A DNA stretch of 64,000 nucleotides from contig NZ_AP014724.1 of NCBI RefSeq assembly GCF_001548055.1, positions 806,001-870,000 on the forward strand, given 5' to 3'. A program made the position numbers and the translations under genes. The stretch is from Sulfurospirillum cavolei (GTDB taxonomy: Bacteria > Campylobacterota > Campylobacteria > Campylobacterales > Sulfurospirillaceae). This document shows, one piece after another, positions 1-64,000 of the stretch. Position 1 is the stretch's first letter; each line of letters opens with the position of its first letter. Under the pieces are notes generated by a model. It saw only the letters and a list, made by a program, of their open reading frames with translations. It was not told the origin of the DNA and searched no databases.

Positions 1-1
1 A

Positions 2-505
2 CATGTCAAGAAACAAATTCCAACAGGAGCGGGTCTTGGCGGCGGAAGCAGCGACGCGGCAACCTTTTTACGGATGCTAAACGACAGGGCAGGGCTTTTC
101 TTATCGAACGAAGAGATGATGCGTATCGGCTCGAGCGTGGGAGCCGACGTCGCTTTTTTCGCCTCTGGCTATGAAAGTGCCAACGTCAGTGGCATCGGCG
201 AAACTGTCTCATTATACGAAGAAGAGGCGTTGGAGCTTGAGGTTTTCACGCCCGATCTCGCATGCGACACCGCACGCGTCTATACGACTTTTCGGGAGTT
301 TTTTTTAGCGTCGATCGCACCGCAAGACGCTTTGCCTATGCTTTCGTGCAAAAGCGCGGAGCTTTTAGCGTCGTATGAACCTCAAAGGCTCAACGACTTG
401 TACGCCGCGTGTTTAAAAGCCTACCCTGAGCTTCCGACGATGGCAAACGAAGGATGGTTTTTTAGCGGTAGCGGCAGCAGTTTTTTTCGAATCAAAGCAC
501 ACTAG
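2..505 (+). CDS. ispE: 4-diphosphocytidyl-2-C-methyl-D-erythritol kinase, C-terminal part (5' end outside window)
   Basis: IspE phosphorylates CDP-methylerythritol in the cytoplasmic MEP pathway to isoprenoids. The reading frame is open from the first bases and lacks its N-terminus. The GHMP-kinase ATP loop is visible at once (PTGAGLGGGSSDAA), followed by GADVAFF, where most family members have GADVPFF, and near the end the third GHMP motif SGSGSSFF. About 167 codons are present. smpB follows after 13 bases, so the two are probably cotranscribed. A second gene of the same pathway, ispG, lies at 34.8 kb. The family assignment is secure; only the missing start limits it. Confidence 0.93.
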   Translation, partial: HVKKQIPTGAGLGGGSSDAATFLRMLNDRAGLFLSNEEMMRIGSSVGADVAFFASGYESANVSGIGETVSLYEEEALELEVFTPDLACDTARVYTTFREFFLASIAPQDALPMLSCKSAELLASYEPQRLNDLYAACLKAYPELPTMANEGWFFSGSGSSFFRIKAH

Positions 506-518
506 AAGAGGTTTTTAA

Positions 519-983
519 ATGGGTGAACCCGTTGCACGCAATAAAAAAGCGTATCACGATTATGAAATTTTAGAAAAATTAGAAGCGGGAATCGTCTTGC
601 AAGGCAGCGAAGTAAAAGCCATTCGCCAAGGCAAGATCAATCTGAAAGATTCGTTTGTTCGATTGATTAAGGGCGAGGCGTTTTTGCTCAATGCCCATAT
701 TTCGCATTTAAGTACCGCCAATCCGCATTTTACGCCGAACGAACGAAGCGATCGCAAATTATTGCTTCATCTCAAAGAACTTCGAAAGTGGGATGCTAAA
801 GTCGCAAAAGAGGGGCTGACGATCGTTCCTTTGTCGGTTTACTTTAACGTCAAAAATATCGTTAAAGTCGAAATTGCATTGGTACGCGGTAAAAACTTGC
901 ACGACAAGCGCGAGGATTTGAAGCGTAAAGATGCGGAACGAGAGGCTAAAACGGCTATCAAAAATCATCTTTATAAAGAGTAA
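519..983 (+). CDS. smpB: SsrA-binding protein SmpB
   Basis: SmpB binds tmRNA and delivers it to stalled ribosomes for trans-translation. The 154-residue length is normal. It carries the typical N-terminal start of the fold ([17 protein letters not shown]), the strand with [18 protein letters not shown], and the basic C-terminal tail ([15 protein letters not shown]) that enters the empty mRNA channel. It starts 13 bases after ispE. The nearby clpS-clpA-aat genes also belong to protein quality control, since tmRNA-tagged proteins are Clp substrates; that link is inference from position. Confidence 0.96.
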
Positions 984-1038
984 TTTACATATTATTTATA
1001 TAAAGCATGTAGAATTTTGAAAAAATGAGGATGATCTT

Positions 1039-1644
1039 ATGAAACATTTCTTACGACTTTTTTTGACAATAATGTCACTCACGTTTTTTGTCGGTTGCGA
1101 TTCTTCGACTCCCAAAGCGTCGCCTAGCGTCGTCGAACCGTTTAAAAACGGCGATAAAGTCGAGCTCAAAAGCGTTTCGGGCGCGAAAATAACGCTTTTG
1201 CGCCAAAACGGCGGATTTGTGATTGAAGACGATGAAGAGAAGATTCTTATGTTTGATATCTTCGGTACGTTTTGTGCACCTTGCCAAGAAGAAGCTCCTT
1301 CCTTGATGGACTTTCAGTTGCAAAACAGCGACAACGTGATGTTAATAGGTCTCAACTTCTTTGAAGAGGTGAGCGACGAGTACGTGGTCGAAAATTTCGC
1401 CGCGAAATACAACGCCTATTATTTTATCAGCAACGCCGCTGCCAATAAGCGTTTGGTCGAGACGATTTTGCGTGATATTCAGTATAAAGCGACGTTGCAA
1501 GTCCCTTTTAAAGTCGTTCTGAAAAAAGGCGTTTATCAAAACGTTCGGGATATTTACACGAATCTTCCCGACACTAAATTTTACATCGGTAAAGTCGGTT
1601 TGGACGTGATTCAACGCGACATCGACCGTATCGTGGAAAAGTAG
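1039..1644 (+). CDS. TlpA-like thioredoxin-fold lipoprotein
   Basis: Predicted periplasmic thiol-disulfide protein anchored by lipid. The N-terminus is a lipoprotein signal ending at Cys20 (FFVGC), then a spacer, then a thioredoxin-like domain with the redox motif CAPC at residues 79-82 in a FGTFCAPC context. The fold continues with a central strand (NVMLIGLNFFEE) and a VPFKVVL segment that includes the expected cis-proline. The family usually reduces or isomerises envelope protein thiols; the partner is not visible here. It has its own leader after smpB (55 bases, AT-rich) and a GAGGATG ribosome site. clpS follows after 6 bases. Confidence 0.8.
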   Translation: MKHFLRLFLTIMSLTFFVGCDSSTPKASPSVVEPFKNGDKVELKSVSGAKITLLRQNGGFVIEDDEEKILMFDIFGTFCAPCQEEAPSLMDFQLQNSDNVMLIGLNFFEEVSDEYVVENFAAKYNAYYFISNAAANKRLVETILRDIQYKATLQVPFKVVLKKGVYQNVRDIYTNLPDTKFYIGKVGLDVIQRDIDRIVEK

Positions 1645-1650
1645 GAAAAT

Positions 1651-1962
1651 ATGCATTCAAAGGCGCAAGGGGAAGTTCAAAACGACACTGCCGAGGCGAT
1701 CAGGGTTCAAGAGCCTAAACTCTATAAAGTTTTGCTTTTAAACGACGATTACAGCAGTATGGATTTTGTGATTAAAGTCTTGATGCAAGTCTTTCATCAT
1801 CGTTTTGAAAAAGCTGCCGAAATTATGTTAAACGTGCACGAACAAGGCAAAGGCTTATGCGGCGTTTACGTTTACGAAATCGCCGAAACCAAAGTGGCAC
1901 GCGTGCGCAAAATGGCGAAAGAGGAAAAATTTCCTCTTCGCGCCGTCATGGAAGAAGATTGA
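1651..1962 (+). CDS. clpS: ATP-dependent Clp protease adaptor ClpS
   Basis: ClpS is the N-recognin that passes substrates with N-terminal Leu, Phe, Tyr or Trp to ClpAP. The 103-residue protein has a flexible N-terminal extension and the ClpS core: LLNDDYSSMDFVIKVL, then QVFHH, and a C-terminal strand pair ending EIAETKVARV. The NDD and Met-Asp residues line the N-degron pocket in known structures. It sits 11 bases before clpA and one gene before aat, so substrate tagging, recognition and unfolding are in one operon. Confidence 0.95.
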   Translation: MHSKAQGEVQNDTAEAIRVQEPKLYKVLLLNDDYSSMDFVIKVLMQVFHHRFEKAAEIMLNVHEQGKGLCGVYVYEIAETKVARVRKMAKEEKFPLRAVMEED

Positions 1963-1973
1963 AAGGATGAAAA

Positions 1974-4175
1974 ATGGTTAGCCAAGAACTCAACTTCGTT
2001 TTCAACGACGCGATGACGTTCGTTCGCAAACATCGCTATGAATATATCACGATCGATCATCTTTTTTACGCGCTTTTAAGCAACGAGAGTATCGTCGATC
2101 TTCTGATCAATTGCGGCTTAAGCATTACGTTCTTGCAACGCTCTATGGAAAAATATTTTGCCGCACATCCCCAAATCGTACCGAATGAAGAGAATTACGA
2201 GCCCGTTGAAACGGTCGCGTTAACGCGCGTCATCGAAACCATGATGTTACATGTCAAAAGTGCGGGGAAAAGCGAAGCGAACGTCTACGATCTTTTGATC
2301 GCGATGATGGACGAACCTAACACTTTTTGCGTTTCGCTTTTGGTTCAACAAGGCGCGGACAAACTCTTGATTACCGAAGAGGTAACGGCGATGAGTGCAC
2401 CGGAACACAAAAAGAGCGAAAACGACGAAGAAGCGGGCGAAAGTGCTTTGGCAAAATACACGCTCGATCTTATCGCTTTAGCCAAATCTCATCAAATCGA
2501 TCCGCTGATCGGACGAAGCGAAGAAGTCGCCCGTGTGATGCAAGTGTTGTGTCGCAGAAAGAAAAACAATCCGATCTTAGTCGGAGAGCCCGGCGTGGGC
2601 AAAACGGCGATCGTGGAAGGTTTGGCCAAAAAAATCAGCGAAAATACCGTTCCCGAAATTTTGAAAAACACGCCCGTTTATGCCCTTGATATGGGCTCTT
2701 TGCTCTCAGGAACCAAGTATCGAGGTGATTTTGAGAAACGTCTCAAGGAGATTTTGAGCGAACTGGAGCAAAAAAAAGGGGCGATCTTATTTATCGACGA
2801 AATTCATACGATTGTGGGAGCGGGCGCAACCGGAAGCGGTTCGATGGACCTTTCCAATTTGTTAAAACCCTCTTTAGCGTCGGGAAAAATTCGGTGTATC
2901 GGCGCGACGACGTACGGAGAGTTTCGTAATTTCTTCGACAAAGACAAAGCACTCAGCCGTCGTTTTGCCAAAATCGACGTTTTAGAACCGAGTCTCGAAG
3001 ATTCTTTTTTGATCTTAAAAGGGTTGAAAAGCAGTTACGAAAAGCACCACGGAGTCAAATATCCAAATGAAGTGATTCGCGCATCGGTCGAGTTGGCGAA
3101 AAAGTATATCAACGATAAATTTTTACCCGATTCGGCGATCGATCTGATCGATGAAGTGGGGGCGTCGTTTCATCTAGCGAAAAAACGTAAAAAAGTCGTG
3201 GAAATGAGCGACATTGAAGCCGTACTCTCACGCGTAGCTCATATCCCAAGTCCGAACGTCAGCAAAGACGAGGGCGAGATTATGCAACATTTAGAAGCGC
3301 ACCTTAAAGCGAAAATTTTTGGACAAGACGCGGCGATCGAGGCATTGGCAAAAGCGATCAAACGTAGCCGTGCGGGACTTGGAAATCCGACCGCACCGAT
3401 CGGAGCGTTTTTATTTGCAGGGCCTACGGGCGTTGGAAAAACCGAAGTCGCCAAACAGCTTGCGTATGAATTGGGCGTCCATTTCGAGCGTTACGATATG
3501 AGCGAATACATGGAAAAACATACCGTCAGCCGCCTGATCGGCGCACCTCCGGGATATGTCGGTTACGATGAGGGCGGACAGCTCAGCGAAGCGATCAAAA
3601 AGCACCCGTATACCGTATTACTCTTAGACGAAATCGAAAAAGCGCATCCCGATATGCTGAACATTTTGCTCCAAATCTTTGACAGCGCGACGTTGACGGA
3701 CAATAACGGAACCAAGATCGATTTTCGCAACGTTATCATCATTATGACTTCCAATCTGGGAACGAAAGAAGCCCCGACGATGGGCTTCACGAAGAGCGAG
3801 AGTTCGCGAACGGATCATGCGATTAAAGAGTTCTTCTCTCCCGAGTTTAGGAACCGCTTGGATGAGGTGATTCATTTTGCGCCTTTGAGCGAATCCGTGA
3901 TGATCCATGTCGTAGAGAAGATGTTAAACGAACTTAGCGATCAGCTTAAAAACAAACATGTCGAAATTCAAGCCACGCCGGCGGCGAAAAAATACCTTGC
4001 CGCGGAGGGTTACAGCAAAGAGATGGGCGCGCGCGTGATGCGTCGCGTGATCGCCGAGCGCATTAAAACAACCCTTTCGGAAGAGGTGCTTTTCGGTCGG
4101 TTAAAAAACGGCGGGCTTTGCCGTATCGATTGTAAAGCCGATCAATTGGTCTTCACGTACAGCGGTGGCAACTAA
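1974..4175 (+). CDS. clpA: ATP-dependent Clp protease ATP-binding subunit ClpA
   Basis: AAA+ unfoldase that feeds substrates to ClpP in the cytoplasm. It has an N-terminal Clp repeat domain (about residues 1-140), then two AAA+ modules. D1 has Walker A GEPGVGKT near residue 204 and Walker [11 protein letters not shown]2 has Walker [11 protein letters not shown] near residue 483, Walker [13 protein letters not shown] and [13 protein letters not shown]. At 733 residues, with no ClpB-type middle coiled coil, it is ClpA rather than ClpB or ClpC. clpS is 11 bases upstream and aat overlaps its 3' end by 11 bases, indicating one operon. Confidence 0.96.
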
Positions 4176-4887
4176 AATTCTTATTCCCAAACTGCACCCG
4201 CGCGAGCATACGTTTCCCGATCCTCATTGCGCGAGTGAAGAGGGACTTTTAGCATGGGGCGGCGATTTGAATTCCGATCGCTTGTTACGCGCTTACGAGC
4301 AAGGTATTTTCCCGTGGTTCAACGAGGGCGATCCGGTGTTATGGTGGTCTCCCGACCCACGACTCATCCTTTATCCGAGTGCGATAAAAATTTCCAAAAG
4401 TTTAACCAAAAGCCTCAAACATTTTGAGATTCGCTACGACACCTGTTTTGAAACGGTGATGCGTCAATGTTGGCAAACGCGGTTGCAAAAGGGACAAAAT
4501 AGTTGGATCAGCGAAGCGTTAATCGAAGCGTTTTGCGACTTACATGTCAAAGGCTTTGCCCATTCGGTCGAAACGTTTTTCGAGGGGGCGTTGGTCGGCG
4601 GTTTGTACGGGTTGCATTTGGGCGGTATGTTTTGCGGCGAGTCGATGTTCTCAACAAGACGCGATGCTTCTAAAGCCGCCTTGGTCGGACTTTGTCGAAA
4701 AATAGATGCTTTAGGAGGCGATTTTATCGATTGCCAATTACCGACCGATCATCTCAAATCCTTAGGAGCGATCGAAATAAGCCGCGAGACGTTTTTGGGC
4801 TTTGTTCGCGAGACGGTAAATAAAAAGACGATTCAAACGTGGAACAATCCTGTCTCATCGGAGCCTTTAGAAGCGTTGAAGCTTTAA
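4165..4887 (+). CDS. aat: leucyl/phenylalanyl-tRNA--protein transferase
   Basis: Aat adds Leu or Phe to proteins with N-terminal Lys or Arg, creating primary N-degrons for ClpS-ClpAP. The 240 residues include the family signature AYEQGIFPWFNEGDPVLWWS and, later, GGLYGLHLGGMFCGESMFS. The start is GTG inside the end of clpA (11-base overlap), so translation is probably coupled. Together with clpS and clpA this is a complete bacterial N-end-rule operon. The 3' side opens into the metK leader. Confidence 0.96.
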   Translation: MATKILIPKLHPREHTFPDPHCASEEGLLAWGGDLNSDRLLRAYEQGIFPWFNEGDPVLWWSPDPRLILYPSAIKISKSLTKSLKHFEIRYDTCFETVMRQCWQTRLQKGQNSWISEALIEAFCDLHVKGFAHSVETFFEGALVGGLYGLHLGGMFCGESMFSTRRDASKAALVGLCRKIDALGGDFIDCQLPTDHLKSLGAIEISRETFLGFVRETVNKKTIQTWNNPVSSEPLEALKL

Positions 4888-5108
4888 GCGGTCGTTGAAG
4901 CGTCTAAGATTAGTTTATAAAAAAAAGAGTATGATGCATTCACGGTTTTAGCGGCGGCGGGCTTTTTAAAGCCTTGGTTCAAACTTTTACTTTTATTTTA
5001 TGTTTCTCTTCTCGTGAAACCATAAATGGAAAACAAAAGGATGGAAAACAAGTTTTCGGACACGTAACCAAGTCTGAAAATAGGAAAACAAAGAAATGGA
5101 AAACAAAC
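4888..5108 (+). promoter_or_regulatory. metK promoter and long repeat-bearing 5' leader
   Basis: A -10-like TATGAT is at 4930-4935, giving a leader of roughly 165 bases before metK. It holds a short hairpin GGCTTTTTAAAGCC (4960-4973). It also holds four copies of an 11-mer: ATGGAAAACAA at 5026, 5041 and 5096, and TAGGAAAACAA at 5081. These are arranged as two pairs with 15-base internal spacing and 55 bases between pairs. The last copy supplies the GGA that acts as ribosome site for metK. The first pair also encodes a 13-codon open frame (MENKRMENKFSDT). No SAM riboswitch class I know is recognisable. Confidence 0.5.
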
Positions 5109-6326
5109 ATGGAACACACTCAACAACACTACCTTTTTACCTCAGAAGTCGTTAGCCCCGGACATCCGGACAAATGCGCGGATATTATCGCCGACAGTAT
5201 CGTCGATACGCTTTTAATCAACGATAGCAATTCACGCGTCGCCAGCGAAGTTTTCGTTGCGGGCAAACACGTCGTCATCGGCGGCGAAGTCAATACCAAA
5301 ACGATTCTTTCGTTTGAAGATTATGAAAAAATCGTCAAAGACGCGCTGATTAAGATCGGCTATAACGGCAAATCGGCATTTACCAAAGCGCAATGCCTCC
5401 ATCCGGACGATCTTAAAGTGCAAGTATTACTCAATCAACAAAGCAGCGACATTAACCAAGGCGTCGATCAAGAAAGCGGCGAGATCGGTGCGGGCGATCA
5501 AGGCATTATGTTCGGATTTGCTTCGTGCGAAACGGCGGATTTGATGCCCGCCGCGATTACGTACGCACGTATGTTGTGCGATAAAGTGTATAACTACGCT
5601 TTGATTCACAACCATAAACTTGGGGTTGATATTAAAACGCAAGTGACCGTTGATTACGGTACGAAAAAAAATTTTGAAGAGTGCAAGCCTCAGCGTATTC
5701 ATACGATCGTCGTTTCGGCTCCTTCCAACGAAAATATGACGATCGAAGAAGTGCGTTCGCTGATTAAAGGTCTCATCGACGATACAGGGCTACCTACGGA
5801 GCTTTACGATCCGAACAATACGATTATTCACATCAATCCTACCGGACGTTACGTTAACCATAGTTCGCTTCACGATTCGGGTTTAACCGGACGCAAGCTC
5901 ATTGTCGATAGCTTCGGCGGTTATTCTCCTATCGGCGGCGGCGCGCAATCGAGTAAAGATTATACGAAAGTAGATCGTAGCGGTCTTTATGCCGGACGTT
6001 GGATTGCGAAAAATATCGTTGCGGCGGGTTTGGCGAAAAAATGCTCCGTTCAACTCTCCTACGCGATCGGCGTAGCAAAACCCGTTTCGGTTTCGGTCGA
6101 TACCTTCGGAACGTTTACGAGTATCGGTGACGACGAGCTTTCGCAATTCGTTTACGAAACCTTCAGTTTAACGCCTCGTTGGATTACGCGTAAATTTGGA
6201 TTGGACAAACCAGGTCCCGATACGTTTTTGTATGCCGACGTCGCGGCACGCGGACAAGTCGGTCAGAGCGACTATCCGTGGGAACAACTCGACGCCGTTG
6301 AATTGTTTAAAAATCTCAAAAAATAA
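5109..6326 (+). CDS. metK: S-adenosylmethionine synthase
   Basis: MetK makes S-adenosylmethionine from methionine and ATP. The 405-residue protein starts MEHTQQHYLFTSEVVSPGHPDKC. An upstream TTG would extend the frame by 45 residues of low-quality sequence, so the ATG at 5109 preceded by GGA is preferred. Signatures include GHPDKCADIIADS, GAGDQGIMFG and the substrate loop GGGAQSSKDYTKVDRSG. In the loop, QSSKD replaces the more widespread FSGKD. The gene is alone behind a long leader and ends before a bidirectional terminator shared with lnt. Confidence 0.97.
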   Translation: MEHTQQHYLFTSEVVSPGHPDKCADIIADSIVDTLLINDSNSRVASEVFVAGKHVVIGGEVNTKTILSFEDYEKIVKDALIKIGYNGKSAFTKAQCLHPDDLKVQVLLNQQSSDINQGVDQESGEIGAGDQGIMFGFASCETADLMPAAITYARMLCDKVYNYALIHNHKLGVDIKTQVTVDYGTKKNFEECKPQRIHTIVVSAPSNENMTIEEVRSLIKGLIDDTGLPTELYDPNNTIIHINPTGRYVNHSSLHDSGLTGRKLIVDSFGGYSPIGGGAQSSKDYTKVDRSGLYAGRWIAKNIVAAGLAKKCSVQLSYAIGVAKPVSVSVDTFGTFTSIGDDELSQFVYETFSLTPRWITRKFGLDKPGPDTFLYADVAARGQVGQSDYPWEQLDAVELFKNLKK

Positions 6327-6355
6327 ATAACACTCAGATCGCAACAAGCTTACAT

Positions 6356-6379
6356 GTAAAGACGCCGCGGCGTCTTTAC
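6356..6379. terminator. bidirectional terminator between metK and lnt
   Basis: A perfect inverted repeat GTAAAGACGCC-GC-GGCGTCTTTAC lies between the convergent genes and overlaps the lnt stop codon. The motif TTACATGTAA (6350-6359) overlaps its left edge. Confidence 0.75.
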
Positions 6380-7614
6380 GGTAAGATAATACCGCTGATA
6401 CCGCCGTTAGCGGCATGATAGATCACCGTTTGGTATTTTGCCGCATAATAACGAAGTAACAGGTGTTGCAGGGTTTGTTCGATGGAAGGTTCAAACCACG
6501 CATTGTTGCTTATGGCGATCATATAACGCGGATTTCCTTCAAACAGTTCATCTCTGGTAGCTTCAAAACAAATAGCACTTCTAAAGGTCGTTCCTTGAAT
6601 GACGAAATCTTGCGGTGTTTTTGCTTTTTGATAATCTTGCGCGCCGTCGAAAAAGAGTCGATTAACGATTTTGACGATCCATTCGGGTAAAGGAACCTCT
6701 TCGCCGAAAGGCACTAAAATAATTTTATGGGCGATTTGCATCGTGCCGTCGGCAAAAAAATACGATGAATTGTAATAGCCGACGTTCTCTTCGTACGTCA
6801 GTGCTCCCGCAACGATGGCGATTTGTCGGGAGTAAGATTTGAGCTTTTCGATCACGGGTAAGGCACGATTTAAATACATCGGAAAGGCACTCTCAGGCAA
6901 AACGATCAGCTCGTCGCCGTTTTGAATCGCCGTTTCGATCAGCCGAAAATTTTCGTCCAATGCGGCTTCTTGATACGCTCTATCCCAACGTTGCGACTGA
7001 GGAACGTTCGTCGTAGGCAGTGTCGCTTTGAGCGGCGGAATATTTACATGTAAGGATTCTAGAGGGTAGTTCAAAGACGCAAGAAACGGAATGATCGCAA
7101 TGAGTTTGAAGGCTTTTATGGGCATTTTCAACAGGGAAATCGCCACAAGAAAAAGCCAAAGAGCCCACCATGTCGGCTTCATATAACTGTCGAGGAACAA
7201 GAGATCGAGTTTGAACCAATTAAACTCAAACGGCGCGATAAAAATCGTCGCAACGAGAAGCGTGCTTTGGACGATTGGAAAAGTGCTGATGCGCGCAATC
7301 AGCCAAAAAAGAAATGCATACGCCAACGCGACGCTTAGGATAATCAAAGGAATAAGAAACGCCAAATCGTAGTAGACAAAGCTAAAGCTAATCCAATAAA
7401 ACCATAAAATACCGATGAAAAAACCGCTCCAAAAATAGACGATACGATTTTCGCCCAACAAAAGGTAGAATCCGATGCCCGCAAGCAGGGAATTTATCAT
7501 GGGGATTGTAAGGTTTGCATAGGCAAAATAGATGAAGGCGGAGAGGCATGAAGCGATAAGAAAGGCTTTTATTAGATAAATGCGTGTAAAATAGGACATT
7601 ACAATTTTTTTCAT
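6376..7614 (-). CDS. lnt: apolipoprotein N-acyltransferase
   Basis: Inner-membrane enzyme that adds the third acyl chain to lipoproteins. From the ATG at 7614 it has 412 residues: about six N-terminal membrane helices, then a periplasmic nitrilase-fold domain. The catalytic triad is readable: Glu in VLPESAFP, Lys in HKIILVPFGE, and Cys in SAICFEATRD. A longer in-frame start at 7752 would overlap yajC heavily and adds no hydrophobic sequence, so it is not used; ATG 7599 is another possibility. The gene is divergent from yajC with about 11 bases between starts, so each promoter must lie in the other gene. Lipoproteins in this window (LptE, TlpA-like) are likely substrates. Confidence 0.92.
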   Translation of the reverse strand: MKKIVMSYFTRIYLIKAFLIASCLSAFIYFAYANLTIPMINSLLAGIGFYLLLGENRIVYFWSGFFIGILWFYWISFSFVYYDLAFLIPLIILSVALAYAFLFWLIARISTFPIVQSTLLVATIFIAPFEFNWFKLDLLFLDSYMKPTWWALWLFLVAISLLKMPIKAFKLIAIIPFLASLNYPLESLHVNIPPLKATLPTTNVPQSQRWDRAYQEAALDENFRLIETAIQNGDELIVLPESAFPMYLNRALPVIEKLKSYSRQIAIVAGALTYEENVGYYNSSYFFADGTMQIAHKIILVPFGEEVPLPEWIVKIVNRLFFDGAQDYQKAKTPQDFVIQGTTFRSAICFEATRDELFEGNPRYMIAISNNAWFEPSIEQTLQHLLLRYYAAKYQTVIYHAANGGISGIILP

Positions 7615-7625
7615 AAAGGATTTCC

Positions 7626-7901
7626 ATGCAAGGTTCTGCAAGTTTACTTTCTTCATTACTTCCACTCGTCGTGCTTTTCGCGATTTTTTATTTTCTTGTG
7701 ATTCGTCCACAACAAAAACAAGTGAAGAAGCATAAAGAGATGCTCGATGCACTGAAAAAAGGCGATAAAATTATTACTAACGGCGGTTTAATATGCGAAG
7801 TCGTGAAACCTGAGGAAGATTCTATCAAAGTTAAGCTTAATGATGAAGGGATGATCGTAAAGGTTTCCAGAGACTTTATTTCAAAGAAAATCGATGAATA
7901 A
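7626..7901 (+). CDS. yajC: Sec translocase accessory subunit YajC
   Basis: Small single-span inner-membrane protein that associates with SecDF. Residues about 7-25 form the membrane segment, followed by the family signature FFLVIRPQQKQ (here FYFLVIRPQQKQVKKHKEM) and a cytoplasmic domain with LKKGDKIITNGGL. The AAGGA ribosome site is 7 bases before the ATG. It overlaps secD by 8 bases, giving the standard yajC-secD-secF order. Confidence 0.96.
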   Translation: MQGSASLLSSLLPLVVLFAIFYFLVIRPQQKQVKKHKEMLDALKKGDKIITNGGLICEVVKPEEDSIKVKLNDEGMIVKVSRDFISKKIDE

Positions 7902-9480
7902 CGCCGGAAAATTTAACTATCGTTTAGTTATTTTTTTAATAGCTATTATTTTCGGCGTGGGAATGTCCATGCCGACGTTTCTACAAACGCAAAAAGGTGC
8001 GAAAGTCTCTTTAGGACTCGACCTTCAAGGCGGTCTGCATATGGTTTTAGGCGTTAAAACCGATGAAGCGATTAAGTCCAAAGTCAAATCGATTGCTTCA
8101 AGCGTCAAATTTTTTGCGCAAAGCAGTGATATTATCATCGACGATTTACGCGCGATCGAAGAGACGATTTCGTTTAGCCTTCTCGATAAAGACGAAGAGA
8201 AAAAAATCGACGAGATGCTCAAAACGATTAGCGGTTTGCAAGTCAATAAAGAGGCGTTAAAGTATACGCTTACGTTGAGCGATAAAGAAAAAGATTTGAT
8301 TAAAGAGTATGCGCTTTCCCAAGCCGTCGAGACGATTCGTAACCGTTTGGATCAATTCGGTTTGGCGGAGCCTAACGTCGCCAAACAAGGAAGCGATAAA
8401 ATTTTGGTCGAATTACCGGGCGTTAAAAATGCCGAAGACGAACAACGTGCGCGCGAGTTGATTGCCAAAGCCGCTCACCTTCAATTGATGGCGGTCGACG
8501 AGAAAAAACAAGATCGTTCCGCGACGATGAGTCCGACCGAAGCGGAGCAGTACGGCGACGTTATCTTAAGCGATGCCAAGAGCGATCATATTCGCTATAT
8601 TTTAAAAGAGATTCCTATCTTAGACGGCAGTATGTTGACCGATGCGAAAGTCGGTTTTGATCAAATGCAACAACCCGTCATCAATTTTACGCTTAACTCC
8701 GAAGGTGCTAAAATTTTCGGTGATTTTACGGCCGGTAACGTCGGCAATCGCTTGGCGATTGTTTTGGACAATAAAGTCTATTCCGCCCCCAATATTCGTG
8801 AACGCATCGGCGGCGGTAGCGGACAAATCAGCGGCGGCTTTAGCGTTAAAGAAGCACACGACGTAGCGATTGCGCTTCGTAGCGGGGCTCTTTTAGCACC
8901 GGTTACGATGCTTGAAAAACGCAGTATCGGTCCTTCTTTGGGAGCGGACAGTATTCATGCCAGCTTGATGGCGTTGATTTCAGGTTTCGCGTTGGTTTCC
9001 GGTTTTATGCTTTTTTACTACCGCTTAGCGGGAGTTGTCGCCAATATTGCGTTGATTGCTAATCTTTTTTTATTGATTGCGATTATGTCGCTTTTTGGAG
9101 CGACGTTGACCTTGCCGGGTATGGCGGGTATCGTCTTAACCATCGGTATGGCGGTCGATGCCAACGTTATTATCAATGAGCGGATTCGCGAACTCTTGCG
9201 GCAGGGTATGCCGATAACGCAAGCCATTGAACACGGCTACGAGAATGCCATGAGTGCTATTTTAGACAGTAATATTACGTCGATTTTAACCTCAATTTTA
9301 TTGTACGTGTACGGCACGGGGCCGATTAAAGGTTTTGCGATCAGTACGGCAATCGGTATCAGTGTTTCCATGTTAACGGCAATTTTGGGAACACACGGTA
9401 TTTACGATTTACTGAGATCCCGAATTGAAAAAAGCAATCACAACCCCATTATGTGGTTTGGCATTAAGAGGAGTCACTAA
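7894..9480 (+). CDS. secD: protein translocase subunit SecD
   Basis: Inner-membrane RND-family subunit that uses the proton motive force to complete protein export. The 528 residues comprise one N-terminal membrane helix, a large periplasmic region with the opening motif LGLDLQGGLHMVLGV, and about five C-terminal helices. These helices carry the RND features PGMAGIVLTIGMAVDANVIINERIRE. It overlaps yajC by 8 bases and secF by one (TAATG), so translation is likely coupled. Confidence 0.97.
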   Translation: MNNAGKFNYRLVIFLIAIIFGVGMSMPTFLQTQKGAKVSLGLDLQGGLHMVLGVKTDEAIKSKVKSIASSVKFFAQSSDIIIDDLRAIEETISFSLLDKDEEKKIDEMLKTISGLQVNKEALKYTLTLSDKEKDLIKEYALSQAVETIRNRLDQFGLAEPNVAKQGSDKILVELPGVKNAEDEQRARELIAKAAHLQLMAVDEKKQDRSATMSPTEAEQYGDVILSDAKSDHIRYILKEIPILDGSMLTDAKVGFDQMQQPVINFTLNSEGAKIFGDFTAGNVGNRLAIVLDNKVYSAPNIRERIGGGSGQISGGFSVKEAHDVAIALRSGALLAPVTMLEKRSIGPSLGADSIHASLMALISGFALVSGFMLFYYRLAGVVANIALIANLFLLIAIMSLFGATLTLPGMAGIVLTIGMAVDANVIINERIRELLRQGMPITQAIEHGYENAMSAILDSNITSILTSILLYVYGTGPIKGFAISTAIGISVSMLTAILGTHGIYDLLRSRIEKSNHNPIMWFGIKRSH

Positions 9481-10451
9481 TGGAGTTTTTCCCACACCAT
9501 AAAGTATACGATTTTATGAAAGTGAGTCGTTTTTTTATCGTAACGACGCTTTCGCTTGCTTTTATTTCTATTATTCTTTTCTTTACGCACGGATTGAGCT
9601 ACGGAATCGATTTTGCCGGCGGTACGGTCGTGCAATTAAAATACGAACAAACCGCTCCGATGGATAAGATTCGTGAAGCACTCGCGAAAGATAAACTCTT
9701 TTCCGGTGCGATCGTTACGGAATTCGGCTCTCCCGAAGAAGTCCAAATCCGTTTTGCTTCTACGACTGAGGGCGTCACGCACGATGTCGGCGATATTATC
9801 CGTTCAACACTGAAGGATTCGGGATCGTTCGATGTACGTAAAGTCGATATCGTAGGTCCAAAAGTAGGCGGTGAGCTTCGCCAAAAAGGGATTATGGCGG
9901 CCGTTCTTAGTATGATAGGCATTATGATCTATGTCGGATTTCGCTTTGAATGGACGTTCGCGGTCGCTTCGATTATTACGTTGCTTCACGACGTCGCTAT
10001 CACTACGGGGGCACTTATTCTCTTTAAAGTTGAGATGAGTTTGGACGTGCTGGCGGCAATTTTGACCTTAATCGGTTATTCGATTAACGACACGATTATT
10101 ATTTACGACCGTATTCGTGAAGAACTGAAAAGTACCAAAGATATGGATTTGATGCATGTGATTAATACCTCCGTTTCCAAAACCCTTTCGCGAACGATTT
10201 TAACGGTATTGACCGTTTTCTTTGTCGTCTTTACGTTGTATGTTTTCGGCGGCGAGATTATTCACGGATTTAGTTTTACCATGTTGCTGGGTTTGATTAT
10301 CGGTAGTTACAGCTCTATTTTTATCTCCGCACCGTTTTTGAAAGTGTTGGGTTTTAGCGTTGAAGGCTACAAAAATAAAATCGCGCTTAAAGAGAAAAAC
10401 AGACTGGAAAAAGCTAAAATGCGCTCACAGTACGAAAAAGGCACGGTATAG
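9480..10451 (+). CDS. secF: protein translocase subunit SecF
   Basis: Partner of SecD in the inner membrane. The 323 residues show an N-terminal helix, the periplasmic motif [16 protein letters not shown] and about five helices. These include [21 protein letters not shown] and [17 protein letters not shown]. The stop-start overlap with secD is a single base, and leuS follows after 8 bases, so the translocase genes and the tRNA synthetase are probably one transcript. Confidence 0.97.
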
Positions 10452-10459
10452 GAATTAAG

Positions 10460-12907
10460 ATGCAGTACAATCCTTTAGAAATTGAAAAAAAATGGCAAGA
10501 TCGCTGGCATGCGACGAATGCATTCGAACCCCATAGCGATTTTACGCAAAAGAAAAAATACATTTTAAGCATGTTTCCCTATCCCAGCGGTCGGATTCAT
10601 ATGGGGCACGTACGCAACTATACGATCGGCGATGCGATTGCAAGGCATTATCGTAAAAACGGCTTTAACGTTTTACACCCGATCGGTTGGGACAGTTTTG
10701 GAATGCCCGCCGAAAATGCGGCAATTAAGCACAAAGTTCACCCTAAAAAGTGGACGTACGAAAATATCGACTATATGCGTAAAGAGCTCTCCTCTTTGGG
10801 ACTTTCGTTTTCCGCCAAACGCGAATTTGCCGCAAGCGATCCTTTGTACACGAAGCATGAACAGCGTATCTTTATCGAAATGTTCACTAAAGGCTTGGTT
10901 TATCAAAAAAACGCCGTTTTAAATTGGTGCAATACATGTCAAACCGTTTTGGCTAACGAACAAGTCGAAGAGGGATGTTGTTGGCGTTGCGACAATCCGG
11001 TCGAACAACGCTTGCTTCCGGGCTATTACCTTAAAATTACGCAATACGCGCAAGAATTATTGGACGATTGCGAGAAATTACGCGCAGGTTGGCCGAATCA
11101 AGTTTTAACGATGCAGGAAAATTGGATCGGTCGAAGCGAAGGTTTGGAATTTACGTTTGCTTTAACTCCCGAATCCAAGGCAAAATTGGACGGAAAATTT
11201 GAAGCGTATAACGTTTTTACGACTCGCCCCGATACGATTTACGGGGTGAGTTATTCTGCCTTGGCACCGGAACATCCGATCGTCAATTATCTGATCGAAC
11301 ATCGGCTTTTAAGCGAAGAAAAAACGGCACAGATTAAAGCGATGCAACGTGTAGGTGCGCGTGAACGCGCCCAATCGGAAAAAGAGGGTGTTAGCTTAGG
11401 CATCGACGTGATTCATCCTTTAACGGGGGAAAGCGTTCCTGTTTGGGTTGCCAACTTCGTTTTGATCGAATACGGCGGCGGTGCGGTTATGGCGGTTCCC
11501 GCTCATGACGAACGCGACTTCGAATTTGCCAAAAAGTACGATTTAGCGATAATTCAAAGCATTGAAACTGCTTCGCCTTTTGACGGAAGTGCGGCGACAT
11601 GTGAATACGGTACGCTGGTGAATTCGGGAGAATTTAGCGGGCTGGATTCCAAAAGCGCACAAAAACGCATTATCGCCCGTTTTGAAGAAAAAGGCATCGG
11701 TACGAAAGTCGTTAACTATAAATTACGCGATTGGGGTATTAGCCGTCAGCGTTATTGGGGTGCTCCGATTCCGATGGTGCATTGTCCTAAATGCGGGCTC
11801 GTTCCCGAAAAATTTGAAAATCTTCCGGTTGCGCTTCCCGACGACGTCGAAATTTCGGGCGAGGGCAATCCTTTAGACAAGCACCCGACGTGGAAATACA
11901 CGAAGTGTCCCGTATGCGGACACGACGCAACGCGCGAAACCGATACGATGGATACTTTTTTTCAATCCAGTTGGTATTTTTTACGTTACACGTCCGATCC
12001 GGCGTTTTGGAGCGACGTACCTTTTGATAAAGAGAGCGTTAATTACTGGATGAACGTCGATCAATACATCGGCGGTATCGAACATGCGATTTTACACCTG
12101 TTGTATTCGCGCTTTTTTACCAAAGTGCTTCGCGATTTGGGATACGTGAATTGCGATGAACCGTTTGCCAATCTTTTAACTCAAGGGATGGTGCTTAAAG
12201 ACGGTTCAAAAATGAGCAAAAGTAAAGGCAATACGGTCGATCCCGATTCGATTATTAAGACCTACGGAGCGGATACGGCACGTCTGTTTATTCTTTTTGC
12301 CGCACCGCCTCAAAAAGAGCTTGAGTGGAACGATAGTGCGGTGGAGGGGGCGTTTCGCTTCATCAAACGGTTTGTTCAAAAAAGCGAAAACGTTCGTACA
12401 TGTAAGGCTTTGCCGAACATCGATCATGCAACTCTTTCCAAAGCATCGCAATACGCACGTAAAAAAGTCTACGAAGCACTTAAAAAATCCAATGAGGTTT
12501 TTGAGGGAAGTTACACGTTCAACACTTTAATCGCCGCATGCATGGAAGCTCTCAACGCACTTAGCGAACAAAACGATTCGGACGTTTGGACGGAGGGGTA
12601 TTTTATCTTGCTCAACCTTTTGGAACCGGTGATCCCGCATACGTGTTGGGAACTTAGCGAAGATCTTTTTACATGTAAAAACTTTACGACGATTGCATTA
12701 AAAGAAGAGGTTTTTGTCAGCGATAGTATGATTTTGGCGGTCACGGTTAACGGTAAAAAACGCGCCGAGATTGAAGTGCCTACGAGTATTTCTCAAGAAG
12801 AAGCTTTAAAATGCGGCAAAGAGAGTGCGGCAAAATGGCTAGAAGGCATGACGCTTCTCAAAGAAATTTACGTTCCCAATAAATTGATCAATCTGGTGGT
12901 AAAGTAG
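10460..12907 (+). CDS. leuS: leucine--tRNA ligase
   Basis: Class I aminoacyl-tRNA synthetase charging tRNA-Leu. The 815-residue protein has the HIGH-type motif in [11 protein letters not shown] near residue 40. It also has a Cys-rich zinc-type insert ([10 protein letters not shown]), the CP1 editing domain with TTRPDT and the KMSKS loop in [12 protein letters not shown]. The C-terminus carries an anticodon-binding and tail domain. lptE begins one base after the stop. The order secF-leuS-lptE is like that at the Helicobacter cell-shape locus. Confidence 0.97.
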
Positions 12908-12908
12908 T

Positions 12909-13427
12909 ATGAAACAACTTTTTCTTGGACTTGTCGTTCTCCTATGGCTCGGCGGATGCGGGTATAAACCCTCTTCGTATTATGCCAAAGAGGCTTTAGG
13001 CGATACGATTTATGCGGAAGTGAGTATTTCGAGGCAAGACCCAAGAAATAGCGTTTTAATTAACGATGCGATCAACGAAGCAATCGTGAACCGTTTCGGA
13101 GCGAAATTGGCAACGAAGGAGCGTGCGGAAACGATCTTGAAAGTGCGTATCGACAGCCTCTCGTTTACACCGACGATTTACGATAAATACGGTTACGTCA
13201 ATGCCTATAAAACTTCGGTCGTTCTTTCGTTTACGTATGAGGCGAAAGATAACAAGGTGGAAAAACTAACCGCGTCGGGAGAATACGACTTTTTTATCGC
13301 AACCAACAGCATTATCTCCGATACGAATCGTTACGAGGCGATTAAAGCGGCGTCAAGCGAAGCTTTGGACGAGTTTATTTCGAAAATTGCGATCAAAGGA
13401 CTACGCAATGGCAACCACCATCAATGA
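12909..13427 (+). CDS. lptE: LPS-assembly lipoprotein LptE
   Basis: Outer-membrane lipoprotein that plugs LptD during lipopolysaccharide insertion. It begins with a lipoprotein signal with a perfect lipobox (LGGC, Cys17) and the typical following residues GYKPSS. The remaining domain has the sequence pattern of Campylobacterota LptE (SVLINDAINEAIVNRFGA, then alternating strands). It overlaps the next gene by 20 bases. Its position between leuS and folC matches other Campylobacterota, which supports the call beyond the weak sequence conservation of the family. Confidence 0.8.
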   Translation: MKQLFLGLVVLLWLGGCGYKPSSYYAKEALGDTIYAEVSISRQDPRNSVLINDAINEAIVNRFGAKLATKERAETILKVRIDSLSFTPTIYDKYGYVNAYKTSVVLSFTYEAKDNKVEKLTASGEYDFFIATNSIISDTNRYEAIKAASSEALDEFISKIAIKGLRNGNHHQ

Positions 13428-14952
13428 AATCATTAAAGAGTCTTTAGAGTCCATTAAAGCCGAACATTTAAGCCTTACACCCGATAATTACGCGAAAGTC
13501 TTCTGTAAAGTCGCGAAGCAAAAAGGCGTGATCGTCGAAGATTGCCAAAAAGTCGAAAAGTACGTCAAAAAACTCGATGCGACGATTATCGCCGATATGA
13601 AACGCTTTAATATCGGCTCGGTGGACGAATTGCTCTCCTTTCTCGTTGCCAAACTCAATCGTGCCAATGAAGGCGATGCGCTCAAAATGGTGAGTGCTTT
13701 AGCGTTGTTGACCAAACGCGTTTTGCAGGCGATTACCTTGTTGCATGATGCCAAAGCAACGAACCTTGCTAATGCTTCTTTGGAGCGTTTGGATTTTCAC
13801 CAAAACCTCCAATCCATTGAGTTAGTCAAAGAAAAATGGTTTGATTTTATTTCCAACTACGACGACAGTTATCTTAAAAAACTCGATGTATTCGGGCATA
13901 TCTCAAAAGACGATTTGGAGATGATGGTACGAGACGTCTTGCGTTTGCTAAACAAAGACGACAGTTTAGAAATTTACAGAGGGTTGGTTCCTTTGATCGT
14001 CGCTTCGCTGTCGCCTTCTATCGCTTCGGGTATGAACGACGAACTTGCCAATATCGGACACGAACTTCGGGCTTCCCCCGAGGCGTTAGGCACGCCTGCG
14101 TTTCAAAAGGAGATTAAGCAGTTAATTTCAAAGCGTATTACACTCGATAAAGAAGAAGTTAAAAAGAAAGTTGCCGCGTTGGATAAAATCTTGGATGAAA
14201 TCAATAAAAAAATCGTTGATTTGATTCAAAGCAGCAATCTTAGTCATCAGCAAGTCAAAACTATTCGTGCCGATTTGCAAAAAATCGATTTTTCGCAAGA
14301 CGGTTTTGAGAGCGTTCATTCGAAACTTTTGCATATTGCCTCTTCTTTGGAAAACGAAACGCGTTCCTTAAGCGAGAAGATGATGAGCAACCAAGAGACC
14401 ATTACCAAATTGCAAAGCCGTATCACGAAGCTAGAATCGGCGTTACTGGTCGCTAAGCAAGAGGTTAAAGAAGATTATCTTACGCACGTTGCGACACGTA
14501 GAGCGTTATCGAACGAACTTGAGCGCGTCGAAGACGCTTTTATGCGTTATAAGGTCGATTATACGCTCTGTTTTATCGACATCGATCACTTTAAAAACGT
14601 AAACGACAACTACGGTCACGAAGCGGGCGACGTTATCCTCTCGACGGTCGGTAAGATTTTACGCAAGTATATCCGTCAGGTTGATTTTGCGGGACGTTAC
14701 GGCGGCGAGGAGTTCTTGGTTATTTTACCGAGTACCGATTTGGCGCAAGCCATTCATTTCGCGGAAAAAATTCGAAACGTCATCGAGCAATTTAAATTTT
14801 TATACAAAAGCGAACGCATTAACGTGACGATCAGTTGCGGCGTCGCACAGCGTTCGCAATACGCCTCCAAAGAAGAAGTCTTAAACGCCGCCGATACGCT
14901 TTTGTATAAGGCCAAAGAGTGCGGGCGCAATCAAGTGATGCCTATTTTGTAA
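13408..14952 (+). CDS. diguanylate cyclase (GGDEF domain) with long helical N-terminus
   Basis: Predicted cytoplasmic enzyme making cyclic-di-GMP from two GTP. The start is the ATG at 13408, with AAAGGA 7 bases upstream; an earlier in-frame start lacks a ribosome site. Of 514 residues, the first 340 are mostly helical with coiled-coil stretches and no membrane segment or known sensor. The last 160 are a GGDEF domain: IDIDHFKNVND, NYGHEAGD, and active-site RYGGEEF. An allosteric inhibitory site, RQVD, lies five residues before GGEEF, so product feedback is expected. It overlaps lptE and abuts folC, inside an operon for envelope and cell-shape genes. Confidence 0.9.
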   Translation: MATTINEIIKESLESIKAEHLSLTPDNYAKVFCKVAKQKGVIVEDCQKVEKYVKKLDATIIADMKRFNIGSVDELLSFLVAKLNRANEGDALKMVSALALLTKRVLQAITLLHDAKATNLANASLERLDFHQNLQSIELVKEKWFDFISNYDDSYLKKLDVFGHISKDDLEMMVRDVLRLLNKDDSLEIYRGLVPLIVASLSPSIASGMNDELANIGHELRASPEALGTPAFQKEIKQLISKRITLDKEEVKKKVAALDKILDEINKKIVDLIQSSNLSHQQVKTIRADLQKIDFSQDGFESVHSKLLHIASSLENETRSLSEKMMSNQETITKLQSRITKLESALLVAKQEVKEDYLTHVATRRALSNELERVEDAFMRYKVDYTLCFIDIDHFKNVNDNYGHEAGDVILSTVGKILRKYIRQVDFAGRYGGEEFLVILPSTDLAQAIHFAEKIRNVIEQFKFLYKSERINVTISCGVAQRSQYASKEEVLNAADTLLYKAKECGRNQVMPIL

Positions 14953-16095
14953 ATGACGCTTCTTTCTTTTTTAGACCCTAAACCGCTTTCTTACGACGAG
15001 ATCGACTATGAACGTATGCCAAGAACGTATCGTCGTATTGCATCGCACTTTAAGCTTCCTCGCATCGTTCACGTCGTCGGTACGAACGGTAAAGGAACGA
15101 CGGGACGCTTTTTAGCACAGATGTTGCGTCATAACGGCTTTCACGTCGGACATTACACTTCGCCGCACATTCTTCGTTTTAACGAGCGAATCTGGATCGA
15201 CGGATGCGACGTCCAAGATGCGATTTTAGAAGCGTATCATCAAAAACTGCTTTCATGGCTTGATGCACACGAGGCACAGGCTCTTTCGTATTTTGAGTAT
15301 ACGACGCTTTTAGCCATGGCTATTTTTTGCGATTTTTGCGATTACGTCGTTTTAGAGGCGGGGCTTGGCGGTGAGTTTGACGCGACCAACGTTTTTCCTA
15401 AAATACTTTCGATTGTAACGCCTATCGGGTACGATCATCAAGATTTTTTAGGCGATACGATCGAAGCGATTGCGACGACAAAGCTCAATAGCATCGCCAA
15501 CGATTTCGTCTTAGCCGCACAATACGAAGCGAGCGTCGAAGTTCTGGCGCGTCAAAAAGCTCAAAGCTTACATGTCACGATGGTTCAGCCTCGCTTTGAC
15601 GCAAAAACGTCTGACATGTTAGAAGCGTATATCTCTTCGTATACGAACGCGCCTTTTTTAATCGAAAACTTTAAGACGGCGTTTTGCGCGTTAACCTTTC
15701 TTGGGTATGATATAACGTTTGAAAGTTTTTCCATAACGATGTTACAAGGACGCCATCAAAAAATCCTTCCCAACGTCACCTTAGACGTCGGGCATAACGT
15801 CATGGCGGCTTTAGCATTGGCGCAAAGCTTTGATGGAAAAAAAGTAGGGCTTATTTATAATTGCTATAAAGATAAAGATTACAGAACGATTTTAAAGCTC
15901 TTGGTTCCTATCATCGAAGAGATCTACGTGATTGCGATTCATAGTTCGCGTGCGGTAGATGAAGCACGCTTGTACGAGACGGCGAAAGAATACGGTTTGA
16001 AAATCTCCTCGTTTCAAGCGATTGATCCTCAAAAAGAGTATGTCGTTTTCGGCTCTTTTAGTGTTGCCGAGGCATTTTTAAAAGGGATAAAGTGA
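14953..16095 (+). CDS. folC: dihydrofolate synthase / folylpolyglutamate synthase
   Basis: Mur-ligase-family enzyme that adds glutamate to dihydropteroate and folates. The 380 residues include the ATP loop VVGTNGKGTTGR, the following HYTSPHILRFNERI, a LEAGLGGEFDATNV motif and VTPIGYDHQDFLGD. The start codon directly follows the stop of the cyclase gene, and the 3' end overlaps the next gene by 4 bases. The position between lptE and a Csd-type peptidase matches H. pylori. Confidence 0.94.
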   Translation: MTLLSFLDPKPLSYDEIDYERMPRTYRRIASHFKLPRIVHVVGTNGKGTTGRFLAQMLRHNGFHVGHYTSPHILRFNERIWIDGCDVQDAILEAYHQKLLSWLDAHEAQALSYFEYTTLLAMAIFCDFCDYVVLEAGLGGEFDATNVFPKILSIVTPIGYDHQDFLGDTIEAIATTKLNSIANDFVLAAQYEASVEVLARQKAQSLHVTMVQPRFDAKTSDMLEAYISSYTNAPFLIENFKTAFCALTFLGYDITFESFSITMLQGRHQKILPNVTLDVGHNVMAALALAQSFDGKKVGLIYNCYKDKDYRTILKLLVPIIEEIYVIAIHSSRAVDEARLYETAKEYGLKISSFQAIDPQKEYVVFGSFSVAEAFLKGIK

Positions 16096-16991
16096 AAGAT
16101 AAATTTACGGTTACGATCTCAGACGTTCACGGTTCGCGCCACTTTTTATTGCACCAAGTCATTAAAAAATTTCTTTTGTATTTTACGCTTTTTGTCGCCT
16201 TAGTGATTCTTGTCGGCAGTTTCGTCATTCTTTTTCTCATGAAAGAGGTGTCTGCGTTAGAAGCAAAAAAAGAGAGTGCGATTAACGAACGCAATATTTT
16301 ATTAGCACAAAACGAATCTTTGCAAGAAGAGATTTCGGAAAAGTCGAAAGAGTACGAAGCAATTCGCGATAAAATTAGCAACGTCGAAGAGTTGATCGGT
16401 CTAAGAGCTAACGATGAAGATGCACTTGACACGCGTCTTGAAGAGATCGACGTAACCGTTTTACAGCAAAAAACCTTTTTTGACAATATTCCCAGCGGTG
16501 ACGTGATGGCGTACAGTGAATTTTCTTCGCGTTTTGGATGGCGGGAAAATCCTATTTTGAAGCGTAAAGAGTTTCATGCGGGAACCGATTTACGTGCGCC
16601 GGTCGGAACGCCTGTCTTAGCACCGGCGGACGGCGTCGTTAAATTTATTCAGTACAATCAAAACAGCGGTTACGGAAACGTCGTCTCTCTCAGCCATAAT
16701 TACGGGTTTGAGAGTTATTATGCTCATTTGATGAACAAACCGATCGTCAAAGAGGGGCAGTTCGTGAAAAAAGGGGATATTATTGCCTATTCGGGTAACA
16801 GCGGTATGTCCACCGGTCCTCATTTGCATTATGAAATCAAGTTTATAGGGCGTCTTTTAGACCCTGAAACCTTTTTACGTTGGAAAGGGTCTAATTTTAC
16901 GGAAATCTTTCAAAAGGAGAAGAGAGTCACATGGGAATCTTTGATAAAACTAATCAATGCGCAGTACCCGCTTCCGAAACAACCATCGTAG
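16092..16991 (+). CDS. Csd1-like M23 metallopeptidase, membrane-anchored
   Basis: Peptidoglycan endopeptidase likely to act in the periplasm on cross-links. The start is GTG in a GTGA overlap with folC. The layout is a short cytoplasmic N-terminus, a membrane helix (about residues 28-50), a coiled coil (50-105) and a LytM/M23 domain. Zinc ligands are visible as His162 and Asp166 (HAGTD) and His246 (PHLH), with His211 and His244 also conserved. The 3' end overlaps the bactofilin gene by 61 bases. In H. pylori, Csd1 and Csd2 are paired here with the bactofilin CcmA to set helical shape; only one peptidase gene is present in this window. Confidence 0.88.
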   Translation: MKDKFTVTISDVHGSRHFLLHQVIKKFLLYFTLFVALVILVGSFVILFLMKEVSALEAKKESAINERNILLAQNESLQEEISEKSKEYEAIRDKISNVEELIGLRANDEDALDTRLEEIDVTVLQQKTFFDNIPSGDVMAYSEFSSRFGWRENPILKRKEFHAGTDLRAPVGTPVLAPADGVVKFIQYNQNSGYGNVVSLSHNYGFESYYAHLMNKPIVKEGQFVKKGDIIAYSGNSGMSTGPHLHYEIKFIGRLLDPETFLRWKGSNFTEIFQKEKRVTWESLIKLINAQYPLPKQPS

Positions 16992-17320
16992 CAAGCGGCG
17001 CAAAAGTCGAGGGTATTTTTCATTGCGAAACACGTTTACATGTCGACGGTGAAATTATCGGTAAAATTCTTTCCGAAAGTATCGTGACGATCGGTAAACA
17101 AGGAAAGGTGAGCGGCGAAATCCACGCAAGTCGGCTGATTATCAACGGACTTTTCGAGGGCAATGCCGATTGCGACAACGTCGAAGTCTTAGAAGGCGGA
17201 AAGCTTTTGGGTAAAGTGGTTTCTAAAGAGCTGATTATTGAAGCGAAAGCTATTTTTGAAGGCGAGAGTAAGATTAAAACCGCAAGCGAAGAAGCACCCA
17301 AGCTCTCCTACGAAGGATAA
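16931..17320 (+). CDS. ccmA: bactofilin (CcmA-like)
   Basis: Cytoskeletal protein that polymerises into beta-helical filaments and localises peptidoglycan enzymes. The 129 residues contain the bactofilin core of short repeated strands: GAKVEGIFHCETRLHVDGEI, GKILSESIVTIG, GKVSGEIHASRLIINGLFEG and DNVEVLEGGKLLGKV. The AAGGAG site lies inside the peptidase gene, and 61 bases overlap between the two frames. The symbol follows the syntenic H. pylori gene next to csd1 and mfd. Confidence 0.9.
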   Translation: MGIFDKTNQCAVPASETTIVASGAKVEGIFHCETRLHVDGEIIGKILSESIVTIGKQGKVSGEIHASRLIINGLFEGNADCDNVEVLEGGKLLGKVVSKELIIEAKAIFEGESKIKTASEEAPKLSYEG

Positions 17321-17329
17321 AGGAATTTT

Positions 17330-20305
17330 TTGTTACAAGCCTCGTGTTACGAATTTTTAATATCCAAACCGGATACTCAACTCATCGGCGTCAAAGGCGA
17401 TAAAGAGGCATTTTTAGCCTGCGAAGTCGCACTTTACGTCGGATATAAAGCGTACGTACTTCCCGATCTTCGGGCCAATAGCGGCGATGACTTACTCTCG
17501 TTTCACGACGAGATGTTCGTTTTGCTTCGAACCTTGCAGGCGTTTTATCAAGACGCTTCGTCGAAAAAAATGCTGATTGCACCGATTCGAACGCTTTTGA
17601 CGCCGCTTCCCAAACCTGAAATCTTTCAAACCTTACATGTAGAATTCGGCTCCCGCCTTGAGCTAGACGTGTTTCGAGAAACAATGTTTTATTGGGGATA
17701 CCGTTTTGTCGACGTGGTGCAAGGTAAAGGCGAAATTTCCGTACGCGGCGATATTATCGATCTTTTTCCTCCCGATCAAGACTATGCCGTGCGTATTTGC
17801 CTCTTCGACGATGAAATCGAAAGCCTTCGTTTTTTTGATTGTGAGACGCAAAAGAGCGATAAAGAAGAGCTTGAAAGCCTGAGGATTATTCCGGCTTTGT
17901 TTGCGCTCGATCAAACGCGCTACGAAACGATGGAGAAGCGTATAGAGCATCTCAAAAGCGATAGTTTTACCAAAGATATGCATTCGCTAGGCTTATGGGT
18001 CTTGGGTGAGTATGCCGATAATTACGTGACGCGTTTTCGTATCCGCTTGGCAGGCGATATAGACGATGAACTTGAAGAGATTGCTTTGTTTAACGAAGAA
18101 GAAGCTGCATCGTTACGTGCATTGCCGAAAATTCCCGAGGCAACGCGTTTTAGGGATATTGATATCGCTACGAGCAATCTTAAAACGTTTTTAGAGCTAC
18201 ATCGCGCTAAGAAAATTACGCTTCTTGCCAAAAACGAGCTTCTCTTGCGGATGGCGGAACTCGATTCTTTGCAGACGAAATTTACCGAGAGCGAACGCAT
18301 CGTCACGATTATGAGTCAAGACGAGGTTATTCTTTCGCTCAATAAACCCGTCGTCAAAGTCAAACGAAAGCGTGCAAATTTCGTACTCGACGAACTGAAA
18401 ATCGGTGATTACGTGGTGCATGAACACTACGGTATCGGTATTTTTAGAGGTTTGACGCCCATTAGCGTTTTAGGGGCAACGAAAGATTTCGTGCTCATTG
18501 AATACCTCGGCGACGACAAATTATTGTTGCCGGTCGAAAACCTCCACGTCATCGATCGTTACATCGGCGAAAGCGGCGGTTTAATCAGTGTCGATCGTTT
18601 AGGCAAAGGCAGCTTCCAAAAGCTTAAAGCAAAAACCCAAGAGCGTTTGATGGAGATCGCAAGTGAGATTATTGCGATTGCCGCAAAACGCGAGATGATC
18701 GACGCCTTAGATATTGAAAGCTCCGCAGAAGCCTTGGCGGCATTTCAAGACGATGCCGGATTCGTCTATACCGAAGATCAAAAACGTACGATTAGCGAGA
18801 TTTTAAACGACTTGCACAGCGGTAAAATGATGGATCGGCTTCTAAGCGGCGATGTGGGATTCGGAAAAACCGAAGTCGCGATGAATGCTATTTTCGCAAC
18901 CGTTCAAAAAGGGTATCAAGCTTTGTTAATCGCGCCGACGACGCTTTTATGTTCGCAACATTTCAAAAGTCTTTCAACGCGTTTTTCAAAATACGGCATT
19001 CGCGTCGCGCAACTCGATCGCTTTACCACGCCGGCACAAAAACAAACGATTCTCAAAGGGCTTAAAGACGGAAGCTTACATGTATGTGTTGGAACGCATG
19101 CCCTTTTTGACGTGGAATTGCACAATCCTGCGCTCATCGTCGTGGACGAAGAGCATAAATTCGGCGTGAAACAAAAAGAAAAACTCAAAAATTTCCGCGA
19201 AAACGTGCATATTCTCTCGATGAGCGCGACACCGATTCCCAGAAGCCTCAATATGGCACTCAGTTCCATCAAACAGTATTCGCAACTGCTCACACCTCCG
19301 AACGATCGCGAAGACGTGCGTACGTTTGTTAAAGAGTATGACGAAAAAGTGATTAAAGAGGCAATTTTACGAGAGTTGCGACGCGGCGGTCAGGTCTTTT
19401 TCGTTCACAACCGCATTGCGACGATCGAAGACAAACGCAAAGCTTTGCAACGTATGATGCCGCATCTGCGCATTTTAACGTTACACTCCGAAATTAGCGC
19501 GAGCGTGACCGAAAAAGAGATGCTTCGTTTCGAAGAAAAAGCGTACGACGTATTGCTTTCGACCTCAATTATCGAGTCTGGAATTCATATTCCCAACGTC
19601 AATACGATTATGATCGATTCGGCCGATCATTTCGGTATGGCGGATTTGCATCAGCTGCGCGGACGTGTAGGGCGAGGCAAACGACAAGGCTTTTGCTACT
19701 TTTTAGTCAAAAACAAAGAAGAACTTTCCGAAGCCGCCAAAAAACGTTTAATCGCATTGGAATCCAATTCGTATTTGGGAAGCGGCTCGATTTTGGCATA
19801 TCATGACCTTGAAATCCGCGGCGGAGGCAATCTCGTCGGCGAAGCACAAAGCGGGCACATCAAACATATCGGCTACGCGTTATACCTAAAAATGCTCGAG
19901 GACGCCATCAACGCCTTACTCGGTAAAGCACCGGTCGCCCATCGCGAAGTCGATATTAAGCTCTCTATAAACGCTTTTATCAGTGAGCAGTATATTTTTG
20001 AAGAACGCGTGAGATTGGAACTCTACCGAAGGTTGAGTCGATGCCAAAACGTTCAAGAACTCTTCTTAATCGAAGAGGAGATGTTGGACCGTTTCGGTAA
20101 GTTAGACGTTACGACACGACAGTTTTTACAGCTAATCGAAATCAAGATCTTAGCGGCGCAAAAAAGCATTAGTTTGATTTCCAATTACCACCAAATGATT
20201 ACGATCAAATACGAAACCGAGCAAAAAACGACGCTTCAGTCGCGAAGTCGCGACGATGACGATGTTATTGCTTGCGTGTTGACGTATTTAAAGCAAACGC
20301 CATGA
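17330..20305 (+). CDS. mfd: transcription-repair coupling factor Mfd
   Basis: Mfd removes RNA polymerase stalled at lesions and recruits UvrA. The start is TTG, 5 bases after an AGGA site and 9 bases after bactofilin. Of 991 residues, the N-terminal part is the UvrB-like module. It is followed by the RNA-polymerase-interaction domain (IGDYVVHEHYGIGIFRG near residue 363) and a RecG-like motor. The motor carries Walker A SGDVGFGKTEVA and DEEH in VVDEEHKFGVKQ. uvrB at 29-31 kb acts in the same repair pathway. Confidence 0.96.
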   Translation: MLQASCYEFLISKPDTQLIGVKGDKEAFLACEVALYVGYKAYVLPDLRANSGDDLLSFHDEMFVLLRTLQAFYQDASSKKMLIAPIRTLLTPLPKPEIFQTLHVEFGSRLELDVFRETMFYWGYRFVDVVQGKGEISVRGDIIDLFPPDQDYAVRICLFDDEIESLRFFDCETQKSDKEELESLRIIPALFALDQTRYETMEKRIEHLKSDSFTKDMHSLGLWVLGEYADNYVTRFRIRLAGDIDDELEEIALFNEEEAASLRALPKIPEATRFRDIDIATSNLKTFLELHRAKKITLLAKNELLLRMAELDSLQTKFTESERIVTIMSQDEVILSLNKPVVKVKRKRANFVLDELKIGDYVVHEHYGIGIFRGLTPISVLGATKDFVLIEYLGDDKLLLPVENLHVIDRYIGESGGLISVDRLGKGSFQKLKAKTQERLMEIASEIIAIAAKREMIDALDIESSAEALAAFQDDAGFVYTEDQKRTISEILNDLHSGKMMDRLLSGDVGFGKTEVAMNAIFATVQKGYQALLIAPTTLLCSQHFKSLSTRFSKYGIRVAQLDRFTTPAQKQTILKGLKDGSLHVCVGTHALFDVELHNPALIVVDEEHKFGVKQKEKLKNFRENVHILSMSATPIPRSLNMALSSIKQYSQLLTPPNDREDVRTFVKEYDEKVIKEAILRELRRGGQVFFVHNRIATIEDKRKALQRMMPHLRILTLHSEISASVTEKEMLRFEEKAYDVLLSTSIIESGIHIPNVNTIMIDSADHFGMADLHQLRGRVGRGKRQGFCYFLVKNKEELSEAAKKRLIALESNSYLGSGSILAYHDLEIRGGGNLVGEAQSGHIKHIGYALYLKMLEDAINALLGKAPVAHREVDIKLSINAFISEQYIFEERVRLELYRRLSRCQNVQELFLIEEEMLDRFGKLDVTTRQFLQLIEIKILAAQKSISLISNYHQMITIKYETEQKTTLQSRSRDDDDVIACVLTYLKQTP

Positions 20306-21111
20306 CGATAGGTTTCATCGGCGATATCGTCGGTCGCCCCGGACGTTCGATGATCGAGACGCATCTGAAAAAAATTCGCCAAGAGTTTGCGCTTGATTAC
20401 GTGATTGCTAATGCGGAAAATGCCAGTCACGGTTTCGGACTTAATGCACAGCACGCAAACGAGCTTTTCTCTTACGGTGTTAATCTGATTACGGGCGGAA
20501 ACCATACGTGGGATAAAAAAGAGATTCTTCCGCTTTTAGAGACTTTGCCGATTTTAAGACCGCATAATTATCCCAAAGGCGTTGCGGGTTCGGGTGTTAA
20601 AGTCTTACATGTGAATGCCGAACCGATTGCCGTACTCAACATTATGGGTCATTACGGTATGCCGACGCTCAATAATGCCTTTTTGTGTGCGCAAGAGACG
20701 ATTGATGCGCTTTTGCACGAGGGGATTCGAACGATTATCGTCGATTTTCACGCTGAAGCGACTTCCGAAAAATATGCGATGTTTCACCTCCTTAAAGGCA
20801 AAGCGAGTGCCGTTTTCGGAACGCATACGCATGTTGGAACGGACGATTTGCAGATCGACGAAGGAACGTGTTTTGTCAGCGACGTTGGACTGAGCGGGGC
20901 ACGCGACGGCGTGATCGGCATGGACAAAACCGCACCGCTCAAACGCTTTTTAACGGGGCTTCCCTGTGCCTTGGAACTGCCTAAAAAATGCAAGAAAATT
21001 TTTCAAATGGTGATTGTGAAGATCGAAGAAGGAAGATGCGTCGACGCGTTTAAAGTGCGTATTTTCGACGATCAAGAACGTCACATTGTAAAGGCGATTT
21101 ATGAACGATAG
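20302..21111 (+). CDS. YmdB-family metallophosphoesterase (TIGR00282 type)
   Basis: Calcineurin-like phosphoesterase; family members hydrolyse 2',3'-cyclic nucleotides or cAMP with a di-metal centre. The start is the ATG in an ATGA overlap with mfd. Metal-site motifs are in order: IGDIVGRPGR, NAENASHGFGLN, GGNHTWDKKE, DFHAEATSEK and GTHTHVGTDD. The length, 269 residues, is standard. The Bacillus homologue influences the motility/biofilm switch; whether that applies here is unknown. It overlaps magIII by 11 bases. Confidence 0.88.
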   Translation: MTIGFIGDIVGRPGRSMIETHLKKIRQEFALDYVIANAENASHGFGLNAQHANELFSYGVNLITGGNHTWDKKEILPLLETLPILRPHNYPKGVAGSGVKVLHVNAEPIAVLNIMGHYGMPTLNNAFLCAQETIDALLHEGIRTIIVDFHAEATSEKYAMFHLLKGKASAVFGTHTHVGTDDLQIDEGTCFVSDVGLSGARDGVIGMDKTAPLKRFLTGLPCALELPKKCKKIFQMVIVKIEEGRCVDAFKVRIFDDQERHIVKAIYER

Positions 21112-21763
21112 TTTGGAACTCTTACGTGCGTTAAAAAATGCGGGTTATCCGAAATCGGCTCGCGATCCTTTTTGGTGGCCGCGATCGGGGACGTTTTGGG
21201 TCGTCGTCGGCGCGATTTTAACCCAGCAGGCCAAATGGGAAAAAGTTGAAAAAAGTATTGAACATCTGGAAACATGCGGCGTCGATTGTTTGGATACTCT
21301 GGCTCGACTCGAGATTGAAACCCTAGCCGAATGCATTAAACCGAGTGGCTTTTACAACACCAAAGCTAAAAACCTTCGTGCTTTAGCCAAAGCGATTCTT
21401 GAAACGTTTAGTACCTTTGAAACCTTCCAAGCAAACGTGACGCGAGAATGGCTCTTGGCGCAAAAAGGCGTCGGAGAAGAGAGTGCGGATTCTATTTTAT
21501 GTTATGCCTGTTACCAAGAGGCGTTGGTCGTCGATGCCTATACGGCAAGACTTCTTAATGCTTACGGGTACGATTTTGAAAGCTACGAAGCACTTCAATC
21601 GTGGATGCTCGAAGGACTAAGCGATAAGGATGCACTGCGACGATTGTATGCCAAAGAGATATCTTTGCACGAACTCTATGCGCGCTTTCATGGAAAAATC
21701 GTAGAATATTGTAAGGAAAACAGTCGAGGAAAAGTCGTAGATGTAGAGCGTTTGGGCCTTTAA
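21101..21763 (+). CDS. magIII: 3-methyladenine DNA glycosylase, MagIII-type
   Basis: Endonuclease-III-superfamily glycosylase that removes alkylated bases. The 220 residues carry the helix-hairpin-helix (KGVGEESADSILCY) and the catalytic Asp in VVDAYTARL. The Cys cluster for a 4Fe-4S centre of ordinary EndoIII is absent at the C-terminus. This absence and the opening ILTQQAKWEKVEKS plus KPSGFYNTKAKNL segments resemble H. pylori MagIII closely. The gene overlaps the phosphoesterase and ends in a terminator hairpin. Confidence 0.85.
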   Translation: MNDSLELLRALKNAGYPKSARDPFWWPRSGTFWVVVGAILTQQAKWEKVEKSIEHLETCGVDCLDTLARLEIETLAECIKPSGFYNTKAKNLRALAKAILETFSTFETFQANVTREWLLAQKGVGEESADSILCYACYQEALVVDAYTARLLNAYGYDFESYEALQSWMLEGLSDKDALRRLYAKEISLHELYARFHGKIVEYCKENSRGKVVDVERLGL

Positions 21764-21772
21764 GCCCAAACG
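21749..21772. terminator. bidirectional terminator between magIII and ydcH-like gene
   Basis: A perfect 9-bp stem CGTTTGGGC / GCCCAAACG with a six-base loop contains the magIII stop codon. It faces the 3' end of the convergent small gene. Confidence 0.75.
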
Positions 21773-21778
21773 AATCGA

Positions 21779-22006
21779 TTAAAGGCTGTGCTCTTTTTTA
21801 TACGCAAGAATCATGGCGTACGCTTCGTCTTTAAGTTTGAGTTTTTCTTTTTTAAGTGCATCAAGCTCGGCATCGCTGATATGATCTCTGCCCGCATCGG
21901 CATCGGCAATTTTTTGGTCGAGCTCGTTATGTCGTTCAAAAATTTTTGCAAAGTGGGCGTTGTCCAATTTTAATTTTGAGATAATATCTCGGTACTCGTG
22001 TAGCAT
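21779..22006 (-). CDS. YdcH/DUF465 family small helical protein
   Basis: A 75-residue cytoplasmic protein predicted as two antiparallel helices, with the DUF465 pattern: RDIISKLKLDNAHFAKIFERHNELD, then a helix rich in Leu and Lys (LDALKKEKLKLKDEAY). Family function is not established. An AAAGGAG ribosome site precedes the ATG. It lies alone between convergent magIII and the upstream argJ. Confidence 0.85.
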   Translation of the reverse strand: MLHEYRDIISKLKLDNAHFAKIFERHNELDQKIADADAGRDHISDAELDALKKEKLKLKDEAYAMILAYKKEHSL

Positions 22007-22059
22007 GGCTTCTCCTTTTATATTTGTTTTATTTTACCTAAAAGTACTTAATCTTAGGG

Positions 22060-23250
22060 CTACGTTCTGTAATCCGCATTGATTTCGACGTAACGGTGTC
22101 CCAAATCGCACCCGTAAGCGGTAAAAGAACCGTCCGCGATTCCCAGTTCGCAACGGATACGAAACGATGCTTTTTTCATCACTTCCGCCGCTTTTTTTTC
22201 CGTTTGTTCGTCGAGGGAACGCTGATCTTTCGAATAAATTAAAATGTCGTCGTAGTGAATAACTAACGTTTCCTCGCTACATGTAATGCCGCTTGCTCCG
22301 ATCGTCGACGCAATACGCCCCCAATTCGGATCTTCGCCGAAAAGTGCGGTTTTGACTAAAAGCGAATTACTAAGTGCTTTCGCCGCACGTTCGGCTTCTT
22401 CGTCGTTTTGAGCACCGCTAACTTCAAATGCAACCACTTTCGTAGAGCCTTCTCCGTCTCGAACTAACATTAAACTTAACTCTTGCGTGATACGTTTGAG
22501 AGCTTCGTTAAACGCTTCTTTTTCGTAAACGCCGCTTTTGCGAGAACTTAAAAGTAAAACCGTATCGTTAGTCGACGTGTCTCCGTCCACGCTCACCGCA
22601 TTAAACGATGCTTGTACGGCCGGCAATAACAAAGCATCCATATCGGCTTTGGGAATGGCCGCATCGGTTAAAATGAAACAAAGCATCGTCGCCATCGCGG
22701 GATTAATCATACCCGCACCTTTACAAATGGCGGCGATATGAAAGAAGCTTCCGTCTTCTAGAATGACTTTAAGGCATAGCTCTTTTTTAAACGAGTCGGT
22801 GGTCATAATCGCCGATGCCGTCGAATGCGAATCTTTTGCGTTAAAGTCGAATTTTTCAAATGCGAGTGCCATTTTATCGACATTGAGACGATAGCCGATA
22901 ACGCCCGTCGAACTCATAATAGGATGGTGCAACTTCGGAAAAAGCGTTTGAAGTTTGGCAAACAAGGTATCGATGTCTTCGATTCCTTTTTCTCCCGTCA
23001 TCGCGTTGGCATTTTTGGCGTTCATTAAAATAAAGTTGGTTTGAAAGCCTTTGGGATAACGTAAGAAATGTTTAATAGGCGCGGCTTGAAAGACGTTACT
23101 CGTAAAAATACCGCTAACGTCGCACGGTTCGTCGGTGCGAATAAACGCGACGTCCTCTTTTTGGTTAGGTTTAAAACCCGCATGAACGCCTTGGCAAAAA
23201 AAGCCTTCAACGTTATCCAATCCGTTTTGAACAGGAAGCAGTGTAAACAT
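22060..23250 (-). CDS. argJ: bifunctional ornithine acetyltransferase / N-acetylglutamate synthase
   Basis: ArgJ transfers acetyl from N-acetylornithine to glutamate in arginine synthesis. The 396-residue precursor has the self-cleavage site in KGAGMINPAMATMLCF, where the Thr becomes the nucleophile of the beta chain. Other landmarks are MSSTGVIGYRL, SVDGDTSTNDT and FGEDPNWGRI. The C-terminal end YVEINADYRT is typical. Whether it also uses acetyl-CoA cannot be decided from sequence. Confidence 0.95.
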   Translation of the reverse strand: MFTLLPVQNGLDNVEGFFCQGVHAGFKPNQKEDVAFIRTDEPCDVSGIFTSNVFQAAPIKHFLRYPKGFQTNFILMNAKNANAMTGEKGIEDIDTLFAKLQTLFPKLHHPIMSSTGVIGYRLNVDKMALAFEKFDFNAKDSHSTASAIMTTDSFKKELCLKVILEDGSFFHIAAICKGAGMINPAMATMLCFILTDAAIPKADMDALLLPAVQASFNAVSVDGDTSTNDTVLLLSSRKSGVYEKEAFNEALKRITQELSLMLVRDGEGSTKVVAFEVSGAQNDEEAERAAKALSNSLLVKTALFGEDPNWGRIASTIGASGITCSEETLVIHYDDILIYSKDQRSLDEQTEKKAAEVMKKASFRIRCELGIADGSFTAYGCDLGHRYVEINADYRT

Positions 23251-23337
23251 CGGTAAATCCTTTTGGATTTTTATAAAGTGTCGTGAAAGAAAGGGACGAA
23301 AAAGTAAAGGTAAAATTTCCCCGTAAACGGAGAAATT

Positions 23338-23526
23338 TTAGCCGTTTTTCTTCATGGTACGAAGTGTCGAAGCAGCAATTCTAATTTTCTTAGTCGTTCC
23401 GTCTTCAAGCGTCACACGGACGGTTCTTAAGTTTGGAAGGAATCTTCTTTTAGTTTTGTTGTTCGCATGGCTTACGTTGTTACCAACCATAGGGCCTTTA
23501 CCCGTAATAGCGCATTTTCTTGCCAT
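23338..23526 (-). CDS. rpmB: 50S ribosomal protein L28
   Basis: A 62-residue basic ribosomal protein with the L28 opening ([29 protein letters not shown]) and the [18 protein letters not shown] strand pair. It has its own promoter (TATAAT on the minus strand, at 23605-23610) and lies divergently from rpe. Confidence 0.97.
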
Positions 23527-23782
23527 ATCGATATCCTTAGAAATTTTTTGTCGTGAATTTTACACTAAAAAAGCAAAAGAACTACTTAATTTAGTGAGCC
23601 GAAGATTATAGCAAAATTTTTATAAATTTAGGTACAATTTTACTTTAAAAGTTTTGACGAACGGACGGCACGCTTTTGAAAGTGAAACGTTGAAAGCGAC
23701 GTGAAGATCGGGTAATCTTAATATTAATAGAGTATACCCGCGTACCTTCGGTGTTTTTATTTTTTTCATAAAGGTTTTGAGA
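23527..23782. promoter_or_regulatory. divergent promoter region between rpmB and rpe
   Basis: On the minus strand TATAAT (plus coordinates 23605-23610) is the likely -10 of rpmB. On the plus strand TACAAT at 23633-23638 is a candidate -10 for rpe, giving a leader of about 140 bases. That leader ends in a short ACC-TTC-GGT stem (near 23743-23751) followed by a T-rich run just before the rpe ribosome site. This could be a weak attenuator, but that is not established. No gene is visible in this stretch. Confidence 0.5.
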
Positions 23783-24424
23783 ATGTTAGTGGCTCCGAGT
23801 ATCCTTTCTGCTGATTTTGGAAAGTTAAACGATGAGATAACGGCAATTTGTACGGCAGGATGCGATTTGGTGCATGTCGATGTGATGGACGGGCATTTCG
23901 TGCCTAACTTAACGATAGGTCCCGTCGTTGTTAATGCCGTAGCTAAGGTGGCGACTAAGCCTTTGGATATTCATTTGATGGTGGAAAACAATCCGTTTTT
24001 TGTCGATTTGTTTGCTCCTTTAAAACCTCGATACCTTTCGTTTCATATCGAAGAAGAGAAACATCCGCATCGTTTGATTCAAAAAATTCGGGATTTGGGA
24101 ATTTCTCCGGCAATCGTGCTCAATCCGCACACGCCGCCTTCTTTGATCGAGTATTTGCTCGAAGATTTGGATATGGTGCTTTTAATGAGCGTCAATCCCG
24201 GATTTGGGGGTCAAAAATTTATTCCGAGCGTTTTGGAGAAAGCTTTGATCTTAAAAGAGATGATTTTAAAACGAAATGCCAAAACGTTGATAGAAGTGGA
24301 CGGCGGCGTTAACGATACGAACGTCAAGGCTTTAGCCGATGCGGGTGTCGACATCGTCGTTGCGGGCAATTACGTTTTTGGCTCCGATCATTATAAAAAC
24401 GCGATCGATTCTTTAAAAGTCTAA
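23783..24424 (+). CDS. rpe: ribulose-phosphate 3-epimerase
   Basis: TIM-barrel enzyme interconverting ribulose-5-phosphate and xylulose-5-phosphate in the pentose phosphate pathway. The start is ATG 23783, 8 bases after AAAGG; an upstream TTG at 23777 is too close to that site. Motifs include LVAPSILSADFGKL, HVDVMDGHFVPNLTIG, HLMVENN, MSVNPGFGGQKF and EVDGGVN. The length of 213 residues is normal. trpF follows after 2 bases. Confidence 0.96.
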   Translation: MLVAPSILSADFGKLNDEITAICTAGCDLVHVDVMDGHFVPNLTIGPVVVNAVAKVATKPLDIHLMVENNPFFVDLFAPLKPRYLSFHIEEEKHPHRLIQKIRDLGISPAIVLNPHTPPSLIEYLLEDLDMVLLMSVNPGFGGQKFIPSVLEKALILKEMILKRNAKTLIEVDGGVNDTNVKALADAGVDIVVAGNYVFGSDHYKNAIDSLKV

Positions 24425-24426
24425 GA

Positions 24427-25014
24427 ATGTGGGTTAAAATTTGCGGTATTACCAACCTTGAAGACGCACGATGTGCAATCGATGCGCAAGCCGATGCGCT
24501 TGGCTTTGTTTTTTATTCGAAATCTCCGCGTTATATTTGCCCCGAAGAGGCTCAAGCGATTGCGCAAATGCTGCCTTTACATGTACAAAAAATCGGCCTC
24601 TTCGTCGACGTTACGCCTGAAGAGATCAATCTGACATGTCAGCAGGCGCGGATGGATACGGCACAGATCCATTTTGATGTAGATGATGCGTTTTTAAGTG
24701 CCTTACATGTACCGTATGTACGCGTCGTTCGTGCAAAAAATCCCTCCGACGTGATGCGCTATGAAGGTTCGATTCGCTTGGTAGACGCCTATGTGGACGA
24801 TTACGGCGGAGCGGGCAAGCGGATCGATCTTTCGTGGTTTGAGAATGCCGATAGAAAAAATATTATTTTAGCCGGCGGTTTAAGCCCTGAAAATATCGAA
24901 CATGTGAAAGCCTTAGGCTTTTACGGCGCGGATGTCAGCAGCGGCGTCGAAAAAAGCAAAGGCATCAAAGATCATGCCAAAATCCGAGCATTTCTTCAGA
25001 AGGCAAAAGCGTGA
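24427..25014 (+). CDS. trpF: phosphoribosylanthranilate isomerase
   Basis: TIM-barrel enzyme of tryptophan synthesis. The catalytic Cys is in WVKICGITNLEDA and the catalytic Asp in DTAQIHFDVDD; the phosphate-binding end is ILAGGLSPENI and GADVSSGVE. The gene is separate from any other trp gene in the window and overlaps the exonuclease gene by 4 bases. Four copies of ACATGT lie within this short gene (24579, 24634, 24705, 24900). Confidence 0.95.
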   Translation: MWVKICGITNLEDARCAIDAQADALGFVFYSKSPRYICPEEAQAIAQMLPLHVQKIGLFVDVTPEEINLTCQQARMDTAQIHFDVDDAFLSALHVPYVRVVRAKNPSDVMRYEGSIRLVDAYVDDYGGAGKRIDLSWFENADRKNIILAGGLSPENIEHVKALGFYGADVSSGVEKSKGIKDHAKIRAFLQKAKA

Positions 25015-25817
25015 GGCCTTTGGATACGTACATTACGAAAATGGTGCAAAAGCCGGTCTTTCATAAAGAATTTTTTTCCAAAATGCGTACCTTCAAAGAG
25101 TTGGAGCATATCGACGTCGAAGACGTGAACATGTTAAAGCTTTTAGGACTTCCTTTGATCAAATACTCCAACTATGCGTTTAGTTTAGAAACCGTCGACA
25201 CAAGCATCGCCGCGGGAAAATTTTGCGTCGTGGACATCGAGGCGAACGGGAGCAAGCCGAGTCTGCATCAAATTATCGAAATCGGGGCGGTGATGATCGA
25301 AAACGGCGTGGTCGTTGCCGAATTTTCTTCCCTTGCTAAAGCAGACGTATTGCCTGAAAGCATCGAACAATTAACGGGCATTACGCTCGAAGAGCTTCAA
25401 AAAGCCCCGCCGTTGCGCCAAGTGCTTGAGTCGTTTCGACTTTTTTTAAAAGATGCGGTTTTTGTTGCGCATAACGTAAATTTTGACTACTATTTTATTT
25501 CATATGCGCTCGAACAAGCCGGATTTGGACCTTTACTCAACCGAAAGCTTGATACGATAGAGCTTTCCCGCAAATGTATCGAAGCGCCGAAATACGGATT
25601 GGGTGCTTTGACGGAGTATTTGGGGATCGGTTTTGAGCATCACCATCGCGCACTTTGCGATGCTAAAGCGACGGCGGAAGTGTTTTTTAAAGCATTGGAA
25701 AAACTACCTGAATCGGTTCAAACCGTCGAAGAACTCATCGCTTTTACAAAACCGCAACATCCGAAAAAACGCAAAAAAGAGAAAGACGCGTCGTTTAAAT
25801 CGAGTACAACGCTTTAA
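25011..25817 (+). CDS. DEDDh 3'-5' exonuclease, DnaQ/PolC-epsilon type
   Basis: Predicted DNA proofreading or repair exonuclease. The exonuclease motifs are complete: motif I Asp and Glu in CVVDIEANGSKPSL, motif II in AHNVNFDYYFI, and motif III His and Asp in HHRALCDAKATAEVF. The 268 residues include an N-terminal extension of about 70 residues before the nuclease fold and a Lys-rich tail. The start overlaps trpF by 4 bases and the 3' end overlaps the convergent next gene by 23. Whether it is the replicative epsilon subunit or a stand-alone paralogue is not clear. Confidence 0.85.
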   Translation: MRPLDTYITKMVQKPVFHKEFFSKMRTFKELEHIDVEDVNMLKLLGLPLIKYSNYAFSLETVDTSIAAGKFCVVDIEANGSKPSLHQIIEIGAVMIENGVVVAEFSSLAKADVLPESIEQLTGITLEELQKAPPLRQVLESFRLFLKDAVFVAHNVNFDYYFISYALEQAGFGPLLNRKLDTIELSRKCIEAPKYGLGALTEYLGIGFEHHHRALCDAKATAEVFFKALEKLPESVQTVEELIAFTKPQHPKKRKKEKDASFKSSTTL

Positions 25818-26322
25818 AACGAACGTAATTTTCTGCCGATCGAAGTAACGAGTCAATCTCGTGCTCGTTTAATTCACGCACGAATTTTGCGGGATTTCCC
25901 ATAATGAGCGAACGCGGAGGAAAGACTTTGTTTTTCGTGACGAGCGATCCGGCTCCGACGATCGACGATTCGCCGATGATCGCACCGTCGAGAATCGTCG
26001 CACTCATTCCGATTAAACAGTTGTTTTCGATCAAACAGCCGTGTAGCATAACGCGATGGCCGATCGTGACGTTATCGCCGATGAGAGTTTCAAATCCGTC
26101 TCCTCTGTCCTCTCGCGTGTAATGCGTCACGTGAATCATACTTAAATCTTGAATGTTCGTATTGCGCCCGATGCGAATGCGATTCACGTCGCCTCGAATG
26201 ACGCAGCCAAACCATACGGAGCTATTTTCCCCGATGCAAACGTCGCCGATGACGTCCGCGCTCGGAGCAAGAAAGACGCTTTCGTGAATGCGAGGCGTCA
26301 CTCCTTGAAATGCGATGAGCAC
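25795..26322 (-). CDS. gamma-carbonic-anhydrase-like left-handed beta-helix protein
   Basis: The 175-residue protein has hexapeptide repeats forming a left-handed beta helix, a YrdA/CaiE-type member of the gamma-carbonic anhydrase superfamily. Zinc-ligand histidines are in place: MIHVTHYTRE and IGHRVMLHGC. Conserved RGDVNRIRIG and SVWFGCVIRG segments are typical. Actual carbonic anhydrase activity varies in this family. The gene is 2 bases downstream of ppk1. Confidence 0.85.
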   Translation of the reverse strand: MLIAFQGVTPRIHESVFLAPSADVIGDVCIGENSSVWFGCVIRGDVNRIRIGRNTNIQDLSMIHVTHYTREDRGDGFETLIGDNVTIGHRVMLHGCLIENNCLIGMSATILDGAIIGESSIVGAGSLVTKNKVFPPRSLIMGNPAKFVRELNEHEIDSLLRSAENYVRFKALYSI

Positions 26323-26324
26323 GC

Positions 26325-28433
26325 TTAGCTCTCTTTAAAAAGACGTTTGACCAACTTCTCGGCTCTGTGCGTACTGTCTTTCTTTTGCGCTTTGTAGATT
26401 TTGTTCATATAATCTTCTAAAATCGTATGGTTATTGATCGATTTTTCATCGCCGCTGACGGCTTGCGTGTATTCTCCGTTGCTTCCTAGATTCCAGCTTA
26501 AAGCATTGTCGTTGAGCTGCAATTGTAAAATTTCGAAGAGTTTTTGTTGCAAAGCTTTATCGAAAATCGGCGTCATCAGCTCCAAGCGTCGCTCTAAGTT
26601 TCGAGGCATCCAATCCGCACTTGAAATAAACGTCGTGGTCGGCTCGGCATTTTTAAAATAAAAAATGCGCGCATGCTCCAAATATTTACCGACGATCGAT
26701 TTGACGCGAATCGTTTCGCTCACACCTGCAATGCCGGGACGCAAACAACAAATACCTCGGGCAATAATATCGATCTGAACGCCCGCCATCGATGCTTCAT
26801 ACAAGGCTTGAATCACGTCCGGATCGACCAAGGAGTTCATTTTAGCAATGATACGGCCTTCCGTGCCGAATTTAGCTTCATTGTGGATCAAGCTGACGAC
26901 TTTAGGTTTGATTTGCGTCGGAGACATCGAAAGCGTTTGAAGCTTTTTGTATTTGGAAAAACCCGAGAGAATATGAAAAAACGTCGTACCGTCTTTCGCA
27001 AAATCTTCTTTACATGTAAAAAAACTGGTGTCGGTATAGACTTTAGCGGTAGCTCCGTTGTAGTTTCCGGTACTCAAATGCATGTAAAACTTGAGCTTTC
27101 CGTCTTCTTCTTGGCGAATGACTTGCGCGATTTTCGCATGGACTTTAAAACCCGTAATGCCGTAAACCACATGTGCGCCGGCTTGCTCTAACGCTTTAGC
27201 CCAATGCAAGTTGTTCTCTTCGTCGAAACGTGCTTTGAGTTCCACGACGGCGGTGACTTGTTTTCCCTCGTTTGCCGCATCGATCAAGGCTTGAACGATT
27301 TGAGAGTTCTTCTCCACGCGATAGAGCGTCATGCGAATAGAGATCACTTTAGGGTCTTTAGACGCCTCTTTGATCAGCTTTAAGACTGGATCGAAACTTT
27401 CGTACGGGTGAAACAGTAACACGTCGCCTTTATCGATAACTTTGAAAACCGATTCGTTGCTGTCAAAAGGCGGTAAAACTTTGGGATTGTACGGCGGTAA
27501 CGCGAGATGCGAAAAGTCTTTGTTGCCGACGATTTGCCATAGCGCCCCTAAATTGAGCGGAATTTTATAGGTATAAATGTCTTTGAAAAAGATTTGCATG
27601 TGCGAATTTAAAAACTCTAAAATATCCGGATCGGCACCTTCTTCGATATTGAGGCGTACGAACGCTCCTTTACGTCTGAGTTTTAGTCCTTGCTCCATAA
27701 TCATCATAAAGTCGTCGGCTTCCTCTTCCTCGATGACCATATCGGCGTTGCGCGTTACGCGAAATGCTGCGGAAGCGACCAGTTTATAGCCGGGGAAAAT
27801 CTCTTCGACATGCTTTTTAACGATCGATTCGATCGGAACGTAAGTGTTTTCGCCCGCTTGGAAAAAACGAGGCAGAACACGGGGAATGCGTATCATGCCG
27901 TATTTGTAGTTCCCTTCTTCTTCACTCTCTCCGTCTTGAAGTTTGACCGCCAACGAAAAGCTTAGGTTGTTGAGGTGCGGAAACGGATGGGTCGCATTGA
28001 CGGCGATAGGAACGATGACGGGCAGGATATTGGAAAAGAAATAGTCGTTCGCCAAACGTGCTAACACAGGACCTAATTCATGGTAGTTCTTGATGTAGAG
28101 ATTCTCTTTTTCCAAGTCGGCGACGATCTCTTCGTAACTGCTTTGAATCACCTCCTTTTCGCTTGCGAGGTAGGCTCGGATTTCGCGTAACTGATCGAGG
28201 GGCGTTTTTTGATCGGCTCCCGTTTCGATGACTCCGGCACTAAAAAGCTGTTTAAGTCCCGCCACGCGAATCATGTAAAATTCATCGAGGTTGGTAGCGT
28301 AAATCGCCAAAAATTTGAGTCGTTCAAACAGAGGCAACTCTTTTTTCATCGATTGGGAGAGGACTCTGGTGTTAAATTTGAGCCATGAAAGCTCGCGATT
28401 GAGATATAAGCTAGAGTCGTTTAAATCAGGCAC
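26325..28433 (-). CDS. ppk1: polyphosphate kinase 1
   Basis: PPK1 makes polyphosphate from ATP. The 702-residue protein begins with the N-terminal domain signature [14 protein letters not shown] and [15 protein letters not shown]. It has ATP-binding strands and the autophosphorylated His in [11 protein letters not shown], followed by a second His in LEHARIFYF. In Campylobacter polyphosphate supports stress survival; that is family knowledge. The gene stands alone at its 5' side with a 64-base gap to the next. Confidence 0.96.
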
Positions 28434-28497
28434 GTCTTATCCTTTCTAAAAAGTGGGGATATTTTATCGAAAAAAGGTTATAAAAAGGTAACGGGTT

Positions 28498-29028
28498 TTA
28501 AGCATTGTTTGAAAAAGCGGGACTCTCTTCGTTAGAAACGGAGAGATAACTCTCTTGCGGTTTAGCGAGAAGTTCGGCTTGTTTGGTTCGTGAAATTTCA
28601 AGTCGGGCTTGCATTTCTAAGATAGAAGCGGTAGAAGCCACTTGGTAATCGGTAGAGCTAGGATCGCTCGGTGCAAGAGCGGCAGCGCGTATCGTTTGCA
28701 TTTTCACGATAGTTTCTTCCGGTGTGGCGCCTTCGGAAGCATCGATGCCGACTTCGCCTGCTACGGCATAAAGTGCATTGTCAGGACCTTCTTGATACGT
28801 AAAATTCGCACCGCTTGTAATGACGCCTCCGCCTGCGGCAATATGGGCATTTTCATGTGCTCTTACTTTTGTATCGGTCGATTGAAGTTGGAGCACTAAG
28901 GCTTGTTCGGACGCCGTTAAATTTACAGATACTTTTGAGTTTGTTGGAGAAGAAGATGTCGATGTTCCGGACGAAGATGCGGTGTTGATACGGGTAGACG
29001 ATGCATTCAAAAAACTACCGATGAGCAT
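28498..29028 (-). CDS. putative metalloprotease, CJM1_0395 / SprA-related family
   Basis: A 176-residue protein with a low-complexity Ser/Thr-rich N-terminus and a zinc-protease-like HExxH variant, HENAHIAAGGG, followed by a Gly-rich strand (ITSGANFTYQEGPDNALYAVAGEVGID). This family is common in Campylobacterota and other proteobacteria; substrates are unknown. No clear signal peptide is seen. An AGGAG site precedes the ATG. Confidence 0.75.
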   Translation of the reverse strand: MLIGSFLNASSTRINTASSSGTSTSSSPTNSKVSVNLTASEQALVLQLQSTDTKVRAHENAHIAAGGGVITSGANFTYQEGPDNALYAVAGEVGIDASEGATPEETIVKMQTIRAAALAPSDPSSTDYQVASTASILEMQARLEISRTKQAELLAKPQESYLSVSNEESPAFSNNA

Positions 29029-29106
29029 TGAACACTCCTAAAGTGATCTATTATAACGCATTTTGGTCGGAATGTATGCGAAATTAATACAAGTGATCCT
29101 GAAGTG

Positions 29107-31083
29107 TTACGCCTTTTTCAGTTTTTCGATTTGGTCGCGCAATTTAGCGGCTTTTTCAAACTCTAAAATCTTGGCCGCTTCCATCATCGCTTTGGTCAAT
29201 TCGGCGATAATTTTTTTCTTTTGTGACGGCGGAATCTTTTCCGTTTTCGAATAAACGTTGTAGAGCTCGGCTTGCTCTTCGAGTTTAAGATTTTCATCCA
29301 TTTTGCGCGTCGTACTATGCGGGGTAATGCCGTGTTTTTGGTTGAAGGCTTCTTGAAGGGCACGTCTTCGCATCGTCGTTTCAATCGCTTTTTGCATCGA
29401 ATCGGTAATCTTTTCCGCAAACATCAAAACCCGACCGTTGACATTACGTGCGGCACGTCCCATCGTTTGGATCAAGCTCGTTTCGGAGCGTAAAAAACCC
29501 TCTTTATCGGCGTCCAAAATCGCGACCAAAGAGACTTCGGGTAGATCCAGCCCCTCCCGCAAAAGGTTGATGCCCACTAAGACGTCGAATTCGCCGTTAC
29601 GCAGTGCGCGAATGATTTGATTGCGTTCGATTGCGTCGATTTCCGAGTGCATGTATTTGATTTTGATGCCAAGATCGGCGTAGTAGCGCGTGAGCTCTTC
29701 CGCCATCTTTTTGGTCAGAACGGTCACGAGCACTTTTTCGTCTTTACATGTCACTTTTTTGATCTCGTCGTAGAGCGTTTCGACTTGATGTTTGCTGCTT
29801 AAAATCTCTACTTCGGGATCTAAAAGTCCCGTCGGACGGATAATCTGTTCAGCGGTATTTTCGCCGCTGAGTTCTAACTCCAACTCTTTGGGCGTGGCAC
29901 TCACGAACAAATAGCGCGGTGCTTTGCGAATAAATTCGTCGAACATCAACGGACGGTTGTCCAAAGCACTCGGAAGCCTAAAACCGTACTCTACCAAAAC
30001 TTCTTTGCGACTGCGATCTCCTGCAAACATACCGCGAAATTGCGGCAGACTGACATGGGATTCGTCAACGATGACGAGGTACTCTTCGTTCATGGCTTCG
30101 AAGTAATCGAAAAGCGAGTAGGGCGTGCCGCCCGCTTCGATGCCGGTAAGATAGCGCGCATAGTTTTCGATGCCTTTGCACATGCCCGTACTTTGGAGCA
30201 TTTCAAGATCAAATTCGACACGTTGTTTGAGGCGTTGGTATTCGACCAGTTTGCCCTCTTGTTTCAAAAACGCCAAACGCTCTTCGAGCTCTGTTTCGAT
30301 CTGTTTAATCGCAAGTTGAAGGCGTTCGTGTCCGACGATAAATTGATTGGCGGCGTAGATAACGACTTTGGCGAGGGATTGTCTTTTTTGATTGAGCAAA
30401 ACGTCAAAATAGTAGATGCTCTCGACCTCGTCGCCGAAAAATTCAACCCGTATCGCCTCTTCTTCGTTGTAGGCGGGATAAATATCGACGATGTCGCCGT
30501 TGACCCTGAAACAGCCCCGATCGAAATAGACGTCGTTGCGTTTATAGCCCATATCGACCAAGCGTAAGAGCAGGGTTTTTTGGTTGATCGAAACCCCTTT
30601 TTCGATGATTTGCACCATTTTTTTGTATTCGTGCGGATTGCCCAATCCGTAGTTGGCGGAGACCGAGGCGACGCAAATGACGTCGCGATACGAAAGCAAC
30701 GAAGCGGTGGCACTGAGACGCAACCTCTCAAGCTCTTCGTTGATCGAACTGTCTTTCTCGATGAAAAGATCGCTTCGCGGAATATAGGCTTCGGGCTGAT
30801 AATAATCGTAATAACTGATGAAATACTCCACGTGGTTTTGAGGGAAAAACCCCTTAAATTCACTGTAAAGCTGGGCGGCAAGGGTTTTGTTGTGCGTCAT
30901 AATCAACGTGGGCATTTGAAGCGTTTGAATAATCTGTGCCATCGTGTACGTTTTGCCGCTTCCGGTCACGCCGATGAGCGTTTGGTAACGATTGCCTTTT
31001 TGAATAGACGCGCTCAGTTTAGCGATTGCCTCGGGTTGATCGCCGGAGGGTCGGTAGGGACTTTGAATGTGAAAAGGGTTCAT
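29107..31083 (-). CDS. uvrB: excinuclease ABC subunit B
   Basis: UvrB is the damage-verifying helicase-like subunit of nucleotide excision repair. The 658 residues show Walker [14 protein letters not shown], the beta-hairpin [19 protein letters not shown] in [12 protein letters not shown], and helicase motif [15 protein letters not shown]. The C-terminal UVR motif ([20 protein letters not shown]) contacts UvrC. It pairs functionally with mfd at 17-20 kb. Its promoter overlaps that of the divergent gene at 31145. Confidence 0.97.
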
Positions 31084-31144
31084 ATAGACACTTTGGGAAT
31101 AATTTTGTTACAATTATAGCAAACAGTCCACCATGGAGCCTTAA
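31084..31144. promoter_or_regulatory. overlapping back-to-back promoters for uvrB and the 31145 gene
   Basis: The sequence TACAATTATA (31109-31118) reads as TACAAT on the plus strand and TATAAT on the minus strand. The -10 boxes of the divergent genes therefore overlap by two bases, and the two promoters probably exclude each other. Confidence 0.55.
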
Positions 31145-31372
31145 ATGCAAGAGCAAACCATCAACGTTTTAACGCAAAAGATCGGCGAACTTGTCGAAAA
31201 ATACCAAGAACTTCAAGCGCAAAACGAGTTTTTACGCCAAGAACTCGTCAAAGAAAAGGCTCAAAGCGAAGCCAAAAGCGTACAAATCGCCAAGCTGGAA
31301 AACGACTTGATTAGTAAAGACGTCAATGCCGACGACCTTTTGAGCAAAATCGAAGCCGTACTGAAAAAATGA
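31145..31372 (+). CDS. small coiled-coil protein, ZapB-like in form
   Basis: A 75-residue protein that is almost entirely a predicted coiled coil: heptads run through IGELVEKYQELQAQNEFLRQ and on to SVQIAKLENDLI. No membrane segment or enzyme motif. The form resembles small septal coiled coils such as ZapB, but I do not recognise a specific family. It overlaps the next small gene by 4 bases, and that gene begins like ZapA. A GGAG ribosome site is 6 bases before the ATG. Confidence 0.6.
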   Translation: MQEQTINVLTQKIGELVEKYQELQAQNEFLRQELVKEKAQSEAKSVQIAKLENDLISKDVNADDLLSKIEAVLKK

Positions 31373-31587
31373 ATAAGATTACGATCAGCCTCGGCGGCAA
31401 AGACTACGACATCAAGTTGGAAGGCGATTTTGCCGTTCAATTTGAACAAGATTTTAAAGAACGGTTTAAAAATAGAAGCACCATCGATCCTAAAGAGTTA
31501 CTGTTCGCGTATGTCGGCAAATGCTACGACGCTTTTATGTTGGAAAACGAAATCGCGCAATTGGTACGAAAGTTAGACGAGCTTTAA
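31369..31587 (+). CDS. small protein, possibly ZapA-like
   Basis: A 72-residue cytoplasmic protein. Its opening, MNKITISLGGKDYDIKLEG, resembles the first strand pair of ZapA cell-division proteins (I-x-I-x-GK-x-Y), and its end is helical (ENEIAQLVRKLDEL). The middle lacks the ZapA dimer helix pattern I would expect, so the call is tentative. Translationally coupled (ATGA) to the coiled-coil gene upstream. Confidence 0.55.
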   Translation: MNKITISLGGKDYDIKLEGDFAVQFEQDFKERFKNRSTIDPKELLFAYVGKCYDAFMLENEIAQLVRKLDEL

Positions 31588-31667
31588 GTTAGACTTTACG
31601 TTCCTTTCATTATAATCCTAACAATTGTCAATAAGTGTATTGGCAAACACCATAACAAGGAGTTTTC
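31588..31667 (+). promoter_or_regulatory. pilin promoter and leader hairpin
   Basis: A TATAAT box is at 31611-31616 with a weak TTAGAC at 31589-31594. In the leader, TTGTCAATA-AGTG-TATTGGCAA (31625-31646) forms a nine-pair RNA hairpin, with one G-U pair, ending 11 bases before the AAGGAG ribosome site. This may stabilise the pilin mRNA or control its translation; that is inference. Confidence 0.55.
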
Positions 31668-32129
31668 ATGAGAAAAGGTTTCACGATGATCGAATTGATC
31701 TTCGTCATTGTTATTTTAGGTATCTTGGCGGCAGTGGCTATTCCAAGATTGACGGCAACTAGAGATGATGCAACAGCTTCAAAACTTGCTGCAAATCTTT
31801 CAACTTTGGTATCAGATGCAGGGTCATATTATACTGCAAAGGGTAATACATCATGGAATGCCGCTAAAGCAACTGACGTTACAAATGTTGAGTTACAAAC
31901 GGCGGCAAATGCTATGACTGCTGCTACAGATGCAACAACTTTTGTTGGAACTACACTTTATTTAAATGCTGATGCTACTCATAGTTGTTTTACAATTACT
32001 ACTACATCAGATGGTAATATGACAGTAGCTACTGGTGCTCAAACTACTGGTGCATGTGAAGGTGCTCAAACGACTGCTGCGAATCTTATTAAAACGTATA
32101 GTTTTGGCGGTACAGGTATTACAAGGTAA
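31668..32129 (+). CDS. type IV pilin-like prepilin 1
   Basis: Prepilin with a short basic leader (MRKG) and cleavage site before FTMIEL, then the hydrophobic assembly helix FVIVILGILAAVAIPRL. The 153-residue protein has a globular domain rich in Ala and Thr with a disulfide-sized pair, Cys in SCFTI and Cys in TTGACEG. Such proteins are exported, cleaved by a PilD-type peptidase and built into type IV pili, type II secretion or DNA-uptake pseudopili. From about base 31760 the codon choice (many GCT, ACT, GCA) differs from neighbouring genes, while the N-terminal 90 bases look native. A terminator-like hairpin follows. Confidence 0.88.
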   Translation: MRKGFTMIELIFVIVILGILAAVAIPRLTATRDDATASKLAANLSTLVSDAGSYYTAKGNTSWNAAKATDVTNVELQTAANAMTAATDATTFVGTTLYLNADATHSCFTITTTSDGNMTVATGAQTTGACEGAQTTAANLIKTYSFGGTGITR

Positions 32130-32134
32130 TTTTG

Positions 32135-32163
32135 AAAGAGAGTAACTATATGTTACTCTCTTT
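32135..32163 (+). terminator. strong hairpin between the two pilin genes
   Basis: A perfect 12-bp stem AAAGAGAGTAAC / GTTACTCTCTTT with a five-base loop. It could end most transcripts after pilin 1 and reduce expression of pilin 2 and priA, or protect the pilin 1 mRNA. Confidence 0.7.
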
Positions 32164-32205
32164 AAATTGAAATGATTAAAATTTATTAAGAAGAAAATAA
32201 TTATT

Positions 32206-32673
32206 ATGAAAAATGCTTTTACGATGATTGAACTTGTTTTCGTTATCGTCATTTTAGGTATTTTGGCAGCTGTTGCAATTCCAAGACTTGCGGTAACGCG
32301 CGATGATGCGATGATCGCAAGAGGCAAGGCTCAAGTCGCGGCGATTCGTAGCGGCATTGCGATGCAACGATCTCGAAATATGCTACAAGGAAACGCGCAA
32401 GCCAACGGTTTTTCTCCTTCAAATCTTGATGCTATCGCAGCGGAAAGTAATGACGGCGACAATCTTTTTTTTACCGCCGCGGGCAATGCGGCTAATATTT
32501 TGGAATATCCCATTATCTCGACAGCAGGTAGCGATGGACAGTGGGTAAAAACAGGTGTCAATGCATACGCATTTAGAGTCATGGGCGTTGCTCATCCGTT
32601 TGCGTACAATAACGCTACGGGTGCTTTTACCTGCACGGACGGTACCGATATCTGTACCCAATTAACGCAATAA
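32206..32673 (+). CDS. type IV pilin-like prepilin 2
   Basis: Second prepilin of 155 residues, with leader MKNA and the same segment FTMIEL followed by VFVIVILGILAAVAIPRLAV. The first 35 residues are nearly identical to pilin 1, indicating duplication, but the globular domain is different and has native-looking codons. It ends in a small predicted disulfide loop, CTDGTDIC. priA begins 2 bases after its stop. Campylobacter has a pseudopilin-like gene in the same place before priA; a role in DNA uptake is possible given comEC nearby. Confidence 0.85.
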   Translation: MKNAFTMIELVFVIVILGILAAVAIPRLAVTRDDAMIARGKAQVAAIRSGIAMQRSRNMLQGNAQANGFSPSNLDAIAAESNDGDNLFFTAAGNAANILEYPIISTAGSDGQWVKTGVNAYAFRVMGVAHPFAYNNATGAFTCTDGTDICTQLTQ

Positions 32674-32675
32674 AT

Positions 32676-34514
32676 GTGTTTTACTACCAAATCTCTCTTT
32701 TAAAATCTCCGCTTTCGCCTTTAAGCTATAGCTCCGACGCGCCGCTTGCACGAGGTACGCTGGTAGAAGTGTCGCTTTCGCGTCGAACGATGCGCGGCGT
32801 CGTGCTGGAAAGCATTGAAAAACCCTCCTTTACATGTGAGTGCATCGGATCTACATGTGAGCTTTTTTATCCTCCTAAAATCATCGAGCTTGCCCGTTTT
32901 ATCGCGGAGTATTACGTCTGTTCTTTGGGGGAAGCTTTAGCCTTGTTCATTCCTTACGACGTGCATGCTTCTTGCGACCAGAACGTTCAAACGAGCACGT
33001 CGATTGCGCTTTCTTCGGAACAACAAAAAGCGTTGGATTTTATTCAAGAACACCCTTCGTCGTTGCTTTTCGGAGATACGGGAAGCGGTAAAACCGAAAT
33101 CTATATGAAACTTTTCGAACAGTGCATTGACGAGGGCAAACAAGCGATCTTTTTGCTTCCCGAAATCGGCTTAACGCCGCAAATGAAAGAGCGCTTGAAG
33201 AAGCATTTCGGTTCCCATGTCGCCATTTGGCACTCTAAAATCAGCGCGAAGAAAAAAGAGCAGATTTTAAGCGATCTTTCTGAGGGCAAAATCGCCGTCG
33301 TGGCGGGAACGCGTTCGGCACTTTTTTTACCGTTTTCGCATTTAGGGGTTATCGTCGTTGACGAAGAACACGACGAAAGCTACAAATCAGGCTCACGTCC
33401 GCGTTATAACGCCAAAGACTTGGCACTTTTGTTCGGCCAAAAATTAGGCATTCGCGTGCTTTTGGGTTCGGCGACGCCAAGCCTTGGAAGTTTTCAAAAA
33501 CTGCCGACGTTTCGACTCAAAGGGACGTTTTTCCCTTCGCAAAGCAGGGTTTTGTACGATGAGGGCGAACACGGCATTTCGTACGTGATGACGCAAGCGA
33601 TTCAAAACGCGCTGAAAGCACACCGTCAAGTCGTCGTCTTTTTACCGACGCGCGCCAACTTCAAATACGTGACATGTAAGAAGTGCGGCGCGCATATCGA
33701 ATGTCCGTTTTGCAGCGTTGCGATGAGCTTGCACCATGCCGCAAACGCGTTGAAGTGTCATTACTGCAATTACGCCGAGACGATTCCGAGCGTTTGCCCG
33801 ACCTGCGGTCACGACGAGATTATCGCCGAACGCTTAGGAACGGCGGAGGTCGCCCAGAAACTCCAAGCACACTTTGAAAGCTTTGTCGTTCAACAGTTCG
33901 ACCGCGACGTCGTGCGTACCGAAAAGCATTTAAGCGAGATTTTAACGCGTTTTAACGAACATCGCATCGACATTATGGTCGGAACGCAAATGCTCTCCAA
34001 AGGGCACGACTACCACGACGTCGGGCTTGCCGTGATTTTAGGAATCGACGCTTTAATGGCTATGAGCGATTTTCGCGCCAGAGAAAAAACGCTGGCGTTG
34101 GTCAAACAAATCGCGGGAAGAAGCGGACGTAAAGGTTACGGAGAGGTACTGATTCAAACCAAAAACGCCGTTTTTTTCAAGCGTTATTTAGACGATTTTG
34201 AGGCATTTTTACACGAAGAAGCCCAGAGTCGAAAGGGGCTTTATCCGCCGTTTAAAAAGATGCTTCGCTTGATGAGTTCGCATGCCAAAGAGGAAAAAGC
34301 CCAAGCGATTATCGAGCACGTCGTAGGTATTGCCGCACACTTTCCAAACGTCGAAGTCGTGGGATTCGGTAAAGCGAATATCGCTAAAATCGCGGGTAAA
34401 TACCGTTACGAACTTTTGGCAAGAAGCGACTCAAGCAAAGCATTGCTCGAATTTGCCCATGCGCTTCGATCCTTACATGTCGAAGCCGATATGGATCCTC
34501 TGTCTTTTTCTTAA
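32676..34514 (+). CDS. priA: primosomal replication restart helicase PriA
   Basis: PriA reloads DnaB at stalled forks. The start is GTG at 32676; an ATG two bases earlier is out of frame. The 612-residue protein has Walker A GDTGSGKTEIY, VVDEEHDESYKSG, and the zinc-binding cluster with four Cys pairs (CKKCGAH, CPFC, CHYC, CPTCG). It ends with helicase motif VI in IAGRSGRKGYGEV. It directly follows the pilin 2 gene. dnaB, its functional client, lies 1.4 kb downstream. Confidence 0.95.
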   Translation: MFYYQISLLKSPLSPLSYSSDAPLARGTLVEVSLSRRTMRGVVLESIEKPSFTCECIGSTCELFYPPKIIELARFIAEYYVCSLGEALALFIPYDVHASCDQNVQTSTSIALSSEQQKALDFIQEHPSSLLFGDTGSGKTEIYMKLFEQCIDEGKQAIFLLPEIGLTPQMKERLKKHFGSHVAIWHSKISAKKKEQILSDLSEGKIAVVAGTRSALFLPFSHLGVIVVDEEHDESYKSGSRPRYNAKDLALLFGQKLGIRVLLGSATPSLGSFQKLPTFRLKGTFFPSQSRVLYDEGEHGISYVMTQAIQNALKAHRQVVVFLPTRANFKYVTCKKCGAHIECPFCSVAMSLHHAANALKCHYCNYAETIPSVCPTCGHDEIIAERLGTAEVAQKLQAHFESFVVQQFDRDVVRTEKHLSEILTRFNEHRIDIMVGTQMLSKGHDYHDVGLAVILGIDALMAMSDFRAREKTLALVKQIAGRSGRKGYGEVLIQTKNAVFFKRYLDDFEAFLHEEAQSRKGLYPPFKKMLRLMSSHAKEEKAQAIIEHVVGIAAHFPNVEVVGFGKANIAKIAGKYRYELLARSDSSKALLEFAHALRSLHVEADMDPLSFS

Positions 34515-34539
34515 AAACAAAAAGTGTATAATCTTTTCT

Positions 34540-34710
34540 ATTAGACTTCTGTCATAACCTATGAAAATAAGAGTATTGAGACATAGCACATCACTTTTTA
34601 AAACTAAAAACATCGCCATAGCTTTGGCTATGACTCAATTTTGAGTTTTAAAAATTAACACACTCTGTTCAAACTCTTTATATTTTAAAGGTTATGAAAG
34701 AAGTCTATTC
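34540..34710. mobile_element. MITE-like palindromic element
   Basis: Terminal inverted repeats TAGACTTCTGTCATAACC (34542-34559) and GGTTATGAAAGAAGTCTA (34690-34707) match at 17 of 18 bases. The interior is also a long imperfect palindrome centred near 34620 (GCCATAGC-TTT-GGCTATG), so the whole 166 bases can fold into one hairpin. No transposase frame is present. The ends fit a TA duplication (IS630 style) or an ATT duplication (some IS5 subgroups); the sequence alone cannot choose. AT-rich compared with its flanks. Confidence 0.75.
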
Positions 34711-34843
34711 TAAAAACACCTGTAAAAATTGCGCACGAAACACGGAGTCTCAATAAACCAAAAGCGACCGCTTCGAGGTTTTCATCGTCGATAACCGTTT
34801 TGAGAAGAGAATTTTGCAGGTATGACAAAGTTGGATCAATCAT
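34685..34843 (-). pseudogene. truncated gene start cut by the MITE-like element
   Basis: On the minus strand a 52-codon frame starts [17 protein letters not shown], has codon use like the host genes, and runs into the element's terminal repeat, where it stops (IDFFHNL). It looks like the 5' end of a native gene whose remainder was lost or displaced. Its ATG overlaps the ispG ATG on the opposite strand (TCATGA). No family is recognised, and no good ribosome site is seen, so this is tentative. Confidence 0.35.
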
Positions 34844-35906
34844 GATAAAACGCTACCCAACCAAACAAATTTTTGTCGGCAACGTGCCTATCGGCGGCGA
34901 TGCCAAAATACCCGTTCAATCGATGACGTTTTCCAAAACGCACGACGTGGACGCGACGGTCGAACAGATACGCCGGTTGCATTTTGCCGGATGCGACATC
35001 GTTCGCGTCGCCGTTCCCAACGAAGAAGACGCTCGCGCTCTTAAAAGCATCAAAGCGCAAAGTTCGCTTCCTTTGGTTGCGGATATTCATTTTAACTACC
35101 GCTTAGCACTCATCGCCGCGGAAGTCGTGGATTGCATTCGCATCAATCCGGGCAATATCGGCACTAAAGCACGCGTTAAAGAGGTCGTTAAAGCGTGCAA
35201 CGAAAGGGGTATTCCGATTCGTATCGGCGTCAACAGCGGTAGTTTGGAAAAAGAGTTTGACGAAAAGTACGGTCCGACCTCCAAAGGTATGGTCGAATCG
35301 GCGCTCTATAATATCAAATACCTTGAAGACTTGGGCTTTACCAATATGAAAGTCTCCCTCAAAGCCAGCGACGTGGAGCGCACCGTCGAAGCGTATCGTA
35401 TGCTTCGTCCTTTGGTCGATTACCCGTTTCATTTGGGCGTGACCGAAGCGGGTACGCTTTTTCATTCGACCGTCAAGTCGTCCATCGCGCTTGGAACGCT
35501 TTTGTTGGAAGGTATCGGCGATACCTTGCGCGTATCGATTACGGGAGAGTTGGAAGAAGAGATCAAAGTAGGGCGGGCTATTTTGAAAGACAGCGGCGTA
35601 CAAGCCGAAGGACTCAACATCATTTCCTGCCCGACCTGCGGACGTTTGGAAGCCAACCTCGTCAATGCCGTTGCCGAAGTAGAACGTCGTACAAAACACA
35701 TTAAAGCACCGCTGAATATCTCGGTAATGGGATGCGTGGTCAATGCCATCGGCGAAGCTAAACATGCCGATGTCGCCATAGCGTTCGGTAAAGGACAAGG
35801 ACTCGTGATGGTCAAAGGCGAAGTGGTTGCCAAACTCAAGGAAGAAAATTTGGTCGATACCTTTTTAGAAGCCGTCGAACGTGCCGCCAAGGAGTATAAA
35901 GCGTGA
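34842..35906 (+). CDS. ispG: 4-hydroxy-3-methylbut-2-en-1-yl diphosphate synthase (flavodoxin)
   Basis: IspG is the 4Fe-4S enzyme of the late MEP pathway. The ATG at 34842 ([19 protein letters not shown]) is preferred to a TTG 14 codons earlier. The 354 residues contain [28 protein letters not shown] and [11 protein letters not shown]. The cluster-binding Cys are in [13 protein letters not shown] and [16 protein letters not shown]. It overlaps the dnaB start (GTG) by 4 bases. Upstream lies the MITE-like element, so its promoter is uncertain. Confidence 0.96.
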
Positions 35907-38350
35907 ATAACCTCCACAATATCAATATCGAGCGTTCCGTTTTAAGCTCTATTTTGTTTAATCCCGCAACTTTTGAAGATGTCGCGGCAAACCTGAACGC
36001 AAAAGATTTTTACTTACCGAGCCATCGCTATATTTACGAAGCGATGGAAGCGTGCGAGCGGGAAGATTTACCGATCGATGAAGAGTTCATCAAGAAAAAG
36101 CTGAATCAACAAGGGCGATTCGACGAAGACGCAATGTTGGAAATCCTCTCGACCAATCCGCTTCCGGCAACCAAAGCTTATGTCGAAGAGATTAAAGAAA
36201 AAGCGATTAAGCGGGAGTTGGTGCAACTAACCAGCGACATTAAAGAAATCGCGGTCGAAAAAGACCTTCCCTCAAGCGACGTCGTGGACTTGGTTCAGCA
36301 AAAACTCTATCAAATTACGCAAGAAAACAGCTCGCGAGAATTCCGTGAATCGCCCGAGATGACGCATGCGACCATCGCGCACATTCACGAGATGAAAAAA
36401 CGCGGTAATTCGGGCGTCGTCGGCGTCGACACGGGTTTTGCCGAGATCAACAAACTGACGACCGGCTTTGGGGAAGGCGATCTCATCATCGTCGCGGCAC
36501 GTCCGGCGATGGGGAAATGCTTGGCAAAAGGTACAAAAGTTTTGATGTTTGACGGAACGTTGAGAAACGTCGAAGATATTGCCGTGGGCGAACTGCTGAT
36601 GGGCGATGACTCGACGCCGCGAAAAGTGCTCTCTTTGGCACACGGTACGGAAAAAATGTATTGGGTCAGACAAAATAAAGGCATCGACTATCGCGTCAAC
36701 GAGTCGCATATTCTCTCTTTGAAACGTTCGCGCAATGAAGGCAAACACCGACACGGCGATGTCGTCAATATTTCGGTTCGAGACTATTTACGCAAAAGCA
36801 AAAAATTTAAAAATAATCATAAGGGATATAAAGTTCCCGTGAAATTTATGGAAAAAAGCGTTGAAATTGAGCCTTATTTCTTGGGTTTATGGTTAGGCGA
36901 CGGTCGAAAATCCGACGTTCGAATCGCGACGCAAGATCGTGAAATCGTAGCGTATCTTCACGCATATGCGACGCGATTGGGCTTAGGCGTTAGTCGCTCC
37001 GACGAAAACGAAAAATGTCCTATGTATGCGATCGTCAATACCGACAATACGAAAAAAGAGAGCTTACAGGCTCTCTTACGTCAACAAGGATTGATCGATC
37101 ATAAGCATATTCCGCACGATTATCTGATTAACTCTACGCAAAAACGCTTAGAGCTTTTAGCAGGATTGATCGACAGCGACGGGCATTATGACGCACAATG
37201 CAACGGGTATGAAATTACTCAAAAAGATGAGCATCTTGCCTGGCAAATTAAATTTCTTGCCGATACTTTAGGCTTTAGAACCTCCCTCAAAGCAAAAGAG
37301 GCAAAAATAAAGTCTCGGGATTTTACATGTAAGGTGTATCGGGTTCGCATTTTCGGGAACGTCGATTCGATTCCCGTGAAAGTGAAGCGTAAAGTAGCAC
37401 AGCCTTGGAGCGTTAAACGTAGTTGGAACCAAACGGGTATTCGCGTCGAATACGATCAAGTCGACGAATATTTCGGCTTTGAAATAGACGGCAATAGCCT
37501 CTTTTTATTGGAAGATATGACCGTAACCCACAATACCGCTTTTTGTCTCAATTTAGCGCAAAACGCCTTGAATGAAGGGCGTGGCGTGGCGATCTTTTCG
37601 TTAGAAATGCCGGCTGAGCAGTTGATGCTTAGGATGCTCAGCGCTAAAACGTCGATTCCGCTTCAAAAGCTCAAAGTCGGCGACATGAACGACGAGCAGT
37701 GGGGACATTTGACGCGTGCGGCGGACGAGATGAGCAAACGCAAATTTTTCGTCGACGATAACGGTTCGGTAGACATTCACCAAGTGCGCGCGAAACTTCG
37801 AAAACTCAAATCTCAGCATCCCGAAATTTCGTTGGCGATTATCGATTATTTGCAGTTGATGACCTCCGGCGGCAATCGTGATCGGCATTTGGAAGTCAGC
37901 GATATTAGCCGAGGATTGAAGCTTTTAGCGCGTGAGTTGAGTATTCCGATTATCGCGCTTTCTCAGCTCAACCGAGGTTTGGAAGCCAGAAGCGATAAAC
38001 GCCCGATGCTAAGCGATCTTCGTGAATCCGGAGCCATCGAACAAGATGCCGATATGATTTTGTTTGTTTACCGCGACGACGTGTATAAAATTCGCGAAGA
38101 GAAAGAAAAAGAGCAAAAAGCACGCACGGAAGGCAAAGAGTACAAAAGCAATTTCTTTGAAAAACCCGAAGAAGATGCCGAAGTGATCGTCGGTAAAAAC
38201 AGAAACGGTCCTGTGGGCGTGGCAAACCTCGTCTTTCAAAAAGCGTGCACGCGCTTCGTGGATCGTAAAATGGGTATTCCGATCGAAGTGGTGCAGTATA
38301 ACGCTTCGATCAATCCTCCCGAAGCCAAAATCGACTTACCGCCGTTGTAA
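35903..38350 (+). CDS. dnaB: replicative DNA helicase DnaB, interrupted by an intein
   Basis: DnaB is the hexameric replication fork helicase. The GTG start overlaps ispG by 4 bases. The uninterrupted frame encodes 815 residues, of which 206-544 are an intein, leaving a 476-residue helicase of normal size. The N-terminal domain starts [20 protein letters not shown]. The Walker A motif is split as RPAMGK | TAFCLN. Downstream are [15 protein letters not shown], the Walker B region AIIDYLQLM, the DnaB H3 motif [10 protein letters not shown] and the [11 protein letters not shown] motif. The helicase should be inactive until splicing, because Lys and Thr of the P-loop are separated. comEC overlaps by one base (TAATG). 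Confidence 0.97.
36518..37534 (+). mobile_element. DnaB intein with LAGLIDADG homing endonuclease
   Basis: Self-splicing element of 339 residues in the same frame as dnaB. Residue 1 is Cys ([13 protein letters not shown], block A). Block B is RVNESHIL with His64, having Asn where many inteins have Thr. The endonuclease motifs are LGLWLGDG (Asp128) and [10 protein letters not shown] (Asp221), both with their acidic residues. Block F is [10 protein letters not shown], and the end is VTHN with penultimate His and terminal Asn; the +1 extein residue is Thr. All residues needed for splicing and probably for DNA cleavage are present. Composition resembles the host, and it carries one TTACATGTAA (37323-37332). 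Confidence 0.96.
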
Positions 38351-39612
38351 TGCGCGACCTACCGCTCTTTGCGAACAAAAAAGAGTTTTTTGTTTTGATG
38401 GGAGCGGTCGTTTGCATAGCGTTTATTTCACTGCTTTTTGAGTTTTACCGTTACCAAAGCTTGGTCAAAGAATCCTTACATGTAGGAAAAGCGACCGTTT
38501 TAAACCATTACCGCAAAACCAACGATAAAGGCAAAACCTACGACGTTTTAAAGCTCAAACTAGATTTAGGCGGTGCGGAAGTTTACACGACGTCGTGGCG
38601 TGCGATGGACGTGACGTTTCAAAGTAGGGTAAAAGCCAAGTTAAAAGTCGATAAGGTCACTTTTTACGATTACGTGAAAGGTTTTTACGCACCCAATCTT
38701 TCGGTGTACGAAATCTATGAAGACGCTCCGCCGTGGAATGCCAAAGCGTGGTATCGCTTCATTGCCGAGCAACACGAAAACGAAAAGCTTGCCGAACTGT
38801 ACCAAACACTTTTTTTTGCCACGCCGATTTCCAAAGAGTTGCGAGACGAGGTGCAAAAATGGGGTATTTCGCACTTGATCGCGATTAGCGGCTATAACGT
38901 CGGCGTGATTAGCTTTTTACTTTTTTTCTTCCTTCGCCCGATCTATCGTTTTTTTCAAAGTCGCTATTTCCCGTATCGTAATGCAACGTTTGATTTGAGT
39001 TGTATCGTTTTTGGCGTTTTGTTTGGCTATATGGTCGTTCTTGATTTTATGCCTTCGTTTTTAAGGGCTTTTGCGATGAGCGTCTTTGGCTTTTTCCTTT
39101 TCTCCCGCGGTATCAAACTTCTTTCTTTCGGAACGCTTGGGCTGACGTCGTTGTTTTTACTGGCACTTTTTCCCTCTCTTTGGTTTTCGCTTTCGTTTTG
39201 GTTCTCCGTTGCGGGCGTGTTTTATCTTTTTTTGCTTTTGCATCACTTTGGAACACTGCCCAAAAGTGTTTTAGTGCTTATCGTCGATTTGGGCGTTTTT
39301 TTCTTGATGCTACCGCTCGTGCATACGTTTTTCCCCGTCTTTACCTTTTTACAATTAACGACTCCGATCACCAGCCTTGTGTTCGTGGCTTTTTATCCTT
39401 TGGGGCTTTTGTTACATGTCATAGGTTACGGAGGGGTTCTTGACGACGTGCTTTTAAGATTTTTAAGTGTACCCTCAACGCACTATTTTCTCAATTTTCC
39501 CGTATGGTTTTTAGCATTTTTTGTTCTTTTATCGTTGGGGGCGATTCGTTTTAAAAGTCTTGTGTTTGTCTGTCTAGGCTTGAGCGGCGCGAGTCTCTTT
39601 TTGATTCAGTAA
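38350..39612 (+). CDS. comEC: ComEC/Rec2-related DNA uptake channel, short form
   Basis: Inner-membrane protein predicted to pass single-stranded DNA into the cytoplasm during natural transformation. The 420 residues have an N-terminal helix, a soluble segment and the competence-domain motif HLIAISGYNVGVISFLL. About eight further membrane helices follow. The C-terminal beta-lactamase-like domain of longer ComEC proteins is absent, as in Campylobacter. It overlaps the dnaB stop by one base and the convergent yihY gene by 39 bases. Confidence 0.9.
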   Translation: MRDLPLFANKKEFFVLMGAVVCIAFISLLFEFYRYQSLVKESLHVGKATVLNHYRKTNDKGKTYDVLKLKLDLGGAEVYTTSWRAMDVTFQSRVKAKLKVDKVTFYDYVKGFYAPNLSVYEIYEDAPPWNAKAWYRFIAEQHENEKLAELYQTLFFATPISKELRDEVQKWGISHLIAISGYNVGVISFLLFFFLRPIYRFFQSRYFPYRNATFDLSCIVFGVLFGYMVVLDFMPSFLRAFAMSVFGFFLFSRGIKLLSFGTLGLTSLFLLALFPSLWFSLSFWFSVAGVFYLFLLLHHFGTLPKSVLVLIVDLGVFFLMLPLVHTFFPVFTFLQLTTPITSLVFVAFYPLGLLLHVIGYGGVLDDVLLRFLSVPSTHYFLNFPVWFLAFFVLLSLGAIRFKSLVFVCLGLSGASLFLIQ

Positions 39613-40353
39613 AAAGCAAAGTTTTAACCCGTAAAGGTAGATAAACCACGAGAAGTAAATCCAGATAAAGAAGAAAAGCAAAATACTAAAAGAGCCGTAA
39701 ATGCTAAGATAGGTTTTGTTGTACGTGACGTAGAGAACGAAGACGATTTTGGAACCATACCAACACAACGAAGCGATAAACGAGGCGATCAGTACGCTTT
39801 TAAGGTAAATTTTGATTTTGGCGGAGATACTGTAAAGCGCAAAAAAGAGTAACCAGATGACCGCGTATGCCATCAGATTGACGACAAACGGCGAGTTGCT
39901 CGTCACAAACGATTGAACGTAAAAAAAGACGATAAGCCCCAAGGGCATTAACGTTACGGTCGTCCAATACGTCGAAAGGGCTTCCCAAAAACTGCGGGTC
40001 GGAATTTCAAAGATTTTGCTGACGATTTTTTCGTAATCCAAAAAGAACATAACCGAGATATACACTACAAAGATAAGCCCTACGACGCCCATATTACCGG
40101 TGTTTTCCATAAAATCGCGCAAGTAGCGTATCATAACGTCTTGTTGGGTCGGAATCAAAGAACTGAAGATAAACCCTTGAAGCTTTTCATAGTAGACTTC
40201 AAACAAGGGCATTTTGGTGAAAATACTGAAGGTAACGAGTAAAATAGGAATCAACGAAAGAATCGTATGAAAGCTTAAAGAAGAGGCGTAGTGTGCTAGT
40301 TCTACGTCTCTTAAGGTTTTGAAAAAGTCTTTACACTCTTTCGCGCTTAACAC
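39574..40353 (-). CDS. YihY/RNase-BN-like inner-membrane protein
   Basis: A 259-residue polytopic membrane protein of the YihY (UPF0761) family, with the signature region AHYASSLSFHTILSLIPILLV and helices through to the C-terminal GSFSILLFFFIWIYFSWFIY. It was once called ribonuclease BN, but that activity belongs to another protein; function is unknown. It abuts the oxidase gene upstream by one base and overlaps comEC's 3' end. Confidence 0.85.
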   Translation of the reverse strand: MLSAKECKDFFKTLRDVELAHYASSLSFHTILSLIPILLVTFSIFTKMPLFEVYYEKLQGFIFSSLIPTQQDVMIRYLRDFMENTGNMGVVGLIFVVYISVMFFLDYEKIVSKIFEIPTRSFWEALSTYWTTVTLMPLGLIVFFYVQSFVTSNSPFVVNLMAYAVIWLLFFALYSISAKIKIYLKSVLIASFIASLCWYGSKIVFVLYVTYNKTYLSIYGSFSILLFFFIWIYFSWFIYLYGLKLCFLLNQKETRAAQA

Positions 40354-41735
40354 TAAAGCCCCATTTTGGACGGATTGAGAATATTGTTGGGATCAAATGC
40401 TTTTTTGATCGAGCGGAAGAGTTCCATCTCCGCATCGCTGAACGCCAAATGCATAAAAGGTGCTTTGCTAAGTCCGATACCGTGTTCACCGCTCAATGTT
40501 CCGCCCAAAGCAACGGTAGCTTTGAAAATTTCTTCGATAGCATGATGTCCGATTTCGAGTTGTTTCGGATCACTTCCGTCGACCATCACGTTGGTATGCA
40601 CGTTGCCATCACCCGTGTGTCCGAAGCACGGAACCGTGACGTCGTATTTTGTGGCGATTTCGCCGATCGCTTTAAGAAGTGCGGGAAGCTTGCTTCGCGG
40701 AACGGTAATGTCTTCGTTGAGTTTTTTACTGCCGTAAATCGTGATAGACTGGCTGGCATTGCGTCTGGCGAACCACAAATCTTTGGATTCTTGTTCGTTT
40801 TGTGCGCGTTTAAAGTGAGAACAGCCGTTTTCATGGAACGCTTTTTCGATAATGTCGAGTTGTTGGCTCAATTCGTCTTGGCTATTTCCGTCCACGTCGG
40901 TAATCAAAATAGCACCCGCATCGATCGGGAGGCCTTTATGGAATTTTTGCTCGACGGCACGAATTGAGTAATTGTCTAAAAACTCCATCGCAACGGGCGT
41001 GACGCCTAATGCCATCGTTTTGTAAACCGCGTTCATCGCATCATCGACGCTCGGAAAAACGCCCATGGCGGTTTGTGCCATTTTGGGTTTGGCGATGAGT
41101 TTAAGCGTGATTTCGGTAATCACGGCAAGCGTTCCTTCGCTGGCAATTAAAATGCCCGCGATATTGTAACCGGCAACGTCTTTAATGGTACGTTTGCCCG
41201 CACGAATGACTTCGCCGTTTGGAAGTACCGCACGAAGTGCCATCACGTAGTCTTTGGTAATTCCGTATTTTGCCGCACGCATACCGCCGGCATTTTCGCT
41301 GACGTTTCCTCCAAGTGTTGAATACTCTTCGCTCGCCGGATCGGGCGGGTAAAAAAGACCCAGCTCTTCGACCGCTTTTTGAAGGTGCATGTTAATAACG
41401 CCCGGTTGCACGACCGCGACCATGTTCTCCATATCGATTTCAAGGATTTTGTTCATATGTTTTTCAAAGGCAAGGACGATACCGCCGTTTGCGGGTAATG
41501 CACCGCCGGTAAATCCGCTTCCCGCCCCGCGAGGCGTGATCACGATGCGGTGTTCGTTACAATACGTTAAAATCGCCGCGACGTCTTCTTCATGGCGCGG
41601 AAACAAAACCGCGTCGGGTAAGTAACGCGTACGCGTCGCATCGTAGCAATACGCTAGCAGATGGGCTTTATCGTCGTAAACGTTTTCTTCGCCTAAGAGG
41701 CGTTTAAAATGGCTAAGATGGCTTGTCTCTAACAT
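40353..41735 (-). CDS. glcD: FAD-linked glycolate/D-lactate oxidase-like protein
   Basis: Oxidoreductase of the GlcD / D-lactate dehydrogenase family. The 460 residues hold the PCMH-type FAD site (ITPRGAGSGFTGGALP, DPASEEYSTLGGNVSENAGG). The C-terminal substrate domain has CFGHTGDGNVHTNV and LSGEHGIGLSKAPFM. No GlcE or iron-sulfur partner gene is next to it, and no membrane helix is seen, so the electron acceptor is unknown. Same strand and tight spacing with the PgbA-like gene upstream and yihY downstream, as in C. jejuni. Confidence 0.9.
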   Translation of the reverse strand: MLETSHLSHFKRLLGEENVYDDKAHLLAYCYDATRTRYLPDAVLFPRHEEDVAAILTYCNEHRIVITPRGAGSGFTGGALPANGGIVLAFEKHMNKILEIDMENMVAVVQPGVINMHLQKAVEELGLFYPPDPASEEYSTLGGNVSENAGGMRAAKYGITKDYVMALRAVLPNGEVIRAGKRTIKDVAGYNIAGILIASEGTLAVITEITLKLIAKPKMAQTAMGVFPSVDDAMNAVYKTMALGVTPVAMEFLDNYSIRAVEQKFHKGLPIDAGAILITDVDGNSQDELSQQLDIIEKAFHENGCSHFKRAQNEQESKDLWFARRNASQSITIYGSKKLNEDITVPRSKLPALLKAIGEIATKYDVTVPCFGHTGDGNVHTNVMVDGSDPKQLEIGHHAIEEIFKATVALGGTLSGEHGIGLSKAPFMHLAFSDAEMELFRSIKKAFDPNNILNPSKMGL

Positions 41736-41738
41736 CGT

Positions 41739-42458
41739 TTATTTTCCGATCAACGTTTTATAGTAGCTATCGTAGTCGCTAATTTTGGAGCTACTCCAAC
41801 TAAACCATGACGTTTCGATGTCTTTGACGCGTGCGTAAAACGGCAGTTGCGTTTCGCCCGAGTTTGTGATTTTAACGGTTTTGATCGTATTGAAATTGTG
41901 GCAATCGACGAAATACCCTTGGTCTTTGATACCGAAGAAGATCAAAGAAGCCGTGTTTTGATAGCATGCTTGTCGAAAAATTGTTTGATCGGGGTTCGGA
42001 CGATAAAGTTTACTGAGATATGCCGCAACAAGATCGGGATGAATCCACGTGATGTCCGAATACTCTTTGGTAATGTCGCGAAAGACGTTAGCGTTTGGAA
42101 CGACGATTAATGCACGATCGTAAAGGTAGTTCATAATCACTTCGTCGCCGGCAACTGGTTTAACGCCTGCTTCGGGAAATGCGCCTTGAGAGAGCATTTC
42201 GAATTTCGCAAGTTTTAAAACGGCTTTCGTACCGTCTTTTTGTACGACGTCGCCGCGGGCAATAATCGTGGTCGTTTTAGCATCGAAAGAGTGTTTAATA
42301 ACGCCGCTCGCACCTATAACAATCTCGGGAGAATCGGCAATGACTACTTGGGTGTCGGACGTCTCGAGAACCTTCGTCTTGTATTCTTTAAAGAGGGTTT
42401 GAGCTTGCGCAAACGTACATAACACCAAAAAAGATAGAGCTAAAACGAGCTTATTCAA
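41739..42458 (-). CDS. exported protein with PgbA-type N-terminal domain
   Basis: Predicted periplasmic or surface protein of about 239 residues with a signal peptide (NKLVLALSFLVLCTFAQAQ). The start chosen is TTG at 42458, because AAGGAG lies 6 bases upstream of it; an ATG seven codons earlier lies on the far side of that site. The body resembles the plasminogen-binding protein N-terminal domain described in H. pylori PgbA/PgbB (SPEIVIGASGVIKHSFD onward). Plasminogen binding cannot be assumed in a probable free-living organism. It heads the operon with glcD and yihY. Confidence 0.7.
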   Translation of the reverse strand: MNKLVLALSFLVLCTFAQAQTLFKEYKTKVLETSDTQVVIADSPEIVIGASGVIKHSFDAKTTTIIARGDVVQKDGTKAVLKLAKFEMLSQGAFPEAGVKPVAGDEVIMNYLYDRALIVVPNANVFRDITKEYSDITWIHPDLVAAYLSKLYRPNPDQTIFRQACYQNTASLIFFGIKDQGYFVDCHNFNTIKTVKITNSGETQLPFYARVKDIETSWFSWSSSKISDYDSYYKTLIGK

Positions 42459-42658
42459 TACGAACTCCTTGAAGGGCAAACTAACCCTTTATTTTTTGCC
42501 AATGATTATACTATAGAGTTCTTTCATAACGCTTTATGAACGGGGTATCCTTGGCGGCACGAAGCGGCAATCGGAGAAAAATTTAGGGATATTTCAGGGC
42601 TTTCTTAGGCGTTTTGTAAGATTTGTTCCGCTAAAATCCACCCAGACGAGGAGGGACA
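42459..42658. promoter_or_regulatory. divergent control region with palindrome
   Basis: The minus-strand TATAAT (plus coordinates 42505-42510) serves the PgbA-like operon. Just behind it is a perfect inverted repeat TTCATAA-CGCT-TTATGAA (42523-42540), a candidate operator. On the plus strand TAAAAT at 42632-42637 is a possible -10 for the peptidase gene, which has a strong GGAGGG ribosome site. Confidence 0.5.
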
Positions 42659-43840
42659 ATGACTAAACTAATCATCGCGTGGCTGCTACTGCTATCCTTC
42701 TCCGCCGCGGCTTATTTGGAAGAGCTCAAATGGCCTAAAGGCGAAACTTTCTTAACGTTTCTAGACCACAATCAACTTCCTTCGTCGATTTACTACAGTT
42801 TGGATAAAGAAGAGCAAGAATTGGCCGCCGAGATTATCGCCGGCATCAAATACCAAGTCCTCCGCAACAGCGATACGAATGCTTTAGAGCAAGTGTTGAT
42901 TCCGATCGGTGAAGAGCTTCAGATGCATATCAAGCAAAAAAACGATCAGTTTATCATGGAGATAGAGCCGATTGCCGTTCAGTTGGAAGAGCATGCTTTG
43001 GTTCTTGACATTCAAAATTCTCCTTTTGTGGATATCGTCAATGCGACGAAAAACAATCTTTTGGCCAACGAATTCGCGCAATCGTTTCGCGACAGCGGCG
43101 TCAATCTTCGCAATTTGAAAAAAGACGACCAATTGGTATTACTGTACCGTCAAAAACGAAGGCTCGGAAAACAGTTCGGTTCTATCAAGATCGACGTTTC
43201 GATGATCGAGACCAAAAATAAACAAAACTATATTTTTTATTATAAAGAGAGCTATTACGACGCTAAAGGTCAGGAACTCGAAAATTTCTTGCTCAGTACG
43301 CCCGTCAATTATACGCGTATCTCTTCGCCGTTTACGTTGATGCGCTGGCATCCCATTTTACAGAAATACCGTGCGCATTTAGGTATCGACTATGCCGCAA
43401 GCGTGGGAACACCCGTCAAATCGGCGGGTAACGGACGCGTGAATTTCGTCGGCGAAAAAGGCGGGTACGGCAATACGATCGAAGTCAACCACGACGGCAG
43501 TTACAAAACGCTTTACGGACATCTTAACGGTTTTGCCAAAGGGCTTCGTAGCGGGCAAGTCGTCAAACAGGGGCAAGTTATCGGCTATGTCGGCAATACG
43601 GGGCTTAGTAGCGGACCGCACTTGCATTTTGGACTTTACCGCAACAATGTCGCCATCAATCCCGCAAGCGTCGTCAAAATCGCTAAAAGTGCTTTAAGCG
43701 GTAACGATCTTCGCGGATTTTTGGAGTATACTAAAGCACTGAAAAACAAGGTTGAAACGGCGTTAAAAGAACATGTGCCTCCCGTACAAGAAGAGAATTT
43801 CGAATACGCGTATCCGTTCGATAAAAAAAGTGACATGTAA
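42659..43840 (+). CDS. Csd3/HdpA-like periplasmic M23 peptidase
   Basis: Exported peptidoglycan hydrolase of 393 residues. The N-terminal hydrophobic signal (LIIAWLLLLSFSAAAYL) is followed by about 200 residues matching the inhibitory and domain-2 layout of Csd3. The M23 catalytic domain follows: zinc ligands near His240 and Asp244 (HLGIDYA) and the HLH near residue 322 (GPHLHFGLY). H. pylori Csd3 trims and cleaves cross-links and affects cell shape. With the Csd1-like gene and bactofilin at 16-17 kb this gives two shape-type peptidases in the window. Confidence 0.85.
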   Translation: MTKLIIAWLLLLSFSAAAYLEELKWPKGETFLTFLDHNQLPSSIYYSLDKEEQELAAEIIAGIKYQVLRNSDTNALEQVLIPIGEELQMHIKQKNDQFIMEIEPIAVQLEEHALVLDIQNSPFVDIVNATKNNLLANEFAQSFRDSGVNLRNLKKDDQLVLLYRQKRRLGKQFGSIKIDVSMIETKNKQNYIFYYKESYYDAKGQELENFLLSTPVNYTRISSPFTLMRWHPILQKYRAHLGIDYAASVGTPVKSAGNGRVNFVGEKGGYGNTIEVNHDGSYKTLYGHLNGFAKGLRSGQVVKQGQVIGYVGNTGLSSGPHLHFGLYRNNVAINPASVVKIAKSALSGNDLRGFLEYTKALKNKVETALKEHVPPVQEENFEYAYPFDKKSDM

Positions 43841-43893
43841 GCAAACGATAACCGTTTTGCGATAGAATTTTAAAAAAAAGAGAAGAAGAGTCC

Positions 43894-44856
43894 ATGATAC
43901 GATGTTTCTTTAAAAACAGCAATAAGCTAGAAGTCATTACGGATTTAAGCGAATTCGACGATAACGAAGATAAAAAAAGCAAAGTCGTTTGGCTTGACAT
44001 GTTACTTCCGACCAGCGAAGAGATCGTCTTTGTCGAACATACGTTCGGGATCGATTTTCCGACCAAACAAGAGTCCGAAGAGATCGAGATTTCGTCTCGT
44101 TATTGGGAAGAAGATAAAAAAATCGAAATCAACAGTTTCTTTTTGATCGCCAACGACGATAGTGCCCATAACGAAACGGTTTCGTTTATTTTGCAGGGCA
44201 ATCTTTTGATCTCTATTCGCTATAAAGAACTCAAAACTTTTGAAGAATTTAGCAAACGCTTTTACTATGCCCCGCGCGAATTTAAAAACGGATACTACAT
44301 TTTTTCGCAACTTTTAGACATCAGAATCGACGCGGACGCCGACATTATCGAAAAACTTTCCAAGGACATCACGCGTTTGCGCAAACATGTTTTTACGGAC
44401 TATACGAACGATGATGAAGAGATGTTGGAGAAAATCTCCTCGTTTGAAGATCTCAATATGAATATTCGCGAAAACTTGATGGATAAGCAACGCATCTTAA
44501 CCTCCTTTTTAAAATCAAACAAATACGACGACAGTTCGCTTCGAGGCGACATCGTCATCATGCTGAAGGATATTAAGTCCTTGATCGACTATACCGAGTT
44601 CAACTTTGAAAGGCTCGATTATTTGCAAAACATCTTCGTGGGCGTTTTGAACATCGAGCAAAATAAAGTCATTAAAATCTTTACGATTATGAACGTTATC
44701 TTTTTACCGCCGACGTTGATCGCGAGTATTTACGGAATGAACTTTAAAGTTTTGCCCGAACTTGATTGGCAATACGGATATGCCTTTTCACTCTTTTTGA
44801 TGGTACTTTCGGCGATTACGCCTATCTTGTTTTTTAAGAAAAAAGGCTGGATTTAA
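43894..44856 (+). CDS. corA: CorA-family divalent cation channel
   Basis: Inner-membrane magnesium (or Co, Ni) transporter. The 320 residues form a large cytoplasmic N-terminal domain with acidic stretches, a long stalk helix, and two C-terminal membrane helices joined by the diagnostic loop YGMNF. A positively charged end (FFKKKGWI) is typical. The NUDIX gene begins 3 bases after its stop, suggesting cotranscription. Confidence 0.93.
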   Translation: MIRCFFKNSNKLEVITDLSEFDDNEDKKSKVVWLDMLLPTSEEIVFVEHTFGIDFPTKQESEEIEISSRYWEEDKKIEINSFFLIANDDSAHNETVSFILQGNLLISIRYKELKTFEEFSKRFYYAPREFKNGYYIFSQLLDIRIDADADIIEKLSKDITRLRKHVFTDYTNDDEEMLEKISSFEDLNMNIRENLMDKQRILTSFLKSNKYDDSSLRGDIVIMLKDIKSLIDYTEFNFERLDYLQNIFVGVLNIEQNKVIKIFTIMNVIFLPPTLIASIYGMNFKVLPELDWQYGYAFSLFLMVLSAITPILFFKKKGWI

Positions 44857-44859
44857 GCG

Positions 44860-45444
44860 ATGGACCATACGATTGAAGTGCTCAAAATCGAGGAGTGTAT
44901 CGACTCGTGCTATATTAAACCCAAAAGCATGTACTACATGCACAACAATGTCGAAAAACGTTGGGATATTGTCGATACGCATAACAGCGTCGCCATTTTA
45001 CTGTACCATAAAGCCTTAGACTCTTTTGTATTTGTCAAACAGTTTCGCCCTTCCATCTATTTGAAAAATCACGACGGCTTTACGTACGAGTTGTGTGCGG
45101 GCATCGTCGATAAAGACAAAAGCCTAATCGAAATCGCGCAAGAAGAGATACTCGAAGAGACGGGTTATGACGTGCCCTTAAGTAAAATAGAAAAAATTTC
45201 GTCGTTTTACACGGCGGTCGGCTTTGCGGGCGGTCGTCAGACGCTTTATTACGTCGTTTTAGATGAAAGTATGAAAGTGAGCGAAGGCGGCGGAATCGAC
45301 AATGAAAATATCGAAGTGATTTATTTGAAGCGGGAAAAAACGATCGAGTTTATGTTCGACGAAAGTATCGCAACCACATCAGGGCTAATGTTCGCGCTGA
45401 TGTGGTACTTTAAAACGTATGAGCCTACAAAGACGGTTTGTTAA
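44860..45444 (+). CDS. NUDIX hydrolase, nucleotide-sugar pyrophosphatase type
   Basis: A 194-residue protein of the ADP-ribose / UDP-sugar pyrophosphatase branch. The NUDIX box is AGIVDKDKSLIEIAQEEILE followed by ETGY; the usual Arg of REUxEE is Glu here, while the metal-binding EExxEE acids remain. An upstream FVKQFRPSIY segment matches the substrate-binding strand of the family. The exact substrate cannot be read. Confidence 0.85.
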   Translation: MDHTIEVLKIEECIDSCYIKPKSMYYMHNNVEKRWDIVDTHNSVAILLYHKALDSFVFVKQFRPSIYLKNHDGFTYELCAGIVDKDKSLIEIAQEEILEETGYDVPLSKIEKISSFYTAVGFAGGRQTLYYVVLDESMKVSEGGGIDNENIEVIYLKREKTIEFMFDESIATTSGLMFALMWYFKTYEPTKTVC

Positions 45445-45866
45445 TTAACGCCGACTAAAATATTGGAAGCTTTGATGATGGCGTAAACGCTATCGCCTTT
45501 TGCTAAAGAGAGCTCTTGTTTTGCATCTTCGGTAACGATGGAGGTAACGACGATACCCGCAGGCGTCGTGATAACGACTTCACAATTGACCGCTCCGTTT
45601 TTAATTTCGCTGACCGTTCCTTTGATTTTATTGCGTGCGCTAACAGCCAATGCGATGTCGGCTTTTGCCAATAAAACGCTTTGCGCTTTGAAAATACAAA
45701 CCACTTCGCTTCCTGCTTTTAAGCCGAGTGTTTCAACCGCATCGTTGGTAATAACGGAAACAATTTTTTCGCCGCTAGCGGGAGTGACGATCACTTCACT
45801 GTTAATGGGTCCTTTTTTAACTTCGACGATTTTTCCTAAAATTTGATTTCGTGCGCTAATCTTCAT
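45441..45866 (-). CDS. di-Mop (tandem TOBE) molybdate-binding protein
   Basis: A 141-residue cytoplasmic protein made of two Mop/TOBE domains, each opening SARNxIxGxVxExKxGxxNxEVxxT (residues about 3-27 and 74-98). Molbindins of this type bind molybdate or tungstate oligomerically and buffer them. Campylobacterota use molybdo-enzymes widely, so a store is plausible. An AAGGAG site precedes the ATG. It overlaps the convergent NUDIX gene by 4 bases. No transporter genes are adjacent. Confidence 0.85.
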   Translation of the reverse strand: MKISARNQILGKIVEVKKGPINSEVIVTPASGEKIVSVITNDAVETLGLKAGSEVVCIFKAQSVLLAKADIALAVSARNKIKGTVSEIKNGAVNCEVVITTPAGIVVTSIVTEDAKQELSLAKGDSVYAIIKASNILVGVN

Positions 45867-45975
45867 GTGTAACTCCTTTGAGTGTGTTGATTAAGCTAAA
45901 ACTTAATACATGTGAGAATTATGTCACGGACGGATATGTAATGTCAATTGCTAACGAAATCATTCCAATGCGGTG

Positions 45976-46137
45976 TTATTTTTTCTTTCCGGCTTGTGCG
46001 ATTTTGTCAAACGAAATATACGATGCAAAGCATTTATACGTCAGGACATATACCGTACCGATGAGCGTTGCGATACCCAAAGTGACGATAAAACTTGAAA
46101 AAACGGCGGATAAAAAGATAGCGTAAACTTCACTCAT
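45976..46137 (-). CDS. small single-span membrane protein
   Basis: A 53-residue protein starting MSEVYAIFLS, with an AAGGAG site 7 bases upstream that selects this start over a longer frame. One hydrophobic segment (about residues 6-30, AVFSSFIVTLGIATLIGTVY) and a Lys-rich end. I do not recognise a family. It lies alone between the Mop gene and the defence island. Confidence 0.6.
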   Translation of the reverse strand: MSEVYAIFLSAVFSSFIVTLGIATLIGTVYVLTYKCFASYISFDKIAQAGKKK

Positions 46138-46282
46138 CGTGCTTCTCCTTAGTGCAATGAAACATATTGTACCGTAATATAATTTAAAATATAACGTATA
46201 GCGCAAAAATTGCCGCAACGTCACCCGAAGCACCTGCAAACGAGTAGCCAAGAAACCATACGCGAGATCGAAAAAAGCGGTT

Positions 46283-47119
46283 TTAGACGATCTCTAATTG
46301 CTCCAAAATATCTTTGGTGAGTTTGGAAAGAGGGCGCTTGCCTAAGTCTTCATCGGCGATGTAGCCACCAAAGATCAAACGCAGTAAATCTTCTTCGTTT
46401 TTAAAGAGCGTTCCCTCGTAGTTTTTCATCAGCTCTTCGATGTAGCTTTCATTGTACATAATGGATTTTTGGATGAGTTCTAGGACGATGTCTTTGTGGT
46501 TTTTATAAATCTCTTCCAACGCAAAATCTTTGATGTTTTTTTTGGCTTTTGCGTCGTTTGAACTAAGCTCTAAATCAAACCCTTTTTCATCGTAATAAAA
46601 CGAACTATCCTTTACATGTAAAGCAAAACGCGCTTTGTCATCGAAGCCTTCAACGTAAGGATGAATGTGCGTCGTAAGTGAAAATCGCTTGCGCCCTTTT
46701 ATGCTTGAGTTACATGTAGGGCAACTGGGTATGAGATTGTAAAACGACAATGCCAAGATCGGATAGGTCGCTTTATCGTAAAAATGGTCAAATTGCGGGC
46801 GCGTTGAGCCATTTTTGGAGCGAACCGTAAACGTATAATTGCGGTTGCAATACGGGCAAACAGTGACATTAAGAGATTGCGCTAAATCGTAGGCGTCATA
46901 TTCTTTCTTTTTATCACAAAAATTATTGTATAGATTTATCATAAAATTAAAAGTAGTATCGCCTTTGTAAGTCATGGCAATTTCATGCAGTTTTTCAGGT
47001 TTTGCGGTGATGACTTCTTCAAGAGAATATTTACATGTAGGAAATTTTATTTTTGATTTCAGTGCTTCAAAATGCTTGTGCGCCAACTCTTCCAAATTTG
47101 GTGTGGCAATTTTTATCAT
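46283..47119 (-). CDS. HNH endonuclease, PtuB-like (Septu-type defence)
   Basis: A 278-residue nuclease whose HNH/zinc core is explicit: VTVCPYCNRNYTF, then RPQFDHFYDKATYP, then NLIPSCPTCNSSIKGRKRF. The HNH general base is in DHFYDK, and two Cys pairs bind zinc. It overlaps the ATPase gene upstream by ATGA, so the two are translated together. ATPase plus HNH is the composition of Septu systems (PtuA/PtuB); the same pair also occurs as the effector of some retrons, but no reverse transcriptase is nearby. Base composition is closer to the host than that of the ATPase. Confidence 0.8.
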   Translation of the reverse strand: MIKIATPNLEELAHKHFEALKSKIKFPTCKYSLEEVITAKPEKLHEIAMTYKGDTTFNFMINLYNNFCDKKKEYDAYDLAQSLNVTVCPYCNRNYTFTVRSKNGSTRPQFDHFYDKATYPILALSFYNLIPSCPTCNSSIKGRKRFSLTTHIHPYVEGFDDKARFALHVKDSSFYYDEKGFDLELSSNDAKAKKNIKDFALEEIYKNHKDIVLELIQKSIMYNESYIEELMKNYEGTLFKNEEDLLRLIFGGYIADEDLGKRPLSKLTKDILEQLEIV

Positions 47120-48687
47120 GGTTTCTTTTCCAAATTGTCTAAGCGATTTTGGAGGCTTTCTATTTGGTTTTTAAGCGCATCAATTTCTTTCATCTTGTCT
47201 AATTTTTTGCTATCAAGCATACGCTGTAATTGCCTTTTGACGATAGGCTCACCGATGATGCGAATGTACCTTTCCGCTTCGTCATCGTCTTTGATGGGAG
47301 AATCTTTACCGTTTAGATAGTCAATCACTTCATTGATTTTATTTTTCGAAAATTCGCCCATAAGCCCATCTTTCATAAAAAACCCGTGAGAGAGTAGGGT
47401 GTGGATATTGGCTCCAAAGGTTTCGATGTTTGTTTCTTCACTAACATTTTTACAATTACCATTTTCATCTTTTTTTAAAAATATGACATTTTCTTTTGGC
47501 AAATCTGAAAGAAGCAATGGAGAATGTGATACTATAAAAAAAGAAATTCTTTTGTTTAATCTCTTTGCTACACAATTTAATTCTTTTATATAACGTCGTT
47601 GCCAATTTGGATGCAGAGTAATTTCTGGTTCATCAAATAAAAATATCAAACTTTCATTATCATCTTTTATACCATAGTAATGTATGTTAATTAATTGTCC
47701 ATACAAATTTTTTTCACCAGAACTTAAATCTTCATACTCCCTATTCTTTGAATCTTTAAATTCAAAATGAAAAAACGAATGACAAATACTAAAATAAAAA
47801 ATTTGTTCCTTTTTTGTGAGCTTTTCAATCTCAATATATTCAGTATTTTTAAAATATTCTTTAAAATCAGTTTCACTAACTAAATTTTTACCATATTGTA
47901 TTGCATCACTTAATAAATGAGGTATAGAATCTCTATATTCTAATAGATTTACATCTAGTCCATTTCTTAACATATATAGCATTAACAAAAACCCATTATA
48001 TGTTTCATAATTTAAAAATTCATATTCAAAATGTTCAAAACAATTTGCACGAAAATGCTCATCAGCACCTGAAAAAATATTTTCAAGTATTTGATTCTCT
48101 GGTTTTAACGAAAATTTAACTCTATCAGGAAGATAAAAAAAGGAAGATATTTCAATATTTTTGGTACTCTCTTGTGTTTTATATATTTCCAATATTCTTT
48201 GACTTATAAAATAGTTGCTTAAAACTATTTTCTTTTCGTAATTATTTCCCTCTCTATAGTTGGTACTAAAATATTCTTCACTAGAAATAGAATCTCTTTC
48301 TTTTTCGGACGAATAGTAATAAAAATCTATATTTTCTTTATGCCAAATAAATTCTTTTTTTTCTTCTAAATTTATATTTATTGAAAGATTTTTTATATTT
48401 GTAAGATAACAATTCTTGTATACGAAAATAAATTCAAAATTTAATTTGAGATTGTATAGAAGATTATAAAGAATACCTATTAAACTACTCTTTCCACTCC
48501 CATTTTCCCCAACAATTGCAGTAACGTTAATATTTGATGGGAAAATATTGACATACTCTTTTTCTTCAATCGTCAGTTCTTTTGTAGCTTCATCATACTT
48601 ACATGTAAACCTAGGCGAAAAATTAAACCCTTGATTTTTGATATTTTTATACTCTTTCACCCACAAATAAACCAGTTCCATACTCAC
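47116..48687 (-). CDS. SMC/ABC-like AAA ATPase, PtuA-like (Septu-type defence)
   Basis: A 523-residue ATPase of the overcoming-lysogenization-defect/RecF-like class. Walker A is AIVGENGSGKSSLIGIL near residue 60. The ABC-type signature is DLSSGEKNLYGQL, and Walker B with D-loop is FLFDEPEITLHPNWQ; SHSPLLLSDLP supplies the switch His. The C-terminus is a coiled coil ending DALKNQIESLQNRLDNLEKK. With the HNH partner it forms a Septu-like pair expected to sense phage and cleave nucleic acid. The central 1.1 kb is much more AT-rich than both ends of the same gene, indicating mosaic origin. Confidence 0.82.
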   Translation of the reverse strand: MSMELVYLWVKEYKNIKNQGFNFSPRFTCKYDEATKELTIEEKEYVNIFPSNINVTAIVGENGSGKSSLIGILYNLLYNLKLNFEFIFVYKNCYLTNIKNLSININLEEKKEFIWHKENIDFYYYSSEKERDSISSEEYFSTNYREGNNYEKKIVLSNYFISQRILEIYKTQESTKNIEISSFFYLPDRVKFSLKPENQILENIFSGADEHFRANCFEHFEYEFLNYETYNGFLLMLYMLRNGLDVNLLEYRDSIPHLLSDAIQYGKNLVSETDFKEYFKNTEYIEIEKLTKKEQIFYFSICHSFFHFEFKDSKNREYEDLSSGEKNLYGQLINIHYYGIKDDNESLIFLFDEPEITLHPNWQRRYIKELNCVAKRLNKRISFFIVSHSPLLLSDLPKENVIFLKKDENGNCKNVSEETNIETFGANIHTLLSHGFFMKDGLMGEFSKNKINEVIDYLNGKDSPIKDDDEAERYIRIIGEPIVKRQLQRMLDSKKLDKMKEIDALKNQIESLQNRLDNLEKKP

Positions 48688-48698
48688 TCCAAAGGTTT

Positions 48699-48726
48699 AC
48701 ATGTAAAGCTAAAAAACTTTACATGT
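48699..48726. repeat. paired TTACATGTAA palindromes at the edge of the defence island
   Basis: Two perfect copies of TTACATGTAA (cores at 48699 and 48721) lie 22 bases apart in the 48-base spacer between the ATPase start and aguB, with another just inside the ATPase gene (48601). By eye the core ACATGT occurs 54 times in the window. Other perfect 10-mers have cores at 6352, 7046, 12671, 27012, 37325, 46614 and 60277. Confidence 0.8.
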
Positions 48727-48735
48727 AAAAAGGTT

Positions 48736-49608
48736 TTAGTCGATAAATCGTTTTGTCAAATCCCCGTAAGTCTCAATTCTTCTATCACGTAAAAATGGCC
48801 AGATGCGTCTGACGTGTTCGCCTCTTTGTAGGTCAACATCGACGATGAGCACTTCTTCTTGGTCGTGGCTGGCACGCACGATGATTTCGCCTTGTGGTCC
48901 TGCTACAAAGGAGTTGCCCCAGAAGCGGATGCCGTCTAACACGCCGTGGTTGTCCGCTTCTTTACCGATGCGATTGACGCTAATGACGGGTAAGCCATTG
49001 GCGATGGCGTGTCCGCGTTGTACGGTTTCCCATGCGTCGCATTGTCTTCGTTTTTCATCTTCCATGTCTTCATCAAACCAACCGATAGCGGTGGGGTAGA
49101 TGAGCATGTCTGCACCTTTTAACGCCATTAAGCGTGCGGCTTCGGGGTACCATTGATCCCAACAGACCAAAAGTCCTAGTTTGCCGACACTGGTTTGGAT
49201 GGGGTTGTAGCCCATATCGCCTGGGGTGAAGTAGAATTTTTCGTAAAAACCGGGGTCATCGGGGATGTGCATTTTGCGGTATTTGCCGGCTATGGTGCCA
49301 TCTTTTTCAAAGACGACGGCGGTGTTGTGGTACAGACCTGCGGAGCGTTTTTCAAAAAGGGACGTGACTAAAACGACCTTGTTTTCTTTGGCGATGCTAG
49401 ACCAAAAAGCGATGTCGCTTTCCCAGTTGCTCGCGAGGTCAAAACACGCGACATCTTCATTGATGCAGAAGTAGCGATCTTGGTGGAGTTCTTGCAAAAC
49501 GACAAGCTCTGCGCCCTCACGAGCGGCTTTTTGGATGAGGGAAACGCTCTTAGCTATGGTTTTTTCTGACGTGCTTTCAATGGCGTGTTGGATGAGTCCG
49601 ACTTTCAT
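48736..49608 (-). CDS. aguB: N-carbamoylputrescine amidase
   Basis: Nitrilase-family enzyme that hydrolyses N-carbamoylputrescine to putrescine, the second step from agmatine. The 290 residues show the Glu-Lys-Cys triad: Glu in LQELHQDRYFC, Lys in KYRKMHIPDD, and Cys in GLLVCWDQWYPEAARL. The length and IGWFDEDMEDE segment suit this subfamily. The upstream enzyme, agmatine deiminase, is 3.3 kb away beyond feoAB. A minus-strand TATAAT lies at 49645-49650. Confidence 0.9.
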   Translation of the reverse strand: MKVGLIQHAIESTSEKTIAKSVSLIQKAAREGAELVVLQELHQDRYFCINEDVACFDLASNWESDIAFWSSIAKENKVVLVTSLFEKRSAGLYHNTAVVFEKDGTIAGKYRKMHIPDDPGFYEKFYFTPGDMGYNPIQTSVGKLGLLVCWDQWYPEAARLMALKGADMLIYPTAIGWFDEDMEDEKRRQCDAWETVQRGHAIANGLPVISVNRIGKEADNHGVLDGIRFWGNSFVAGPQGEIIVRASHDQEEVLIVDVDLQRGEHVRRIWPFLRDRRIETYGDLTKRFID

Positions 49609-49714
49609 AAAAAATCCTCTTGTGCGCTTAGGTTATAGGGTTTAATTATACATTAATGAGCTTTTAATCGGTTTTAATTTAGAATTTTGATGAGTATTAT
49701 CAAGAAGGAACACT
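49609..49714. promoter_or_regulatory. divergent promoters of aguB and feoAB
   Basis: The minus strand has TATAAT (plus 49645-49650) for aguB, and the plus strand TAGAAT (49680-49685) for feoA. A partial dyad TTGAT...ATCAA (49687-49703) overlaps the expected feoA start of transcription. A Fur site is expected for feoAB but I cannot identify one with confidence. Confidence 0.45.
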
Positions 49715-49942
49715 ATGAAAGCACTCTCGGATCTCAATGCCGGAGAAAAAGGCAAAGTCAAAAAAATCGACGCCGAGGGAGAATTAAAGCAGCGGCTTTT
49801 TTCGTTGGGTCTTCGAAAAGGAAGTCTTTTGGAAGTGAAAGCCATGAGTATGGCAAAAAGTACGATGGAGATTGAAGTCGGTACGACACTTTTGGCACTG
49901 CGCTTTGAAGAGGCGAAACGCATCGGAATCGAGACGCTATGA
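49715..49942 (+). CDS. feoA: ferrous iron transport protein A
   Basis: A 75-residue SH3-like cytoplasmic protein required for FeoB function. The pattern LNAGEKGKVKKIDAEGELKQ, RLFSLGLRKGS, then ISLALRFEEA-like ending (TLLALRFEEAKRIGI) is characteristic. An AAGGA site precedes the ATG, and the 3' end overlaps feoB by 4 bases. Confidence 0.93.
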   Translation: MKALSDLNAGEKGKVKKIDAEGELKQRLFSLGLRKGSLLEVKAMSMAKSTMEIEVGTTLLALRFEEAKRIGIETL

Positions 49943-52038
49943 ACGAGCTGATTATCGCCCTTGTGGGGCAGCCCAATGTCGGCAAAAGCATGCTCATCAA
50001 CTCGATCGCCGATGCGAGGCTTAAAGTCGGAAATTTTTCGGGTGTTACGGTCGAAAAAGCCGAAGTCAATTTTAGTGCGCAAGGGCATTCGATTAAAATC
50101 GTCGATTTACCCGGCACGTACTCGCTCAACGACTACACGCAAGACGAACGCGTGACCAAAGATTTTTTACAAAACGAGCATTACGATCTGATTATTAACG
50201 TGGTCGACGCGACCAATTTAGAGCGCAATTTGTATTTGACGACGCAACTTTTGGAGCTCGGCAAAAAAATGATCGTCGCGCTCAATATGATGGACGAAGC
50301 CCACAAAGAAGGGCAATGCATCGATCATGAACAACTGAGTTCTATTTTGGGCGTGCCGTGCGTCAAAGTCTCCGCCGCAACGAAAAGAGGCATCGGTAAG
50401 TTGCTCAATCGCGCCATCGACGTTTCGCTTTTCCCGCTTGAAAAATCCAAACTGATTTACAGCGACGTCGTGGAAGAAGAAATCGGCAAGCTTGCTTCGT
50501 TTTTAGACCGCAAACATTATGCATCTCGCCTTTCGTCGCGCGAAATCGCCCTGAGGCTTTTACAAGAAGATACCGCAACTTACCGCAAGATGCACGAAGA
50601 GCCGATTTGGGTCGAGCTCTCTTCGTTCTTGAAAGAGGCGTTAGAGCATCTTTACGTTCACTACGAGACGAAAGACGTCGCCGAAATTTTTGCCGAAGAA
50701 CGCGCCGCATTTGCCAAAGGCGCGGTCGTTGAGACGTTAAGTTGTAAAAAATGCACCTCGCAAACGCTCACGCAAAAAATCGACGCCGTGTTAATTCATC
50801 CCGTTTACGGCATTCCTATCTTTTTCTTTTTAATGTGGAGTTTGTTTCAGTTAACGTTTACGCTAGGCTCGATTCCGATGGATTGGATCGATGCTTTTTT
50901 CGTTGCTTTGGGCAATTATGCCAAAACGGTTTTCGGAGAGGGCGAGCTGGGCTCTATTATCGCCGATGGCGCAATTTCGGGCGTGGGTGCAGTGGTGATG
51001 TTCTTACCCAATATCGTCATTTTATTTTTAGGCATCGCTTTGTTGGAGACGACCGGATATATGGCGCGTGTTGCGTTTTTACTGGACGGATTTTTCCACC
51101 GTTTCGGACTTCACGGCAAAAGCTTTATTCCTCTTGTTACGGGTTTTGGTTGTTCGGTGCCTGCGTATATGAGCGCGCGCACGCTCAAAAACGATAAAGA
51201 TCGGCTGATTACGCTTTTTATCATCGGGTTTATGAGTTGCGGGGCGAAACTTCCGGTTTACGTGTTGTTCGCCGGAGCGTTTTTCGGGCAAGAACATGCG
51301 GGTAACGCTTTGTTTGCTATCTATCTTGCCGGAGCGTTTATCGGGCTTTTGGCGGCAAAATTTTTGAAACGATTCGTCTTTAAGGGTGCTGACGAGCCGT
51401 TCGTTATGGAAATGCCCAAATACCGTCTGCCTTCGTTGAAGCTCATTTGGCATACGGTCGTGAGCAAGGCGATTATGTACCTTCAAAAAGCGGGAACGTT
51501 TATTTTGGCGGCATCTTTGTTGATTTGGTTTGCGAGCAACTATCCCAAATATCCCGACCTTGAAGCCTCTTTCGATCAGAAAATCGAGCAAGCAAGCGAC
51601 GAGGCTTTAAAAGTCGAGTACGAAAACGAAAAGTCCAAAGTTTTGCTGGAAAAAAGTTTCTTAGGCAAAATCGGAAAATCGACCGATTGGTTGTTTACCC
51701 CGTTGGGATTTGATTGGAAAATGACGGTCGCCTTGGAGTCAGGATTGGCGGCTAAAGAGGTCGTCGTTTCGACCTTAGGCGTTTTGTACGCGCTCGGTTC
51801 GGGCGTGGACGAGGGCAACGAAAGTCTCATTGCGGAGCTTCAAAAGCAAATCCCTTTGGCTTCGGCGGTCTCTTTTATGATCTTCGTGATGTTTTATTTG
51901 CCGTGCCTTGCCGCTTCCATCGTTTTTACGAAAGAGAGCGGCGGTTATAAATATTTGGCGTATCTGTTCGTCTTTACGACGATCATCGCTTGGGTTTTAG
52001 CCTTCATCGGATACCGCGTGACCTTGTTGTTTAGCTAA
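49939..52038 (+). CDS. feoB: ferrous iron transport protein B
   Basis: Inner-membrane Fe(II) transporter with an N-terminal G domain. G1 is GQPNVGKSMLIN, G2 the GVTVEK region, G3 DLPGTYSLN and G4 NMMDEA. A helical spacer follows, then two Gate halves with conserved Cys (LVTGFGCSVPAYMSARTL and the later FYLPCLAA). The 699 residues are normal for the family. It overlaps feoA by 4 bases and the convergent efflux gene by 4. Confidence 0.97.
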   Translation: MNELIIALVGQPNVGKSMLINSIADARLKVGNFSGVTVEKAEVNFSAQGHSIKIVDLPGTYSLNDYTQDERVTKDFLQNEHYDLIINVVDATNLERNLYLTTQLLELGKKMIVALNMMDEAHKEGQCIDHEQLSSILGVPCVKVSAATKRGIGKLLNRAIDVSLFPLEKSKLIYSDVVEEEIGKLASFLDRKHYASRLSSREIALRLLQEDTATYRKMHEEPIWVELSSFLKEALEHLYVHYETKDVAEIFAEERAAFAKGAVVETLSCKKCTSQTLTQKIDAVLIHPVYGIPIFFFLMWSLFQLTFTLGSIPMDWIDAFFVALGNYAKTVFGEGELGSIIADGAISGVGAVVMFLPNIVILFLGIALLETTGYMARVAFLLDGFFHRFGLHGKSFIPLVTGFGCSVPAYMSARTLKNDKDRLITLFIIGFMSCGAKLPVYVLFAGAFFGQEHAGNALFAIYLAGAFIGLLAAKFLKRFVFKGADEPFVMEMPKYRLPSLKLIWHTVVSKAIMYLQKAGTFILAASLLIWFASNYPKYPDLEASFDQKIEQASDEALKVEYENEKSKVLLEKSFLGKIGKSTDWLFTPLGFDWKMTVALESGLAAKEVVVSTLGVLYALGSGVDEGNESLIAELQKQIPLASAVSFMIFVMFYLPCLAASIVFTKESGGYKYLAYLFVFTTIIAWVLAFIGYRVTLLFS

Positions 52039-52946
52039 AGGTCTTCGTCGATCTTGAACGACGACATGCGATCGTTCATCTCCGAATCGTCGTAAGGATC
52101 AAGGTGTGCGGTGATGACCCATTCGTCGCTTGGGATCAGCTCTTTGATCTTCTCTTCGATGCGATCTCCCGCGTGGTGTGCACGTAAGAGTGAAATACCT
52201 GGGCTAAAAACCAAGTGAACGTCGACGAAGTTGGTATTGCCGGATTTACGAGTTTTCAGGTAGTGAAAATCGCTAATCTCTTTCTCCGCGACGATGATGT
52301 TGCGAATATCTTCTACGATCTGTTCGTCCAACGAGGCGTCTAGCAAAATATACACGCCGTCTTTAATGAGCTCGTACGCCGAATGAATAATATAAATCGA
52401 AATAACCACGCCCATAATCGAGTCGATCAGCTCAAAGTGCGTTATTTGGATCAGAACGAGCGAAATTAAAATAGCACCGTTGCTTAAAACGTCCGTTTGG
52501 TAATGAAGCGCATCGGATTTGACGACCATACTGCGCGTTTTTTTTGCAACGTAGTTGAGAAATGCGACCAATGCAATCGTCAACACCAAAGAGATTGCCA
52601 TTACGAGGATGGAACTTCCCAAATATTCCAAAGGCTCATGCACGATCGCTTTTTTAATCGACGTGTAAAAAATAAAAAGTCCCGAAACGCTAATGACCGT
52701 ACCTTCGATCACGGCGGCTAAGGCTTCGATTTTGCCTTTACCGTAATTGAACGTTTTATTGGCGGGTTGTTCGGATTTTAAAATCGCAAAATAGTTGAAG
52801 GCGGAGACGATGAGGTCTAAAACCGAATCGATCGCCGAAGCCAAAACGGCGACGGAGCCGCTCATCAAGCCGATAAAGAGTTTGACGATAATTAAAACGC
52901 TTGCCGTGGCACTGGAGACGACGGTTGCTTTTTTTTGGAGTGTCAC
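52035..52946 (-). CDS. cation diffusion facilitator (Zn/Fe efflux family)
   Basis: A 303-residue inner-membrane antiporter with six predicted helices and a cytoplasmic C-terminal domain. Metal-site residues appear in the second helix (ASAIDSVLDLIVSAFNYFA) and fifth helix (SDALHYQTDVLSNG). The C-terminal domain contains HYLKTRKSGNTNFVDVHLVF. It could export Fe or Zn; proximity to feoAB makes iron balance a fair guess only. It begins 4 bases inside the aguA 3' end. Confidence 0.9.
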   Translation of the reverse strand: MTLQKKATVVSSATASVLIIVKLFIGLMSGSVAVLASAIDSVLDLIVSAFNYFAILKSEQPANKTFNYGKGKIEALAAVIEGTVISVSGLFIFYTSIKKAIVHEPLEYLGSSILVMAISLVLTIALVAFLNYVAKKTRSMVVKSDALHYQTDVLSNGAILISLVLIQITHFELIDSIMGVVISIYIIHSAYELIKDGVYILLDASLDEQIVEDIRNIIVAEKEISDFHYLKTRKSGNTNFVDVHLVFSPGISLLRAHHAGDRIEEKIKELIPSDEWVITAHLDPYDDSEMNDRMSSFKIDEDL

Positions 52947-53938
52947 GAGAGGTTATCCTTCTTTTTATAAATATTCATCGAAGCGCAATGCAAACTGCCG
53001 TGCTCGCGAATCAACACGGAAGCGTCGATGCCGACGATTTCACGCTCAGGAAAATAACGCGCAAACGTTTTAAGTGCTTTGGTATCGTAGGCGTCGTTGT
53101 AAAGCGGTACTAAAACCGCGTTGTTGATTAAAATAAAATTGAGGTACGTCGCGGGAAGACGGTGGTCGTTAAAGAACTTCGCCGAAGGCAAAGGCAGCGG
53201 AACGAGATCGAAAGAGGTTTTTTTGAGCTCTTTTTCCATCTTTTTAAGTTCGTCGTAGTGTTCGTCTTCTTTGTCGTAGCATTTCACGTAAGCGATCGTA
53301 TTTTTGTTTAAAAAGCGTGCCAGTGTATCGATGTGCGAATCGGTGTCGTCGCCCATAAGCGCGCCGTGCTTTAAGATAATCAACTCTTTGAGTCCGAAAA
53401 GCTTAATCAACGTTTTTTTGATCTCTTTTTTTGAAAGGTGTGCGTTGCGGTTCTCTTCAAAAAGGCAATATGCGGTCGAAAGCATCACGCCATGACCGTT
53501 GCTTTCGATGCTTCCGCCTTCCAGTACGAAATCGATGCTTTTGAGCTTTCCTGTTAAAAAGCCCTCTTCAAAAAGGCGTTTGGTGATCGTGTTGTCGATA
53601 CTTGCGTCAAATTTATTGCCCCATGCGTTGAAGATGAAGTCGTAAGTACGGCGTTGGTGGTTTTTGTAAACGTTGATGCCTCCAAAATCGCGTATCCACG
53701 TATCGTTCGTGAGCATTTCGACCAGCGTGATATTTTGAAGCGTGGGCAAAATGTTGGCAAGGTGTTGTTTATCTTCGCAAACGACGATGCACGGTTGAAA
53801 GCGTGCGACGGTCGAGATAAACGTGAGATACGTTTGATGAATTGCTTCGATGGAGTGCGCCCAGTCGCTCTTTTTGGGAGGGAAAACGACGATGAGAGCT
53901 TCTTGTTCTTCCCATTCGGCGGGTAATCTTAGTTTCAT
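52943..53938 (-). CDS. aguA: agmatine deiminase
   Basis: Peptidyl-arginine-deiminase-fold enzyme converting agmatine to N-carbamoylputrescine and ammonia. Of 331 residues, LPAEWEEQEALIVVFPPKKSDW is the family opening. NDTWIRDFGGI and LVLEGGSIE-like LEGGSIESNGHG line the site, and the catalytic Cys is in EHGSLHCASMN near the end. It shares a transcript with the efflux gene and works with aguB at 48.7 kb. Confidence 0.9.
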   Translation of the reverse strand: MKLRLPAEWEEQEALIVVFPPKKSDWAHSIEAIHQTYLTFISTVARFQPCIVVCEDKQHLANILPTLQNITLVEMLTNDTWIRDFGGINVYKNHQRRTYDFIFNAWGNKFDASIDNTITKRLFEEGFLTGKLKSIDFVLEGGSIESNGHGVMLSTAYCLFEENRNAHLSKKEIKKTLIKLFGLKELIILKHGALMGDDTDSHIDTLARFLNKNTIAYVKCYDKEDEHYDELKKMEKELKKTSFDLVPLPLPSAKFFNDHRLPATYLNFILINNAVLVPLYNDAYDTKALKTFARYFPEREIVGIDASVLIREHGSLHCASMNIYKKKDNLS

Positions 53939-54046
53939 TTTGCGCTCCGTCTTTCGTGTATTTGGGCTAAATTATACCAAAATAGGTTTGAGCGAGGCTT
54001 TTATAAGGTAAAATAGGGACGAAATTGTTTTTCCAAAGGCTCTTAC

Positions 54047-55261
54047 ATGTTATGGCAAGATAAAACCAATAAAAGCATCCGCCAAATCAATTTTATGGCA
54101 CTTTTGTTTGCGGGGTTGTTTGTTTTTATTTTTGCTTGTTTGATTATCGCGAACGAATATTTTGCTTACCAAAAAGAGATCGAACGCATCGAAGCATCGT
54201 ACCCCTCGACATTGTTAACGCTTGGAAACAGCGTCGAAGCGGCACATTCGCTTGAGGTCGTTTTGGAGCATAAGCACAAAGAGTACAAAGATAAAATCAT
54301 CGACTTTATGGTCAAAATTTATGCGTTGGCACTCGTGATGTATATGATCAGTACGATCGAGTACCGCTACGTCAATGAGTTGATGGCGCGCGAAGTGCGT
54401 TTGATCGTCGCGTCGTTTAAAGAAGCGGCGCAGAGTTACCGTTTTATCGATACGGAAAAGATGCGTTTTCGAGAATTTCGCGAGATTGCCAACCACGCCA
54501 ACGCGATGATCGAGGAGATTCACGGTAAAAACGACGATCTAGCAAAGCTCAATACCAACTTGGAGGCGATCATCGAGCAAAAGACCGAAGAGCTCAAACG
54601 CTCGGTCGCCTATACGCAAGAGCTTTTGGAAACGCAAGACCGTTTTGTGAAAAATGCGATCCACGAGATCAATACGCCCCTTTCGATCATTTTAATGAAC
54701 ATCGATTTGTACAATCTCAAATTTGAAAAAAATCCTTACCTCGTCAAAATCGAAGCGGCGGTGAAGGTGCTTGACAATATTTACGAAGATTTGGCGTACG
54801 TGGCAAAAAAAGATCATGTTGTCTATGCCAAATCGATGGTCGATTTTTCATCGTTTTTACAAGAGAGGGTGCATTATTTTGAAGATGTTGCCGAAGGAAA
54901 CAAGCTGACGCTTTGTACCGACATAAGCCCCGATCTTTTTATCGTTTTCAACGAGATCGAGTTGCAGCGTATTTGCGACAACAATATCTCCAATGCGATA
55001 AAATACAGTTACGAAAAACAAAACGTACATGTCAAGCTTTACGCGCAAGAGGCATTCGTTGTTTTTGAAGTACAAAACGTCGGCGATACGATTCAGTCTC
55101 TTGAAAATCTTTTCAGCCGATACTACCGTGAAAACGACGTTCGCGGCGGTTTTGGCTTGGGACTCAATATCGTCAAAGAGATTTGCGATCGTAACGACGT
55201 TGAGGTCAGCGTGGCTTCGGACACGTCGACGCGTTTTACGTACCGTTTTAGGAAAGGATAA
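54047..55261 (+). CDS. sensor histidine kinase
   Basis: Membrane kinase of 404 residues. Two membrane helices (about 17-38 and 89-105) flank a short periplasmic loop, followed by a coiled-coil linker. The HisKA H-box is NAIHEINTPLSIIL, with N-box CDNNISNAIKYSYEK and G-box GGFGLGLNIVKEIC. A periplasmic sensing domain of only about 50 residues suggests sensing in or near the membrane. The start ATG lies inside an ACATGT core. The response regulator follows after 2 bases and the acetate genes come next. Confidence 0.92.
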   Translation: MLWQDKTNKSIRQINFMALLFAGLFVFIFACLIIANEYFAYQKEIERIEASYPSTLLTLGNSVEAAHSLEVVLEHKHKEYKDKIIDFMVKIYALALVMYMISTIEYRYVNELMAREVRLIVASFKEAAQSYRFIDTEKMRFREFREIANHANAMIEEIHGKNDDLAKLNTNLEAIIEQKTEELKRSVAYTQELLETQDRFVKNAIHEINTPLSIILMNIDLYNLKFEKNPYLVKIEAAVKVLDNIYEDLAYVAKKDHVVYAKSMVDFSSFLQERVHYFEDVAEGNKLTLCTDISPDLFIVFNEIELQRICDNNISNAIKYSYEKQNVHVKLYAQEAFVVFEVQNVGDTIQSLENLFSRYYRENDVRGGFGLGLNIVKEICDRNDVEVSVASDTSTRFTYRFRKG

Positions 55262-55263
55262 CG

Positions 55264-55941
55264 ATGAAAATTTTGCTTTTGGAAGACGAATGGATGCTTC
55301 GCAGTTCGATTGAGGAGTATTTGGAAGCGTTAGGGCACAAAGTCGTGAGTTTCGGTAAAGGAGACGAAGCGTATGCCGCGATCCGCCAAGAGTCGTTCGA
55401 TCTTTTAATTTTAGACATTAACATTCCGAAAATGACGGGTTTGGAACTCTTAAAATCGCTCAACGAGATCGAACAAAACTATCCGAGCATTTTTATTAGT
55501 GCCAACGTCGATATCGACGATATTACCCAAGCCTTTGAACTCGGAGCGTCGGATTACCTGAAAAAACCGTTTCATCTGAAAGAGTTGGGGCTTCGTATCG
55601 ATAAAATTAAAAAAGAGTATGAGATCAAACGGATGCAACACATCATCTTAAGTCCCAAATACGTCTTCTCCAAACAAGAGCAAATGTTGTTTTACAATAA
55701 TAATGTTCAAGTCTTGACCAAAAAACAGTTACAAATAGTGACACTATTGTGCGAGAACATCGGCATCGTGGTAGACTTCGAAAAATTTCGCAGTTACGCA
55801 TGGAACGACGAACCGGTCGACAATGCCACAATTAGGGCTGAAATAAGCCGTTTTCGTAAGCTTCTTAAGGAAGATTTTATTGTCAATCTCAAAGGCGTCG
55901 GCTATAAAATTGAACGTTACTTACCGGAGCAAAAGCGTTAA
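55264..55941 (+). CDS. OmpR-family response regulator
   Basis: DNA-binding regulator of 225 residues. The receiver domain has the acidic pocket (LLLEDEW), phospho-acceptor Asp in LLILDINIPKMTG, the Ser/Thr switch in IFISANV, and Lys in DYLKKPFH. The C-terminal winged helix ends in the OmpR wing (VNLKGVGYKIER). Its direct placement before DUF485-actP-acs suggests it controls acetate uptake, which is inference; the well-known acetate regulator CrbR is of a different (LuxR) type. Confidence 0.92.
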   Translation: MKILLLEDEWMLRSSIEEYLEALGHKVVSFGKGDEAYAAIRQESFDLLILDINIPKMTGLELLKSLNEIEQNYPSIFISANVDIDDITQAFELGASDYLKKPFHLKELGLRIDKIKKEYEIKRMQHIILSPKYVFSKQEQMLFYNNNVQVLTKKQLQIVTLLCENIGIVVDFEKFRSYAWNDEPVDNATIRAEISRFRKLLKEDFIVNLKGVGYKIERYLPEQKR

Positions 55942-56072
55942 AAGTTACAAAAATACACATTTATTTTAAATATCTTCACGGTTCTTCTGCTGTTTTGAAA
56001 ATGCTACGATAATGCTATGTTACTTATTTACAATTTCTTCGTGATTCACACATTTACTATGAAGGAGCATTT
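55942..56072 (+). promoter_or_regulatory. upstream region of the acetate genes
   Basis: A gap of 131 bases after the response regulator, AT-rich. A GATAAT at 56008-56013 could be a -10 for DUF485-actP. No repeated half-sites that would be an obvious regulator target are visible. The AAGGAG ribosome site is 5 bases before the DUF485 ATG. Confidence 0.35.
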
Positions 56073-56387
56073 ATGAGCCAACATGTCTACGACAGAGTCA
56101 AGGCAAATCCAAAATTTGCCGAACTCGTACAAAAAAGAAGCCGCTTTGCATGGCAACTTTCGATTGTGATGCTTGTCGTGTATTACGCGTTTATTCTCGT
56201 AATTGCTTTTTCTCCCGCAACCTTTGCGCAAAAGATCGGAGAGGGCGTTACGACGGTCGGAATTCCGGTAGGATTGGCGGTCATCGTGATCGCGTTTGTG
56301 CTTACGGGTATCTACACTCAACGAGCCAACGGAGAATTTGACGATATGACGCATCAAATTAAAGAAGAAGTAAGGAGCGTCGAATGA
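56073..56387 (+). CDS. DUF485 (YjcH-like) membrane protein
   Basis: A 104-residue inner-membrane protein with two helices: residues about 27-48 ([20 protein letters not shown]) and 63-85 ([20 protein letters not shown]). The N-terminal pattern [20 protein letters not shown] is typical of the family. These proteins are regularly encoded immediately before acetate symporters and are thought to assist them. It overlaps actP by 4 bases. Confidence 0.92.
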
Positions 56388-58024
56388 AATGGGGCTTACT
56401 CCTTTTAAGCTTAAGCAGCTTTGTTTTTGCGGCAGACGCACAATTTAGCGGTAAACGCGACATCAACGTATCGGCGATCGTGATGTTTTTGATTTTCGTT
56501 TTAGCAACGCTGGGCATTACGTACTGGGCGGCTAAAAGAACCAAAACGGCGAAAGATTTTTACACTGCCGGCGGGGGAATTACGGGTTTTCAAAACGGTC
56601 TTGCGATCGCGGGAGATTATATGTCCGCGGCATCGTTTTTAGGCATTTCGGGCTTGGTTTACCTCAAAGGATTTGACGGATTGATCTACTCCATCGGATT
56701 TTTGGTCGGTTGGCCGATTATCTTATTTTTGGTGGCGGAGCAACTTCGAAATCTCGGAAAATATACGTTTAGCGACGTGGCATCGTACCGTTTACGACAA
56801 ACACCGATCCGAACGTTGGCGGCTTTAGGCTCTTTAGCGACGGTGGCGTTGTATTTGATCGCGCAAATGGTCGGTGCGGGGCAATTGATTCAGATTTTGT
56901 TCGGGCTTGATTACGAATATGCGGTCGTGATGGTCGGTATTTTGATGATTCTTTACGTAACGTTCGGCGGTATGTTGGCGACGACGTGGGTGCAAATCAT
57001 CAAAGCAGTTTTGTTACTTTCCGGCGCATCGTTTATGGCGATTATGATTATGTATCAAGTCGGATTTAGTTTTGAAACGCTCTTTTCGCAAGCGGTTGCA
57101 GCTAAGAAAAGTGCTGCGATCATGGCTCCGGGCGGGTTAGTCAGCGATCCAATTTCGGCGATTAGCTTAGGTATGGCGTTGATGTTCGGAACGGCGGGAT
57201 TACCGCATATCTTGATGCGATTCTTTACCGTAAGCGATGCAAAAGAAGCGAGAAAGTCGGTCTTTTTTGCGACGGGATTTATCGGTTACTTTTATATTTT
57301 AACGTTTATTATCGGATTTGGTGCTATCGTTTTGTTAACCAATAATCCGGATTATCTCGATCCGATTAAAGGCGGCATTATCGGCGGGGGTAACATGTCG
57401 GCGATTCACACGGCCCATGCGATCGGCGGAAACCTTTTCTTAGGGTTTATCTCGGCGGTTGCGTTTGCGACGATCTTGGCGGTTGTTTCGGGATTGACGC
57501 TTGCGGGTGCAAGTGCGGTCAGCCACGATCTTTACGCGAACGTCTTTGCCAGAGGTCGCGTGGATGAGATGATGGAGATGAAGGTATCGAAATACTCGAC
57601 GATCGCTTTAGGTATTGTTGCGATTTTCTTGGGAATTGCGTTTGAAAAACAAAACATCGCGTTCATGGTAGGACTTGCGTTTGCAATTGCGGCAAGTGCG
57701 AACTTCCCTATCTTGTTCTTATCGATGTTCTGGAAAAAGTTGACGACCAAAGGCGCCGTTTGGGGCGGATCGTTGGGACTTTTAACGGCGGTCGTGTTGG
57801 TCGTCTTGAGTAAAGCGGTTTGGGTGGACGTCTTAGGCAATAAAACCGCGATTTACGCCTACGGCAATCCGGCGATCTTCTCGATGGCGGTTGCCTTTAT
57901 CGGAATTTGGCTCTTCTCTTTAATGGATCAAAGCGAAGATGCTAAAAAAGAGATCGAGGCCTACGAGCACCAATTTATCCGAAGTCAAACGGGTATCGGT
58001 GCGGAGGGCGCAAGCGCACATTAA
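56384..58024 (+). CDS. actP: cation/acetate symporter ActP
   Basis: Sodium-solute-symporter family protein of 546 residues with an N-terminal signal-like segment and about 13 membrane helices. Landmarks include [34 protein letters not shown] and the later [21 protein letters not shown]. The pairing with DUF485 upstream and acs downstream supports acetate (or pyruvate/propionate) as substrate. The 3' spacer holds a tandem repeat. Confidence 0.93.
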
Positions 58025-58026
58025 GA

Positions 58027-58159
58027 GGCTTTGCCTTGACATGTAAAGAAATTCTGCTTCGTTAGAAGCAAGCTTTAGTAGGTGTTTGGGCTTTGCCTTG
58101 ACATGTAAAGAAATTCTGCTTCGTTAGAAGCAAGCTTTAGTAGGTGTTTGGGCTTTGCC
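58027..58159. repeat. 62-bp tandem duplication in the actP-acs spacer
   Basis: Two identical 62-base copies (58027-58088 and 58089-58150) are followed by a 9-base start of a third (GGCTTTGCC). Each copy carries a TGACATGTAAAG site and a small hairpin TGCTTC-GTTA-GAAGCA. The flanking 9-base direct repeats are the likely slippage points that produced the duplication. Confidence 0.9.
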
Positions 58160-58167
58160 CAAACACC
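58143..58167 (+). terminator. terminator-like hairpin before acs
   Basis: A perfect 11-bp stem GGTGTTTGGGC / GCCCAAACACC with a TTT loop. No long T run follows on the plus strand. It may stop or attenuate transcription from actP into acs; in the first repeat copy the right arm of this hairpin is missing. Confidence 0.65.
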
Positions 58168-58197
58168 GTGTAAAAATGAACTTTAAGGATTAGAACA

Positions 58198-60147
58198 ATG
58201 TCACACGTTTTTGAACCTAACAGAACACTCAGCAAAGAGGCAAGAATTAAAAATATGTGCGAATACAAAGAGCTTTGTATTCAAGCCGATGAAAATTTCG
58301 AGGGGTATTGGGATAAGCTTGCTCGCGAAAAAATCGAATGGTTTAAACCTTACGATCGCGTACTCAACGAAGATAACGCTCCGTTTTACAAATGGTTTGA
58401 AGGAGGAAAACTCAACGTTACGCATCAATGTTTAGGCAGGCATTTAAACAGTCGTAAAAATAAGGCGGCGATTATTTGGGAAGGTGAAGACGGCAAACGC
58501 CGCATCATTACCTACCTTCAACTTTTTTATCGCGTCAATCGTTTAGCGAATTTGATGCGCAATCGTTTCGGGATTAAAAAAGGCGACCGCGTCGTTTTGT
58601 ACATGCCGATGATTCCCGAAGCGGCGTTTGCGATGTTGGCGTGCGCTAAAATCGGAGCGATCCATTCGGTCGTATTCGGCGGGTTTTCGGCAGATGCTTT
58701 AAGAGATCGTATTCAAGATGCACAGGCCAAACTCGTCATCACCGCCGACGGTGCGTTTCGACGCGGTAAACCTTACATGTTAAAACCCGTCGTCGATGAA
58801 GCACTGAAAGAAGGGTGTGAATGTTGCGACAAAGTGTTGATCGTTCAACGCAACTTTGAGGACATCGAGTACGTTCCGGGGCGCGATTACGTTTACAACG
58901 AAATTATCATGAACGAATCGCAATACTGCGAGGCTGAGTGGATGGATGCGGAAGATCCGCTTTTCTTACTTTATACCTCGGGAAGTACGGGTAAACCTAA
59001 AGGCGTTCAGCACAGTAGTGCCGGTTATATCCTTTGGGCGCAATACACGATGGAACACGTTTTCGACGTGAAAGAAAACGATACGTTTTGGTGTACGGCG
59101 GACGTGGGCTGGATAACGGGGCATACGTACATCGTTTACGGTCCGTTGGCAATGGGTGCAACGACCATTATGTACGAAGGCGTTCCGACGTTCCCCGATG
59201 TCGGTCGATGGTGGAGTATGATCGAAGAGCATCGCGTCAATCAGTTTTACACCGCACCGACGGCGATTCGATTGTTGCATAAAGAGGGAGCCGATGCACC
59301 CAAACGTTACGATTTGAGTTCGCTCAAAGTCTTAGGAACGGTCGGCGAACCGATCAATCCCGATGCGTGGATGTGGTACTATGAGGAGATCGGCGGCGGA
59401 CGTTGTCCGATCGTGGATACGTGGTGGCAAACCGAAACGGGCGGTCATATGATTACGCCGCTTCCGGGTGCGACACCGATTAAACCTGGTTCGGCGACGT
59501 TTCCGCTTCCGGGCATTAAAGCAGAGATTTTAGATGAGCATGGACAACGCGTGAGCACGCCGCATGAAAAAGGCTTTTTATGCATTACGCGCCCGTGGCC
59601 GTCCATGATTCGCAATATCTGGGGTGATAGCGATCGCTTTGTGAAGTCGTATTTCGGCGATCATAAAAAAGACGGTGTTCCCGTGTACTTTTCGGGAGAC
59701 GGTGCGATGTACGACGAAGACGGTTATATTATCATTACCGGACGTACGGATGATGTTATTAACGTTTCGGGTCACCGCATCGGAACGGCGGAAATCGAAG
59801 CCGTCCTCGGGCATCATGAGAACGTTGCCGAAGTGGCGGTCGTCGGACGTCCCGATCCGATCAAAGGAGAGGGTATTTTTGCGTATATCGTGATTAAAGG
59901 CGACGATACCATCGGCGAAGAAGTTTACATGATCCAAGAGCTCAACAAGCTGATCGTCAAAGAGATCGGCAATATCGCCAAACTCGATGCGATTCGTTTC
60001 GTTCCGGGACTTCCGAAAACCAGAAGCGGCAAGATCATGCGAAGAATTTTACGTTCGATCGCAAAGAAAGAGCCGATCACTCAAGATATCTCAACGTTGG
60101 AAGATCCAAGCATCGTTGAGAAGATCCAAAATCTCGTCCAGTTCTAA
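58198..60147 (+). CDS. acs: acetyl-CoA synthetase
   Basis: AMP-forming ligase that activates acetate for assimilation. The 649 residues contain the adenylate-forming P-loop [56 protein letters not shown] and [15 protein letters not shown]. The acetylatable Lys is in [10 protein letters not shown], which is usually controlled by Pat/CobB-type enzymes. It works with ActP. An AAGGA ribosome site is just upstream. Confidence 0.97.
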
Positions 60148-60157
60148 TCTTTCCAAA

Positions 60158-60182
60158 CGGCTACACCGTGACAGTGTAGCCG
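60158..60182 (+). terminator. terminator after acs
   Basis: A 9-bp stem CGGCTACAC / GTGTAGCCG with a seven-base loop, 10 bases after the acs stop, followed by TCCTTTCT. Confidence 0.7.
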
Positions 60183-60268
60183 TCCTTTCTGATCGTTTCT
60201 ACAGTGCAAATTGCACCTTAAAATGCTATGATATGTTTTATTTTACTATCCATAGAGGAACATTCATC

Positions 60269-60958
60269 ATGGCATTACATGTAATCAACCAACCGCACGA
60301 TCAAACCAAAGCCGTTAACGACGCAATGCGCTATCCCAATCTTGAAAAAATCATCAGCGTTCCTTTGGGGATCGGGGAGTTTTACGAAGCGTGTAAAGAT
60401 TATCCGATTTTGTTTACGAAAAACCAAGAGGGCGATTGGCTGGCGATTGCATTACTCGGTTTTAACGACAAAAACGTCTCTTTGGACGAAAACGGACGTT
60501 TCAAACGAGGCAAATACGTTCCCGCATTTTTGAGACGCTACCCGTTTGCATTGGTTCAAAACGAGGCTCAAGAGGGATTTTCGTTGGCGATCGAAGAAGA
60601 GGGCTTGGAAGAGCTTAACGCGTCCAATCAAGCAAGAGCTTTGTTCAAAGAGGATAAAACGCCAAGCGATTTAACCAAAAATATTTTGGATTTTTTAGTG
60701 CGTTTTCAAGGCGAACTTCAATCGTGCAGTGCGTTCATCAAAGAGCTCTACAAAGGAGAGTTGTTGGTACAAAAAAGTGCGAACGTGATGGATGAAGAGG
60801 GTAAAACCCATACGATCAACGGCTTTTTTACGCTCGACGAAGAAAAATTCAACCGTTTGAACGATAAGAAAAAACTCGACATGTGCAAAAAAGGGGCAAC
60901 CCCTTTAATCACGGCTCATTTGATCTCTCTTAGCAATATTCGACGTTTAGGTATGTAG
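60269..60958 (+). CDS. SapC family protein
   Basis: A 229-residue cytoplasmic protein of the SapC family. It has the family segment MRYPNLEKIISVPLGIGEFYEA, PILFTKN, and FKRGKYVPAFLRRYPFAL. The C-terminal part contains the domain end FFTLDEEKFNRLNDKK. SapC was named from S-layer genes, but its role is not known; in other bacteria it occurs near outer-membrane receptor genes, which are not seen here. The ATG at 60269 follows AGAGGAA. TTACATGTAA lies four codons into the gene. Confidence 0.85.
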   Translation: MALHVINQPHDQTKAVNDAMRYPNLEKIISVPLGIGEFYEACKDYPILFTKNQEGDWLAIALLGFNDKNVSLDENGRFKRGKYVPAFLRRYPFALVQNEAQEGFSLAIEEEGLEELNASNQARALFKEDKTPSDLTKNILDFLVRFQGELQSCSAFIKELYKGELLVQKSANVMDEEGKTHTINGFFTLDEEKFNRLNDKKKLDMCKKGATPLITAHLISLSNIRRLGM

Positions 60959-60984
60959 GTTTTTTCACATTCTTCTTGTTCAAG

Positions 60985-61009
60985 GCGGTTACATGTAGCG
61001 TGTAACCGC
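60985..61009 (+). terminator. terminator after sapC containing ACATGT
   Basis: A stem GCGGTTACA / TGTAACCGC with a seven-base loop, 27 bases after the stop. The left arm and loop contain TTACATGT. Confidence 0.65.
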
Positions 61010-61039
61010 TTGCTAGTTAGCATTGTAATGTAGTTTCTA

Positions 61040-61519
61040 TTATTGAGAATTTATAACTTTATATGTTGCAATATCTGTCATGGTCAAAAGATTTTTATCA
61101 TTTATAAATACAATAATCTGAGCGTTTTCGTTATCAGAATTTTTAATTGTCAGTGTTTCAATATTAGAATCTTTTTTTTTGATTTCTTTATATTTTTCAA
61201 CCAACTTATGTTTCAATTTTTCATATTCATTTTTATTGGCACATATTAAACTAGCAGTTACAAATTTTGACTTTGTGTAACAATACCATGCTTCAACTTT
61301 TGTACCTTCCAATACAAATGATCTATTTTCTTCCCGTTTTGAAGTATAGCATTCAAGTTTATCGCCTATTTTAGAGTTAGTGTAAGAGTCGCTACCTTGT
61401 TTTCCTATCCATTTTGAATATGACGAGCCAAATTCGATTCCATTAATATCTTTAATCAGATTCTCTGATGCAAGGAGTATAGAAGATGTAAAAAACAATA
61501 ATTTCAGTATATTATGCAT
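61040..61519 (-). CDS. hypothetical exported protein, AT-rich orphan
   Basis: A 159-residue protein with an N-terminal signal-like helix (ILKLLFFTSSILLAS) and a soluble domain rich in Lys, Ser and Asn, with two Cys that could pair. I do not recognise a family. Its base composition is far more AT-rich than its neighbours, indicating recent acquisition. It stands alone between sapC and the rpoD operon. Confidence 0.6.
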   Translation of the reverse strand: MHNILKLLFFTSSILLASENLIKDINGIEFGSSYSKWIGKQGSDSYTNSKIGDKLECYTSKREENRSFVLEGTKVEAWYCYTKSKFVTASLICANKNEYEKLKHKLVEKYKEIKKKDSNIETLTIKNSDNENAQIIVFINDKNLLTMTDIATYKVINSQ

Positions 61520-61652
61520 TTATAATTCCTCAAAATAAAATTATCTTTTGCCTCAATGTCTTGAGTCAAAGGTATCCAGTAATTTCTTTTGCTGAAAAGA
61601 ACGACACATAAATATCCATCGTTCTTTTTATAGTATGTACATGTAAAAAGTT

Positions 61653-62336
61653 TCACGAGACCAATGCGGCGTGAATGACGGTTTCGTCTTTCTCAAAATG
61701 AATCGTGCAGTTACTTTTTTGAGCAATCTCTTCGATGCTTTTTTCGTAACCTTTATCGCGATTTTCGCCTTTGATCGAGATGGAAAAAATTGGGTATTTT
61801 TTGGTATTGAAACGAATATACTCGCCCGTAATGAGGGCTAAACGCGTCGTAATCGTTGCCGAAGCGGCATGGGATTGATACACTTTCGTGAGCAGTTTCA
61901 TAAAGTCCTCAACTTTCAGACGAACGTCGGGAAACGTCGGGTCGAACTCTTTGCGAAATTTAATGTTGGTATTGGTCGAAGAAGCGCTGATGCACAAATC
62001 TAAAAGCGCGTAAATATTGACACTCTCTCCGTATTCTTCAACATTGGCAAACTTTTTGGTGGCACTTTTATACAGCTTGATTCCGATGGACGTTTCATCG
62101 TCGTAGCCGACCGTAATCGCGTAAAATTTATACGATCCGAATGAAATATCGACGATCGTCGTTTTAAAGCCGTAGGTCATGCTAGCATACGTCCCGGCGA
62201 TGTCGAAGATTTTTTTATGGTTGACCTCACCAAGAAGGTATTGCGCTTCTTGGTTAAGGGAGATAATTTTGCCGTTGGTATCGAATACGATAAAAGGATT
62301 GTAGTCGTGCTCAATCCACGCTTCAGCGAACGTCAT
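61653..62336 (-). CDS. PAS-domain protein with degenerate kinase-like C-terminus
   Basis: A 227-residue cytoplasmic protein. The N-terminal 110 residues have a PAS pattern (NPFIVFDTNGKIISLNQEAQYLLG) and FKTTIVDISFGSYKFYAI. The C-terminal part resembles a GHKL/HATPase fold in layout (FMKLLTKVYQSHAASATITT, a strand KYPIFSISIKGE, then a closing IEEIAQKSNCTIHFEKDE). It lacks the N-box Asn, the G-boxes and any phospho-acceptor His box. It starts 2 bases after rpoD and is in the same operon. Function unknown; a sensor or sigma-associated protein is possible but unproven. Confidence 0.65.
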   Translation of the reverse strand: MTFAEAWIEHDYNPFIVFDTNGKIISLNQEAQYLLGEVNHKKIFDIAGTYASMTYGFKTTIVDISFGSYKFYAITVGYDDETSIGIKLYKSATKKFANVEEYGESVNIYALLDLCISASSTNTNIKFRKEFDPTFPDVRLKVEDFMKLLTKVYQSHAASATITTRLALITGEYIRFNTKKYPIFSISIKGENRDKGYEKSIEEIAQKSNCTIHFEKDETVIHAALVS

Positions 62337-62338
62337 TG

Positions 62339-64000
62339 TTAGCTCTCGATATAGTTTTTAAGTTTACGTCCCACTTTCGGGTGTTTGAGCTTTTTGATCG
62401 CCGAACTTTCGATCTGGCGAACGCGTTCACGTGTCACATTGAGCTCTTTCCCGATCTCTTCAAGCGTTCGATCGCTCTCGTCGTGCATCAAACCAAAACG
62501 CATACGAATGACCGCTTTTTCACGGTCGTTGAGTTGATCAAGGACTTCATCGATCTGATCTTTAAGATCGGATTTTAAGATATGATCGATCGGTGCGATG
62601 GAGTTTTTATCTTCCACGAAATCGCCGAATTTACCGTCGTCTTCATTACCGATAGGCGCTTCAAGCGAGATAGGCTCTTTGGTGATTTTAATGACGTTTT
62701 TGACTTTATCGGCACTCAAACCAACCTCTTGTGCGATCGTCTCGATGTCAGGCTCTTTTCCCTCTTCTTGAAGGTGCTTACGAATAATCTTGTTGATACG
62801 GTTGATCGTCTCGATCATGTGGATCGGAATACGAATCGTACGCGCTTGATCGGCGATGGCACGAGAGATCGCTTGTCTGATCCACCATGTCGCATAGGTT
62901 GAAAATTTGTAGCCTTTTTTGTACTCAAATTTATCAACCGCTTTCATCAAACCGATGTTTCCCTCTTGAATCAAATCCAAGAACGGTAAACCGCGGTTGG
63001 TGTAACGTTTGGCGATGGAAACAACCAGACGAAGGTTACTTTTTGCCATACGCGTTTTAGACTCGTCGGCGATGCGTTTACCGCGTTTGATTTGCTCTAA
63101 AATCTCTTTGAGGGTTTCCGGTTCCAAATCAAAACCTTGTTTGCTGGCTTCTTTGGTTTGGAACAGCTTCTTAATTTCCATATACGTCGAAACCATCGTC
63201 GCTTCGGGAACCATCGTCGTGATGTCTTCTTTGTTCAAATCGACGATGTTTTTAAGAAGCTTCATATGGTTTTCTTTGAGTGCGTCGTTAAAAAGCGGCA
63301 AACGGTACTCAAGGCGTTTGAGTTCTTTATCGAATTCAAAATCGCTTTTAAGCGCAGTTTCCATCGATTTTACCAGCTCGTTAATCAGCTTACTGGTCGG
63401 TCCTAAGTCCATCAACGCTTCTTTGAGCAATTTTTTCTTATACGCAAGCCCTAAATCGTAGTTCATACGCTCTTCGGCATCCAACTCTTCTTCGGGCGGC
63501 TTAGAGAAACTTTTCAACCAATCTTTTTTGGCTTTTTCCAAGGCTTTAAAGCTTTCGATTACTTTTTCGGTACGCGTGTTGTCTTTTTTAGAAAACGTAC
63601 GTTTTTCTTCGCCGTCCTCGTCGTATTCTTCGCCTTCATCATCGCTATCGTCGTCGCTATCGTCGTCGTCTTCAAATGTTTTAAAAAGCTCTTTAACGCG
63701 TCGTTCGCGGTTGATAAGGGCTTCTTTATAGTCCAAAATAAAGTCGATGAGGTACGGAACGGAACAAAATGCGTCGATGATAATATCTTCGCCGAATTCG
63801 ATTTTTTTGCTGATCTCAATCTCTTCGTCTTTGGTCAAAAGTGAAATTTGTCCCATTTCGCGAAGGTACATTCGAACGGGGCTATCGCTTCTTGACCATT
63901 CCAAAAGCTCTTTTTCGCTGGCAAGATCAAACTCTTCTTCAAGGGCTTCGTCTTGGAGTTTTTGACGCTCTTCTTCACGTTTTTTGGCTTCTTCTTTGTT
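62339..64000 (-). CDS. rpoD: RNA polymerase primary sigma factor, N-terminus outside window
   Basis: Primary sigma70 factor; the frame is open to the window edge, so about 553 residues are visible. Region 1.2 is [13 protein letters not shown]. An acidic low-complexity non-conserved segment (runs of Asp/Glu around [13 protein letters not shown]) follows. Region 2 is [21 protein letters not shown] with the -10 recognition helix [20 protein letters not shown]. Region 3 is [13 protein letters not shown], and region 4 ends in the helix-turn-helix [19 protein letters not shown]. It is transcribed with the PAS gene downstream. Confidence 0.97.

Follow-up and report, generated by a model that had tools for sequence, protein, structure and literature searches.

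The acetate genes actP and acs of Sulfurospirillum cavolei are separated by a gap of 173 bp, most of which is occupied by a tandem array of two 62-bp units beginning 3 nt past the actP stop codon. An earlier note had read this array as a recent duplication, with possible consequences for the balance between acetate uptake and activation. The question raised by the locus is whether the array is a device that belongs to acetate metabolism, or whether it is a local instance of something found elsewhere in the genome and in its relatives. Below, the array is considered within the window (the whole 64,000-nt stretch of DNA that was analysed), within the genome and across the genus.

The array between actP and acs

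The features of the array are collected in Table 1. The two flanking genes are indeed actP and acs, each scoring above the cut-off of its NCBIfam model. The two 62-nt copies align at 100% identity, and Tandem Repeats Finder reports a period of 62, 2.1 copies, 100% matches and a score of 266, the other five arrays that it finds in the window scoring 51–57, far below. An exact repeat of a 62-mer cannot be put down to chance. Alignment and Tandem Repeats Finder thus bear out what the earlier note had seen, namely two identical copies followed by a 9-base remnant, and the presence of an ACATGT site and a hairpin in each unit is likewise confirmed. It should be noted that unit 1 lacks its own hairpin-B 3′ arm and tail. 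The RNA fold predicted for the whole array has an energy of −57.6 kcal/mol (z −5.55), and in this fold the 5′ arm of unit 1 would pair with the single 3′ arm, enclosing unit 2. Just upstream of actP, and in the same direction, lie genes for a histidine kinase and an OmpR-type response regulator (54047–55941 in the window), a pair that is a candidate regulator of the acetate genes.

Table 1. Features of the actP–acs region (window coordinates)
Feature	Coordinates	Strand	Remark
actP, cation/acetate symporter	56384..58024	+	NCBIfam NF006903, 940.1 bits (cut-off 750)
Repeat unit 1, 62 bp	58027..58088	+	GGCTTTGCC core, ACATGT site, hairpin A, GTAG, hairpin B 5′ arm
ACATGT in unit 1	58039..58044	.	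Context TTGACATGTAAA, 1 base off TTTACATGTAAA
Unit 1, match to model R1	58051–58112	+	42 bits
Hairpin A of unit 1	58055..58070	+	TGCTTC-GTTA-GAAGCA
Repeat unit 2, 62 bp	58089..58150	+	Identical to unit 1
ACATGT in unit 2	58101..58106	.	
Complete acs-proximal element	58113..58181	+	Hairpin A, GTAG, hairpin B and tail; R1, 76.8 bits, E 5.3e-19 (one of the 32 copies on which R1 was trained)
Hairpin A of unit 2	58117..58132	+	
GTAG tag	58140..58143	+	Last G closes hairpin B; invariant in 32/32 alignment rows (rows selected for a GTAG-like end)
Hairpin B	58143..58167	+	11-bp stem, TTT loop; T tract absent after stem
GGCTTTGCC remnant	58151..58159	+	Tip of hairpin B; direct repeat where the duplication joined
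GTGTAAAAAT tail	58168..58177	+	Ends 20 nt before acs ATG; possible −10-like or leader segment
acs, acetate--CoA ligase	58198..60147	+	NCBIfam TIGR02188, 975.9 bits (cut-off 724.95)

A dispersed composite repeat with changing unit number

Parts of the unit match other places in the S. cavolei genome and in relatives, and from these places a common composite can be read: TTCTGCCTC-loop-GAGGCAAGCTTTAGTGC...AACGTAG, then hairpin B, then GTGTAAAAAT. Thirty-two copies were picked by hand and aligned; the alignment folds into a hairpin A of 6 bp and a hairpin B of 11 bp with a 3-nt loop. The rows were chosen by a pattern for hairpin A and a GTAG-like end, which favours hairpin A, while the stem of hairpin B lay outside the pattern and is free of it. 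In this alignment 97.6% of the cells are paired, with two-sided changes in 11 of the 17 pairs; the observed value was reached by none of 500 shuffles on any of five measures, and pairing drops to 29–56% in slid structures. Hairpin B taken separately is 96.9% paired. Both hairpins are supported by covariation. The spacer between hairpin A and the GTAG is absent from the copies of the window and of UBA4058, the closest genome found, and present in most others. At least three sub-types can be told by eye, with hairpin B and the tail in common: type 1 carries hairpin A, another a GCACC-GAA-GGTGC hairpin with a period near 92 bp, and another a GAGTTCT hairpin after the tail. Arrays of three to four units of the GCACC-hairpin sub-type stand before unrelated genes at 664577–664922, 1484945–1485198 and 77975–78230 of the genome. 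A known RNA family was also considered for the repeat and rejected, no Rfam family scoring above its gathering score in the window or near it in seven element loci.

A model built from the alignment, R1, which finds its training copies by construction, gives at least 54 matches in the S. cavolei genome at E ≤ 0.01. Across the genus there are matches in all 24 genomes, at least 7–88 in each and at least 945 in total, these counts being lower bounds with 150 candidates scored per genome; BLASTN with another copy of the repeat as query matched 23 of the 24. When 121 evenly sampled genomes of the class were scored under a stricter threshold (E ≤ 0.001), R1 matched eight: three of the genus (at least 37 matches each), one other member of the family (2) and four of the order (1, 1, 1 and 10). 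The acs repeat is therefore one of about fifty dispersed copies in its own genome, and this makes a switch specific to acetate probably the wrong way to regard it. We consider, at a probability of about 0.72, that the array belongs, as a member of unstable copy number, to a family of intergenic repeats that form hairpins and are dispersed throughout Sulfurospirillum. The literature that was searched describes neither this composite repeat nor the TTTACATGTAAA palindrome discussed below for Sulfurospirillum; the two are the larger objects behind the acs array, and are apparently undescribed.

Instability is seen both within the genome and between genomes. The matches listed (at least 54) group into 38 arrays, 11 of which have two to four units, all 11 head to tail with spacings of 62–134 bp. 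The DNA of UBA4058 is 92–94% identical around the acs array and 88% on the actP side, and flank matching between the two genomes yields 16 orthologous sites with the element in both. At seven of these 16 the unit number differs, a proportion that covers only sites where both genomes carry the element. The differences (S. cavolei v UBA4058) are 2 v 1 at acs, 2 v 1 at fba, 4 v 2 at mscS, 3 v 2 at the 78-kb site, 2 v 1 at the 306-kb site and 1 v 2 at the 918-kb site, together with an extra 202 bp, equal to two 101-bp units, at a ferredoxin-type locus whose flanks are 99 and 97% identical. The names fba, mscS and ferredoxin-type were assigned by eye from the DNA, and the difference at fba is based on R1 matches and a badly cut global alignment. 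Two further sites (L251 and L254), where R1 finds one unit fewer in UBA4058 and the length difference is only +22 and −4 bp, were counted as equal. An indel of +59 bp at another site (L271) was rejected as a unit change, as it falls outside the unit. At two loci, acs and the ferredoxin-type one, the breakpoints could be read directly and lie at the hairpin-B core; at the latter, the two extra 101-bp units join at this core. From the 11 multi-unit arrays among 38 and the seven differing sites among 16, it follows that change of copy number is a habit of the family, and the acs duplication, with similar changes at other sites, is thus one instance of it.

At the actP–acs site of UBA4058 there is a single two-hairpin, GTAG-tagged element, and the window has one 62-bp unit more. 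The UBA4058 unit is preceded by GGGCTTTGCC, so that the GGCTTTGCC remnant already stands in front of the unit; the unit differs from those of the array at a few positions, one difference being that it has TTTACATGTAAA intact in place of the TTGACATGTAAA seen in S. cavolei. The hairpin-B tip is GGCAAAACC in UBA4058 and GGCTTTGCC in the window, the one nearly the reverse complement of the other, as if the tip had been flipped. Among 24 genus loci around acs the element is present in 10, with two units only in the genome of the window. The nearest relative having a single, slightly different unit, the duplication is recent, and from this and the identity of the two window copies it most likely took place after the lineages split. 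These observations support the proposal of a recent event between GGCTTTGCC repeats. The extra unit joins at the GGCTTTGCC core, which stands ahead of the element and again in the hairpin-B tip. One unit would be the ancestral state, and the simplest join would be between two GGCTTTGCC copies 62 bp apart. The join may have come about by replication slippage or by short-homology recombination, in either case perhaps assisted by the hairpins. The slippage origin put forward in the earlier note is right in outline.

Resemblance to REP elements

A short hairpin with GTAG at its foot is what characterises the GTAG REPs, described in PMC3733652 as families GTAG-1 to -24, with a transposase gene flanked by the repeat, a predominance of inverted pairs over tandem order, which is rare, and a preference for the 3′ side of genes. 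The main text of that paper makes no mention of Sulfurospirillum. It is conceivable, but unlikely, that the repeat is a REP-type miniature element moved by the Y1 (RAYT-like) transposase of the genus, the tandem unit being a by-product of hairpin processing. In favour of this, the GTAG is found right at the base of a hairpin supported by covariation, dispersed extragenic copies are numerous (at least 54 in the genome, and matches in 24 of 24 genomes), and 23 of the 24 genus genomes have a Y1_Tnp gene, in most cases as one or two matches. Against it, no R1 element lies within about 1.5 kb of any of 30 Y1_Tnp matches, so a repeat-flanked transposase is not seen, and all 11 multi-unit arrays run head to tail, with no inverted pairs. 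Placement here seems to favour start codons, as against the 3′ side of genes in the REPs of PMC3733652; this third feature looks different, with a weak control (see below). Since two defining features fail, the repeat is REP-like in build and not a member of the group. The sole Y1_Tnp match in the S. cavolei genome is a RAYT-like gene (L167, genome 2417474–2417812) that has no R1 element nearby. A neighbouring Y1 transposase as the mover of the repeat is accordingly not claimed.

As far as the GTAG REPs are described in PMC3733652, the likeness extends to stem-loops scattered between genes, each with GTAG at its 5′ foot, to compensatory changes in the stem, and to the tandem growth of clusters. 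The Sulfurospirillum repeat differs from that description in having a further conserved hairpin as well as a conserved tail, which make it an 80-nt composite, in its head-to-tail order, in standing often just before start codons, and in not lying beside a Y1 transposase gene. Two other kinds of repeat invite comparison. REPINs and their RAYT partners combine many short hairpin repeats with a low-copy Y1 transposase in the same genome; this combination is found in Sulfurospirillum too, whereas inverted pairing and the flanking of a transposase gene are not. BOX and Correia elements are mobile, modular, structured and partly tandem intergenic sequences near genes; likened by description only, the Sulfurospirillum repeat shares their modular, structured and partly tandem build near genes.

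The palindrome, placement before genes and the extra unit

ACATGT is over-represented in the window, where TACATGTA with up to one mismatch occurs 48 times against 12.2 expected. The full palindrome is a 12-mer, TTTACATGTAAA, with 144 exact copies in the S. cavolei genome. All 24 genus genomes contain it, in 14–792 copies each, a reversed 12-mer used as control giving 0–3; of 200 genomes examined from the class, those with more than three copies all belong to this family, apart from four genomes of one other family (86, 21, 14 and 8 copies). The ACATGT of the array, whose context is one base off TTTACATGTAAA, thus represents a palindrome found across the clade, with one base changed. In 120 kb of genome G023, of which only 8% lies outside ORFs, there are 28 sites. 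Half of them (14) fall inside long ORFs, where the frame is always T-TTA-CAT-GTA-AA; the other 14 are not wholly contained in one. Of 48 type-1 copies, which include tandem relatives and are not fully independent, 13 have an ACATGT no more than 60 nt upstream of hairpin A, against 5.5% of random positions, and the numbers of palindromes and repeats in the 24 genomes are weakly correlated (Spearman 0.49, p 0.014). One genome of the same order and another family, G144, combines 10 R1 matches with 21 copies of TTTACATGTAAA, a hint that the two features may have been transferred, or may function, together. A literature search for ACATGT as a genome palindrome returned nothing on Sulfurospirillum by title, and TTTACATGTAAA appeared in the searched literature only in unrelated contexts. 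HIP1 of cyanobacteria is, in the account of PMC4390886, a very abundant palindrome spread through the genomes of a clade. TTTACATGTAAA resembles HIP1 as there described in its strong excess over a composition-matched control across a clade, and differs in being an AT-rich 12-mer of Campylobacterota with half of the sampled sites outside long ORFs.

The composite repeats, made of hairpin A, GTAG-hairpin B and an AT-rich tail, might be leaders that plug into the 5′ side of unrelated genes, fast unit turnover tuning many genes at once and TTTACATGTAAA, often close upstream of hairpin A, serving as the site of a common protein that binds, methylates or mobilises the DNA; we regard this as rather doubtful. 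Among 48 type-1 copies gathered from the genus, five are internal to arrays, and 26 of the other 43 have a start codon within 70 nt, 24 of these 43 terminal copies lying 14–31 nt before one. An open start within 70 nt is also found for 46% of random positions, and with so weak a control reliance is placed on the narrow spacing and not on the fraction. By a separate rule, which asked for a start codon no more than 60 nt away, with a ribosome-site-like motif (AGG, GGA or GAG) and a reading frame open for 60 codons, the last unit of the 38 S. cavolei arrays is followed by a start codon in 18, at 8–31 nt in 15 of them. A leader role is thus not general, as by this rule 20 of the 38 arrays lack a start within about 60 nt. 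The acs copy fits the spacing, with 20 nt from tail to ATG, and like many of the others so placed it is in the sense orientation. A scan across the array found no consensus sigma-70 promoter, and this candidate was rejected; the likeness of the GTGTAAAAAT tail to a −10 box is loose, and such a role for it is a guess.

Alternatively, the units might be tandem terminators or 3′ stabilisers of the actP mRNA. Their start so close to the actP stop codon and the good fold (z −5.55) are in keeping with this, but the earlier note's view of the final stem as terminator-like does not survive, because the stem is followed by GTGTAAAAATG and the terminator scan does not list it. Lacking a T tract, with the GTGTAAAAAT tail in its place, hairpin B is not a standard intrinsic terminator, and that candidate was rejected; the scan gives only two weak matches, to hairpin A on the minus strand. 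Together with the tight spacing of many copies from start codons, this leaves the terminator or stabiliser role improbable.

Still less probable is the contingency device of the earlier note, in which the number of units would switch back and forth within the species and determine how much acetate is taken up relative to how much is activated. Two species do differ in unit number at the acs site (2 v 1), and a second 5′ arm alters the predicted fold, but equal changes are seen at fba, mscS and other sites, and the extra unit lies upstream, leaving the copy next to acs, and its distance from the ATG, untouched and altering no coding frame or promoter spacing. With the repeat standing before many unrelated genes and turning over as readily elsewhere, a device for acetate is not favoured. 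That the assembler doubled a single unit is the most improbable explanation of all: the duplication is known from one assembly of the species and its copies are identical, but the genome is a single contig of 2,698,323 bases at 99.99% completeness, and other arrays show similar unit differences with non-identical copies.

If the array is, as we favour, an unstable member of a dispersed family, the working part for acs would be the intact downstream copy with its tail 20 nt before the ATG, acting probably as a leader or promoter-proximal element. As the acs-proximal end is left unchanged by the duplication, the extra unit may be mostly a passenger. One plausible effect would be that its 5′ arm competes in the transcript for the single 3′ arm of hairpin B.

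Taken alone, the local duplication at acs is ordinary. It leads to two features of the whole genus: a composite repeat that shows covariation and, near genes, quickly gains or loses units, and a palindrome of 12 bp with copies in the hundreds. The two bear on the spread of REP-like repeats and on highly iterated palindromes outside cyanobacteria, and both are easily testable in cultured Sulfurospirillum strains.
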